A stretch of 43,192 bases of DNA from a virus, in IMG/VR virus record IMGVR_UViG_3300020202_000127, positions 1-43,192 of that record; one strand, given 5' to 3'. The position numbers and the translations under genes are program-made. The notes beneath the pieces were generated by a model that ran no database searches, had not been told where the DNA came from, and saw only the letters and a list, made by a program, of their open reading frames with translations. Shown here piece by piece: positions 1 to 43,192 of the stretch. The stretch's first letter is position 1. Every line of letters starts with the position of its first letter.

Positions 1-205
1 TAGCTGTATCCGGAGCCGGAGCCGGAGCCGTCGCCGAAGCTGTAGCTGTAGCCGGAGCCGGAGCCGGAGCCGGAGCCGTCGCCGAAGCCGTAGCTGTAGC
101 CGGAGCCGGAGCCGGAGCCGGAGCCGTCGCCGAAGCCGTCGCCGAAGCCGTCGCCGAAGCCGGAGCCGGAGCCGTCGCCGAAGCCGTCGCCTGAGCCACG
201 GCCTG
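1..205. repeat. GC-rich tandem repeat, left edge
   Basis: This is a hierarchical tandem repeat of the 6-mer GCCGGA with interspersed GTCGCCGAAGCC and GTAGCTGTAGCC segments, giving units of about 36-48 bases. All units keep a multiple of three and so keep the minus-strand Gly-rich reading frame. The same repeat is found at 43014-43192. Such a region easily collapses in assembly, so the true copy number is uncertain. Confidence 0.9.
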
Positions 206-236
206 AGCCTTCACCATAGTCTTTCACGCTGTCCAT
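1..236 (-). CDS. Gly-rich tandem-repeat protein, N-terminal part (runs off window edge)
   Basis: Reading leftward from an ATG at 234-236, the minus strand stays open to base 1. It encodes a short lead (MDSVKDYGEGSGRG) and then repeats of Gly-Ser, Gly-Asp-Gly-Phe and Gly-Tyr-Ser-Tyr. An in-frame GTG at 225-227 overlaps the upstream stop (GTGA) and is an alternative, translationally coupled start. The frame has no stop here. An identical repeat in the same orientation is open at the right edge and stops at 43011, so I read the two as one gene split by the window ends. Proteins of this low-complexity Gly/Ser/Tyr/Asp type occur in many phages beside the gene that precedes it here; their role is unknown. 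Confidence 0.7.
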   Translation of the reverse strand, partial: MDSVKDYGEGSGRGSGDGFGDGSGSGFGDGFGDGFGDGSGSGSGSGYSYGFGDGSGSGSGSGYSYSFGDGSGSGSGYS

Positions 237-532
237 ACGGGAACGCTCTCGATAATTTTCTTCGCGACTGGCGTGACGTCCAAGATCTCAATCGCTTCGG
301 TTAGCTCAATGTTTGACACTGGCGCTGGAAACTTGCACTCATTCGGATATTTCACGCCATCAACAGCCAGCTGACTTAAAGAAGCTGCGCCCTTCCAATA
401 CCAAAGACGGCGAGCTTGACTTAATACAACCTGTTTACCCTTCTTTGATTTTAAGAAACCAGCAAACACACCGGCTGAATAGGTTCGCACAATAACGTAG
501 CGTTCTTTTTTTCGGTTGGTCTTCTTCTTCAT
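224..532 (-). CDS. Conserved phage protein, DUF6948-like
   Basis: A 102-residue protein with a Lys/Arg-rich N-terminus. Its body (YVIVRTYSAGVFAG near residues 12-25, LWYWKGAASLSQLA near 43-56, ending in SVPVWTA) matches the conserved phage family I know as DUF6948. There is no enzymatic motif and no known function. Its stop overlaps the start of the Gly-rich gene, so the two are probably co-translated. The pairing of this family with a Gly-rich repeat protein is recurrent in phages. Confidence 0.85.
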   Translation of the reverse strand: MKKKTNRKKERYVIVRTYSAGVFAGFLKSKKGKQVVLSQARRLWYWKGAASLSQLAVDGVKYPNECKFPAPVSNIELTEAIEILDVTPVAKKIIESVPVWTA

Positions 533-541
533 AACACTCCT

Positions 542-1153
542 TTACTCAATCTCCCTCGAGACATAACTCATCAAGGCTTCGCAGATCTCGCGCTGATCCC
601 GCCATTCGCACCAGTATTCATGTAGGTTGTAACTCCACTCAGGATTAAGACTGTTGAGCTCTCGAAAGAACCATCTCTTCCAAGGATGCGAAGAGATCAC
701 ACAGATCAACTGATTGAGCTCGTGATCTGGCTTCACAAAACAAGCCCACAGCACCGACAGATAGAGATTGATCGTGCCAGGGATGAACCACAGATATTTA
801 GTCCAATGATCGGCGCGAAGGCTTAGGTGAAGTTGAACGTCGGGTAACAGAATGTCGCTGTTGATATTGAACCAGTAGGCCGATCGCGCGATCTTGCATG
901 AGGTGATGTCAGCGCCGGCGACATAGCACACCAGCTGATCGCGGCTCGTTTTATCGGGGTTGTCCCATTCTTCTTGATATGGGTGTCTGACTAGCTTTCG
1001 CCAGGCGCGAACAAATGCCGTGAGCGGGGTTTGGTTCTCTGGGTGACACAGGTTCCAGATTCCCATGCGAGAGGCGGTATCACCGCCGTCAGCATAGCGA
1101 GAGTCATTTCTTCTGTGTTGGACAATAAGTCCATATGAGTCTCTGACGATCAT
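542..1153 (-). CDS. Conserved phage protein with DGGD / VRHP / SRDQL signature
   Basis: A 203-residue protein starting at ATG 1151-1153 behind a GGGGG ribosome-binding site. Near the N-terminus it has DGGDTASRMGI, then LVRHPYQEEW and KTSRDQL. These blocks recur in unnamed phage proteins (DGGD...VRHP...SRDQL). A hydrophobic stretch near residues 122-138 could be a membrane segment. It is Trp- and Cys-rich. The function is unknown. It sits 13 bases downstream of the SSB gene in the same minus-strand operon. Confidence 0.8.
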   Translation of the reverse strand: MIVRDSYGLIVQHRRNDSRYADGGDTASRMGIWNLCHPENQTPLTAFVRAWRKLVRHPYQEEWDNPDKTSRDQLVCYVAGADITSCKIARSAYWFNINSDILLPDVQLHLSLRADHWTKYLWFIPGTINLYLSVLWACFVKPDHELNQLICVISSHPWKRWFFRELNSLNPEWSYNLHEYWCEWRDQREICEALMSYVSREIE

Positions 1154-1166
1154 TCATCCCCCGATC

Positions 1167-1538
1167 CTAGAAAGGAACCTCGTCAGGGGGGAGTGTTGAA
1201 GTCGGATCATAGCCAGACTGCGGAGATGGATCTTTCGGTCTTGGGGGAAGAGTGACTTGCTGAACGTTCATGTCAAGGCTGGTGCCTTGCTTGCCGTCTT
1301 TGGATGTCCACGGGCGAAGAGAGATCTCGCCACCTAAGGTGAGCTGGCTTCCCTTGTGGATGTAAGGGGAGAGAGCTTGAGCTCGAGCGCCCCAGAGGTT
1401 GCAGCTCATCCAGGTTGTGGCGCGTTTGTCTTTTGATCCGGTGTCGAATGCGAAAGAGAAACTAAGGATCTGAGATTGACCAACTGTCTTTAACTGTGGC
1501 TCTGTTCCAACCCGACCACTTACGGCGAAGAAGTTCAT
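1167..1538 (-). CDS. ssb: Single-stranded DNA-binding protein
   Basis: A 123-residue OB-fold SSB. It begins MNFFAVSGRVGTEPQLK, has the typical WMSCNLWGARA strand and ends in an acidic tip (PPDEVPF) like the SSB C-terminal peptide that recruits partner proteins. The start has a clear AAAGGA ribosome-binding site. It coats single-stranded DNA in replication and recombination and probably works with the RecT and YqaJ-type exonuclease of the same strand. It is shorter than cellular SSBs because the disordered linker is short, as in many phages. Confidence 0.93.
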   Translation of the reverse strand: MNFFAVSGRVGTEPQLKTVGQSQILSFSFAFDTGSKDKRATTWMSCNLWGARAQALSPYIHKGSQLTLGGEISLRPWTSKDGKQGTSLDMNVQQVTLPPRPKDPSPQSGYDPTSTLPPDEVPF

Positions 1539-1692
1539 TTGCTTGTCCTTTCATAAAGCGCTCGCAATCTGAGCACTCTGTTATGTCTCGCGTCCTGGGA
1601 TTCCAGGTAAACCAAACCGGCGACTGTGAGCCGCAGACCTTGCACGGCCATCTAAATGAATCTCGCGATTGGTTCCATGCTGCTATGGTCAT
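1462..1692 (-). CDS. Small zinc-ribbon-like protein
   Basis: A 76-residue protein with two Cys pairs, CKVCG (about residue 17) and CSDC (about residue 40), spaced like a zinc ribbon. Its ATG overlaps the stop of the gene before it (ATGA). Its 3' end overlaps the ssb start by 77 bases in another frame, which is long but possible in a compact phage operon. It is probably a small nucleic-acid- or protein-binding factor. I do not recognise the family. Confidence 0.6.
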   Translation of the reverse strand: MTIAAWNQSRDSFRWPCKVCGSQSPVWFTWNPRTRDITECSDCERFMKGQANELLRRKWSGWNRATVKDSWSISDP

Positions 1693-1919
1693 TCAGCCGA
1701 TTTCTTATCCAACTCAGCGATGAAATAATCAGCCAAGACGACGGATCTCTTGGCGATCAGCCTCAGATCTGCATTGGTGAGGCTTGAGTTAAAGACAGCA
1801 GCAGCTGCGCCGCTGACGATCTCAGCCGCTAAATATTCTCGTTTAGATAATCCAACCGACGTTACGCACGCGGGGGCTGGTGCCAATATCGGGAATGCTG
1901 GTTGGTGGGGTTTGTTCAT
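1689..1919 (-). CDS. Small conserved phage protein (76 aa)
   Basis: Starts at an ATG overlapping the previous stop (ATGA at 1916-1919), giving a 76-residue protein. The N-terminus is Pro/Ala-rich (NKPHQPAFPILAPAPACV). A helical domain follows (GLSKREYLAAEIVSGAAAAVF ... VVLADYFIAEL) of a type common in early operons of phages. An upstream extension is open but lacks a ribosome-binding site, and the coupled ATG is favoured. The function is unknown. Confidence 0.7.
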   Translation of the reverse strand: MNKPHQPAFPILAPAPACVTSVGLSKREYLAAEIVSGAAAAVFNSSLTNADLRLIAKRSVVLADYFIAELDKKSAE

Positions 1920-2128
1920 AAGCTCACTTTCGGGATAATGATTTTTGTTGGATCTTGACTCTTGGCCTCGCGACGGATTTGGTTCACCGCACACAAAGCG
2001 TAGGCATGAGCGGACGTCAGCTCATGTCCTGAGGCTGCCATCTTCATCATGGTTTCAAAGCTTGGGGTCATGGTGACTTTAACTTGTCCACTTGGAGAGT
2101 CTTCGATCTCTATAGTTATTTTTGCCAT
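1916..2128 (-). CDS. Small conserved phage protein (70 aa)
   Basis: A 70-residue protein, MAKITIEIEDSPSGQVKVTM..., with a SFETMMKM segment and SGHELTSAHAYALCAVNQIRR. This pattern recurs in short phage proteins of unknown function. The longer frame upstream is discarded because a promoter (TTGACA/TATTTA) lies just before this ATG. Only 6 bases separate the -10 box from the start codon, so the mRNA is predicted to be leaderless. It is the first gene of the left minus-strand operon. Confidence 0.75.
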   Translation of the reverse strand: MAKITIEIEDSPSGQVKVTMTPSFETMMKMAASGHELTSAHAYALCAVNQIRREAKSQDPTKIIIPKVSL

Positions 2129-2134
2129 GAGAAA

Positions 2135-2163
2135 TAAATACTGAGTCACAAAAGGTGTGTCAA
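2135..2163 (-). promoter_or_regulatory. Promoter of the left minus-strand operon
   Basis: On the minus strand, TTGACA (2158-2163), 17 bases, then TATTTA (2135-2140). The start codon begins 6 bases after the -10 box, so transcription should begin at or next to the ATG. It lies back to back with the rightward promoter at 2171-2199. Confidence 0.65.
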
Positions 2164-2167
2164 CAAG

Positions 2168-2188
2168 TTGTTGGCTTTTTCTCAACGC
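2168..2188 (+). promoter_or_regulatory. Operator-like dyad, site 1
   Basis: TTGTTG-N9-CAACGC, one of seven related 21-bp elements in the window. It lies between two divergent promoters and overlaps the -35 and spacer of the rightward one. Next to it, 2161-2173 is itself a short palindrome (CAACAAGTTGTTG). Confidence 0.55.
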
Positions 2189-2199
2189 TAGGGTATACC
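2171..2199 (+). promoter_or_regulatory. Promoter of the plus-strand accessory island
   Basis: TTGGCT (2171-2176), 17 bases, TATACC (2194-2199). The ATG of the next gene is at 2206, so a leaderless mRNA is expected. No ribosome-binding site is visible before that ATG. Confidence 0.55.
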
Positions 2200-2205
2200 G
2201 TTTCA

Positions 2206-2364
2206 ATGACTACACGGGAAAGAAAACTAGTTTTGTATGAGGTCCTCGTTGCGTTGGCGATGTTGGATCCGACGGCAACTGTTCAGATTGCGAAAGATAA
2301 GGTGCGCGAGATGATCGATGAAGTAACCGTCACCGAGTATGAGCTCCACGGAAACGGAGACTAA
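2206..2364 (+). CDS. Small helical protein (52 aa), unknown
   Basis: Starts at ATG 2206 directly behind the promoter and encodes 52 residues: MTTRERKLVLYEVLVALAML near the N-terminus, then an acidic second half ending LHGNGD. It looks like an all-helical small protein, with no family recognised. It is the first gene of the plus-strand island 2206-3721 inserted between minus-strand operons. The longer in-frame start at 2155 would lie upstream of the promoter and is unlikely. Confidence 0.6.
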   Translation: MTTRERKLVLYEVLVALAMLDPTATVQIAKDKVREMIDEVTVTEYELHGNGD

Positions 2365-2367
2365 TAG

Positions 2368-2499
2368 ATGAGTGCGGTGCTGTGGTTCATTGCTGGGATG
2401 AACTTCGCGCTGTTTACCAAGGAGCTACCCGAGTGGCATTGGATAAGTATCAGCGCTTGGATTCTTCCGTTGGTTGGTGGTTTTGTTGTTAAGGATTGA
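2368..2499 (+). CDS. Very small membrane protein (43 aa)
   Basis: ATG 2368-2370 with a GGAG ribosome-binding site 8 bases upstream, ending TGA at 2497-2499. It encodes two hydrophobic stretches (SAVLWFIAGMNFALF and ISAWILPLVGGFVV) around a short polar turn, so probably a two-segment membrane hairpin. It is 3 bases after the preceding stop. A holin-like or immunity role is possible but unproven. Confidence 0.6.
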   Translation: MSAVLWFIAGMNFALFTKELPEWHWISISAWILPLVGGFVVKD

Positions 2500-2504
2500 G
2501 CTGT

Positions 2505-2792
2505 TTGAATGAACCGCTTTAGTTACCTGGAAGGGATAGCCCCCAAACTATTCCAAGTGTGGAGCGAGAGCGGTTCCTTGAGACAGCGGCGTGGAAAGCT
2601 GTGGTGCCATGAAAGACGGGATTAAATGCGACCGAAAGGTCAGAAGGCCACTGGAGACACGCAATCGTCGGGATAGGTCCGTGACGAACGGACCTTCGGG
2701 TAGCAGGGTAATCAGCGCAGTCGCTGGCGACATTAAAATACCAGGGTCCCTGCATTAGCCCCAGTCGCGCGGGGCCTGTCTCTTTTTGCGAG
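2505..2792 (+). ncRNA. Candidate structured RNA of about 290 nt
   Basis: No convincing gene covers this stretch, but it is dense with complementary arms on the plus strand. 2511-2518 (GAACCGCT) pairs with 2569-2576 and encloses GGGATAG/CTATTCC. ACAGC 2583-2587 pairs with GCTGT 2598-2602. A GNRA-capped hairpin GACC-GAAA-GGTC follows near 2631-2641. Then come an 8-bp hairpin AGGTCCGT/ACGGACCT near 2675-2695, GTCG-CTGG-CGAC near 2720-2731, and a CAGGGTCCCTG palindrome near 2742-2752. It ends in a GC hairpin plus T-run. I could not match it to RNase P RNA, tmRNA, 6S RNA, group I or group II introns. Confidence 0.5.
2757..2787 (+). terminator. Intrinsic terminator after the structured RNA
   Basis: GCCCC (from 2758) pairs with GGGGC (2771-2775) around a loop of about 8 bases, followed by a T-rich tract with five T (2783-2787). 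It fits the 3' end of the RNA candidate and lies just before the next small gene. Confidence 0.6.
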
Positions 2793-2812
2793 TGGAAGGA
2801 AGTGGTGAAGTG

Positions 2813-2935
2813 ATGAGTAATATTCGTGAGAACTTTAAACGTCATGAACGCATGATTCATTCTGCATTCGTGCTAGCCCTTAGCGCCGCGATCTTCGCTT
2901 TGATGGCGATGGCTGAAGCCTGTGGATGGACGTGA
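2813..2935 (+). CDS. Small single-span membrane protein (40 aa)
   Basis: ATG 2813-2815 after a purine-rich GGAAGGAAG stretch, stop TGA 2933-2935. A basic N-terminus (SNIRENFKRHERM) precedes one hydrophobic segment (FVLALSAAIFALMAMA), so a positive-inside, C-out single-span protein is likely. It overlaps the next gene's first possible start. Function unknown. Confidence 0.55.
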   Translation: MSNIRENFKRHERMIHSAFVLALSAAIFALMAMAEACGWT

Positions 2936-3275
2936 GCGTATGGCCACCGACTGGAAAGCCGCACTCGAGGCGGATGATGAGAAGCGAGCGCAGAACTATG
3001 CCGAAGGGTTATCTTACTGCGATTGGCACCACACCATGGAGACCTTTACCGAAGCTTGCACCACAGATCGCGAAAGATTGCTTCGGGCGATTGAGGTGAT
3101 GGATGATATTGCTTGGGCAACAAGTCACGAAGAGGGATGTGCTCGAAGACCGTATGGTGACGATAAAAATTGTGATTGCCATATTAGCATGGCGCGAAAC
3201 TTCCTCTCCCAACTTCGCGATGAGCTGGGGGTGAGAGCAATTAACGCAAGTGGATCAAAAGGAGACAGTAAATGA
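2922..3275 (+). CDS. Hypothetical protein, Cys/His-containing
   Basis: 117 residues from ATG 2922; a second in-frame ATG at 2940 (MATDWKAALEADDEKRA) lies 4 bases after the previous stop and may be the true start. The body has CDWHH and a later cluster with Cys and His (EEGCARRPYGDDKNCDCHISM) that could bind a metal. The rest is helical. No family recognised. Its stop overlaps the next ATG (ATGA), so the genes are coupled. Confidence 0.65.
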   Translation: MDGRERMATDWKAALEADDEKRAQNYAEGLSYCDWHHTMETFTEACTTDRERLLRAIEVMDDIAWATSHEEGCARRPYGDDKNCDCHISMARNFLSQLRDELGVRAINASGSKGDSK

Positions 3276-3721
3276 GCGGAATTCTGAAATGGCCGTATCG
3301 AATATTCGCATGGGTAATTATGTCGCCATTCTTACCATTCGCCGTTCTCCTTAACGAGATTGAGAAGTTTGGCAAGTACATACAGTGGGGAAAAATAGAT
3401 TTGGAAGAAGCATATCGACTTGGCGTAAAGCGCGGAGTTGATGAGGGAACAAGGCACTTCGAATATGCTTTGAATGAATTGGCGCGACAGCTACCCGAGT
3501 ATAAACAGGAACTCGTGGACAAGTATGCCGGGAATATCACGGTTGTTGCGGAGGAACCTTGTACCTGGGATTTGGAAACTGGAAAGGTAGTGGGCCATAA
3601 GCAAACCGTGTCTTTGCCAAGCTTTGGTGTACGCATGGAAATCAAGCCGAAGAACAAATACATAAACCTTCTCAGTCGCTCTGAGATTCAGGCGACTATC
3701 AGAATGAGAAACTTGCGATAA
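3272..3721 (+). CDS. Hypothetical membrane-anchored protein (149 aa)
   Basis: 149 residues, with a strong GGAG ribosome-binding site and ATGA coupling to the previous gene. Residues about 5-27 are hydrophobic (WPYRIFAWVIMSPFLPFAVLL), suggesting a membrane anchor. The remaining domain is soluble and mixed alpha/beta with no known motif. It is the last gene of the plus-strand island and faces the minus-strand gene that ends at 3788. The 66 bases between hold no clear gene or terminator. Confidence 0.7.
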   Translation: MSGILKWPYRIFAWVIMSPFLPFAVLLNEIEKFGKYIQWGKIDLEEAYRLGVKRGVDEGTRHFEYALNELARQLPEYKQELVDKYAGNITVVAEEPCTWDLETGKVVGHKQTVSLPSFGVRMEIKPKNKYINLLSRSEIQATIRMRNLR

Positions 3722-3787
3722 CTGATGTTAACGAAACTGGATAGTTATGACCACAACGAAAACCGACGAACAGCTGATGAATCGCAG

Positions 3788-4060
3788 CTAAAACACCACC
3801 GCTTCTTCTGTCTTCGGTAGCACGCCGCACTTCTCGAGTAAGATTCTCGCTCGCTCCCCGTCTTCGATGGCATACGCACGGCCATCAGCGCCGGCAATAG
3901 TCGAGTGAGCCTCAGTGGTCGAACACGAAATATGCTCAGCGCCGGCGTAATATCTCAACGCCGTGTACGCGAGCTCGAGTCTGATCTTCAGACCAGCGTT
4001 CTCAACCTGAAGGTCTCTAATCTTGGATCGCAAGAAATCGATTTCGTCCTGTTCTTTCAT
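3788..4060 (-). CDS. Small coiled-coil phage protein
   Basis: Starts at ATG 4058-4060 behind AAAGGGG, giving 90 residues. The first half is a heptad-like helix (EIDFLRSKIRDLQVENAGLKIRL). The C-terminal part contains GRAYAIEDGERARILLEK, a pattern seen in small early phage proteins. An upstream in-frame ATG at 4090 exists but lacks a good ribosome-binding site. Function unknown. Confidence 0.65.
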   Translation of the reverse strand: MKEQDEIDFLRSKIRDLQVENAGLKIRLELAYTALRYYAGAEHISCSTTEAHSTIAGADGRAYAIEDGERARILLEKCGVLPKTEEAVVF

Positions 4061-4202
4061 GTTCAACCCCTTTCGCTTCCATCTCGTCAATCAATAGTAA
4101 AAGTCCAGTGCCGTTCATTATTGTCCTTAAATCCTCGTTAGTTGGTTCCCTTCCAAGCTTCTTCTCGAGGTAGTCTAGAATTTGTTCAACCGAGTAGTTC
4201 AT
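4017..4202 (-). CDS. Small hypothetical protein (61 aa)
   Basis: From ATG 4200-4202 it encodes 61 residues beginning MNYSVEQILDYLEKKLGREPTNEDL, an acidic-amphipathic helical start, followed by a leucine-rich segment (GTGLLLLIDEMEAKG). It overlaps the next gene by 44 bases in another frame. No family recognised. The longer start at 4247 would reach into the upstream lipoprotein gene. Confidence 0.5.
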   Translation of the reverse strand: MNYSVEQILDYLEKKLGREPTNEDLRTIMNGTGLLLLIDEMEAKGVEHERTGRNRFLAIQD

Positions 4203-4203
4203 G

Positions 4204-4551
4204 TCAAAGCCTCTTTGTGTAGCTGATCGCGCCGTCACCACAATCAATCGTCAGCTCGTTGCCACTTCGAGAGAAGGTGCAGGTGTGCTCACCGACTGGC
4301 ATACAGCCCGCAGATCCGTTGGTTTCACTGACTGAAACGAGAACATCTCCCTCGTCTGTGGTGTTGTATGTGAAGCGGCTATTGCAAGTAGTCTCTGAAC
4401 CTGTGCAGTTGGAGGACAGTAAGAGGTATGACCACTTAGCAACCCATGTCCCGGCGACGTTCAACTCTGAGCATGGCGAAGATAAATCAGAGCCAGAGGA
4501 CTTCGCGCATCCCGCACAAGCAAGAGCTAGGAGCAAATATATGAGTTTCAT
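4204..4551 (-). CDS. Putative phage-encoded lipoprotein
   Basis: Starts at ATG 4549-4551 with a GGGAG ribosome-binding site. The 115-residue product has a lipoprotein-type signal (MKLIYLLLALACAGC), so cleavage and lipidation before Cys16 are likely, although the -3 residue is not classical. The mature part is Cys-rich (about six Cys) and beta-rich (AGTWVAKW ... SRFTYNTTDEGDVLVSVSE ... TCTFSRSGNELTIDCGDG), similar in feel to small lipocalin-like barrels. It probably acts in the envelope, as a lysogenic-conversion or superinfection-exclusion protein; that role is inference. Confidence 0.7.
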   Translation of the reverse strand: MKLIYLLLALACAGCAKSSGSDLSSPCSELNVAGTWVAKWSYLLLSSNCTGSETTCNSRFTYNTTDEGDVLVSVSETNGSAGCMPVGEHTCTFSRSGNELTIDCGDGAISYTKRL

Positions 4552-4561
4552 AAATCTCCCT

Positions 4562-4580
4562 TCCGACAAGAGACTTATCG
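4562..4580. other. Imperfect palindrome before the lipoprotein gene
   Basis: CCGACAAG-AGA-CTTATCGG, arms of 8 with one mismatch, just upstream of the ribosome-binding site of the lipoprotein gene. It may be a leader hairpin or operator. The 48-base gap 4570-4617 holds nothing else obvious. Confidence 0.3.
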
Positions 4581-4617
4581 GGTGATCTCTAGTGATCTTG
4601 AGTGACTTAACGGAATC

Positions 4618-4893
4618 TTAATCTTCGAATAAAACCGTCTCATCTTCGGCCAGTGCCAGCGTCTCTGCGACGTGGTTTCGAGCCTGAGCTATGAGCTCAT
4701 CGTATCTGGATGGCCATTCCTTTTTGAGCCACTCGATATTCTGAGGCACCCAATCGTAGGCAGTCGGAGACCACAGGTACCAACCTGTTATATCTCCGCC
4801 TTCGGTGCATTCAACAAGTTCTGTTTCAAGCTTCCCTTCAGAGATGGTGAAGTCAAAAGTCCTCACCATTCTGGTTTGTGTCAGAGCGGTCAC
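4618..4893 (-). CDS. Hypothetical protein (91 aa)
   Basis: An acidic 91-residue protein with a beta-rich first half (MVRTFDFTISEGKLETELV) and a central GWYLWSPTAYDW stretch. The C-terminal helix ends ALAEDETVLFED. No known motif. Its start overlaps the stop of the HTH gene upstream (4890-4893, ATGA), so it belongs to the recombination operon. Confidence 0.7.
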   Translation of the reverse strand: MTALTQTRMVRTFDFTISEGKLETELVECTEGGDITGWYLWSPTAYDWVPQNIEWLKKEWPSRYDELIAQARNHVAETLALAEDETVLFED

Positions 4894-5141
4894 TTCTGCT
4901 CCTTTGTTTTTTTCGTCTGGTGATTCTCATACTGAATCACATCACTCAGGCGGTAGCGAACCGGCGCACCTTTACCCTTCCCAAGCTTGATGAACTTGGG
5001 ACCACGGTTAAACATGCGCCAATTCGCTAGCGTCCTGGTTTGGATCTCTTTCCCGTCCTCGTCATACATCTGCCACCTCTCTGCTAATTGGAGAGGTGTT
5101 AGTAAAACGTCGTCCTGCTCGTTAACTGCCGCGTGTTTCAA
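4890..5141 (-). CDS. HTH DNA-binding protein, excisionase/AlpA-like
   Basis: 83 residues with a winged HTH of the MerR/excisionase type: LLTPLQLAERWQM, then TRTLANWRMFNRGPKFIKLGKG and VRYRLSDVIQYE, the classic helix-helix-wing order of HTH_17 proteins. A basic tail follows (NHQTKKTKEQK). It may be the excisionase for the integrase near the right end, or a regulator of the early operon. It is coupled to recT by a 4-base overlap. Confidence 0.75.
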   Translation of the reverse strand: MKHAAVNEQDDVLLTPLQLAERWQMYDEDGKEIQTRTLANWRMFNRGPKFIKLGKGKGAPVRYRLSDVIQYENHQTKKTKEQK

Positions 5142-5968
5142 ATGGGGATCTCCTCGTTATTCACAACCTGTGCGTCTTCAACTTCAGTCACCTGGCTTGC
5201 TTGAGCCTCAATGATCTTTGATAGCCGCGTTGGTTTCGTCTGCGGCTCAGCTGGCGGGTGATCTTCGCCCTTCGTATCGTAGAGCTCATCATCCTGGTGA
5301 ATGACTTGCTCGAGATCAGTGCTCATCGGCAGTCGCTTGGAGAGCCGGCGAATGGCTGACTTCTTCCACATCTCAAATCCGAAGGCGCCATCCCACACGT
5401 TCTTACTGCGGGCCATGTTCCTGACAGCCCGTACCTGTTCGATGTCCATGACTTCGATGTAAACGGCGCCGTCCTTCGTCTTCGCCAGAGCATAGACGCC
5501 GATCGCGTCCCCTCTCTCACCGAAGAGAAGCGGCTCATGCTCGAGGTGCTCACCGTCAGAGTCCACCCAGTACCGGAACTTATCTCCCTTGTGGACCACC
5601 TGAGAGGTGATGGACGAGAGCTCGCCAGAGTTACGAACCTTCTTCAGAATGCCGGCGACCATCGGCATGTACTGAACCTTGTCTTTGAACAGCACAAGAG
5701 CTGCCTCTCGGTTGTCAGGCAAGAGCCCGTCTTGAGCTGCCTTCATGCAGGCGCCATACAGGGACTTGCGATCAACCTCAGGGCTCAACAGAGCTGGGTT
5801 GTTTTGAACCGCAGTGATTGCGATACGGATGAACTTATCCGCAGGGATACCCGTTCCCGTGAGAGCCTTCTGAATCTCGGCTTTCATCTCCGTACCCTCG
5901 AGAGTGCGACGCACCTCTTGGATAGGGGTGATCTTCACTACGGCTGGTTTGTTGTTCTCGGTTGTCAT
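5138..5968 (-). CDS. recT: RecT-family single-strand annealing protein
   Basis: 276 residues. RecT landmarks are clear: QKALTGTGIPADKFIRIAITAVQ (about 34-56), DRKSLYGACMKAAQDGLLPDNREAALV (about 66-92), MPMVAGILKKVRNSGEL, and near the end FEMWKKSAIRRLSKRLP. It anneals complementary single strands after the exonuclease resects ends. Its partner is the YqaJ-type exonuclease upstream. The C-terminal 40 residues are acidic and disordered. Confidence 0.96.
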   Translation of the reverse strand: MTTENNKPAVVKITPIQEVRRTLEGTEMKAEIQKALTGTGIPADKFIRIAITAVQNNPALLSPEVDRKSLYGACMKAAQDGLLPDNREAALVLFKDKVQYMPMVAGILKKVRNSGELSSITSQVVHKGDKFRYWVDSDGEHLEHEPLLFGERGDAIGVYALAKTKDGAVYIEVMDIEQVRAVRNMARSKNVWDGAFGFEMWKKSAIRRLSKRLPMSTDLEQVIHQDDELYDTKGEDHPPAEPQTKPTRLSKIIEAQASQVTEVEDAQVVNNEEIPI

Positions 5969-5986
5969 TTCACTTTCTCCTTTTAG

Positions 5987-6226
5987 TTATGGCGTCTCAA
6001 TGCCGTGTTCGAAGCAATACCAGGCCAACAGGTGTTTTCCAGTGCTGATGTGACTATCTTTCTGCATTTGGTTTTCGAAAAACATCTTGTGAGTGGCACA
6101 GATCCAGCGACCGTCAGTCTTCGCGGTGCAAGCGCTCTGCGCTGGTCCGCCGTGGACGGTGCCGTTCCCGTCCTGCCACGTTGCGACTTGGCCTGTCTTG
6201 ACGGTTGTGATCCGTTCGCCCTTCAC
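5987..6226 (-). CDS. Small Cys/His phage protein between recT and the exonuclease
   Basis: Best start is the GTG at 6224-6226, which overlaps the exonuclease stop (GTGA) and has an AAGGAG site; a TTG at 6247 is also in frame. The 79-residue product carries CTAKTDGRWICATHK and HLLAWYCFEHG, a Cys/His set that may bind zinc. Small proteins of this kind lie between recT and exo genes in other phages. Function unknown. Confidence 0.7.
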   Translation of the reverse strand: MKGERITTVKTGQVATWQDGNGTVHGGPAQSACTAKTDGRWICATHKMFFENQMQKDSHISTGKHLLAWYCFEHGIETP

Positions 6227-7131
6227 GCCTTCTTCTCCTTCTTCCAATTCACGCGAAAGGAGCGATACCCTTCGCGGTTATACTCCACATGAGCCGGGCC
6301 AACGACACCGGCGCTGATCGTGTACTCGTCACCCGTCACCTTCTCAGCGTCCCCAATCTTCATGAGGATCTGAGCCTTGATGGCGTCACGTGACTCCTTG
6401 GTTTCCTTCTCGAGATCTCCTAGCCGCTTATATTCTCGCAGCAATGTGGCGAAATTCGCATCACCTCGAGCATCGAAAATCTTCCCCGGCTCCGCGTACC
6501 CGTACAGCTTCGCGATAAACGCGGCATCCCTCGAGAAGTCGGGGACAGGCTCTTTGCCGGCTGCGATCGTGAACCAGAACGAAGCCACCTGAGATTTGAT
6601 GGCGTCAATGATCTTCTTGTCCGGCTCTCGCTTAACGAGAACAACCCTGTTGCCGCCAATGAGAGCACCAAGGTAACAGAAGGTTCGTCCTGAAACGGCT
6701 AGCTGATGCTGGATCTGGATCTCAATATGAGGCGGGGCTTCGATGTTGTCGCCATCTACGATCCAACCCTGTTGGAAGGCGAGGGAATCGACATTCTTAA
6801 TCTCTAGAAGTCCATCGTCTTCGATGGCAAAGTCAAACGACGATCCCATTTTGAGTTCAGGGATTCTTATATATTCTTTCATGTGGCGAATCGCCCAGCC
6901 TTGATCTAATCCGATGCCGTGAGCGATCGCATCCTGAAGCCTGTTCCCCCACTTCATCCGCTCGTTTTCCTCGAGCTCGACAACTAAGCCGTCTTTCTTT
7001 CGGTGCCAGAGCTCAAACAGGGTGGTGTAAGGGGAGACACCGAAGAGCGCCGCCACCTCTGTGGAGGTGATGTCCTGGCTTCGGAGCTCGAGCCAGTGAT
7101 CCTGATCTTTGGGTGTGATTGTTTCGATCAT
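6223..7131 (-). CDS. YqaJ-type viral recombinase (5'-3' exonuclease)
   Basis: 302 residues of the YqaJ / lambda-exonuclease nuclease fold. SQDITSTEVAALFGVSPY (about 18-35) is the N-terminal signature. The catalytic set is D100, E110 and K112 in SSFDFAIEDDGLLEIKN, the same spacing as lambda exonuclease. HIEIQIQHQLAVSG (135-148) is the downstream conserved helix. It resects double-strand ends so RecT can anneal. It is the first gene of the minus-strand recombination operon, read from the immunity region. Confidence 0.95.
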   Translation of the reverse strand: MIETITPKDQDHWLELRSQDITSTEVAALFGVSPYTTLFELWHRKKDGLVVELEENERMKWGNRLQDAIAHGIGLDQGWAIRHMKEYIRIPELKMGSSFDFAIEDDGLLEIKNVDSLAFQQGWIVDGDNIEAPPHIEIQIQHQLAVSGRTFCYLGALIGGNRVVLVKREPDKKIIDAIKSQVASFWFTIAAGKEPVPDFSRDAAFIAKLYGYAEPGKIFDARGDANFATLLREYKRLGDLEKETKESRDAIKAQILMKIGDAEKVTGDEYTISAGVVGPAHVEYNREGYRSFRVNWKKEKKA

Positions 7132-7198
7132 AGCCTGTCCTCTCCGCTTAGCCGCTCGAGTTGAGCGTTACTCCCTGTGTACTGTGATGATCTCTACA

Positions 7199-7219
7199 GT
7201 GTTGAAATTATCGCAACAC
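7199..7219. promoter_or_regulatory. Operator-like dyad, site 2 (perfect arms)
   Basis: GTGTTG-N9-CAACAC with perfect 6-bp arms, 68 bases upstream of the exonuclease start. On the minus strand a weak promoter overlaps it (TTGCGA, 18 bases, GATCAT). The rest of 7132-7285 holds no gene. Confidence 0.6.
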
Positions 7220-7285
7220 GCACAGGAAAGCAAGGGTAAAAATTTTCCTACTTTTGGTGAACCTAAATGTTACGGTGGGGTTGTG

Positions 7286-7918
7286 TCAGACCTGAGGGCG
7301 AATCCAGAGCACGGGAGCCACCCACTCGAGCTGCACATTATCGGTGTGTCTCGGAGTGGGACTACACATCCCGCTGACCAGGTTCACAGTCCCGGCCTTA
7401 TAGCCTCGCAGAACAAAAGCTGCCATCGGCTTCATCTTCCTGGGCTGAACGAGACAGAACCGGCTGATGGCCTCAGAGGTAAGAGGACCGGGTTTATCCG
7501 CGAATATAATCCAGCCGTCAATCAGATCTTGCTCGGATCTGGCAGTAAGCCACCTGGCTGCGACGGCTTCATTAGGGAGATCCCCAGGGCCGGCAACGAG
7601 CTCTTTGTCTTTGACGTGGGTGAGGTGTAACTCACCTTGTTTATCAAGGTTCCCGATAATCGGGACAGCCTTCGTCCCTTCTTCTGGAAGAGCAACGCCG
7701 GCGTGTCTCAGAACTTCAACGAGCGGCACATCTAGTAGGTCTGCAAACTGACGGGCTTCGTGAAGTTGAATGGCGCGTTTTCCGCGCAGCATGAGGGAGA
7801 GAGCCGAAGGATCAAGGGAACGCCCGTGACGCCCACGAAGCTTCTTGGCAAGGCGCCGCTGAGAGCCATAGGGGCTCTTGCGGATCACGTCGTTAAACCA
7901 GCCGGTGTCCACCTTCAT
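7286..7918 (-). CDS. CI-like phage repressor
   Basis: 210 residues. The N-terminal domain is an XRE/lambda-repressor HTH (SQRRLAKKLRGRHGRSLDPSALSLMLRGKRAIQLHEARQFADLL, about 19-63). The C-terminal part (VPIIGNLDKQGELHL ... LIDGWIIFADKPG ... VQLEWVAPVLWIRPQV) resembles the LexA/S24 beta fold of phage repressors, but I see no Ser-Lys self-cleavage pair. It probably holds lysogeny by binding dyads near 7199 and 8391. A perfect palindrome covers its start codon. Confidence 0.85.
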   Translation of the reverse strand: MKVDTGWFNDVIRKSPYGSQRRLAKKLRGRHGRSLDPSALSLMLRGKRAIQLHEARQFADLLDVPLVEVLRHAGVALPEEGTKAVPIIGNLDKQGELHLTHVKDKELVAGPGDLPNEAVAARWLTARSEQDLIDGWIIFADKPGPLTSEAISRFCLVQPRKMKPMAAFVLRGYKAGTVNLVSGMCSPTPRHTDNVQLEWVAPVLWIRPQV

Positions 7919-7936
7919 GCAACATCACTGTTGCAT
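7917..7936. promoter_or_regulatory. 20-bp perfect palindrome at the repressor start
   Basis: ATGCAACA-TCAC-TGTTGCAT: perfect 8-bp arms overlapping the repressor start codon. A further ATGCAA half-site lies at 7950. It could be an autoregulatory operator or an RNA hairpin that hides the start. Confidence 0.5.
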
Positions 7937-7949
7937 AAATCCCAACATA

Positions 7950-8270
7950 ATGCAAGTCCTACGTATATCCACTAATCTTCTGGTCTTGATATTTCTGTCA
8001 CTGATTGTGCTCGAGAGAGCTGAATACCAGCTTGAAAACATAGATGGAACTTGGGGTGAGTCGGAGGTTAATGAGCAGGGTAGGAACCGGCTCATGTTAA
8101 GGTCGATTCAGCGGCTCTTTCACGTCACGTTCTCATGCATCGATATCGAGGTGTGTTCCAGCGAAGACCAGCCCGTTGAGTCAGAAACGACGTGTGTCGT
8201 CCGTCTAGAATGCGTAACTCCAATCGTTTCTCGCCCCCCGCCAGCTTCGCCTTCGCTCGCCGCTAACTAA
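7950..8270 (+). CDS. Doubtful small membrane/secreted protein in the immunity region
   Basis: An open frame of 106 residues from ATG 7950. Its N-terminus is hydrophobic (LRISTNLLVLIFLSLIVLERA), like a signal anchor, and the middle has four Cys (FHVTFSCIDIEVCSS ... TTCVVRLECV). No ribosome-binding site is visible and no homologue is recognised. If real, it might be an immunity or exclusion protein between repressor and Cro. If not, 7937-8390 holds no gene, only leader and regulatory DNA. Confidence 0.35.
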   Translation: MQVLRISTNLLVLIFLSLIVLERAEYQLENIDGTWGESEVNEQGRNRLMLRSIQRLFHVTFSCIDIEVCSSEDQPVESETTCVVRLECVTPIVSRPPPASPSLAAN

Positions 8271-8289
8271 CCCTCTGTCGATTAAGATT

Positions 8290-8309
8290 CGCCCGTGGAG
8301 TATCGGGCG
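8290..8309. terminator. GC hairpin, possible weak terminator
   Basis: CGCCCG, an 8-base loop, CGGGCG, followed by TAAAAGG. A stable short stem without a real T-run, between the doubtful gene and the Cro promoter. Confidence 0.35.
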
Positions 8310-8375
8310 TAAAAGGTTTCGCTTACCGGAAAAAGAGGGAGCATGTATCGCTATCTGACTCGCCAGGTATCTGCA

Positions 8376-8431
8376 CCAGGGGTTGACAATGCGTTGAGAA
8401 TTTCGCATCATGAGCCGAATTCAACCCCTGG
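8376..8431. promoter_or_regulatory. 11-bp inverted repeat around the Cro promoter
   Basis: CCAGGGGTTGA (8376-8386) and its exact complement TCAACCCCTGG (8421-8431) flank the promoter and operator 3. The left arm contains the -35 box and the right arm reaches into the GGGGAG ribosome-binding site of the Cro-like gene. Confidence 0.55.
8383..8411 (+). promoter_or_regulatory. Rightward early promoter overlapped by operator site 3
   Basis: TTGACA (8383-8388), 17 bases, CATCAT (8406-8411). The dyad GCGTTG-N9-CATCAT (8391-8411) covers the spacer and -10 box, so binding there would block transcription of the Cro-like gene. Confidence 0.6.
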
Positions 8432-8441
8432 GGAGTCATTA

Positions 8442-8684
8442 ATGTCTTTGAGCCCGGCAGAATATGTCATTCAAGTTTTTGGTGGTGTGCGAGCAACAGC
8501 TCGAGCGATCGGACGAAGCCCGTCGTCAATCTCCAAGTGGCAGAAACCGAGATCCCAGGGTGGCAGCGACGGCTGTGTTCCGAATGCCGCTCAGCGAATC
8601 ATCCTCGAACAAGCAAAGAAACAAGGTCTGGATATAACACCAGGCGATCTGATTTATGGGCGAAACAACAAGCGACGATCCTGA
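8442..8684 (+). CDS. Cro/YdaS-like regulator
   Basis: 80 residues from ATG 8442 with GGGGAG upstream. The product MSLSPAEYVIQVFGGVRATARAIGRS... has the Cro/YdaS-type HTH (GGVRATARAIGRSPSSISKWQKP) and the typical C-terminal block NAAQRIILEQAKKQGLDITPGDLIYGR. It is transcribed divergently from the CI-like repressor, so it is the probable lytic-switch partner. A terminator follows at once. The in-frame ATG at 8343 lies upstream of the promoter and is rejected. Confidence 0.88.
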   Translation: MSLSPAEYVIQVFGGVRATARAIGRSPSSISKWQKPRSQGGSDGCVPNAAQRIILEQAKKQGLDITPGDLIYGRNNKRRS

Positions 8685-8696
8685 ACGTTTAGCCCC

Positions 8697-8725
8697 AAGG
8701 GAGGCGAACCGGCCTCCCTTTTTTT
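8697..8725 (+). terminator. Intrinsic terminator after the Cro-like gene
   Basis: GGGAGGC (8699-8705), 6-base loop, GCCTCCC (8712-8718), then seven T. A textbook terminator separating the Cro-like gene from the replication genes. Downstream expression would need read-through, antitermination or a new promoter. Confidence 0.9.
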
Positions 8726-8732
8726 GAGATGA

Positions 8733-8753
8733 GTGATGGGTTTTTCGCAACAC
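8733..8753 (+). promoter_or_regulatory. Operator-like dyad, site 4
   Basis: GTGATG-N9-CAACAC between the terminator and the helicase start (8775). I see no convincing -35/-10 pair here, and the helicase ATG has no good ribosome-binding site. Confidence 0.5.
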
Positions 8754-8774
8754 TGAGAGGGATGTCGCACCAGT

Positions 8775-10166
8775 ATGAGTTTCGAGTTAAGGCCGTATCA
8801 AACGGCCATCATCAACCAAGCAAGGAGTCTTATGCAGCGAGGGCGCCGATCGATCCTGATTCAGTCCCCCACTGGATCAGGCAAGACGGCGCTCACAGCT
8901 CACATGCTGGGCGCATCTGCGAGCAAGCGCATGCCTTCATGGTTCATCGTCCACCGTCGCGAGCTCGTCAAACAATCGATCCGCGCCTTTCATAAGGTGG
9001 GCGTTTATCACGGCGTGATCTCAGCTGGCTTCGCGGAGGACGCAAAACCACTCGTTCAGATCGCGTCCATCCAGACGCTGGCCAATCGATTTCAGAAACT
9101 TCGAAGACCGAAACTGATCATCTGGGATGAGTGCCATCACATCGCAGCTGGTAGCTGGGCGAAGATCTTCGCTGCCTTTCCTGATGCATTTCATATCGGT
9201 CTCACCGCGACGCCTGAGCGTCTTGATGGCGCCGGTCTCGGTCAGTGGTTCACCGAGATGATCAACGGTCCATCTGTTTCGTGGCTGATTGAGAACAAGT
9301 ATCTGTCTCCATATCGATTGTTCACACCAACGGGGGTGAACCTTGATGGCATCCACACGCGCATGGGCGACTTCGTTAAGTCGGAGTTATCGGCTGCCGT
9401 GGATAAGCCGACAATTACAGGCAACGCTATTCGTGAGTACACCAAACGAGCCAGAGGAAAACGAGCCGTCGTCTTCTGCGTCTCGGTTGAGCATTCAAAA
9501 CATGTCGTCTCCGAATTCATTGCGGCGGGAATCAAGGCGGAACATGTTGATGGAGAGACGGACCCTCAAGAGCGAGACGCCGCGATCAGACGGTTCGAAT
9601 CTGGTGAAACGCTCGTTCTCTCAAACGTGGAACTATTCGGAGAGGGATTCGATCTCCCCGCGATCGAGGTCGCAATACTCCTTAGGCCAACTCAGAGCCT
9701 TAGCCTTCACCTTCAGCAAGTCGGAAGAGTCCTTCGCCCGTCGCCAGGCAAGGAGTGCGCGCTCATCCTTGATCACGCTGGCAACACGGAACGCCTGGGT
9801 CTCCCCGATGAAGATCGGGCGTGGTCCTTAGTAGGACGCGAACAGTCTCGCAAATCGAAGACCGATCAAGGTCCATCAGTAAAGATCTGTCAAAAGTGTT
9901 TCGCCGCTCAATTCCCCGGAAGACAGACGTGCAGCTATTGCGGAACACCGTTTGAGCTCAAGCCTCGAGAGGTGAATGAAGTTGAAGGTGATCTTGTTGA
10001 GGTTGATCCAGAGCTGATCCGACGCCGGCAAGAGCAAGGTAAGTCGCAGACGTTAGAAGAGCTTATCGAGCTGGGAAGACAGCGCGGATATAAGCGACCA
10101 CATCTCTGGGCGAAGCATATTTTCAACGCCCGTCAAGCTAAGAAACTGAAAGGACAACCCGTATGA
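8775..10166 (+). CDS. SF2 DEAD/DEAH-box helicase with zinc ribbon
   Basis: 463 residues. Motif I PTGSGKT (32-38), motif II DECHH (118-122), motif III TATP (144-147) and motif VI QQVGRVLRP (314-322) show an active SF2 ATPase of the type III restriction/UvrB-like group. A four-Cys zinc ribbon follows (C372, C375, C386, C389). It is a likely replication or recombination helicase, first in the replication operon. The C-terminal 60 residues are basic. Confidence 0.95.
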   Translation: MSFELRPYQTAIINQARSLMQRGRRSILIQSPTGSGKTALTAHMLGASASKRMPSWFIVHRRELVKQSIRAFHKVGVYHGVISAGFAEDAKPLVQIASIQTLANRFQKLRRPKLIIWDECHHIAAGSWAKIFAAFPDAFHIGLTATPERLDGAGLGQWFTEMINGPSVSWLIENKYLSPYRLFTPTGVNLDGIHTRMGDFVKSELSAAVDKPTITGNAIREYTKRARGKRAVVFCVSVEHSKHVVSEFIAAGIKAEHVDGETDPQERDAAIRRFESGETLVLSNVELFGEGFDLPAIEVAILLRPTQSLSLHLQQVGRVLRPSPGKECALILDHAGNTERLGLPDEDRAWSLVGREQSRKSKTDQGPSVKICQKCFAAQFPGRQTCSYCGTPFELKPREVNEVEGDLVEVDPELIRRRQEQGKSQTLEELIELGRQRGYKRPHLWAKHIFNARQAKKLKGQPV

Positions 10167-10321
10167 AATGGCAAGCCTATGAAGAGCTCAGCGCTGAACG
10201 TCTCGCTGATCAATTCTGTGATCACTCTGCGAACGTCGCTGGGATCTTGGTGATCGTCTGTATTGTTGGCGTCTTTTGGTTTGGCGCCGGCGTTGTTGCT
10301 GGTTGGTATTTCTGGGGTTAG
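10163..10321 (+). CDS. Small single-span membrane protein (52 aa)
   Basis: ATG 10163 overlaps the helicase stop (ATGA) and the frame ends at TAG 10319-10321. A soluble N-terminus (MKWQAYEELSAERLADQFCDH) is followed by a long hydrophobic segment (VAGILVIVCIVGVFWFGAGVVAGWYFWG). It is co-translated with the helicase. The role is unknown. Confidence 0.65.
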   Translation: MKWQAYEELSAERLADQFCDHSANVAGILVIVCIVGVFWFGAGVVAGWYFWG

Positions 10322-10325
10322 TGCC

Positions 10326-10532
10326 ATGTACAACCAGTGCATAGCACTTGGCTGCACCAGGCGCGTGATGCCAACCAAGATCATGTGTGCTCGTCACTGG
10401 AAGATCGTTCCAATATTGATCAAGCGTCGAATCCTCGAGAGCTACACGCGCGGCCAGACTGATGGCATGTGTCCAACACAAGCTTGGGTTGACTCTATTA
10501 AAGAAGCGATCTTGTCTGTTCGCTGGAGGTAG
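10326..10532 (+). CDS. Small Cys-rich phage protein
   Basis: 68 residues from ATG 10326, four bases after the previous stop. CIALGCTRRVMPTKIMCARHW gives a C-x4-C...C-x2-H set and is followed by KIVPILIKRRILESY. This order (Cys cluster, MCxxHW, VPxxL) recurs in small phage and plasmid proteins of unknown function. It probably binds zinc. Confidence 0.75.
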   Translation: MYNQCIALGCTRRVMPTKIMCARHWKIVPILIKRRILESYTRGQTDGMCPTQAWVDSIKEAILSVRWR

Positions 10533-10535
10533 TTC

Positions 10536-10988
10536 GTGTCTGAAGTGTTGAACCGCGTGATGAAGTTCGTTGAATACGTTCCTGAGAGTACGTGCTGGTT
10601 TTGGATGGGCGCCGTTGCTAGTAAAACCGGGCAAACGCCAGTCATAAAGTTAGATGGCAAAGCCGTTCCTGTTCGCAGGGTTGTTTATCAATTGGAAGTT
10701 GGTGAGATTTTAGAGGACAACACTCGCGTTATCACATCTTGTGAATCCTTGCTGTGCGTGAATCCCGATCATTTGATTGCGGTTCCGGCATCTGAATTGA
10801 CGGTTGCTGGGCACAAGACTCAATCGAGATTAGCTGGTAAGAAGACGCACTTTCCTTGCGGGCACCCTCGCTCTCCTGAAAATATGAGACGGCAATCCAA
10901 GGGTGGTTACGATTGTCGAGAGTGTCAGCGTGCTCGCAATCGTGAATTAATGAGAAAGGGAGTCAGACGTTCGGCGGTTCCGTTATGA
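10536..10988 (+). CDS. Degenerate HNH-type protein with zinc finger
   Basis: 150 residues from GTG 10536 with GGAGGT upstream. The middle (VRRVVYQLEVGEILEDNTRVITSCESLLCVNPDHL) follows the phage HNH homing-endonuclease pattern, but the usual RH before the first Cys is IT here, so the catalytic His seems lost. A second zinc motif follows (FPCGHPRSPEN ... DCRECQRARNREL). It may bind DNA without cutting. Coupled to the VRR-NUC gene by ATGA. Confidence 0.75.
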   Translation: MSEVLNRVMKFVEYVPESTCWFWMGAVASKTGQTPVIKLDGKAVPVRRVVYQLEVGEILEDNTRVITSCESLLCVNPDHLIAVPASELTVAGHKTQSRLAGKKTHFPCGHPRSPENMRRQSKGGYDCRECQRARNRELMRKGVRRSAVPL

Positions 10989-11401
10989 GCGAAGCGATTC
11001 TTATGCGACAGATTCAAGTCGCAGTGTCGAAAGTTGGTGCGCGCATTTTTCGAAACAATTCCGCATTAGCTTGGGCTGGTGCGGTTGTCAAAATAAATAC
11101 GATCAGAAATATTACTGTGGGACCGGGTGACGTTGTGATTCGAAACGCTCGCCCGATTCACGCCGGTCTGTGTGAAGGTTCATCAGATCTCATCGGCTGG
11201 CAAACAAAAAAAATAACTCCTGACATGGTTGGGCTAAGTGTTGCGATTTTCACCGCCGTCGAAGTAAAGACAAAGAAGGGGAAATCTTCACAACAGCAAG
11301 TCCAATTTCTTGAAGCCGTCAAATCGGCTGGTGGAATCGCTGTCATTGCACGTTCAGTTGAGGAAGCCGTCGGGGGGTTGAGTGGCTTTGAGGGGTCTTG
11401 A
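10985..11401 (+). CDS. VRR-NUC domain nuclease
   Basis: 138 residues. GSSDLIGW (D68) and AVEVKTKKGKSSQQQ (E93, K95) form the D...ExK site of the VRR-NUC branch of the PD-(D/E)XK nucleases, and GGIAVIARSVEEA is the typical C-terminal part. It is a structure-specific, Holliday-junction-like nuclease for replication or recombination intermediates. It lies directly before the primase-helicase and overlaps it by 20 bases. Confidence 0.9.
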   Translation: MSEAILMRQIQVAVSKVGARIFRNNSALAWAGAVVKINTIRNITVGPGDVVIRNARPIHAGLCEGSSDLIGWQTKKITPDMVGLSVAIFTAVEVKTKKGKSSQQQVQFLEAVKSAGGIAVIARSVEEAVGGLSGFEGS

Positions 11402-13637
11402 TTTTGAGGGATTAGCGAGTGTTCTTTTAAGTCGCTCGAGAGAGCTTCTACCGCAGTGGCTTCCTGGTGGGCGAATCATCGGCAACGAATATGTGTGCTC
11501 TGATATTCGCGGTGGCTCTGGCAGCTCATTTAAAGTCAACGTTCAAAAAGGTGTTTGGAAGGACTTCGCTGACTCGAGTGTTGGTGGTGGCGATCTCATC
11601 TCCCTATATGCTGCGATCGAAGGGCTTGAAAACGGTGAGGCTGCCAAACGCTTAGCTGAGCAGATCGGTTACAACCTCAAGCAATCCAATGGTCACGCTA
11701 ACGGCAATGGCCATAGTCACTCAGATCCTGAGCAAGAGACAGATTTAATCCCGCCACCGACAGGCGCGCCGGCGCCCAACATGAATCACTTTAAGTTTGG
11801 TGAGCCCACACGCACATGGTGTTACCTCTCGCCTGGCGGCTCGCCCATGTTTTATGTGGCGAGGTACGATCCACCGAATGAGCGGAAACAATTCCTTCCA
11901 TGGTCATGGTCGCAGTCTCAAGAGAAGTGGGTGCTCAAGGCATGGTCTCAACCGCGCCCGTTGTATGGGTTAGATCTTCTCGAGCTCCATCCCAACAAAC
12001 CCGTTCTTATCGTTGAGGGTGAGAAAGCCTGCGACGCTGCACGCGAGCTGGCTGGTTCTGTGTATGTGGTGGTGACGTGGCCCGGTGGATCTCAGGCGGT
12101 TGATAAGGCCGATTGGCGACCGATCTATGGCAGGAAGATTCTGATATGGCCTGACGCTGATCAGGCAGGGATAAAGGCTGGCGAGCGTCTTGCGTCGTTC
12201 CTCGTGGAACATTCGCCGGAAGTTAAATTCATTGAGTTGGGTGAGCGTGACGGCTGGGACGCGGCTGATGCTGTAGCTGAGGGTTGGACTTGGGCCACGT
12301 TTAAGGATTGGGCGAAGCCTATCGCGACGATTTATAAACGGGCTGAGCCGCTGACACCTGAGGTTCTCCCGCCGAAGTCTCTCACGCCTAAGCTCGAGGT
12401 TGATGTCAGTGTTACCACGGATGAGGACCACGATCCAGGTGTCAGCCTCGTTGCGACGTGGGAACAGCTGGGTGTGGTGACAGCTAAGAATGGGCAGCCG
12501 GTCTGTAACGCTGAGAACGTTCGCCGGATCATTGAGGGGTGGCCAGAGTTTAAGGATCTGATCTGGTTTGATGAATTTCATATGAAGTATTTCACGCGCT
12601 GGCGTTCAAATGAGACGCGTGAGTGGACGGAGATCGATGGTTTAAACCTCATGGTGACTCTTCAGCGAGAGCTGGGGTTTCTTCGGATCTCAGAACAAAC
12701 GGTTCACCAGGCCGTGATGGTCTATGCGAATAAACAGATCCGCAACGAACCTAAGGACTGGATGGAGTCACTGACTTGGGATGGGACACCGAGACTTGAA
12801 GGATTTTTTGTGGAGTGTTTTGGGGCTGAGGATAATGAATATATCCGGGCAGCGAGCAAAAATTGGTGGATCTCGATGGCAGCGAGGATCTATCGACCAG
12901 GCTGCAAGGTCGATACTATGGTGATCCTCGAGGGTGGTCAAGGCCGGTTCAAATCGACAGCTTTAAACGTAATTGGTGGGCGTTGGTACACCGAGTCGCA
13001 TGAATCTGTTCAATCCAAAGACTTCTATCTCGTTATGCAGGGGAAGCTTCTAATTGAGATCTCAGAGTTAGACGCCTTTTCTCGAGCTGAGGTTAACACG
13101 ATTAAACGTGTGATCACCTGTCAGTCGGATCGATTTAGGCCACCGTATGGGCGCACTCCACAGGATTATCCACGAAGGTGCGTGCTAGTTGGGACCACGA
13201 ACGAAGAGGAATATCTGAGAGACCCTACAGGTGGCCGCAGATTCTGGCCTGTGAAGATCGGCGTGATAGACGTTGGTCGAATCAAGGAGCTCAGAGAGCA
13301 GCTCTTTGCTGAGGCGGTAGCGCGTTTAAAACAGGATGAGCCTTGGTGGATCATGCCTCAAGAAGCGACTGTTGCTGAGCAAGCAACCCGACGTCAGACC
13401 GATGAGTGGGAAGATATCATTGCGGACTTTTTGATTGGGAAAACAGAAGTCAGCGTGACTCAGATTGCGACGGAAGCTCTTCGAATCGACGTCGGCAAGC
13501 TCGATAAATCAACCCAGATACGAATTGCAAAGAGCCTGCATCAGATTGGTTGGGAACGTCACCAGGCGTGGCGGATCAATCGAAACGTTAAGATCTGGCG
13601 CCGGCGTGGTTCAGAACAAGACACGATCCCTTTTTAA
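11382..13637 (+). CDS. TOPRIM primase / VapE-type helicase fusion
   Basis: 751 residues from GTG 11382. The N-terminal region (residues 37-100) is a primase-like module. TOPRIM catalytic residues are in VEGEKA (E212) and WPDADQAG (D258, D260). The C-terminal half is a virulence-associated E (VapE) ATPase: Walker A GGQGRFKST (518-526), acidic motif EISELDAF (559-566), sensor LVGTTN (602-607) and GGRRFW (617-622). It primes and unwinds at the phage origin, and an iteron-rich AT region follows directly. Confidence 0.93.
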   Translation: MALRGLDFEGLASVLLSRSRELLPQWLPGGRIIGNEYVCSDIRGGSGSSFKVNVQKGVWKDFADSSVGGGDLISLYAAIEGLENGEAAKRLAEQIGYNLKQSNGHANGNGHSHSDPEQETDLIPPPTGAPAPNMNHFKFGEPTRTWCYLSPGGSPMFYVARYDPPNERKQFLPWSWSQSQEKWVLKAWSQPRPLYGLDLLELHPNKPVLIVEGEKACDAARELAGSVYVVVTWPGGSQAVDKADWRPIYGRKILIWPDADQAGIKAGERLASFLVEHSPEVKFIELGERDGWDAADAVAEGWTWATFKDWAKPIATIYKRAEPLTPEVLPPKSLTPKLEVDVSVTTDEDHDPGVSLVATWEQLGVVTAKNGQPVCNAENVRRIIEGWPEFKDLIWFDEFHMKYFTRWRSNETREWTEIDGLNLMVTLQRELGFLRISEQTVHQAVMVYANKQIRNEPKDWMESLTWDGTPRLEGFFVECFGAEDNEYIRAASKNWWISMAARIYRPGCKVDTMVILEGGQGRFKSTALNVIGGRWYTESHESVQSKDFYLVMQGKLLIEISELDAFSRAEVNTIKRVITCQSDRFRPPYGRTPQDYPRRCVLVGTTNEEEYLRDPTGGRRFWPVKIGVIDVGRIKELREQLFAEAVARLKQDEPWWIMPQEATVAEQATRRQTDEWEDIIADFLIGKTEVSVTQIATEALRIDVGKLDKSTQIRIAKSLHQIGWERHQAWRINRNVKIWRRRGSEQDTIPF

Positions 13638-13699
13638 GATCATGTAAGGAACACCAACACAGAGCGTCTTTGATTGACTCGAGGCATTAGTACGTTTAA

Positions 13700-13915
13700 A
13701 GCGAGATGGATAGGTGGTTAGGAGTTGGATAGGCGAAAAACATCAGTTGTTTCCATGCTCTATCTTCCTATCCATTTCTATCCTTTTTTATATATAGAGG
13801 ATTAATAGAGGACATATATAGAGGGGGTATAGCGCAGCGCGCAATATATATCCCTTATTTAGGACTATATGGAAAGTAGTGGGTTGGATGGGTAGGAAGG
13901 ATAGTTGGATAGGAA
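13700..13915. other. Putative replication origin: GGATAG iterons and AT-rich DNA
   Basis: Gene-free stretch after the primase-helicase. GGATAG(G) occurs forward at 13708, 13727, 13899 and 13907 and in reverse complement at 13760 (CTATC), 13767 and 13778. The flanks enclose an AT-rich core with TATATA runs (13788-13796, 13813-13820, 13843-13851) and three ATAGAGG copies. Symmetric iterons around an unwinding region beside the replication gene suggest an origin. No SSB or protein binding can be shown from sequence alone. Confidence 0.55.
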
Positions 13916-13964
13916 ATTTACCGCGAGCGCTGTGTTAGCTCGAGGCGGCACGAATGGAGGTTAT

Positions 13965-14168
13965 GTGGCGGGGCGTCCAAGAAAGTATCCGATCAATACG
14001 CTTGAAGTTGGCGAGTCTTTAATCATTCCATGGCGCGTCGATAAACGCGGCATGCCTGGCGATCAGAAGCCAATCTATAACGCGATCCAACAAGAGCAGC
14101 GTCGGTTCAAGAAGAAGTTTGAGTGGAAGCCTCAGGCGCGTGGCGTCTTGGTGATCCGGCGCGGTTGA
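13965..14168 (+). CDS. Small conserved phage protein (67 aa)
   Basis: Best start is GTG 13965 with GGAGG 4 bases upstream; a TTG at 13905 is inside the iterons. The product MAGRPRKYPINTLEVGESLIIPW ... QQEQRRFKKKFEWKPQARGVLVIRR follows a pattern known from short phage proteins (RKYPxxTLEVGES). It is basic and may bind DNA. Function unknown. Confidence 0.7.
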   Translation: MAGRPRKYPINTLEVGESLIIPWRVDKRGMPGDQKPIYNAIQQEQRRFKKKFEWKPQARGVLVIRRG

Positions 14169-14244
14169 AAACTAGCCTTCACTTTTCCTCGAGCTCCACC
14201 GATGGTGACGACAGCTGATCGTTGGTCATTCCCCTGCCTACCGG

Positions 14245-14284
14245 GAAGGGGCGCCGTCTGTTCCTCGCGGCGTCCCTTCTTTTT
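14245..14284 (+). terminator. Intrinsic terminator of the early-right operon
   Basis: GAAGGGGCGCCG (14245-14256) pairs with CGGCGTCCCTTC (14268-14279) with one G-T pair, 11-base loop, then five T. It is a strong terminator before the packaging genes. Confidence 0.85.
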
Positions 14285-14379
14285 GGATTGACCACTCGAG
14301 GTGATAGCCTCGATACTGGCGACAGATCCTTTCACTGTCCTGAAAGTCTAGGGGCGCTCACAAGGCGCCCTTTCTTTTT
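14285..14379 (+). terminator. Second terminator, with a short transcript-like interval
   Basis: GGGCGC (14352-14357) pairs with GCGCCC (14365-14370), followed by TTTCTTTTT (14371-14379). Between the two terminators lie a CGAGG-6-CCTCG hairpin and a weak promoter-like TTGACC...ATACTG (19-base spacer), so a small RNA of under 100 nt is possible. No gene is visible in 14169-14426. Confidence 0.7.
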
Positions 14380-14386
14380 GCACCAG

Positions 14387-14418
14387 GTCTTGCGATTTTC
14401 ACAACACGCGCCGATAAT
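14387..14418 (+). promoter_or_regulatory. Late promoter with operator-like dyad, site 5
   Basis: TTGCGA (14390-14395), 17 bases, GATAAT (14413-14418). The dyad GTCTTG-N9-CAACAC is at 14387-14407. The terS ATG starts 8 bases after the -10 box with no ribosome-binding site, so a leaderless late mRNA is predicted. Confidence 0.7.
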
Positions 14419-14426
14419 GTGCCAAC

Positions 14427-14996
14427 ATGGCGAAACCTAGCCCGGCATCGGAGCGCTTAAAGAGGCTCCTTGAAGATCCCAACCTGATGGACACCATCTG
14501 CACACATGTCGCGGCTGGCGGAACACTCATCGATCTCTGTGAAGATACCTGGAACGTCCAATATGGACGGATCTCTAATTGGATTCATGCCGACAAAGAG
14601 CGCTCCAAACGATACATCCAGGCGCTCAATGACCGCGCTGAGTGGGGGACTGAAATCGTCCTTCGCGAGCTCCGTCGCCTAGGTCTCTCTGATATCCGAA
14701 AGATCTTCAAAGAGGACGGCAGCCTCAAACCAGTCGAAGAATGGCCGGCTGAGATCTCAGCGGCTGTCGCTTCGATCGAAGTGGATGAGCTCTTCGAAGG
14801 CTCAGGCAAGGAACGCCAGCAAATAGGTTTCACCAAGAAAGTGAAGTTCTGGGATAAAGGGCGAGCTCTCGAGCTCCTTGGTAAAAACCTCCGTCTATTC
14901 ATCGAACGTCACGAATCTGCGAACGTCGCCAAGCTTGAAGACTTAGTGATGGCGTCGTTCAAAGACGAGAAAGACGAGCCCGGTGAACAAACGTGA
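14427..14996 (+). CDS. terS: Terminase small subunit
   Basis: 189 residues. The N-terminus has a HTH-like region (LIDLCEDTWNVQYGRISNWIHADKERSKRY). The body has RRLGLSDIRKIFKEDGSLKPVEEWP and GFTKKVKFWDKGRALELLGKNLRLF, the pattern of phage small terminases of this group. It recognises the packaging site and loads the large subunit. It stands directly behind a promoter and is the first late gene. Confidence 0.9.
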   Translation: MAKPSPASERLKRLLEDPNLMDTICTHVAAGGTLIDLCEDTWNVQYGRISNWIHADKERSKRYIQALNDRAEWGTEIVLRELRRLGLSDIRKIFKEDGSLKPVEEWPAEISAAVASIEVDELFEGSGKERQQIGFTKKVKFWDKGRALELLGKNLRLFIERHESANVAKLEDLVMASFKDEKDEPGEQT

Positions 14997-15081
14997 TGTT
15001 ATGGAAGCCGTGTTCGCGGCGATCATTAGCGCGTCCTTCATCTTCCTGTTCGCAGCCCTTGCGGTGATCGTTCTCGGATGA
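14983..15081 (+). CDS. Tiny membrane peptide between terS and terL
   Basis: From GTG 14983 (or ATG 15001) a 32-residue (or 26-residue) frame ends at TGA 15079-15081. It is almost wholly one membrane span (AVFAAIISASFIFLFAALAVIVLG) after a short charged start (NKRDVME). It overlaps the terS stop and its own stop overlaps the terL start (ATGA), so all three reading frames are coupled. Function unknown. Confidence 0.55.
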   Translation: MNKRDVMEAVFAAIISASFIFLFAALAVIVLG

Positions 15082-16508
15082 AACAAGCTGCCTCAACCCT
15101 CAGACGATGGCGCGAAGATCCTGTGTCCTTCGCAGTCGAGTGTCTCAAATTCGAACCAGATCCATGGCAGCTCGACGTCTTAAGAGCGTTCCCGCACAAC
15201 CAACGTCTGGCAATGAAGGCCTGCAAAGGACCAGGTAAGACCGGCATCTTGGCCGTGCTGACTTGGAACTTCCTCGCCACTCGTCCTCATCCCAAGGTGG
15301 CCGCAACCTCCATCACCAAAGACAACCTTGATGACGGTCTGTGGGCAGAGATGGCCAAGTGGCAACACAGATCCGAGTATCTGAAGGCAGCCTTTCAGTG
15401 GAACAAAACCAGGATCTCAGCCAAGGATCATCCTGAAACCTGGTTCGCGTCAGCTCGTACCTGGTCGAAGTCAGGCGATGCTAGACAACAGGCCGATACC
15501 CTGGCCGGTCTTCACGCTGACTATTTAATGTTTGTGATCGATGAGTCTGGTGGTGTGCCCGATGCTGTGATGGCCGCAGCTGAAGCCGGTCTCGCGAATG
15601 ACCACACAGGACAGAACGCGAAACTCTTGATGGCGGGAAACCCTACGCACCTCGAGGGACCGCTGTACCGAGCATGCACATCTGAGCGCCACCTCTGGTG
15701 GGTGATTGAGATCACCTCAGACCCTGATGATCCGAAACGGACTCCGCGCGTATCAGTGAAGTGGGCGCGTGAGCAGATCGAGAAGTATGGCCGTGACAAT
15801 CCTTGGGTGTTGGTCAACGTCTTCGGGAAATTCCCGCCGTCGTCAATCAACATGCTCCTTGGTCCTGATGAGGTGGCTGATGCGATGAGACGCCACCTCA
15901 CTGAAGATAAGTATTCGTTCGCCCAGAAACGTCTGGGTGTAGACGTCGCCAGATTCGGTGACGATCGCACGATCATCTTCCCGCGCCAAGGTCTGGCAGC
16001 GTTCAAGCCAGCCGAAATGCGGGGAGCTCGCACACCTGATATCGCAGCCAGGGTCATGCTCGCTAAAGCCCGTTGGGGATCTGAATCCGAGTATATTGAC
16101 GGGACTGGTGGTTTCGGCGCCGGCGTGATCGATGCTCTCATTCAGGCTGGGCACTCGCCCCATGAGATCCACTTCTCAGGCAAGGCCATAGATCCCCGGT
16201 ACATGAATAAGCGAGCCGAAATGTGGTTTGAGCTCGCCAACTGGGTGAAACGTGGCGGGGCTCTGCCGAATATCCCAGAGCTCGCCCGTGAGCTGACAGC
16301 CCCAACATACACATTCCAAAACGGGAAGTTTCGTATCGAAGAGAAAGACCAAATCAAGGAACGTCTGGGTTTCTCACCTGACATGGCTGACGCACTCTGT
16401 CTTACGTTCGCTCATCCGGATATGCCCACCTCGAGCGCCTTTCCTGGCGTGCCTTCCGAGCCGAAGATCAAAGCCGAATACGATCCGTTCGATCCGGCCA
16501 GGCTTTAG
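15078..16508 (+). CDS. terL: Terminase large subunit
   Basis: 476 residues. The ATPase part has a Walker A-like ACKGPGKT (48-55) and Walker B FVIDES (D155, E156). The nuclease part has acidic residues in GVDVARFGDDRT (D289), YIDGTGGFGAGV (D341) and FSPDMADAL (D435, D438). It translocates DNA into the prohead and cuts the concatemer. Length and motif order are normal. Confidence 0.95.
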   Translation: MKQAASTLRRWREDPVSFAVECLKFEPDPWQLDVLRAFPHNQRLAMKACKGPGKTGILAVLTWNFLATRPHPKVAATSITKDNLDDGLWAEMAKWQHRSEYLKAAFQWNKTRISAKDHPETWFASARTWSKSGDARQQADTLAGLHADYLMFVIDESGGVPDAVMAAAEAGLANDHTGQNAKLLMAGNPTHLEGPLYRACTSERHLWWVIEITSDPDDPKRTPRVSVKWAREQIEKYGRDNPWVLVNVFGKFPPSSINMLLGPDEVADAMRRHLTEDKYSFAQKRLGVDVARFGDDRTIIFPRQGLAAFKPAEMRGARTPDIAARVMLAKARWGSESEYIDGTGGFGAGVIDALIQAGHSPHEIHFSGKAIDPRYMNKRAEMWFELANWVKRGGALPNIPELARELTAPTYTFQNGKFRIEEKDQIKERLGFSPDMADALCLTFAHPDMPTSSAFPGVPSEPKIKAEYDPFDPARL

Positions 16509-16532
16509 GCTCCGTTGGGAAAAACGACACTC

Positions 16533-16561
16533 TTGTAATGTGATGAGATATTCACAATACT
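16533..16561 (+). promoter_or_regulatory. Promoter with operator-like dyad, site 6
   Basis: TTGTAA (16533-16538), 17 bases, AATACT (16556-16561). The dyad GTGATG-N9-CAATAC is at 16540-16560. The next ATG (16571) is 9 bases after the -10 box and has no ribosome-binding site. It would give a second, leaderless late transcript starting with the GNAT gene. Confidence 0.55.
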
Positions 16562-16570
16562 GTTCGTGGA

Positions 16571-17023
16571 ATGATCACAATTAGGCGAGCAACCGCGAAT
16601 GACTTAGACTGGATTGTTTCTGAACTTAAAAAGTTCGCGCACTTCTATCAGTCCAATCAATTCCTGGTCGCCGAAGACTCTGACTATGTTAGGTCCAACC
16701 TTCTCAACATGTTCAACCAGCATCTGTTTCTGGTCGCTGAGAAGGATGGCGTTGGTCTAGTTGGCCTGATTGCTGGTCTGTACGTTCGACACTTCTTTAA
16801 TCCCAATATCCGTCTTCTGTCTGAAACCTTCTGGTGGGTGCCTGAAGAGCATCGCGGCTCTCGAGCTGGACTCATGCTTTTGGAAGCATTCACCGAATGG
16901 GGAAAAGAGAACGCGGATTGGATCACATTTGCGCTCGAGGAAAACAGTCCGGTCAAAGACAAGTGTCTTCTGAATCGCGGCTATCGACTCCAAGAGCGAA
17001 GCTATCTCATGGAGGTTCAATAA
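16571..17023 (+). CDS. GNAT-family acetyltransferase
   Basis: 150 residues. MITIRRATANDLDWIVSELKK starts a GNAT fold. WWVPEEHRGSRAGLMLLEAF (about 86-105) is the acetyl-CoA-binding motif A, and the C-terminus has LNRGYRLQERSYLMEV. Such enzymes lie between terL and portal in many podoviruses; the target is unknown. The ATG of the next gene overlaps its stop. Confidence 0.88.
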   Translation: MITIRRATANDLDWIVSELKKFAHFYQSNQFLVAEDSDYVRSNLLNMFNQHLFLVAEKDGVGLVGLIAGLYVRHFFNPNIRLLSETFWWVPEEHRGSRAGLMLLEAFTEWGKENADWITFALEENSPVKDKCLLNRGYRLQERSYLMEVQ

Positions 17024-17388
17024 TGGCAGCAACCACCGCCGCAGTCGCGGCTGTCGTGATCTCGGCAGCAAGCGCAGCTTACTCAATCAACAAAGCCGAA
17101 GAGCAACAGGCGGAGGCTAAGAAACAAGCCAAGAAACAAGAGCGAAACGCAAAGGCTCTTCAAGACGAAGCAAAGAAAAAGGCCGACGCCGATCAAGCTG
17201 CACAAGATGCCATCCGACTTCGCGACCAACAGCGAGCTCGTCAGCGCGCAATGGCTGGTGGTGCTGGCCGTGGACAGCGTTCACTTCTTTCAAGCCCATT
17301 AGGCGAAACCGGCAGCGGTGGAGCAGATATCGGCGGAGCTCCCAAAACTGGCGCTCAACCCGGCACTAAGTCACTTCTCGGGATGTAG
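17023..17388 (+). CDS. Small Ala/Lys-rich virion-associated protein
   Basis: 121 residues from ATG 17023 with GGAGGT 7 bases upstream. A hydrophobic Ala-rich start (MAATTAAVAAVVISAASAAYSI) is followed by a long coiled coil (KAEEQQAEAKKQAKKQERNAKAL) and a Gly-rich tail ending TKSLLGM. Short proteins of this design precede the portal gene in T7-like and epsilon15-like phages and may be virion components. Confidence 0.75.
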   Translation: MAATTAAVAAVVISAASAAYSINKAEEQQAEAKKQAKKQERNAKALQDEAKKKADADQAAQDAIRLRDQQRARQRAMAGGAGRGQRSLLSSPLGETGSGGADIGGAPKTGAQPGTKSLLGM

Positions 17389-17391
17389 TGA

Positions 17392-19137
17392 GTGGCAGAA
17401 ATAAAACTTCAAACAAAGAGACAAGAGTATGAAGTCCTTCGCGCCCAGCTTGAGTTTGAGCGTACGAGCTTCATCTCTCACTGGCGCGATCTAAACGACT
17501 ACATCAATCCACGCCGAGGACGATTCTTCACCGCCGACGTTAATCGCGGCGACAGGCGTAGCAAAAACATCATCGATTCCACTGCAACCTTGGCCGCGAG
17601 AACACTGCGATCAGGGATGATGAGTGGAGTTACCTCGCCGGCCAGGCCTTGGTTCAGGCTCACAACGCCCGATCCGAAAATGGCTGAGTACGAGCCGGTT
17701 AAAAACTGGCTGCATGAAGTCTCTCAGCGCATGAGCACATCGTTCCTGAGATCAAATCTCTACAACGTCTTGCCTATCATCTATGGCGATATCGGCACCT
17801 TTGCGACTGGCGCCATGATGATCGAAGAAGACTTTGACGATGTTCTCAGATGTTATCCGTTCCCGATCGGCTCTTACATGATCGCGAACAACGACAAGCT
17901 GAAAGTGGATGTGTTCTTTCGTGAATTCAGAATGACCGTCCGTCAGCTGGTCCAAAGGTTTGGTCGGAAGAAACCGAATGGCGATTTCGATTGGTCCAAC
18001 TTCAGCATCCACGTCAAGAATTCTTGGGACCGTGGGGCTTACGAAGACTGGATTGACGTGTGCCATGTGATCAAACCGAATCAGGACTATGACCCAAACA
18101 AACTCGAATCGAAATTCAAGAAGTATTCATCGTGCTATTACGAGCGCGGCTATTTGGCCGGCACTGGTTCTGGTTATTTGTCCACTGCCGATGAGGATCG
18201 GTACTTAAGCGAGAAGGGCTATGACTTCTTCCCCATTCTCGCACCACGCTGGGAAGTAACCGGCGAGGACGTCTATGGCACTGATTGTCCTGGCATGGCT
18301 GCGCTTGGCGATATCAAACAGCTTCAGCTGGGTGAGAAACGTGGCGCTGAGGCTATCGAGAAGATGATCCGTCCTCCGATGACTGGGCCAACGTCGCTCA
18401 GAAATCAAAAGGCGTCCATCCTTCCTGGCGACATTACATATGTAGATGTGCGCGAGGGACAGCAAGGTTTCCGCGCTGCCCATGAAGTGAACTTCAGACT
18501 CGAGGCGCTCGAGAACAAGCAAGCCCAGGTACGTGAGCGGATTCGACGGGCGTATTTCGAAGACTTATTCTTGATGCTCGCAAGTAGTGACAGAAGACAG
18601 ATCACCGCACGCGAGATTGAAGAGCGCCACGAAGAGAAGCTTCTCGCTCTCGGTCCTGTCCTCGAGCAGCTCAACCAGGATCTGTTAGATCCGTTGATTG
18701 ACAACGCCTTTGACATCCACGTTCGTCAGGGTCTCATCCCGCCACCGCCTGAAGAGCTCCAAGGAGTCAAACTCAAAGTCGAGTATGTCTCCGTCATGGC
18801 TCAAGCTCAGAAGCTTGTGGGTTTGGCTGGTGTGGAAAGGTTCGTGGGTTTCGTTGGGAACATGGCTCAGGCCGTTCCAAGCGTACTCGAGAAGATCAAT
18901 GCGGATCAGATTGTGGATGTCTATGGCGACATGACATCCATTCCGCCTGGCATCGTGAGACCGGATGAAGAGGTTGAGGCAATGAGAGCTCAGGCAGCTG
19001 AAGCCCAGGCGGCTCAACAAAAACTGATGGCGATTAAAGAGGCGTCAGGCGCGGCGAAGAATCTCGCTTCGGCTGACTTGAGTGGTGACAACGCGCTCAC
19101 ACAAGTTATTTCAGGTCTTAAAGAACAACAAACTTAG
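17392..19137 (+). CDS. Portal / head-tail connector protein
   Basis: 581 residues from GTG 17392. The N-terminus (FISHWRDLNDYINPRRGRFF ... STATLAARTLRSGMMSGVTSPARPWFRL) is diagnostic of podovirus head-tail connectors (Head-tail_con family). Twelve copies form the ring through which DNA enters the head. The C-terminal 80 residues are a helical Ala/Gln-rich barrel. Confidence 0.94.
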   Translation: MAEIKLQTKRQEYEVLRAQLEFERTSFISHWRDLNDYINPRRGRFFTADVNRGDRRSKNIIDSTATLAARTLRSGMMSGVTSPARPWFRLTTPDPKMAEYEPVKNWLHEVSQRMSTSFLRSNLYNVLPIIYGDIGTFATGAMMIEEDFDDVLRCYPFPIGSYMIANNDKLKVDVFFREFRMTVRQLVQRFGRKKPNGDFDWSNFSIHVKNSWDRGAYEDWIDVCHVIKPNQDYDPNKLESKFKKYSSCYYERGYLAGTGSGYLSTADEDRYLSEKGYDFFPILAPRWEVTGEDVYGTDCPGMAALGDIKQLQLGEKRGAEAIEKMIRPPMTGPTSLRNQKASILPGDITYVDVREGQQGFRAAHEVNFRLEALENKQAQVRERIRRAYFEDLFLMLASSDRRQITAREIEERHEEKLLALGPVLEQLNQDLLDPLIDNAFDIHVRQGLIPPPPEELQGVKLKVEYVSVMAQAQKLVGLAGVERFVGFVGNMAQAVPSVLEKINADQIVDVYGDMTSIPPGIVRPDEEVEAMRAQAAEAQAAQQKLMAIKEASGAAKNLASADLSGDNALTQVISGLKEQQT

Positions 19138-19146
19138 CGAGGGAAT

Positions 19147-20616
19147 ATGGCAACAGCTACAAAGAATTTTACGGCAGTCGGACGCGGGAACAATCTCTTC
19201 GTTCGATATGGCGAGCATTACACCTACAGTGTCGGGGGAACTTTCGTCGGGACTGTCTACATTGAGAAGTCTCAGGATGGCGGCAAGTCCTTCCACCGTG
19301 TGGCTGGTCCATTCACGGCGGCTGCGAGCGGAACGCTGATCTCTGAATCAAGTGATCAACAGCACGCACTCTATCAATTCAACTGCACAGCCTACACGAG
19401 CGGCACCATTGAGACGGAGCTTGAGGATGTGGCTGACGACGTGCATGTGTTTGAGAACAGCGCCGGCGAGCCCGTTCTCGTTATCACCGACGATGGGATT
19501 GAGATCCCCGCCGGCAAGAAGCTCGAGTTTACGCAAGCTCACGATCCCGGTTCTGACTCCTATCAGCCAATCGCGGTTGACTTCGAAGTAACCGGCACAG
19601 GCAGCAACGACGGGACAGACCCTGGTTTCTTGGCGCCGGTCATGGGCCATTTGATGGGTGATGCCGTCAGCGGTGATGGCGTCTATGGCGCTGGCCTGAT
19701 TGGTGCGATTTCCGCAGCAGGCATGTCCTCTGCCTACCCTGTCGGTGGAGTGATGGGGATTCTCATGCAGGGCTCAGCTGGTGCTGATGCTCCCGTGGTC
19801 TCTGTCATTGACGGTGACGACGGCGGAGCTGCGGTCAACTGTGGAGCCATGTTCAAGGCTCGCATGAACAACAACCACGCGAGCTCTGGTGCTCAGTACG
19901 GTCTAGATCTGTATGACGCCGGGAACGCCAACTATACGGGCGGTCCTGTCGCGCTCAAGATCACCAAAGCTGATGTCCGTATGAGCAACGAAGTGTGTGT
20001 GATGAACGGCGCGGGCGCTCCTGTTGATGGAACGACTGGTGACGATTTCGCTGGTAAAGGCTCGCTCTACATCGATCGCACGAATGGTGAGCACTACATC
20101 AACACTGGGACGAAGGCAGATCCGGCGTTCTCGAAAGTTAAGCGAGCGGGCGAATCGTTCAAGATCATGATCAACGCGGCTGGCGTGGCGAAGGTTGGTG
20201 CAACCGCTGGCTGGGCTGTCGCTCCCGCTGACAACCTCTCTTTGATTACATGTCCCGCGTCTCAGACTGCGGCGACACTCGTCGTTCCGATCACTGGCCT
20301 CAAGGTTGGTCAGCGGATCACGGCGTTTCATCTGGTCGGTCAGATTGAGTCTGGCGGGAACACCGTGACGGTGGACGCGGATCTTCGTAAACACACGGCA
20401 GCTGCGGCTGACGTCGCTGATGCGAGCATCGGATCTATCACTCAGTTGTCAGTCACAGCTGACACGATCATGTCGGCGTCGAATACAGCGAAGACTCTGG
20501 ACTCAGCCGAGACGATCGCGGCTGATGAAACTGTTTATGTGCTGATCACCGTTACAACGGGCGCTTCAACCGATGTTGCTCTGCAAGCGATCGCAGTCAC
20601 AGTGAGCGAGGCATAG
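19147..20616 (+). CDS. Virion structural protein, possible head fibre/decoration
   Basis: 489 residues, Gly/Ala/Asp-rich and almost all beta. The N-terminal about 80 residues (TKNFTAVGRGNNLFVRYGEHYTYSVGG) look like a small beta-sandwich. The middle (GDGVYGAGLIGAISAAGM ... YGLDLYDAGNANYTGG) resembles the repeats of trimeric phage fibres. The last 140 residues form another beta-domain. It stands between the portal and Bbp19-like genes, so it is probably a head-bound protein rather than a tail fibre. Role inferred from position. Confidence 0.65.
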   Translation: MATATKNFTAVGRGNNLFVRYGEHYTYSVGGTFVGTVYIEKSQDGGKSFHRVAGPFTAAASGTLISESSDQQHALYQFNCTAYTSGTIETELEDVADDVHVFENSAGEPVLVITDDGIEIPAGKKLEFTQAHDPGSDSYQPIAVDFEVTGTGSNDGTDPGFLAPVMGHLMGDAVSGDGVYGAGLIGAISAAGMSSAYPVGGVMGILMQGSAGADAPVVSVIDGDDGGAAVNCGAMFKARMNNNHASSGAQYGLDLYDAGNANYTGGPVALKITKADVRMSNEVCVMNGAGAPVDGTTGDDFAGKGSLYIDRTNGEHYINTGTKADPAFSKVKRAGESFKIMINAAGVAKVGATAGWAVAPADNLSLITCPASQTAATLVVPITGLKVGQRITAFHLVGQIESGGNTVTVDADLRKHTAAAADVADASIGSITQLSVTADTIMSASNTAKTLDSAETIAADETVYVLITVTTGASTDVALQAIAVTVSEA

Positions 20617-20617
20617 G

Positions 20618-20932
20618 GTGACTCAGCCTCTCGTTAAGAACGCCGCAGACGAATCGCAAGTGAAGGGCGCTGAACAGAAGATGAAGAGCGCCCGTGAGCG
20701 CGAGCTCGCAGATATGCGGTTCATCTTAAGCACAGCTCAAGGGCGTCGGGTGATCTGGCGCTATCTCGAGGCGTGTGGCGTGTTTCAGATTTCATTTAAC
20801 CATAGTGGCGCGATCACCTCGTTCAATGAAGGGATGAGGAATATCGGGCTCAAGCTTCTGACGGACATCAACGATGCCGCACCAGAGGCTTACGTCACAA
20901 TGCTCAAGGAAAAGGAGACTAGAAATGTCTGA
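20618..20932 (+). CDS. Bbp19-like phage protein
   Basis: 104 residues from GTG 20618. ELADMRFILSTAQGRRVIWRYLEACGVFQISF and FNEGMRNIGLKLLTDINDAAPEAYVTML match the Bbp19 family first seen in Bordetella phage BPP-1. These genes lie just before the scaffold gene; the function is not established. Confidence 0.88.
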   Translation: MTQPLVKNAADESQVKGAEQKMKSARERELADMRFILSTAQGRRVIWRYLEACGVFQISFNHSGAITSFNEGMRNIGLKLLTDINDAAPEAYVTMLKEKETRNV

Positions 20933-21569
20933 TGCAGCTCAACCGTCCGCGCAGGATACCCCGAATGCGGACCAAGGCGCTTCCGCCGAAAACTCTCAAG
21001 CGCAGCCAGCGGCTGAACAAAAGCCGGCTGGTGGAGAGTCTAAACCGGAAGCATCAGCAACACCGAAGACCGAGGCGAAGGACGCCAAGGGTGAAGCCCC
21101 AGCCGTACCCGAAAAGTACGAGCTCAAGCTCCCCGAAAACTCGCAGCTAAGTGCTGACCACGTTGAGAAGGTAGCTCTATACGCGAAAGAGCAAAAACTC
21201 TCCAACGAACAGGCTCAGGCACTTTTAGAGCGAGAGAACTTGGCGGTCAGTGAATTCGCTAATCGGCAGCAAGAAGAATTCAAAGCGCGAACCGAAGCCT
21301 GGCTCGGTGAGATCAAGGCTGACAAGGAGATTGGCGGCGAGGCGTTCAACCAGAACGTTGAGATGGCCAAGCGAGTTGTCACGCGGTACGCGACTGAAGA
21401 ATTCAGAAAGACGCTGGATGACACAGGACTAGGGAATCACCCTGAGTTGGTTCGTGTTTTCTCGCGCATTGGCAAGGCGATGTCTGAAGATCAGCTCGTC
21501 ATTCCTGGCTCGCAAGCGGGCGGGAAGAAGGCAATCGAAGATGTCTTTTACGGAAATAACAATCAATAA
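20925..21569 (+). CDS. Capsid scaffolding protein
   Basis: 214 residues from ATG 20925 with AAGGAGA upstream, overlapping the previous stop by 8 bases. The first 75 residues are disordered and rich in Ala, Pro, Glu and Lys. Then comes PEKYELKLPENSQLSADHVEKVALYAKEQKLSNEQAQALLE, the scaffold signature, and a helical C-terminus. It shapes the prohead and then leaves it. The gene precedes the capsid gene as expected. Confidence 0.88.
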   Translation: MSDAAQPSAQDTPNADQGASAENSQAQPAAEQKPAGGESKPEASATPKTEAKDAKGEAPAVPEKYELKLPENSQLSADHVEKVALYAKEQKLSNEQAQALLERENLAVSEFANRQQEEFKARTEAWLGEIKADKEIGGEAFNQNVEMAKRVVTRYATEEFRKTLDDTGLGNHPELVRVFSRIGKAMSEDQLVIPGSQAGGKKAIEDVFYGNNNQ

Positions 21570-21588
21570 ACATTAAGGAGATATTTGA

Positions 21589-22575
21589 ATGGCAACACTA
21601 AATGCAAATGCATTAACCCTTGCAGACTGGGCCAAGCGTCTTGATCCAGATGGCAAGGTCTCTTCAATCGTAGAGCTCTTGTCACAGACGAACGAGATTC
21701 TGAGCGACATGCTGTTTGTCGAAGGCAACCTTCCGACTGGTCACAGAACCACTGTTCGCACTGGTCTTCCGACTGTCGCATGGCGCTTGCTCAACCAAGG
21801 CGTACAGCCTTCGAAGAGCACCACTGCACAGATCGATGAAGCGTGCGGGATGATGGAAGCATGGTCAGAGGTTGACGTTGAGTTGGCGAAACTCAATGGC
21901 AACGTGGCAGCTTTCCGTTTGTCTGAGGCTCAGGCGTTCATCGAAGCAATGAACCAAGAGATGGCATCAACCCTGTTCTATGGAAACTCTGGCACAGCCC
22001 CTGAAGAATTCACCGGCCTTTCGGCTCGTTATTCTTCTTTGTCTGCGGCTAACGGTCAGAACATCGTTTCTGCCGGTGGTTCTCAGTCTGACAACAGCTC
22101 AATCTATCTGATTTGCTGGGGCTCTCAGACTGTTCACGGGATCTTCCCGAAGGGCTCAAAGGCTGGTCTTGATCACAAGGATCATGGCGAAGTCACTGTT
22201 GAGACGTCTGCGGGAATCGCTGGGACTCGTATGCGCGCGTTCCAAGATCAGTGGACTTGGAAGTGTGGTGTCGCTCTTCGTGACTGGCGCTATGTCGTCC
22301 GTATCGCGAACATCGATATTTCTTCTGACAACGCTGACTACATCGATTTGATGACGAAGGCTTATCACCGCATTCCTGCGATGGGCATGGGCAAATGCGC
22401 GTTCTACATGAACCGCACCATCCGTCAGCGTTTGGACTTGCTGAGACGAGCTGACATCACCACTGGCGGTGGACTGAACTACGAGAACGTTGACGGCAAG
22501 TACGTGCCTCACTTCCGTGGGATTCCAATCCGCGTGTGTGACGCACTTCTCGAGACTGAAGCAACGGTTTCTTAA
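21589..22575 (+). CDS. Major capsid protein (GP7/Bbp17 type)
   Basis: 328 residues, HK97 fold of the epsilon15 gp7 / BPP-1 type. LADWAKRLDPDGKVSSIVELLSQTNEIL and GLPTVAWRLLNQGVQPSKS are characteristic, as is the later FRGIPIRVCDALLETEA end. It has an AAGGAG ribosome-binding site. Highly expressed shell protein. Confidence 0.93.
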   Translation: MATLNANALTLADWAKRLDPDGKVSSIVELLSQTNEILSDMLFVEGNLPTGHRTTVRTGLPTVAWRLLNQGVQPSKSTTAQIDEACGMMEAWSEVDVELAKLNGNVAAFRLSEAQAFIEAMNQEMASTLFYGNSGTAPEEFTGLSARYSSLSAANGQNIVSAGGSQSDNSSIYLICWGSQTVHGIFPKGSKAGLDHKDHGEVTVETSAGIAGTRMRAFQDQWTWKCGVALRDWRYVVRIANIDISSDNADYIDLMTKAYHRIPAMGMGKCAFYMNRTIRQRLDLLRRADITTGGGLNYENVDGKYVPHFRGIPIRVCDALLETEATVS

Positions 22576-22604
22576 TTTTAACGGAATACAAAGGAGATTT
22601 ATTT

Positions 22605-23036
22605 ATGTACGTAGACGCATTGCTACTTTTCTCAGATGCCCAGGCGATCACCGCCGCAGCTGGTTCCACCAACACGGTAGACCTTGGGGCTGTTCGTAAC
22701 CTTGGGGCTGGTGAGCCACTTTATGTGGTCTGCACCGTTGACGTGGCTTTTACCGATTCTGGCTCTGACTCGACTCTGACTGTTGCTCTCGAGGGCGACA
22801 GCACAGACTCTTTCACACCAGACGGCACCGACACTCTGTTTACCATCCCGGCGTTGGCTGCGGCTGGAAACGTGTACATCGCGCGTATCAGCCCTGACTT
22901 CGCTTCGAACTATCGTTACCTCCGTCTGAAGTACACGCCGAACAACGGCAACCTTTCGACAGGGAGCTTAACGGCGTTCATTACACATGACGTTCAGAAA
23001 TATTCGTCTTACGCTGACGGAATCACAATTTCGTAA
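22605..23036 (+). CDS. Capsid cement protein, Bbp16-like
   Basis: 143 residues from ATG 22605 behind AAAGGAG. MYVDALLLFSDAQAITAAAGSTNTVDLG and the beta-rich body ending LTAFITHDVQKYSSYADGI fit the Bbp16 cement-protein family of BPP-1-like phages, which clamps capsid hexamers. It directly follows the capsid gene, as in BPP-1. Confidence 0.85.
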   Translation: MYVDALLLFSDAQAITAAAGSTNTVDLGAVRNLGAGEPLYVVCTVDVAFTDSGSDSTLTVALEGDSTDSFTPDGTDTLFTIPALAAAGNVYIARISPDFASNYRYLRLKYTPNNGNLSTGSLTAFITHDVQKYSSYADGITIS

Positions 23037-23049
23037 GTAAGGAGAGAGC

Positions 23050-23250
23050 ATGAAGGTTAGAGCAATCAAACTCGGGTATCACGGAATCAAGCGACGCCGA
23101 CCAGGCGACGTCTTCGACATCAAGAGCGAGAAGGAATTTTCGCCCAACTGGATGGAGAGGGTTGACGGCAAGGCAGCGAAAGCCAAGCCCAAGCAAGAAG
23201 AGGTGGAGCTCGAGCAAGAGGCTTCAACTGGTGACTCTGACGTAATTTAA
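23050..23250 (+). CDS. Small conserved structural-region protein (66 aa)
   Basis: 66 residues, MKVRAIKLGYHGIKRRRPGDVFDIKSEKEFSPNWMERVDG followed by an acidic tail. The first 40 residues are a small beta-domain common downstream of phage capsid genes. The function is unknown. A strong hairpin follows. Confidence 0.75.
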   Translation: MKVRAIKLGYHGIKRRRPGDVFDIKSEKEFSPNWMERVDGKAAKAKPKQEEVELEQEASTGDSDVI

Positions 23251-23254
23251 CGTG

Positions 23255-23290
23255 AACGTGGCTGGGTGATGAGCTCAGCCACGTTTCTTT
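23255..23290 (+). terminator. Hairpin/terminator after the capsid gene cluster
   Basis: AACGTGGCTG (23255-23264) pairs perfectly with CAGCCACGTT (23276-23285), 11-base loop, then TCTTT. Probably a partial terminator that sets capsid levels above those of tail genes. Confidence 0.7.
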
Positions 23291-23303
23291 GATTGGGGGT
23301 TTC

Positions 23304-23732
23304 ATGGCTGATGCCGTAACAACAAATGTGATTCTCGACAACGCTACTCACTATGTAGCTCATTTCACCAACATCTCTGACGGCACGGGTGAATCCGCCG
23401 TGGTCAAAGTCGATAAGTCGGCGATCGGCGCGGCGTCTGATGGCGCTGAGGCTGGTAGCCTCGATATCGAACGTGTGGAGTGGTGCTGTAGCGGTATGCA
23501 GGTCCGCATTCTCTGGGAACACACAACCGATGATTTGGCGATGGTTCTCGATGGCAACGGCTCATTCGATTTCACTGGCCGGCATGTGAATGTCACTGGC
23601 GTGAATCATCTCGAGGGGCTCAAAGATCCTCGCAGCTCCGGTGGTACCGGAGACATCCTGTTTACTACAAACGGTCACACGTCTGGCGACACCTACAGTG
23701 TCACCCTGTGGCTGAGAAAGAATCCGGCTTAA
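23304..23732 (+). CDS. Conserved phage structural protein (142 aa)
   Basis: From ATG 23304 with GGGGG upstream. VAHFTNISDGTGESAVVKVDKSA, then GDILFTTNGHTSGDTYSVTLWLRK are blocks found in virion proteins of many phages. The exact location is unknown; head completion or decoration is likely from its neighbours. Confidence 0.75.
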   Translation: MADAVTTNVILDNATHYVAHFTNISDGTGESAVVKVDKSAIGAASDGAEAGSLDIERVEWCCSGMQVRILWEHTTDDLAMVLDGNGSFDFTGRHVNVTGVNHLEGLKDPRSSGGTGDILFTTNGHTSGDTYSVTLWLRKNPA

Positions 23733-23760
23733 TTTTTAAACGGGAAAGGAGGGGATCAGC

Positions 23761-23811
23761 ATGGCTAAAAAGGCAAAGGGAAAACCAAAACCAAAACCAG
23801 TAAAGAAGTAA
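23761..23811 (+). CDS. 16-residue Lys/Pro peptide
   Basis: ATG 23761-23763 with a very strong AGGAGGGGA ribosome-binding site, 16 codons, TAA 23809-23811. The product MAKKAKGKPKPKPVKK is almost only Lys, Pro, Gly and Ala. The next gene starts 12 bases later. The strong site and clean fit argue for translation. A nucleic-acid-binding or virion peptide is conceivable. Confidence 0.55.
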   Translation: MAKKAKGKPKPKPVKK

Positions 23812-23822
23812 GGAGTTAGCGA

Positions 23823-24443
23823 ATGGCATCGGAAACGGAGATCTGCAACCTGGCCTTAGGACACTTGGGCGCGGGGAAAGAAATCGCCAACCTCGAGACG
23901 GATCGCAGCCAGGAAGCTGCCGCTTGTCGGCGGTTTTATGACGACTGTCGAGACGCCACCTTGAGAGATTTCTCATGGCCGTTCGCAACGAAAATCGCTC
24001 CTCTGGGTTTGGTCACAGACTCAGAGGATGACGATCATCCAACCGAAGAATGGACTTATCAGTATCAAGTCCCAAGCGACTCCCTGATGTTTCGAAAGAT
24101 CCAAAGTGGAACCAGGAATGACAGTCGCGGAACTAAGGTGCCTTACCGTCTCGCTTACGGTGATTCAGGCACAGTAGTTTTCACCGACAAAGAAGACGCC
24201 GTTGGCGAGTACACGATTCGTGTAGACGATCCGCTCAGGTATTCGTCTGACTTCGTGATGGCGCTGTCATTGAGGCTTGCATCGTACATCGCACCTCAGG
24301 TGACGGGTGGTGATCCGTTCAAGATGGGTGATCGCGCATTGAAGTTATACGAGTTTGAAATCAGCAAGGCTCGAGCATCGGCTCTGAATGAAGAGCAACC
24401 GGAACAAGAGCCAGATTCAGAATTTATCAGCACAAGGGAGTGA
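23823..24443 (+). CDS. Head-tail adaptor / tail tubular protein A-like
   Basis: 206 residues. ETEICNLALGHLGAGKEIANLETDRSQEAAACRRFYDDCRDATLRDFSWPFAT is the signature of podovirus adaptors that dock the tail to the portal (T7 gp11 and related). Placed between head and nozzle genes. Confidence 0.85.
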   Translation: MASETEICNLALGHLGAGKEIANLETDRSQEAAACRRFYDDCRDATLRDFSWPFATKIAPLGLVTDSEDDDHPTEEWTYQYQVPSDSLMFRKIQSGTRNDSRGTKVPYRLAYGDSGTVVFTDKEDAVGEYTIRVDDPLRYSSDFVMALSLRLASYIAPQVTGGDPFKMGDRALKLYEFEISKARASALNEEQPEQEPDSEFISTRE

Positions 24444-24445
24444 AC

Positions 24446-24727
24446 GTGGAATTAAAGAATATGAAGTGCAGCGAGCAGAAGCATGATGTGGCGACACAGC
24501 CATTGAAGGACAACGGTCCTCAGTATCCATATGGGTTGCAGGTTCGTCTTGATGAGGAATCAATCAAGAAGCTTGGAATTCAGCTCCCCGCTGTTGGCGA
24601 CAAAATGAAGTTGGTTGCTGTGGCTGAGGTGTATTCCGTCTCAGATCACAAGAGCGTGTATGGACAGAATCGCGCGATCGAGCTTCAGATTACAGATATG
24701 GCGCTGAGCTCTTCGAAGGAGTCTTAA
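24446..24727 (+). CDS. Conserved phage protein, capsid-staple-like
   Basis: GTG 24446 has the better-placed AAGGGA site, giving 93 residues; GTG 24440 is also in frame. The product MELKNMKCSEQKHD ... YPYGLQVRLDEESIKKLGIQLPAVGDKMKLVAVAEVYSVS ... IELQITDMAL matches a phage family that I recall as capsid staple protein. The name is from memory; the family match is good. The stop overlaps the next start (TAATG). Confidence 0.7.
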   Translation: MELKNMKCSEQKHDVATQPLKDNGPQYPYGLQVRLDEESIKKLGIQLPAVGDKMKLVAVAEVYSVSDHKSVYGQNRAIELQITDMALSSSKES

Positions 24728-25308
24728 TGCGGCCAGTGCTAGCGGTATTTGATGGCTTTTTTAGAGATCCAGAACAGGTAAGACGAGACATCCTGGCCGG
24801 TCCTTTCGCGGACGTGTGTAACCCGGTTGATGGTGTGTCTTATCCCGACATCAACATCGAGGTTCCGCCGTATGTCTCTGAGTACGTCGTCACCAGGTTG
24901 GAAGAGATCTTCTCTGCGAAGGTTAACCCCAAGGTGATATTCGCGCGGCTAACTCGAGCGACTGGGCGTAAGGCGCCCCATGCCGTTCATTCGGATCGGA
25001 TCATGGGCCAATACTCAGCTCACGTCTACATCTCGCGTGAGTGGCCCGAAGGCGCCGGAACAAGTTTCTGGACGCATGTCACTGAAGGCAGTAGGCACGA
25101 TGAGAACACAGACATTGATCTGATCGCGAAGGATTACAACGATTTATCTCAGTGGGAAAAAACTATCAATTGCCAAGGGCTCTTTAACCGCGTGTTGATT
25201 CACGATGCCTGTTTCTGGCATTGCGCTGAACCGATAGGCGGTTGGGGGGATAGCCCAGAAAATGGGCGCGTGGTCCTGACGTGTTTCTTTGATGTTGTTG
25301 AGGGGTAG
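24727..25308 (+). CDS. 2-oxoglutarate/Fe(II) oxygenase-like protein (DUF6445-like)
   Basis: 193 residues. H88-S-D90 in PHAVHSDRIMGQYSAHVYIS, H165 in HDACFWHCAEPIGGWG and R181 in GRVVLTCFFD have the order expected for an iron-binding HxD...H triad and the 2-oxoglutarate Arg. The fold looks like the DUF6445 / prolyl-hydroxylase-like group. A substrate cannot be named; a virion or host protein is possible. It sits among tail genes, between the staple-like and nozzle genes. Confidence 0.75.
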   Translation: MRPVLAVFDGFFRDPEQVRRDILAGPFADVCNPVDGVSYPDINIEVPPYVSEYVVTRLEEIFSAKVNPKVIFARLTRATGRKAPHAVHSDRIMGQYSAHVYISREWPEGAGTSFWTHVTEGSRHDENTDIDLIAKDYNDLSQWEKTINCQGLFNRVLIHDACFWHCAEPIGGWGDSPENGRVVLTCFFDVVEG

Positions 25309-25311
25309 TGA

Positions 25312-27909
25312 ATGACGACAGTCTCTCAGAAAAGCTTTGCCGGGGGCGAGCTCGCGCCGGCTCTATACGCTCGAGTTGACACCACCAAATACGCCACAGG
25401 TCTTCGCACTTGTCGGAACTTCTTCGTGATGAAACATGGTGGTGTGGCAACGAGACCGGGGACTAAATTTATCGCTGAGGTAAAGGACTCATCTAAGGCC
25501 ACCCGATTGATCCCGTGGATTTTCAACGATGACGACACATACTTATTGGAGTTTGGTGACGGCTATCTTCGTACATATCAGAATGATGATCTGTTGGTTT
25601 CCACGAGCAATGTGACAATCACCAATATAACCAACGCCAATCCGGCTGTGTTGACATACACGGGGCTAGATCCGACCAACACTCCTCCGCGTGATGAATT
25701 CATGATCACTGGTGTCGTCGGCGCTATGGCGTCTTCGGTTAATGGGAAAAAATTTAAAATCGCCAACATCAACACCGTGGCGAATACTCTCGAGTTACGA
25801 AATCTAGACGGAACTAACTTTAACTCTACGTCCATCGGATCTTACACCTCTGGCGGTCTTCTTAGTTACATCGATAACACCTCCGTGTACCAGGACACTG
25901 ATCTCTTCGATATTCAGTATGTTCAGTATGGTGACACGATGGTTACAACTCACCCAAGCTATGAGCCGAAGGAAGTTCTCAGCCCAGACGGGAACAACCC
26001 TCAAATCACCTCTATTAATTTCGGCACTTCAATTGCGGCGCCAACAGGTGTGAGTAATACTGGGGCTGCGGGCTCAACAAGTAGCTGGGTGGTGACGGCG
26101 GTCAAGGCTGACACCTACGAGGAAAGTCTTGAGTCGGCAGCAACAACCTCGAGCGCGGTTCCTTCAAGCGGATCTCCGATCACAATTTCATGGAACGCTG
26201 TCACCGGAGCTCAAGAGTACAACGTCTATAGAAGGAAAAACGGCATCTACGGATTTGTAGGTATAGCCGGGGGGCTGTCTTTCGAGGACACTGGTATTGA
26301 TCCGGATACGCTAGACACTCCGCCAGTTGCCAGAAATCCATTCTCTAGCACGAACAACTATCCAGCTGCCTGTGGTTTGTTTCAGCAACGTCTTTTGCTC
26401 GCAAGCCCCAATAGTGACATTGAGAAGGTTTATGCCTCTCGCTCAGGGATGTTGTACAACTTCACGATTAGCTCGCCACTTCAAGAAGATGATGCTGTCA
26501 CATTCTCAATGACTGGGCGGCGGGTGAACGAAGTTAGGCACCTTCTTGATCTTGGCCAGTTGGTGGTTCTGACGGCTGGCGGCGAGTGGACTGTTCAGGG
26601 TGATGCCGCAGGGATATTGAAGCCGGCTGAAGTTAACCCTAAGCAATATTCATACAACGGCGCGAGCAACGTCGCTCCGATCATAATTGGTGGGAACGCT
26701 CTTTTCATTCAGGCTCGCGGCTCGATTGTTCGCGACTTGAGTTTTGACTACCAGGTTGATGGTTATCGCGGAAACGATTTGACGATCTTCTCAGGCCATC
26801 TCTTTGAAGGACACACCATCATTGACTGGGCTTACCAGCAAAACCCGCACTCAATCGTGTGGGCTGTCCGCGATGACGGCGTACTGTTAGCGCTGACATA
26901 TGTGCGTGAACACGAAGTGTGGGGATGGAGCCGGCACGATTTTGACGGCGAAGTTGAGAGTGTGTGTGTCATTCCTGATGGAAACGAAGACGCTCTCTAT
27001 ATGATCATCAAGCGAACAATCGATGGGGAAACCAAGCGCTATATCGAGCGTCTGGCTCAGCGCCGCGTTGATGACATCATCGATTATATCGGCATGGACT
27101 GCTCTGTTACTTATGATGGCCGCAATACCAACAACAGCCACACCATGACTCTGGCTGAGTACAACAGCGGCGGATGGCTCTATACGAGCACGATTACATG
27201 CACCTCGAGCACTTCCTATTTCTCCGCGAATGATGTTGGGAACGCGATCCACTTGACCGGCTCTGACGGGACCGTTATCCGATTCACCATCAACGAGTAT
27301 GTGAGCGCGACAGTTGTTCGTGGTAAGCCACACATGACTGTTCCGGCTGGGATGCGCGCGGCTGCGATTTCAAATTGGGCCAAAGCTGTTGATCAGGTTC
27401 CAGACCTAGATCATCTCGAGGGCGAAGAAGTCAGTGTGTTCGCTGATGGATTCGTGGTCGCTAATCCAAACAACGAATCTTATGAGGTTTTAACAGTTAC
27501 CGATGGCGTCCTCACATTGGACCGTCCTTATACCGTTATTCACGTTGGCCTTCCGTTCACATGTGACGTTGAGACTCTCAATATCGATACAGCCCAGGGC
27601 GAGACACTCGCTGACAAGAAGAAGATCATTTCAAAAGTGACTGTGCATGTTGAGTCTTCTCGAGGTGTGTTTATCGGGGCTGAGCCTCCGAGTGAGGATG
27701 ACGACGATCCGCTTGAGGGTCTGACCGAGTACAAAACTCGCAACGAAGAAGGCTATGACGATCCGCCTGAGCTCGAGACCGGGACTATTGACGTCAACAT
27801 TCAGCCTCACTGGAATTCCAACGGGCGCGTTTTCATCAGACAGATTGATCCGATTCCTCTTTCCGTTCTGGCTGTGGCACCAGCCGGGATGATTCCTTTC
27901 AGGGGGTGA
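25312..27909 (+). CDS. Tail nozzle / tail tubular protein B-like
   Basis: 865 residues. SQKSFAGGELAPALYARVDTTKYATGLRTCRNFFVMKHGGVATRPGTKF is the hallmark N-terminus of the large podovirus nozzle or stabilisation proteins. A fibronectin-like section follows (ATTSSAVPSSGSPITISWNAVTGAQEYNVYRRKNGIYG, about 280-320). The C-terminus ends PISVLAVAP-like (PIPLSVLAVAPAGMIPFRG). It forms the lower tail tube. Confidence 0.9.
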   Translation: MTTVSQKSFAGGELAPALYARVDTTKYATGLRTCRNFFVMKHGGVATRPGTKFIAEVKDSSKATRLIPWIFNDDDTYLLEFGDGYLRTYQNDDLLVSTSNVTITNITNANPAVLTYTGLDPTNTPPRDEFMITGVVGAMASSVNGKKFKIANINTVANTLELRNLDGTNFNSTSIGSYTSGGLLSYIDNTSVYQDTDLFDIQYVQYGDTMVTTHPSYEPKEVLSPDGNNPQITSINFGTSIAAPTGVSNTGAAGSTSSWVVTAVKADTYEESLESAATTSSAVPSSGSPITISWNAVTGAQEYNVYRRKNGIYGFVGIAGGLSFEDTGIDPDTLDTPPVARNPFSSTNNYPAACGLFQQRLLLASPNSDIEKVYASRSGMLYNFTISSPLQEDDAVTFSMTGRRVNEVRHLLDLGQLVVLTAGGEWTVQGDAAGILKPAEVNPKQYSYNGASNVAPIIIGGNALFIQARGSIVRDLSFDYQVDGYRGNDLTIFSGHLFEGHTIIDWAYQQNPHSIVWAVRDDGVLLALTYVREHEVWGWSRHDFDGEVESVCVIPDGNEDALYMIIKRTIDGETKRYIERLAQRRVDDIIDYIGMDCSVTYDGRNTNNSHTMTLAEYNSGGWLYTSTITCTSSTSYFSANDVGNAIHLTGSDGTVIRFTINEYVSATVVRGKPHMTVPAGMRAAAISNWAKAVDQVPDLDHLEGEEVSVFADGFVVANPNNESYEVLTVTDGVLTLDRPYTVIHVGLPFTCDVETLNIDTAQGETLADKKKIISKVTVHVESSRGVFIGAEPPSEDDDDPLEGLTEYKTRNEEGYDDPPELETGTIDVNIQPHWNSNGRVFIRQIDPIPLSVLAVAPAGMIPFRG

Positions 27910-27910
27910 T

Positions 27911-28411
27911 ATGGCAGCAACAGGTGCTCTAGCAGTTGGCGCGATCTCAAGTGCGGCGACGGCGTACTCTCAAGCTCAAGCTTACGAAGCTCAAGGGTAC
28001 TACCAAAAGAAAATGTCGAAGATCAATGCAAGCTTCGCTGAGATGGAAGCTGAAGACGCGATCAAGCGCGGTGACAGAGAAGCCGGCGATGTAAGACGTC
28101 GCGGGAAGAAGATCCACGGCGCTCAGCGAGCTGCCTTGGCCGCACAGGGAATTGACATCGATAGCGGCTCTGCACTCGATATCCAAGACGAGGCGCGATC
28201 GATGACTGAACAGGATGCACTGACCGTCAGAAATAATGCTTGGCGGGAAGCCTGGGGGTATCGCGTTCAGGCCAGCAACGCAACCGCTGAGGGGCGAATG
28301 GCTCAGCTGACAGCCAGGGGGAACGCGCGGAACACGCTTTTAACTGGTGGTCTTCAGGCGACAAGTTACGGTTTACAGGCTTACAGCGCCTATCAAAAGC
28401 GGGGTAGCTGA
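27911..28411 (+). CDS. Internal virion protein (small)
   Basis: 166 residues. An Ala/Gly-rich start (GALAVGAISSAATAYSQAQAYEAQG) leads into a long helix and AQRAALAAQGIDIDSGSALDIQDEA, typical of T7 gp14-like and epsilon15 ejection proteins. It is likely released into the host envelope at infection to help form the DNA channel. Confidence 0.8.
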   Translation: MAATGALAVGAISSAATAYSQAQAYEAQGYYQKKMSKINASFAEMEAEDAIKRGDREAGDVRRRGKKIHGAQRAALAAQGIDIDSGSALDIQDEARSMTEQDALTVRNNAWREAWGYRVQASNATAEGRMAQLTARGNARNTLLTGGLQATSYGLQAYSAYQKRGS

Positions 28412-30108
28412 TGCCAACAGTCCCTCGCTATGACTCCCCCCAGGTAAGACAGACAGGGCTTCCCAATGCTCGAGTTAACACCTCCGCACCTCTTGAAGCA
28501 TTCGGTGGTGGTGACGGTCTCGAGCGGGTGAATGCGGCTGTTGGCCAGCTCGCGAACACTGGCGCTCGTATCGCGCTCGAGGAAAGAGAGAAGGCTGATG
28601 ACGTCGCAACACAAGACTATTACGCGAAACTAGCTCGAGAGAAACAGCGGCTCCAATGGGATCCAAATTCGGGCGCCATGGTGAAGCGCGGGAAAGACGC
28701 TCTTGGCGTCATGGAAGAGTACGGGACTCAGTTTGATAAGTTCGCTGACTCGCTCGAAAAAGATCTAAAGAACGAAAACCAGCGCGCCATCGCACGAAAG
28801 ATCCGCCTTCAACAAAGGATGGATCTCGACAATCATCTTGAGCGGCACACCTTCTCTGAGGCTCAGGCGCTGGCTGACGAAACAACCAAGTCAGGCCTGT
28901 TAGTCGCTCAGAATGAAGCGGTCTTAAATTACAGCGATCCACAGAAAATTAAGGAAAGCATCAACACCCAGGTTGCATTGCTTCAGAGCGCGGCTCAGAG
29001 GAAGGGGCTCCCGGCTGAATCATTTCAAGTCTTGGTTCAGGATGCGACCAGCAAGACTCACGCAGCGGTCCTCTCGAGGATGCTCGCCAATGGTGACGAT
29101 CTTGCGGCCAGTGACTATTTCAAAAACAACAAGCCACAGATGACCGGCGCTGATGCTGCCTCTCTCGAGAAGGCTCTCGCTGAGGGATCTCTCAGAGGTG
29201 AGACTCAACGCCAGGCCACTGCGATCATGGATCAGACTGGTGGAGATCTCCGCTCAGCTTTGGATGCTGCCCGAAAGATCAGTGATCCGAAGGTTCAAGA
29301 GTCTGTGGTCGGTGAGATTAAAACTCGCCACGCTGAGAATGAGCGGATCAAGAGCGAGAACGAAGAGAAGTTATTTAAGCAAGCATCTGACTACGCTGAG
29401 AAGGCGCTCAAGCGACCAGATCCGGTGACGTGGAATGGATTATCCCTACAGGCGAGAAACGCCATTGACAACCGGATAGAGCAGCTTCGCAAGGGTGTAG
29501 AGCCTGAGCCTAACAGCGAGGACTATTACCAGCTGATGCACATGGCGTCTGGCGTGAACGCCACCGAATTCAAGCGCACCAACCTGATGATGTACCGAGG
29601 GAAGGTGACAAACTCTGAGCTCGCAAGCCTCATCAAGATTCAGACCGACATGAAGAATGGCGCTGGCAGTAAGGAGCTCGATACCTTCCGCACTGATCAC
29701 ATGATCGTGACTGATGCCTTGAATGAGATGGGGATCGATCCAACGCCTTCGCCTGGCAGTAAGGATGCGAAGAAGGTGGCTGCCTTCCGTAAACAGGTTG
29801 ACGAGCAGATCCGACAGATCCAAGCGAACACGGGACGAAAGGCGACGAACGAAGAAGTTCAAGGCATCGTTGACGGTCTAATGGTCAAGGGCTCAGTCCC
29901 AGGCAGTGGGTTTTTTGGATTCTTCCAGACCGAGAAGCGAGTGTTTCAGCTCGAGGACGGCGAGAAAATTTCCGTTGCCGTCAAAGATATTCCAAAGAGC
30001 GAGCGTATGAAGATCGAAGCTGCGCTCAGGGCTAACGGTAAGCCGATTAGTGATCAGGCTGTGTTGGATCTGTGGATGCGAAAAATGAGCAGAAGAGGCG
30101 GTGGTTAG
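28411..30108 (+). CDS. Internal virion / ejection protein (565 aa)
   Basis: 565 residues, mostly helical and charged. The N-terminus (VPRYDSPQVRQTGLPNARVNTSAPLEAFGGG) is the common start of phage ejection-associated proteins. ALEEREKADDVATQDYYAKLAREKQRLQWDPNSG lies near 68-100. It overlaps both neighbours by one or two bases, forming an ejection-protein triplet with 27911 and 30108. Confidence 0.75.
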   Translation: MPTVPRYDSPQVRQTGLPNARVNTSAPLEAFGGGDGLERVNAAVGQLANTGARIALEEREKADDVATQDYYAKLAREKQRLQWDPNSGAMVKRGKDALGVMEEYGTQFDKFADSLEKDLKNENQRAIARKIRLQQRMDLDNHLERHTFSEAQALADETTKSGLLVAQNEAVLNYSDPQKIKESINTQVALLQSAAQRKGLPAESFQVLVQDATSKTHAAVLSRMLANGDDLAASDYFKNNKPQMTGADAASLEKALAEGSLRGETQRQATAIMDQTGGDLRSALDAARKISDPKVQESVVGEIKTRHAENERIKSENEEKLFKQASDYAEKALKRPDPVTWNGLSLQARNAIDNRIEQLRKGVEPEPNSEDYYQLMHMASGVNATEFKRTNLMMYRGKVTNSELASLIKIQTDMKNGAGSKELDTFRTDHMIVTDALNEMGIDPTPSPGSKDAKKVAAFRKQVDEQIRQIQANTGRKATNEEVQGIVDGLMVKGSVPGSGFFGFFQTEKRVFQLEDGEKISVAVKDIPKSERMKIEAALRANGKPISDQAVLDLWMRKMSRRGGG

Positions 30109-33100
30109 TGCTCAACGAATACGAGGACATGCTTCAAGGGGATAAGACCCCTACCGGCAACAACGAATATTTTGAACTCCTGAATGAAGGTAACGAGTCT
30201 CAAAAACAGGCGCTGAAGCAATCAATGGCGGTGGCGAGCCGTACTCAGCCTGACCGCCGTGTTGAAGTTTTGAAGCTGTCTGAAAAGATGAACCTCCCTC
30301 CCAACATCGTTGAACGTCAATTCGACGCTGTATCAAAGAAGGCGAATCAGACGACGGACTATGACGCCATCATTAAGAAGACACCTGGTCTTGCGAAGTG
30401 GCTCGAGAATCCTGATAACGCGGCAATTGGCCGCGATGATCTAGATCAGCTTGGCAAGATCGATGAAGGCTCACGGCGTTTCATTCTGAAGAAGGATGAA
30501 CCGGGGATGCTGTCGGATCTGTCTCAGTCGGGACAGACCGGATGGAATCAGCTTGGCTCGTCAGCGTTTCATTTGGCGGCTGCCTATGGCCTGATGTCTC
30601 CACAGGATGCAGCTCAGGCCGTTGCTGATCGCAACAAGCGCTCTCAAGATCTTCGCGCAAAGATGCCTGACTATGCGAAAGAGTTTAGCGCGTCCATGGA
30701 AAAGGAAGGCGGGGACATCAACAAAGCCTTCAATCAATTCACTGGATCGTTCGATTCCTTCCGTGAAGGCAAGATCCTTGAGGCTCTGAAAGACTTCGCT
30801 GTTGGCGGTGGGACCACGATCGGTGAGACGCTCGATATGATCGGCGCGGCTGCCGTTAGACCAAAGGGGCTCACGTATACCACGGTTGAGAACCTCGCCA
30901 ACTCGCTGCCGGCTCTAACTCTCGGTTTCGGGATGATGAAGGGTGGGGCTGCGATCGGTGGAGCTGTCGGCGCCGGCGCTGGTGCTGTCACTGGTCCTGG
31001 TGCGGCTGTAACCGGGACAGCTGGTGCTGTTGTCGGTGGTACAGCTGGTCTCGTCACAGGTACTTTCCTGGGCTCGAGCGCGACAGAGATCGGTGCTCAG
31101 ATTAACGATTCACTTCAAAAGCGTGGCGTGGATATTACAGACGCCAATCAGATCCTAGCGGCTTACTCAGATCCTCAGCTCATGGCTCAGGTTCGTGGTG
31201 AGGCTGAAAGAAAAGGGATCACCACCGCTGCCGTTGATGCGCTCTTTAGTGCGGTGGCCGGTCGATTTATTAAGGCCGGGAAACCAGGTGTAGTTGGAAA
31301 GACCGTCGCCGGCGCGAAAGACGTTGGCGTTCAAGCTGTCGGTGAGGCTGGCTCTGAATTCGCTGGTCAGCTCGCCAGGGAAAAGGGCGATCTCTCCAAA
31401 ATGAATATCGGTGAAGCGATCCAAGAAGGGATCATCAGCCTTGGCCATAGCGCCGGGGATTCCGTCATTGGCGCTAGCCGGCGAGCTGTGTTTGATAAAA
31501 ACCCAGCCAAGGCAGCTGAGCAGATCTCCGCTGACACCAGCAAGGCGATGGAAGCTCAGAACGCGGCTCAGTCTCTTAGTGAGATTGCTCAGGCTGTGAA
31601 AGAGTCCAAGGTCGCTAAGCGCATGCCTGAGAAGATCAGGGATCTTGTTGAGGCTGCGACAGGTGGCCAGGAAGCTTCGGCGGTTTATTTCCAAGCTGAT
31701 GATTGGGACAGCTATTGGACTCAACGAGGGAAGTCGCCAGCGAAAGCGGCTGAGCAGATCCTTGGTGACGGTGGTCAAGCGTACATGCAGGCGAAAGAGA
31801 CGGGCGCTCAGCTCGAGATTCCGCTTGCTGAATATGTTGCGAAAGTCGCACCGACTGAGGACTTTGATGGTCTTTTGCCAATGGCGAGAACCAAGGCTGA
31901 CGGGATGACTCTGGCTGAAGCGCAAGAGCACCTTCAGTCTTTGCCGGCAACAATGGAAGAGCTCGCGAAAGAAGCCTCAGCTCCACCCATGGAAGAGATT
32001 CAGCAACAGTCAGCGGCGAAAGTTTCTGACGTTGTGACTGAGCAATTGAAGTCAGCTGGCTTCGATGAGAAGACCGCTTCGACTTATTCGAAACTTTATG
32101 AACGTGCGTTCTCGACTCTTGGTCAGCGCGCTGGTGTGAATCCTCTCGAGCTGTTTGAACGATATGGACTGAAGATCAACAGCCAGGAACAGACTCAGGT
32201 TCAGCCTGGTGAGACGGCGTTGAATCAGAGCAGGAAAGGTGGCGCGGTTCAAGCTGTTGAGAGAAAAGGTTATACGATATCTCATGACGAGATCCCTTCT
32301 AATTCTGGAGATTTTGGAAAGGGTGGGGTTGTTGTTAGGGCTTATGATTCAAGTGGCAACGAGGTTGGTGATGCACTGATTTATGTTGAAGACAAAAGAA
32401 CATTATTCCCGCGCGACGTAAATGTTGACGAGAATCATCGAAGACAGGGCCTTGCATCGGCAATGTATGAATATGCCGAGAAGATAAAAAAGCGAAAACT
32501 GAGACCAAGCGGCGATCAAACCAGCGAGGCTCAGAAGCTATGGAGTCAGCCTAACCGTCCGTTCGGTAATCGGGCTCAGCCGGGTGAGAAGGCGCTGAAT
32601 CAGGGGCCTGCCAAGTCTAGCAAGTCAGCACTTAAAAAACTGTCTCAGTCTTGGCGAGATGGCAAAGTCGATGATCGGACAAGCCTTCATCAATTGGCAA
32701 TGACTCCAGAGTTCAAAGAAGGTCGCACGTCCATGCTCGAGGCTTTGGCGAACGATACTGAAACGGAAGTCATTAACGGGGTTCGCCACTTCAAATTATT
32801 CAGAGCGGTTCATCCGAATGCGAGCGAAAACTATAAAGCGAAGGCTCTTTCATTCACTACTGAAGAAGACGTTGCAGACAACTTCGCTGATGAATTCGGA
32901 GCCAACGTAAAGACCGAATGGATTCCTGAGGGCAACATAAGCTTTGCATACAATCACACTAAGCATCTTGGGTTAAAGACGCCATTCAGCCCAGAGTATG
33001 AAGTAATTGCTGGTCCGTCTGAAGATACTTTCAATCAAGGCGATTCAAGCAACCCACGCGGTCAAATCCGTTTCGGCAAAAACGGAATCAATATCGATAT

Positions 33101-36100
33101 TCTCAAGACTGCGGATCTCTCCACTTTCCTCCACGAAACGGGCCATTTCTATCTTGAAATTCTGGGCGACCTTGCCCAAGCCGAGAACGCCACACAGGAA
33201 GTCAGGGATGACTATGCGACGGTGCTGAAATGGTTAGGGGTGGAATCCCGCGACCAGATTCAGGTTCAACATCATGAGCAGTGGGCGCGCGGCTTCGAGG
33301 CGTATCTCATGGAGGGCAAGGCGCCCACCACCGCACTCAGAACGGCATTCGCTAAGTTTCGCGTCTGGCTCACATCAGTCTATCGACAGATCCGAAACCT
33401 GAATGTGGAGCTCACGCCGGAAGTTCGAAACGTCATGAACCGCATGCTCGCCACTGATGAAGAGATCAGTCAGGCTCAGGCTGAACAGGGAATGGAACCG
33501 CTCTTTGGCGATCCGAAAACCTTCGGAATGACGGGCGCCAAGGCTGAAGCCTATGTGCGAGCGACACAAGAGGCTCGCCAGGCAGCTGAGGAAGAAGTCT
33601 CTTCAAAGCTGATTGCCGACTTCAAACGTGAAAAGGAAGCTTGGTGGAAAGAGCGCCGTGAAGGTGTGCGCGCTGAGATCGCAGCTCAGGTGAATGAGTC
33701 TCGAGTTTATAAGGCGATTGCTCAGCTCAGAGACGGCACTCAACCAGACGGCTCACCGATGAAGATATCTCGAGAGTCCATCATTCAGGACTTCGGTGAT
33801 CAGTTTATCAAGCGACTCCCCCAGCGTGTGGTTGCGGCCAAAGCCAAAGGCGGCGGTCTTCATCACAACATCGTCGCTGAGATGTTTGGTTTCGAATCCG
33901 GTGACGCCATGTTGACCGAGATGGCGAATGCTCCAAAGAAGGACGATCTCATAGATAAGCTCACCGATGCTCGTATGGGCGAGCTCTATCCTGATTTGTT
34001 GGTGAATGGCGCTCTCGAGCAAGAAGCCATGAAGGCCGTTCACAACGACAAACGCGCCCAGGTCTTGCGGCTCGAGCTCGAGCACCTGGCGTCTAACGAC
34101 ATGCCGGTTCTTAAAGAGATGATCCGCCGAGTGGCTAGACGTGTTCCTTCTGAGAAGATCGTTCGCGAGCAGGCTGCGAGGATCATTGGCTCTCGTAAGG
34201 TTAAGGATATTCAGCCGCACCTATATCAACGGGCTGAAGCGAAGGCAGCAAAACAAGCCGGCGAGGCGCTGGCGAAGGGTGACTTCGATGCAGCGTTTGA
34301 AGCTAAGCAAAGAGAACTTCTGAACCATGAGCTCTATCGAGCTGCGGTTGACGTCAAAGAAGGCATAGAGGCTGCGGTTGAGAAGTTTAAGAAGTTAAAT
34401 CAGAAAGACGAAAAGCTCGCCAAATCCAGGGATATGGACTTGGTGAATGCTGCCAGGGCGATCCTGGCTCAGTTTGGTTTAGGCAAGACGGATAAGCCAG
34501 CATCGGCGTACCTAGAGCAGATCAAGCAATATGACCCCGAGGCTTATCAGACGATCGAAGCGCTAGTGCTGTCTGCAACTGAGCGAGTGAACAACTACAA
34601 AGAGATTTCATTTGACGACTTCACAGCTATGCATGACGCCGTGATGGCCTTGTGGGATCTGTCGAAGACCAGCCAACAGATGGTTATCGATGGCCGGATC
34701 ATGGACCGAGACCAGGTGAAGATGGAGCTCGAGGCAAGGCTTGATGACATCACCAAGGCTGGCAATCGCGCCGGATATGACCGGGCTCGCACGAAGTGGG
34801 ATGAAGCCAAGATGTACCTCATGGGCATCAAGGCGTCTCTTCGCAGAGTTGAGAGCTGGGTTGATGCGATGGACGGCGGCGACTATAAGGGCGCCTTCAG
34901 AAAGTACATCTTCAATCCAGTGAGCGAGGCTGTCACTCAGTACCGGGGAGCGAAGGCCAACTATCTGTCGAGATACCTCGAGATAGTAAAGGCGGTTGAG
35001 CCAGGCCTTACCAAGAAGGAGATCAAGGCGACTGAGATCGGTTACACGTTCAGCGGCAAGGCTGAGCTCTTAGGAGCGTTGCTGCATACGGGGAATGAGA
35101 GCAACCTTGCCAAGCTTCTTAAGGGGCGAGGCTGGGGTGATCAGAACCTTGATGGCAGCCTTGACCGCCGTCGTTGGGATGCGTTTATCAACCGCATGCA
35201 CGCTGAAGGTGTGCTCACCAAAGCTGACTATGATTACGCTCAAGCTGTCTGGGATCTCTTGGAAGAGATCAAACCCCAGGCGCAGCAAGCCCACAAACAG
35301 ATGTACGGCCATTATTTCGGAGAGATCTCAGCTCAAGAATTCGCGACACCATTTGGATCTTATCGCGGCGGTTACGTGCCTGCGATTGCTGATCCGTTCG
35401 TTGCTCAAGATGCAGCGATCAGGGGCGAGAAGGAGCTACTTGAGAAGTTCAACAACAGCTTCATGTTTCCAACAGCCGGGCGCGGATTCACCAAGAAACG
35501 GGTTGAGGCATACAGCGCGCCACTGTTGCTGGATCTGAAGTTTATCCCTGGTCACATTGATAAGGTTCTGCGGTTCGTTCATATCGAGCCCCAGGTGAAG
35601 AGTGTTGGCCGGCTCGTCATGGATCGATCGTTCAGGAAATCGCTGGACGCCTTTGATCCGACTGTTGGCGGGGACATGCTCGTTCCTTGGCTTCAGCGGT
35701 CAGCTCAACAGAAGGTCTCAACACCAAGCCAGGGCTGGGGTGGGAAGGCGGCTGATAGGTTCTTTGGTGAGCTCAGACGTCGAACAGGCCTTCAAGCGAT
35801 GTTCGGTAACGTAGTGAACACCCTTCAGAACGTCACCGGGTTTTCGATCGCAGCCGTGAAGGTGAAGCCTCGCCATTTAAGAAACGCACTGTGGGATTAC
35901 GTCAAGGCTCCGCGCCAGGTGGCTGAGGATGTCACTGAGAAGTCGGCCTTCATGAAGGCGCGAACCTCGAGCCAGGTGATGGAGATCCAACAATCAATTG
36001 ACGAGATGATTCTCAACCCAACGAAGTATGAGCGCGCGTTTGAATTCGCAAAGAAGCATGGTTACTTCATGCAGTCAGCGACTCAGAATGTGATCGATTT

Positions 36101-36854
36101 CACGGTATGGACTGGGGCGTATAACCAAGCGATTGAGAAGGGAGCCTCTGAGGTTGATGCAGTCAGAGAGGCTGACTCAGTTGTAAGACAAACCCAGGGC
36201 TCAATGAACGCGGAGGATATCTCGAGATTCGAAACCGGGACTCCGTTCATGCGGGCGTTCACGATGTTCTATTCCTACTTCAACATGCAAGCGAACCTTC
36301 TCGGAACCGAATTCGTAAAGGTTCAGAGAGAAACTGGACTTCGGAAGGGTGCTGGCCGACTGGTCTATGTATACGCCATGGGTTTCATGATCCCGGCTGT
36401 GTTGGCTGAGCTGATCGTGAAGTCGATGAGCGGTAAGGGGATGGACGAGGATGATGACGATCAGCACCTAGACGACTTCATGGCAACCTTCTTTGTCAGC
36501 CAGGTGCGATCAGGGACGGCGCTGTTCCCTGTGGTTGGTCCAAGTATTCAGGCCGGGATTAATGCCACAAATGACAAGTGGTATGACGACAGGATTTCAA
36601 CCTCGCCAGCCGTATCGATGATCGAAAGTGCGGTGTCAGCACCAGCCTCCGTCTACAAGGCCGTAGCTGACGACGGGAACCGCAAACGAGCGATCCGAGA
36701 CACCTTGAGCCTGGTTGGCCTTCTGACGGGGCTTCCTGTGGCGCCTGTCGCTCGTCCTCTTGGGTACCTGAGCGACGTCGCTGACGATAAGGCTGAACCA
36801 GATGGTCCGGTTGACTTTGCGCGTGGTCTAGTGACAGGGAAGGCAGGGGATTAA
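30108..36854 (+). CDS. Giant ejected virion protein with metallopeptidase, GNAT-like and ART-like modules
   Basis: About 2248 residues from GTG 30108 (TAGTG overlap; GTG 30072 is an alternative). Residues 271-325 are a glycine-zipper/membrane-like run. A GNAT-like module (about 697-822) has VDENHRRQGLASAMYEYA with RRQGLA at 778-783. An ADP-ribosyltransferase-like module (about 830-975) has R899 (LFRAVH), SFTT (915-918) and E963-Y-E965. A zincin motif HETGH is at 1009-1013. The rest is helical with a membrane-prone region near 2080-2110. It is probably ejected into the host with the DNA. Domain functions are inferred from motifs. Confidence 0.85.
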   Translation: MLNEYEDMLQGDKTPTGNNEYFELLNEGNESQKQALKQSMAVASRTQPDRRVEVLKLSEKMNLPPNIVERQFDAVSKKANQTTDYDAIIKKTPGLAKWLENPDNAAIGRDDLDQLGKIDEGSRRFILKKDEPGMLSDLSQSGQTGWNQLGSSAFHLAAAYGLMSPQDAAQAVADRNKRSQDLRAKMPDYAKEFSASMEKEGGDINKAFNQFTGSFDSFREGKILEALKDFAVGGGTTIGETLDMIGAAAVRPKGLTYTTVENLANSLPALTLGFGMMKGGAAIGGAVGAGAGAVTGPGAAVTGTAGAVVGGTAGLVTGTFLGSSATEIGAQINDSLQKRGVDITDANQILAAYSDPQLMAQVRGEAERKGITTAAVDALFSAVAGRFIKAGKPGVVGKTVAGAKDVGVQAVGEAGSEFAGQLAREKGDLSKMNIGEAIQEGIISLGHSAGDSVIGASRRAVFDKNPAKAAEQISADTSKAMEAQNAAQSLSEIAQAVKESKVAKRMPEKIRDLVEAATGGQEASAVYFQADDWDSYWTQRGKSPAKAAEQILGDGGQAYMQAKETGAQLEIPLAEYVAKVAPTEDFDGLLPMARTKADGMTLAEAQEHLQSLPATMEELAKEASAPPMEEIQQQSAAKVSDVVTEQLKSAGFDEKTASTYSKLYERAFSTLGQRAGVNPLELFERYGLKINSQEQTQVQPGETALNQSRKGGAVQAVERKGYTISHDEIPSNSGDFGKGGVVVRAYDSSGNEVGDALIYVEDKRTLFPRDVNVDENHRRQGLASAMYEYAEKIKKRKLRPSGDQTSEAQKLWSQPNRPFGNRAQPGEKALNQGPAKSSKSALKKLSQSWRDGKVDDRTSLHQLAMTPEFKEGRTSMLEALANDTETEVINGVRHFKLFRAVHPNASENYKAKALSFTTEEDVADNFADEFGANVKTEWIPEGNISFAYNHTKHLGLKTPFSPEYEVIAGPSEDTFNQGDSSNPRGQIRFGKNGINIDILKTADLSTFLHETGHFYLEILGDLAQAENATQEVRDDYATVLKWLGVESRDQIQVQHHEQWARGFEAYLMEGKAPTTALRTAFAKFRVWLTSVYRQIRNLNVELTPEVRNVMNRMLATDEEISQAQAEQGMEPLFGDPKTFGMTGAKAEAYVRATQEARQAAEEEVSSKLIADFKREKEAWWKERREGVRAEIAAQVNESRVYKAIAQLRDGTQPDGSPMKISRESIIQDFGDQFIKRLPQRVVAAKAKGGGLHHNIVAEMFGFESGDAMLTEMANAPKKDDLIDKLTDARMGELYPDLLVNGALEQEAMKAVHNDKRAQVLRLELEHLASNDMPVLKEMIRRVARRVPSEKIVREQAARIIGSRKVKDIQPHLYQRAEAKAAKQAGEALAKGDFDAAFEAKQRELLNHELYRAAVDVKEGIEAAVEKFKKLNQKDEKLAKSRDMDLVNAARAILAQFGLGKTDKPASAYLEQIKQYDPEAYQTIEALVLSATERVNNYKEISFDDFTAMHDAVMALWDLSKTSQQMVIDGRIMDRDQVKMELEARLDDITKAGNRAGYDRARTKWDEAKMYLMGIKASLRRVESWVDAMDGGDYKGAFRKYIFNPVSEAVTQYRGAKANYLSRYLEIVKAVEPGLTKKEIKATEIGYTFSGKAELLGALLHTGNESNLAKLLKGRGWGDQNLDGSLDRRRWDAFINRMHAEGVLTKADYDYAQAVWDLLEEIKPQAQQAHKQMYGHYFGEISAQEFATPFGSYRGGYVPAIADPFVAQDAAIRGEKELLEKFNNSFMFPTAGRGFTKKRVEAYSAPLLLDLKFIPGHIDKVLRFVHIEPQVKSVGRLVMDRSFRKSLDAFDPTVGGDMLVPWLQRSAQQKVSTPSQGWGGKAADRFFGELRRRTGLQAMFGNVVNTLQNVTGFSIAAVKVKPRHLRNALWDYVKAPRQVAEDVTEKSAFMKARTSSQVMEIQQSIDEMILNPTKYERAFEFAKKHGYFMQSATQNVIDFTVWTGAYNQAIEKGASEVDAVREADSVVRQTQGSMNAEDISRFETGTPFMRAFTMFYSYFNMQANLLGTEFVKVQRETGLRKGAGRLVYVYAMGFMIPAVLAELIVKSMSGKGMDEDDDDQHLDDFMATFFVSQVRSGTALFPVVGPSIQAGINATNDKWYDDRISTSPAVSMIESAVSAPASVYKAVADDGNRKRAIRDTLSLVGLLTGLPVAPVARPLGYLSDVADDKAEPDGPVDFARGLVTGKAGD
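32200..32603 (+). repeat. Direct repeat bounding the GNAT-like cassette
   Basis: 32200-32228 and 32575-32603 are 29-bp direct repeats with 25 of 29 bases equal, each coding PGEtALNQ or PGEkALNQ. They are 375 bases (125 codons) apart. A weaker third copy of the protein motif (SEDTFNQG) occurs near 33020. The enclosed DNA looks more AT-rich than its flanks. Confidence 0.7.
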
Positions 36855-36865
36855 TAATGACTTTA

Positions 36866-36897
36866 GTGATGCGATTTTCTCAATTTTTTATTACCAT
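36866..36897 (+). promoter_or_regulatory. Tail-fibre promoter with operator-like dyad, site 7
   Basis: Dyad GTGATG-N9-CAATTT at 36866-36886, overlapping ATGCGA (36869-36874), 17 bases, TACCAT (36892-36897). The fibre ATG is at 36914 with a GGGGG ribosome-binding site. It is the weakest of the seven dyads in the right arm. An 18-codon frame (36857-36913) runs through it and is probably chance. Confidence 0.45.
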
Positions 36898-36913
36898 TCA
36901 GCGGGGGACATAG

Positions 36914-39457
36914 ATGACGATTTCATCAACCACAAACCGAGTCAGCTACACCGGCAACGGTGCAGTTGATACCTATGCGTACACCTTCCGAATCTTCACC
37001 AAAAACGATCTTCGCGTCACTGTTCGTGACACTGACGATGTTGAGACAACCTTAACGGTTGACACGCATTACACCGTCACAGGCGCGGGCGACGAAGGCG
37101 GCGGAAACGTCGCGCTCGTAAATGGCGCTTTTGCCTGGTTAGACGCTGATGGCGATCTGAAGAGTAACTATGTTCTGACGATCCGGCGCGTGCGAGCTCT
37201 GAAACAAGAGACTGACATTCGAAATCAGGGTGAGTTTTACCCTGAGAATCACGAAGACGCTTTTGATCATTTCGTGATGGTGGACCAGCAACAGCAAGAT
37301 TCTATTGACCGGGCGGTGAAGCTCCCTGAAACGGTGACGTCTTCCGCGTTTGATCCGACACTCCCCTCTGATATCGCCGGCGTTGCTGACAGCGTTCCAG
37401 TGACAAATGCCAGTGGGGACGGTTGGGCTGATGCTGCTGATTGGATCACGGCTGACGAAGTGTCGAATGCTCAAACGTATGCGAACAACGCTTCAACAAG
37501 CGCGACACTCGCTAGCGAGTGGGCGACGAAGACTAACGGTCTTGTTGCTGCAACAGATAACTCAGCCAAGGCTTACGCGATCGGCGGCACTGGCGCTGGT
37601 CAGCCGTCCGGTGGTGATGCAAAGAGCTGGGCAACAAACACCAGCTCAACCGTTGCTGGCGGTGAATATTCCGCGAAGGAATATGCGGTTGGAACACAGA
37701 CGCGCGGAGCAGCTGGCAAGGGCTCAGCGAAGGATTGGGCAACCAGAACAGGCGCCACCGTCGATGACGCTGAATACTCTGCGAAGGAATACGCTCAAGG
37801 AACGACGGCTGCGGTTGGTGGATCTGCGAAGGACTGGGCACAAAAGACGAGCGCAGCCGTTACGGGCTCGAGCTATTCCGCGAAGGAGTGGGCTCAGGGG
37901 ACTCAAACCCGTGGAGCTGCAAGCGGTGGATCTGCTAAGGACTGGGCGACTTATGCAGGTGGTTCAGTTGATAACTCTGATTATTCCGCTAAGGCTTGGG
38001 CAGTCGGTGGCACTGGCGTAACAGACACCGCAAGTAGAGGCGCCGCAAAAGAATGGGCGATTGAAACCGCGAGCACAGTTGACGGCTCGGACTATTCCGC
38101 GAAGGAATGGGCGAAAGGTACTCAGACTCGCGGCCAGGCTAACGGTGGTTCGGCAAAGGACTGGGCCAACTACACTGGCGGAACCGTAGACAACACGGAA
38201 TATTCTGCGAAAAAGTATGCGACCGATGCTGCGGCTTCAGCTGCGGCTGCGGCGGCAACACTCGCTTCAGCCTTATGGCGCGGGATGCGTCGCAAGACAT
38301 CGGCTGATTCCCCTTATACCGTCACGTCAGCTGATAACGGTTACTTGATCGTGTGTGACACCACGTCTGGCGCGATCACGATCAACCTCCCTCAGATCTC
38401 TGGGCTTACGCTGCCGTTCACCGTGGGTATTCAGTTTGATGCTGGAACTACGAATGCAGTCACTATCGCTCGAGGTGGGACAGACACGATTGACGGAGCA
38501 ACCACCAAACTTCTCAGTGCGGTTGGCTCTGGCGTGCAGCTCTTAGCTGATAGCTCGCCAAATCCTGATGAGTGGGAAGCTGTCGATTTCGGAGCTCAGT
38601 CCGGAAACCTCACAATTGATCGATTCAGCGGCGATGGAGCAGACACCACGTTTGATCTGTCGGTTGATCCTGGCACAGAAAACAACACCTGGGTTTATAT
38701 CTCAGGTGTGTACCAACAGAAAGACACCTATTCCCTCAGTGGTCAGACGATCACATTCTCTGCCGCGCCGCCGGTAGGGACGAACAACATTGAGGTGATA
38801 TCGGGAACGACGTTGGCGGTGGGAACACCATCAGACAACACGGTGTCCACAGCGAAACTGCAAGACGATGCTGTGACGTTCGCGAAGATGCAGAACATCT
38901 CTACTTCTCGTCTCTTAGGGCGAACGACAGCATCAAGTGGTGACATTGAAGAGTTGACAGTTGGTAGTGGTCTAAGTCTGGCTGCCGGCTCTCTTTCGGT
39001 TGCCGCTGGCGGAGTCGTCCAAATGGTCAGGACACAAACAGGTGCTGTTGCCACAGGGACGACAATCATTCCCTATGACGACACGATCCCTCAGAACACT
39101 GAGGGCGATCAGTATATGTCTCTGTCGATTACTCCAACCAGCGCGACGAATGAGCTTCTCATTGAAGTCGTTGCGATGCTGTCTAACAGTGCCGGTGATT
39201 TTGTGACTGGCGCTCTATTCCAAGACTCAACGGCTAACGCTCTCGCGGCATTCGTGGACTTTCACAGCGGTGGGCAAGAGGTTGCTGCAATCGTTTTTAG
39301 TCACAAGATGACTGCGGGAACCACGAGTGCGACAACGTTTAAGTTTCGCGCTGGTCCTAGTTCGGCTGCCACTCTCACATTCAATGGACGTGCAGGCGCG
39401 AGACGGCTTGGTGGTGTTATGGCGTCTTCAATCACGATTCGCGAAATCAAAGTTTAA
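36914..39457 (+). CDS. Tail fibre, T7 gp17-type N-terminus with tandem repeats
   Basis: 847 residues. The first about 150 residues (RVSYTGNGAVDTYAYTFRIFTKNDLRV ... YPENHEDAFDHFVMVDQQQQDSIDRAVKLP) are the T7-type fibre anchor. Residues about 230-440 are repeats of GSAKDWA-x2-TG-x-TVD-x2-EYSAKEYA-x-GTQTRG. A beta-rich part with LTIDRFSGDGADTTFDL follows, and the last about 140 residues form a C-terminal beta-domain. It binds the host surface. No diversity-generating cassette is attached. Confidence 0.9.
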   Translation: MTISSTTNRVSYTGNGAVDTYAYTFRIFTKNDLRVTVRDTDDVETTLTVDTHYTVTGAGDEGGGNVALVNGAFAWLDADGDLKSNYVLTIRRVRALKQETDIRNQGEFYPENHEDAFDHFVMVDQQQQDSIDRAVKLPETVTSSAFDPTLPSDIAGVADSVPVTNASGDGWADAADWITADEVSNAQTYANNASTSATLASEWATKTNGLVAATDNSAKAYAIGGTGAGQPSGGDAKSWATNTSSTVAGGEYSAKEYAVGTQTRGAAGKGSAKDWATRTGATVDDAEYSAKEYAQGTTAAVGGSAKDWAQKTSAAVTGSSYSAKEWAQGTQTRGAASGGSAKDWATYAGGSVDNSDYSAKAWAVGGTGVTDTASRGAAKEWAIETASTVDGSDYSAKEWAKGTQTRGQANGGSAKDWANYTGGTVDNTEYSAKKYATDAAASAAAAAATLASALWRGMRRKTSADSPYTVTSADNGYLIVCDTTSGAITINLPQISGLTLPFTVGIQFDAGTTNAVTIARGGTDTIDGATTKLLSAVGSGVQLLADSSPNPDEWEAVDFGAQSGNLTIDRFSGDGADTTFDLSVDPGTENNTWVYISGVYQQKDTYSLSGQTITFSAAPPVGTNNIEVISGTTLAVGTPSDNTVSTAKLQDDAVTFAKMQNISTSRLLGRTTASSGDIEELTVGSGLSLAAGSLSVAAGGVVQMVRTQTGAVATGTTIIPYDDTIPQNTEGDQYMSLSITPTSATNELLIEVVAMLSNSAGDFVTGALFQDSTANALAAFVDFHSGGQEVAAIVFSHKMTAGTTSATTFKFRAGPSSAATLTFNGRAGARRLGGVMASSITIREIKV
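37600..38235 (+). repeat. Tandem repeats inside the tail fibre gene
   Basis: About six to seven copies of a unit of about 90-110 bases. Recurring blocks such as GCGAAGGACTGGGC and TATTCCGCGAAGGA encode AKDWA and YSAKE. Some copies lack the GTQTRG part, so unit loss or gain may change fibre length. Confidence 0.8.
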
Positions 39458-39481
39458 CGGTGAAAGGGTAAGAGGTAGTGC

Positions 39482-40282
39482 GTGGCATTGACGAAGGTAA
39501 CAGGGAACATGACAAGTAGTGCAGCGATGAGTTTCGTCGTCGGCTGCGATTGCAAGAACAACTCAGGCACACCAAACACTCAGTTTGATCTAGATGCTGA
39601 TGCCGTAGTGTTGAGGGAGAGCGACGGATCATCTGTAGTCAGGTTCAATCCTGGCGCTGCGATCATTAATAACATTTCGACGGCTGGTCCAGCTGCCAAC
39701 GGCAGGGATCAGTCGGGCGCGTTTACAAATTCATCGTTCGTTCATTTTTACTGGATCTGGAATGGCTCAACTTTAGCCTCAATCTCGAGCGCTACAGCTC
39801 CACCAACTGGTCCAACACTGCCAACTGGATACACGCATTGGGCTTATGCAGGCGCTGTGCGAGTTGATGGTTCTGGGAATCTTAAGAAGGTGAGAATTAA
39901 AGGATCGTTGGTTCATTACGAAGCTCAACAGAATGCATTGAATGATGGTGGTGCGACTACCGAGACCGCTGTCAGTCTTTCCAGCATAGTTCCCGCAAAT
40001 GCGTTATCGATACAACTGAACTTCAACTCTGTGTTGATCGTTGACGGTGGTGGTGGTGCTCGCTACCGCGCTGATCTGCGGGTGGTGTCTGGCTCTAACT
40101 TCGCAATGATCACGCGTTTGCAGAACACAACATCGCAAGCTGCGGCTGGTGCGTGTTCAATCCTTGTGCCGAATATCAGCCAACAGGTTTACTACCTGTG
40201 GACCTCTGAAGCTGGGAACGCATCCGCTTTAAACCTCGACATTGATGTTATTGGATACATCGTCCCCAATGGAGGTGAGTGA
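39482..40282 (+). CDS. Second fibre / receptor-binding-type structural protein
   Basis: 266 residues from GTG 39482. Beta-rich and Ser/Thr/Gly/Asn-rich, with NISTAGPAANGRDQSGAFTNSSFVHFYWIWNGSTLASISS and GPTLPTGYTHWAYAGAVRVDG, a pattern found in C-terminal phage fibre or spike domains. It lies right after the main fibre and may be a tip or auxiliary fibre. Confidence 0.7.
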   Translation: MALTKVTGNMTSSAAMSFVVGCDCKNNSGTPNTQFDLDADAVVLRESDGSSVVRFNPGAAIINNISTAGPAANGRDQSGAFTNSSFVHFYWIWNGSTLASISSATAPPTGPTLPTGYTHWAYAGAVRVDGSGNLKKVRIKGSLVHYEAQQNALNDGGATTETAVSLSSIVPANALSIQLNFNSVLIVDGGGGARYRADLRVVSGSNFAMITRLQNTTSQAAAGACSILVPNISQQVYYLWTSEAGNASALNLDIDVIGYIVPNGGE

Positions 40283-40546
40283 GTGAGTGAAGATCCGCGT
40301 GTAGTGTTGAGTGCCGTTCAAGAAAGGATTGTTGCGCTCGATGGGAAAATCGGCGCTGCACACGCCCGTATAGACAAGATGGAGCTTCTCATCCGAGATG
40401 AATTAAAAGACATCAAAGTGAACTTCAAGGAGATGTCCGGGGAATTGAAAGAAGTGATTGCTTACATGAATCGGGGTAGGGGCTGGGCAGCGGCAGCGTT
40501 GCTTGTCGCTGGTATGGTTGGCGGGCTCGTCGCAAAGGTATTGTGA
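40283..40546 (+). CDS. XhlA-like coiled-coil membrane protein (lysis)
   Basis: 87 residues from GTG 40283. A heptad helix (VQERIVALDGKIGAAHARIDKMELLIRDELKDIKV) is followed by one C-terminal membrane span (GWAAAALLVAGMVGGLVAKVL). This is the design of XhlA-like holin partners. It starts one base after the previous stop, as first gene of the lysis group. Confidence 0.7.
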   Translation: MSEDPRVVLSAVQERIVALDGKIGAAHARIDKMELLIRDELKDIKVNFKEMSGELKEVIAYMNRGRGWAAAALLVAGMVGGLVAKVL

Positions 40547-40969
40547 GTGGAGCGGGTGATTCTCGAGCGACTCGAGACGAGTGATCACGGAACCTTTGGC
40601 CGGATCATTGCGAAGAATCTGACTCTGTTTTCTGGCGAGCTCCCGTGGCGTGAGAACGCTCCCAATATTTCATGCATTCCAATTGGAACCTATCTCTGTC
40701 GGTGGACGCTATCTCCACGATTTAAACGATTCATGTATGCCGTTGAATCCGTACCTCAAAGAACGGGCGTGCGGAAACACTCAGCCAATCTGATGGGTGA
40801 TTCGCTTCAAGGGTATCGCGCCCAGCTCAACGGCTGCATCGCTCTCGGTGAGCGGCTTGGTTGGATGGATGGTCAGAAGGCTTTGCTCTTGTCAGCGCCG
40901 GCCATGCGGCGATTTGAAAGACACATGGAATTGAAACCATTTGAATTGGAGATCATTGGATGGGAATAA
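40547..40969 (+). CDS. DUF5675 family protein, possible lysis enzyme
   Basis: 140 residues from GTG 40547. ILERLETSDHGTFGRI, ELPWRENAPNISCIPIGTYLCRW, VPQRTGVRKHSANLMGDSLQGYRAQLNGCIALG and SAPAMRRFERHM are the DUF5675 blocks. The family is found in phage lysis regions; its conserved Cys/His suggest an enzyme but no reaction is established. It lies between two membrane proteins of the lysis set. Confidence 0.85.
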   Translation: MERVILERLETSDHGTFGRIIAKNLTLFSGELPWRENAPNISCIPIGTYLCRWTLSPRFKRFMYAVESVPQRTGVRKHSANLMGDSLQGYRAQLNGCIALGERLGWMDGQKALLLSAPAMRRFERHMELKPFELEIIGWE

Positions 40970-41508
40970 CTGAGATTGTTTCTTCTGTGCTAGGTGGTGG
41001 CCTCACCGGCCTTCTCGGCGCCATCATCACCAAGGTTGCCGAATACAAAACGAAACAGCTCGACATCAAACTATTGGAGCAAAAGAGCGCTCATGAGCTC
41101 GCCATGAAAAAGGCCGATGCTCAGCTGATGGCTCAGGAATGGGCAGCCAGAACACAGGTCGCTCAGATCGAAGCTGATGGCCGCGAATCTGTCGCTGATG
41201 CTCAGGCCTTCGCAGCGTCTTTCAATGAGCCATCCCGGTACAGCGAGGACGTCAAGCCTTCACCTGGTCAGGCGTGGATGCTCGTCACCCTGGATTTCAT
41301 TAGGGGGTTTGTACGGCCAGGGCTCACGGTCTATCTGTGCGTGCTGACGACTCTGATCTATCTCCACGCGAGAAGTTTACTGGGCGCCGGTATCTCCGCT
41401 GATCAGGCTGTCGGGATCGTGAAGGACGTCATTGACACCGTTTTATACCTCAGTACAACCTGTCTTCTTTGGTGGTTTGGAGTAAGAAACAAACAGCGAG
41501 GGAAGTGA
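40960..41508 (+). CDS. Holin-like membrane protein
   Basis: 182 residues. The N-terminus has a hydrophobic segment (IVSSVLGGGLTGLLGAIITKVAEY), then a charged helix. The C-terminal half has membrane spans (FVRPGLTVYLCVLTTLIYLHA and VLYLSTTCLLWWFGVRNKQ). The ending LSTTxLxWWFG is typical of phage holin-like proteins. It overlaps the DUF5675 stop by 10 bases. Confidence 0.75.
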   Translation: MGITEIVSSVLGGGLTGLLGAIITKVAEYKTKQLDIKLLEQKSAHELAMKKADAQLMAQEWAARTQVAQIEADGRESVADAQAFAASFNEPSRYSEDVKPSPGQAWMLVTLDFIRGFVRPGLTVYLCVLTTLIYLHARSLLGAGISADQAVGIVKDVIDTVLYLSTTCLLWWFGVRNKQRGK

Positions 41509-41654
41509 TGGGACACAAACAGGCAAAGAGAATCCGCAAGCTCTACAGAGATACGGTGACAGACGCTCACACGGAATTCATGCAGACCGTGGCTCGAGCT
41601 CCACTCAAAGACCGAATCGTGTTCGCGCTAAGAGTGGTGTTTCGGAAGTTTTGA
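41508..41654 (+). CDS. Small basic phage protein (48 aa)
   Basis: From ATG 41508 (TGATG overlap with the holin stop), MGHKQAKRIRKLYRDTVTDAHTEFMQTVARAPLKDRIVFALRVVFRKF. Short basic proteins of this form commonly follow phage holins. Its end overlaps the integrase end (opposite strand) by 27 bases. A 6-bp hairpin CGGAAG-N9-CTTCCG (41643-41663) lies at the junction and may act as a weak two-way terminator. Confidence 0.65.
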   Translation: MGHKQAKRIRKLYRDTVTDAHTEFMQTVARAPLKDRIVFALRVVFRKF

Positions 41655-42767
41655 TTGCTTCCGCCTAGCGAGAGTCCTGATCCTGATGAGCTGGGATGTG
41701 GCTGTCTTGGCCGCTTTCGTCGCGGCATCAGTGAGCAGGTAAGCATAGACCTTGGTGGTTTGAGCCTGGGTGTGGCCCAAGAGCTGGCCTACGGTCTCGA
41801 GGGTGAGACCACCAGAAATCCCAAGACTCGCGAAATACCGGCGAAGGTCTCGCATCTGAAGCCCGTCAATCTTGGCCTCTTTGAGAACAGCTCGCCATAG
41901 CTTCTTTGTGCCCACCAGCGGCTGACCAGTCTTGTGGCCGTGAATCAGGTAGGGATTCCCCTTAAGAGCGGGGATCTTCTTGATCACTTCTCTGGCCGGC
42001 TCAGCTAAAGGAATGATTCTCTCGCCCACCTTTGAATCGGGGAGGTGAAGCCCGTCAGGTTTGATCCACTCTCGCTTAGCGGTCCTGATCTCTGAAGGCC
42101 TGCAACCCGTCATGGCAAGGAGCCAGATATAACCGACAAACACCGGGTGATCGAATTCGTCCAAGGCCTTGATCAACCTGATAGCTTCCTCGAGCGAAGG
42201 GTGTCGCCGGCGTTTCTTCTCTTTGTAACGATCGATTCCAAAGACCGGGTTTGAATGAGGCTCTCGCCAGCCCCACACTTCAGCCAGGTTGAATGCTTTC
42301 CTGAGGACCGCGACAGTACGGTTGGCCTGAATGGGGATCGATCGCATCTCAAAGTGAAGGTCTGCGATGTGAGCTCTCTTGACTTCCTTCACATCCAGCT
42401 TCTCGAGACTTGGCAGAGCATGCGACCAGGCTGAGTCATACATCTCAACCGTCTTCGGTTTTCGCTTAGGCGCGTGGATCTCCATGAATCTTTCTTTGAG
42501 ATCCGCAACCGTGTGACGGCTGATATCGGCGTCAGGATCTCCACCCTTCGCTAAGATCGTGAGCTTGTCTCTGGCGATCTCTCGAGCTGCACTCAATGAG
42601 ATGGCGCCGACGTCGCCAAGCTTAGGCCGGCGCTGAACGCCTGAAGCTGTCTTGTACTTCAGATAAAAGGAGCTCTTCTCATTGAAGGCGCGAACGTGAA
42701 GACCCTTGATCTGATCGTCCCAAAGGATGTCACCGGGCTTGGCGGAATCGATCTGGCGGGAGTTCAT
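41628..42767 (-). CDS. int: Tyrosine-recombinase integrase
   Basis: 379 residues from ATG 42765-42767 with GAGGTG upstream; an in-frame TTG at 42794 is less likely. The N-terminus (DDQIKGLHVRAFNEKSSFYLKYKTASGVQRRPKLGDVGAISLSAAREIA) is the arm-binding DUF4102-like domain. Catalytic residues are R223 (TGCRPSEIR), K246, R309, H332 (LLGHTQ) and Y341. The usual HDLRR reads RDLRR (306-310). It acts on the attP just upstream. Confidence 0.95.
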   Translation of the reverse strand: MNSRQIDSAKPGDILWDDQIKGLHVRAFNEKSSFYLKYKTASGVQRRPKLGDVGAISLSAAREIARDKLTILAKGGDPDADISRHTVADLKERFMEIHAPKRKPKTVEMYDSAWSHALPSLEKLDVKEVKRAHIADLHFEMRSIPIQANRTVAVLRKAFNLAEVWGWREPHSNPVFGIDRYKEKKRRRHPSLEEAIRLIKALDEFDHPVFVGYIWLLAMTGCRPSEIRTAKREWIKPDGLHLPDSKVGERIIPLAEPAREVIKKIPALKGNPYLIHGHKTGQPLVGTKKLWRAVLKEAKIDGLQMRDLRRYFASLGISGGLTLETVGQLLGHTQAQTTKVYAYLLTDAATKAAKTATSQLIRIRTLARRKQSKLPKHHS

Positions 42768-42787
42768 TGGCACCTCGCTGGCACCAA
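42767..42787. promoter_or_regulatory. Arm-type integrase site, int side
   Basis: TTGGCACC-TCGC-TGGCACCAA, containing two direct TGGCACC copies 11 bases apart. A near-identical element lies at 42984-43004 on the other side of the attachment core. It overlaps the int ribosome-binding site, so Int binding could repress its own gene. Confidence 0.6.
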
Positions 42788-42834
42788 ACTGCAACGATTC
42801 CGGGTTAACCGGAGTGAACTACCTGTTCGCTAAA

Positions 42835-42863
42835 TCCTTACACTTTCAGGGTTTCCGTGTCAA
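42835..42863 (-). promoter_or_regulatory. Possible int promoter
   Basis: On the minus strand TTGACA (42858-42863), 17 bases, TAAGGA (42835-42840). The -35 is perfect and the -10 poor. The palindrome CTTACATGTAAG (42872-42883) lies just upstream and may be a regulator site. Confidence 0.4.
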
Positions 42864-42895
42864 GAGTATACCTTACATGTAAGTATGACGCATGG

Positions 42896-42937
42896 CTTTT
42901 AATCAGGGGGTCGTCCGTTCGAGTCGGACACGGCTCA
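42896..42937 (+). other. attP core: 3' part of tRNA-Lys(UUU)
   Basis: CTTTTAA is the anticodon loop (anticodon TTT). It is followed by TCAGG, a 5-base variable loop, a T-arm GTCCG-TTCGAGT-CGGAC (42913-42929), acceptor strand ACGGCTC and discriminator A. The 5' half of the tRNA is missing and the upstream bases do not complete the anticodon stem. This is the usual form of a phage attP that rebuilds the tRNA on integration. Confidence 0.8.
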
Positions 42938-42983
42938 CATTAAATCAACTACTTACAGGACAGCTCAGTGACGGTGGTCGATG

Positions 42984-43004
42984 TTGGCACCTTGCTGGCA
43001 CCAA
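42984..43004. promoter_or_regulatory. Arm-type integrase site, distal side
   Basis: TTGGCACC-TTGC-TGGCACCAA, 20 of 21 bases equal to 42767-42787 and in the same orientation. It sits between the attachment core and the stop of the Gly-rich gene. Confidence 0.6.
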
Positions 43005-43010
43005 CGAAAA

Positions 43011-43192
<182 letters not shown>

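Follow-up and report, generated by a model that had tools for sequence, protein, structure and literature searches.

A probable effector-cassette port with short recurring seams in a polyvalent-type phage protein

The giant protein gene and its two modules

The window analysed here is the whole of a 43,192-base IMG/VR virus record, whose gene order is that of a podovirus related to Bordetella phage BPP-1 and which carries an integrase gene. Genes for terminase, head-tail adaptor, major head protein and tail lie upstream of a gene for a giant protein, which is in frame and intact throughout; residues of this protein are counted from the GTG at 30072. The features considered are the following:

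20874..21569, + strand: separate protease gene (phrog_458), directly before the major head protein gene
28411-30108: lysozyme-like gene, upstream neighbour of the giant protein gene
30072..36854, + strand: giant polyvalent-type protein, 2260 aa (phrog_9880), with LPD22 at aa 48-132
31860..32180, + strand: conserved N-flank of the port, ending LELFERYGLKI (aa 692-702), from an iterated profile
32202..32230, + strand: 29-bp direct repeat, first copy
32205..32228, + strand: seam 1, PGETALNQ (aa 712-719), from motif statistics
32229..32579, + strand: module 1, GNAT acetyltransferase fragment (aa 720-836) with RRQGLA from aa 790, from Pfam and PHROG
32577..32605, + strand: 29-bp direct repeat, second copy, 25/29 identical to the first
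32580..32603, + strand: seam 2, PGEKALNQ (aa 837-844)
32604..33029, + strand: module 2, orphan (aa 845-986) with R911, SFTT (927) and EYE (975-977), ART-like by motif only
33030..33038, + strand: seam 3, FNQ (aa 987-989), then G; Q nearly invariant in aligned relatives
33057..33581, + strand: zincin-like HExxH domain, from RGQIRFG (aa 996) onwards
33132-33146, + strand: HETGH, from aa 1021, within the zincin-like domain
36914-39457: tail-fibre-type gene, downstream neighbour of the giant protein gene

The match to PHROG 9880 spans nearly the whole length of the giant protein. The protein is a member of the known polyvalent protein class, as it joins disparate domains (LPD22, GNAT and HExxH) in one large mobile-element protein and is encoded together with virion structural genes. 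Judging from the gene order and from the literature on polyvalent proteins, it is presumably a head-packaged protein that is delivered into the host along with the DNA. In other records (L004, L014, L015 and others) annotations of the giant protein frequently read 'crystallin beta/gamma motif-containing' or 'lysis protein', names for which the searches made on the giant protein gave no support. Limnohabitans phage DC33 (L006, PQ492659.1) encodes a giant protein of this podovirus type, yet its record is filed under Inoviridae.

A sequence-only reading of the window had placed PGExALNQ before each of two modules and a related FNQG after them, and had described the first two copies as 29-bp DNA repeats with 25/29 identity. 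All of this was recovered, in the order N-flank, PGETALNQ, 117-aa module, PGEKALNQ, 142-aa module, FNQG and HExxH domain. With the short motifs referred to as seams and the slot between the N-flank and the HExxH domain as the port, the port of the window comprises three seams and two modules. The 29-bp copies, which lack a 9-base exact seed and were detected by direct comparison, are the only such pair in the giant gene, and no pair appeared in 40 codon shuffles. The codon is identical at six of the eight shared residues (P = 0.045 given the codon usage of the gene), and since the identity barely exceeds this codon expectation, the real signal lies at the protein level and not in a DNA element; most of the DNA identity of the repeats follows from the protein motif they have in common.

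The stretch covering both modules (32229-33029) has 47.3% GC, against a mean of 54.2% (s.d. 1.35) for the other 801-bp segments of the gene, none of which (0/1460) falls below 51.8%. Its third-position GC is 44%, compared with 54-61% elsewhere in the gene. As judged by these low values, both modules look compositionally foreign and recently acquired. Elsewhere in the genome, GC this low (about 46.6-47.6%) occurs in one stretch only, 2950-4150.

Module 1 had been read as GNAT-like and the profiles agree, with PF00583 at 21.7 bits (cutoff 20.7) and PF13508 just below its cutoff; the GNAT acetyl-CoA loop Q/RxxGxG/A is seen as RRQGLA. At 117 aa the module is shorter than the usual GNAT. Relatives of module 1 occupy the first slot of the L045 port, between YNQ and LFQ, and the C-terminal parts of gp203 and gp205 in the jumbo phage Tunturi_5, which has a distant host, while scans of IMG/VR using module 1 alone or module 2 alone gave no matches. 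The gp203 protein of this Tunturiibacter phage (L003) is annotated as NUDIX; Pfam gives GNAT models and no NUDIX for it.

Module 2 had been called ADP-ribosyltransferase (ART)-like. The motifs of the R-S-E pattern are indeed present, in order, by hand reading (LFRA with R911, SFTT and EYE), although motifs this short can be chance. The earlier nucleotide positions were right, but the ART residue numbers (R899 and EYE 963-965) were 12 too low. Profiles did not add to the motifs: no Pfam, NCBIfam, PHROG or PADLOC family was matched at a meaningful E-value, and ART-PolyVal (PF18760) was not matched at E up to 0.5. There was also no PDB sequence match and no believable relative in sequence searches, and a single-sequence AlphaFold model reached a pLDDT of 39. 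Two matches were rejected, one to the crAss-like phage cr50_1, a chance-looking helical stretch without the catalytic motifs, and a lone genome match (E 0.0087) that covers about 60 aa and is not ART-like. From LFRA, SFTT and EYE, module 2 is possibly an ART. We give even chances to its being another small domain, to which the empty family, structure and relative searches and the low pLDDT point, whereas the order of the three motifs and their context fit the R-S-E pattern, and other ARTs are the commonest recognised cargo of the port (see below).

The port and its seams among relatives

Searches located the giant protein in 44 phage records, and a profile of the post-seam region fetched 80 IMG/VR loci and 80 prokaryote-genome loci; the set comprised 169 proteins. 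An iterated profile detected the conserved N-flank in 145 of these 169 relatives, and the distance from it to the HExxH domain ranged from 33 to 2366 aa. Within the 33 aa before the HExxH domain, [LFYM]xQ was present in 123 of 139 non-redundant relatives, compared with a mean of 40.5 and a maximum of 59 in 1000 shuffles and with 24% of random downstream windows. The figure of 123 is conservative, since some of the 16 exceptions are junctions misplaced by the script (LFQGDKQG in L025). The seam at this position most often reads LFQ, LNQ or FFQ and is followed by G in 33%; proline comes directly after the Q in about 10% of seams. When 68 relatives were aligned with MAFFT, the Q of the seam had a conservation of 90% or more, and the hydrophobic position two residues ahead of it is likewise retained amid variable surroundings. 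A strict form of the motif, [LFY][NFYD]Q plus a small or polar residue, occurred 199 times in the ports against 43.8 expected, and 51 times in the C-terminal rest of the proteins against 71 expected.

Both an empty site and different cassettes at the same point, which the sequence-only reading had proposed to look for in homologues, were encountered. Ports of 33-44 aa mostly have exactly one motif, about 10 to 16 aa past the N-flank, and the shortest, empty ports with a single seam include L133, L139, L154, L155, L166, L016, L118 and L178; L170, also among the shortest, has no motif. Single-module ports mostly have one motif per end, about 10 aa past the N-flank and before the HExxH domain, as seen in BPP-1 (FDQ, PBECR1, FYQ), Caulobacter phage Jess A (LTQ, ART-PolyVal, LAQ), L136 (LDQ, GNAT by Pfam, LEQ) and L152 (LDQ, a module GNAT-like by eye, LYQ). 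Among 90 ports without an extra conserved domain, 61 have the N-proximal motif, compared with 19% of same-size mid-port windows, and its lack in the remaining 29 counts against the cassette-port reading. Some ports have further [LFYM]xQ matches inside modules. The cargo recognised by Pfam in 80 ports consisted of ART-PolyVal (12), GNAT (9), LPD3 (8), PBECR3 (6), PBECR5 (5), MuF_C (5), PBECR1 (3) and GGDEF (2).

Between close relatives, inserts are cleanly present or absent at the motif, in line with the cassette port that had been proposed. The giant genes of Xanthomonas phages CP2 and SAC are 97-98% identical apart from 411 bp (137 aa) extra in CP2, a weakly GNAT-like insert (PF13508, E 0.008) flanked by AAQGG and LNQGG where SAC has ALNQGG. 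At its natural empty site SAC reads AALNQGGDNPRG, which is very similar to the continuous, module-free sequence that had been judged plausible for the window. Stenotrophomonas prophages and viral contigs carry module A (L110, L065), modules A and B (L066, L073) or module B (L107) between flanks that are 86-92% identical, with breaks at LFQ and FFQ. A systematic search for conserved flanks with different port lengths yielded the pairs L043/L048 (+171 aa, an ART-PolyVal cassette), L148/L149 (+163 aa, with breaks inside AYN-QGP and LH-QGP) and L007/L039 (+184 aa, LPD3). In six clean gain or loss events, 11 of the 12 boundaries were located at the motif by reading, the exception being the left side of L107. 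Interior homology breaks between ports of at least 55% identity lie within 14 aa of a strict motif more often than at random (starts 37% versus 8%, ends 21% versus 10%); the fixed flanks were excluded from this analysis because many breaks are the fixed zincin seam and as such partly trivial.

Taken as a whole, we regard an effector-cassette port in a polyvalent-type phage protein as highly probable. A cassette consists of an enzyme module and one seam motif, [LFY]xQ(G), and the comparison of relatives shows cassettes being gained, lost and exchanged by in-frame recombination with boundaries at the seams, so that a port with n modules has n+1 seams from the N-flank to the HExxH domain. The window holds two cassettes, one with the GNAT module and one with the orphan, possibly ART-like, module.

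Two other explanations of these data have to be weighed against exchange at protein-level seams. One takes the modules to be ancestral to the protein, with divergence or loss in some relatives and no exchange at all; this would suit the intact, in-frame gene of the window. We rejected this as extremely unlikely, as it is contradicted by the foreign base composition of the modules, by different enzyme families in the same slot, by a related GNAT module in the jumbo phage of a distant host, and by the allelic series A, A+B and B. The other is that the motif acts only as a DNA recombination site or microhomology and has no role in the protein; the 25/29 identity of the window copies and the breaks falling on the motif would fit such a site. 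However, the residues persist in very divergent phages under many forms (LFQ, LNQ, FYQ), which need not share DNA, the codon statistics leave little of the repeat identity to be explained, and the seam is kept in empty ports. On the codon statistics and the seams of empty ports, DNA-level microhomology was rejected as the sole cause, and we consider it improbable.

Possible roles of the seams

The domain behind the last seam has the marks of a zincin-like peptidase. In the numbering of A3 the residues H53, E54 and H57 are invariant, as are H100, E101 and E108 downstream, and in the structural model HExxH is located on helix 48-68 and is followed by the conserved downstream acid. HExxH is kept in all relatives, but the search itself selected for it. 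The best VIA-align matches of the model were zincin peptidases, with lethal factor at Z 5.2 (103 aligned, rmsd 4.6) and PPEP-2 at Z 3.9, scores that are below the level excluding chance; Foldseek found nothing at E up to 0.001. In the model, the last seam corresponds to a beta-strand of the domain (residues 18-23).

The ends of the ART-PolyVal domain in different carriers are informative about the seam. In the protein family of the window, all 10 recognised cases end in NIL or similar followed by xQ, whereas in the F116-like giant proteins of phages F116, USP_18 and Dfl-JY45 (L184, L186, L187) the domain ends in IL, IR or IT followed by FSR. The giant proteins of F116 and USP_18 have HExxH sequences of another kind, and no HExxH sequence was seen in the part of the Dfl-JY45 protein that was read. 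In a solo gene of Dickeya phage JA11, ART-PolyVal ends nearly at the C-terminus of the protein. FSR, as (L/I/R/T)FSR flanking or ending ART-PolyVal, is a possible second junction tag. As the same domain has different end tags in different carriers, the seam is a property of the carrier rather than of the enzyme fold. Three points favour a carrier signal that acts at the protein level: the position of the seam between unrelated modules, the persistence of its Q and of the hydrophobic residue two positions earlier, and the variation of the tag by carrier.

For a tag of this kind, recognition by a protease would be the simplest function, and it accords with the processing by the embedded zincin-like domain that Iyer et al. 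proposed (PMC5512222). It is tentatively proposed, with a likelihood that we put just short of even, that each enzyme is released in the host through cutting at the seams, by the fused zincin-like domain or by some other phage protease. The phrog_458 protease (20874-21569) is an alternative candidate for processing of the giant protein. In the relative BPP-1 the capsid proteins are reported to be uncleaved (PMC3863775), which lends no support to a capsid-maturation protease there. Proline after the Q would be unfavourable for a cut right after this residue, and the strand formed by the last seam may mean that it is structural near the zincin. A zincin preferring a hydrophobic residue after the cut could also cleave before the first residue of the motif, and the bond is accordingly not predicted.

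A fairly strong competitor, although somewhat doubtful in our judgement, is that the port is real and the seam stays uncut, serving as a structural or spacing element (a short beta-strand or linker by which a module can be added with the adjacent fold left intact, or an aid to unfolding and passage through the portal). The strand in the zincin model and the prolines after Q speak for it, as does the N4 virion RNA polymerase, which also has such an HExxH-type domain and is packaged unprocessed (PMC5512222). On the other hand, the same tripeptide occurs between unrelated modules far from the zincin, a spacer has no need of an almost invariant Q, and another carrier family has FSR instead. Cutting at the seams might, more speculatively, follow an address code, in which a carrier-specific tag (LxQ here, FSR in the F116-like proteins) is read by the carrier's own protease. 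If this is true, cassettes would need the tag of their carrier for release after injection, and the tag would set the partners between which effectors can be traded.

Relation to known systems

Much of the setting is already published: the protein class, its mosaicism, GNAT and ART cargo, and the idea of self-processing (PMC5512222). Iyer et al. 2017 described GNAT adjoining ART in polyvalent proteins and proposed that an embedded zincin-like metallopeptidase processes them (PMC5512222). The window protein resembles polyvalent proteins in being very large, in combining LPD22, GNAT and an HExxH metallopeptidase, and in being encoded with virion genes. It would differ from them if module 2 were an R-S-E ART of the Alt/VIP2 clade, as these are stated to be absent from genuine polyvalent proteins (PMC5512222). 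A text search of PMC5512222 turned up nothing on a recurring motif between domains, on a defined port or on cassette-exchange boundaries, and neither the seam motif nor a port between fixed flanks was described in the titles and abstracts searched, a scope outside which most subscription papers fell.

Polyvalent proteins are known mosaics, and the seam and the port bear on the joining, exchange and release of their parts. A slot that is fixed in place and carries a three-residue tag at its junctions provides a rule for splitting giant proteins into modules, and this rule could list injected anti-host enzymes that are missed by profile searches, such as module 2. The tag-marked slot suggests that ready-made weapons pass between phages at the marked seams, and the seams allow a direct test of enzyme release by the embedded metallopeptidase.

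Close counterparts are BPP-1 Bbp10 and its relatives, which are homologous giant proteins with the same flanks, HExxH domain and seams (FDQ, FYQ); the port of BPP-1 holds a PBECR1 nuclease domain instead of the GNAT and orphan modules. Viral polyproteins carry several enzymes per chain together with short, Q-containing junction motifs and their own peptidase, which cuts them. The window protein likewise has several enzymes, a Q-containing junction motif and a peptidase in the same chain, but its cutting is a prediction, its peptidase is of the zincin-like HExxH kind, and the number and kind of its modules vary. Polymorphic toxins are described as combining a conserved delivery part with exchangeable C-terminal enzyme domains (PMC3482391). 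The port protein is similar in having a conserved delivery part and swapped enzyme domains, whereas exchange in the port is internal, its modules can be stacked, and both sides of it are conserved.
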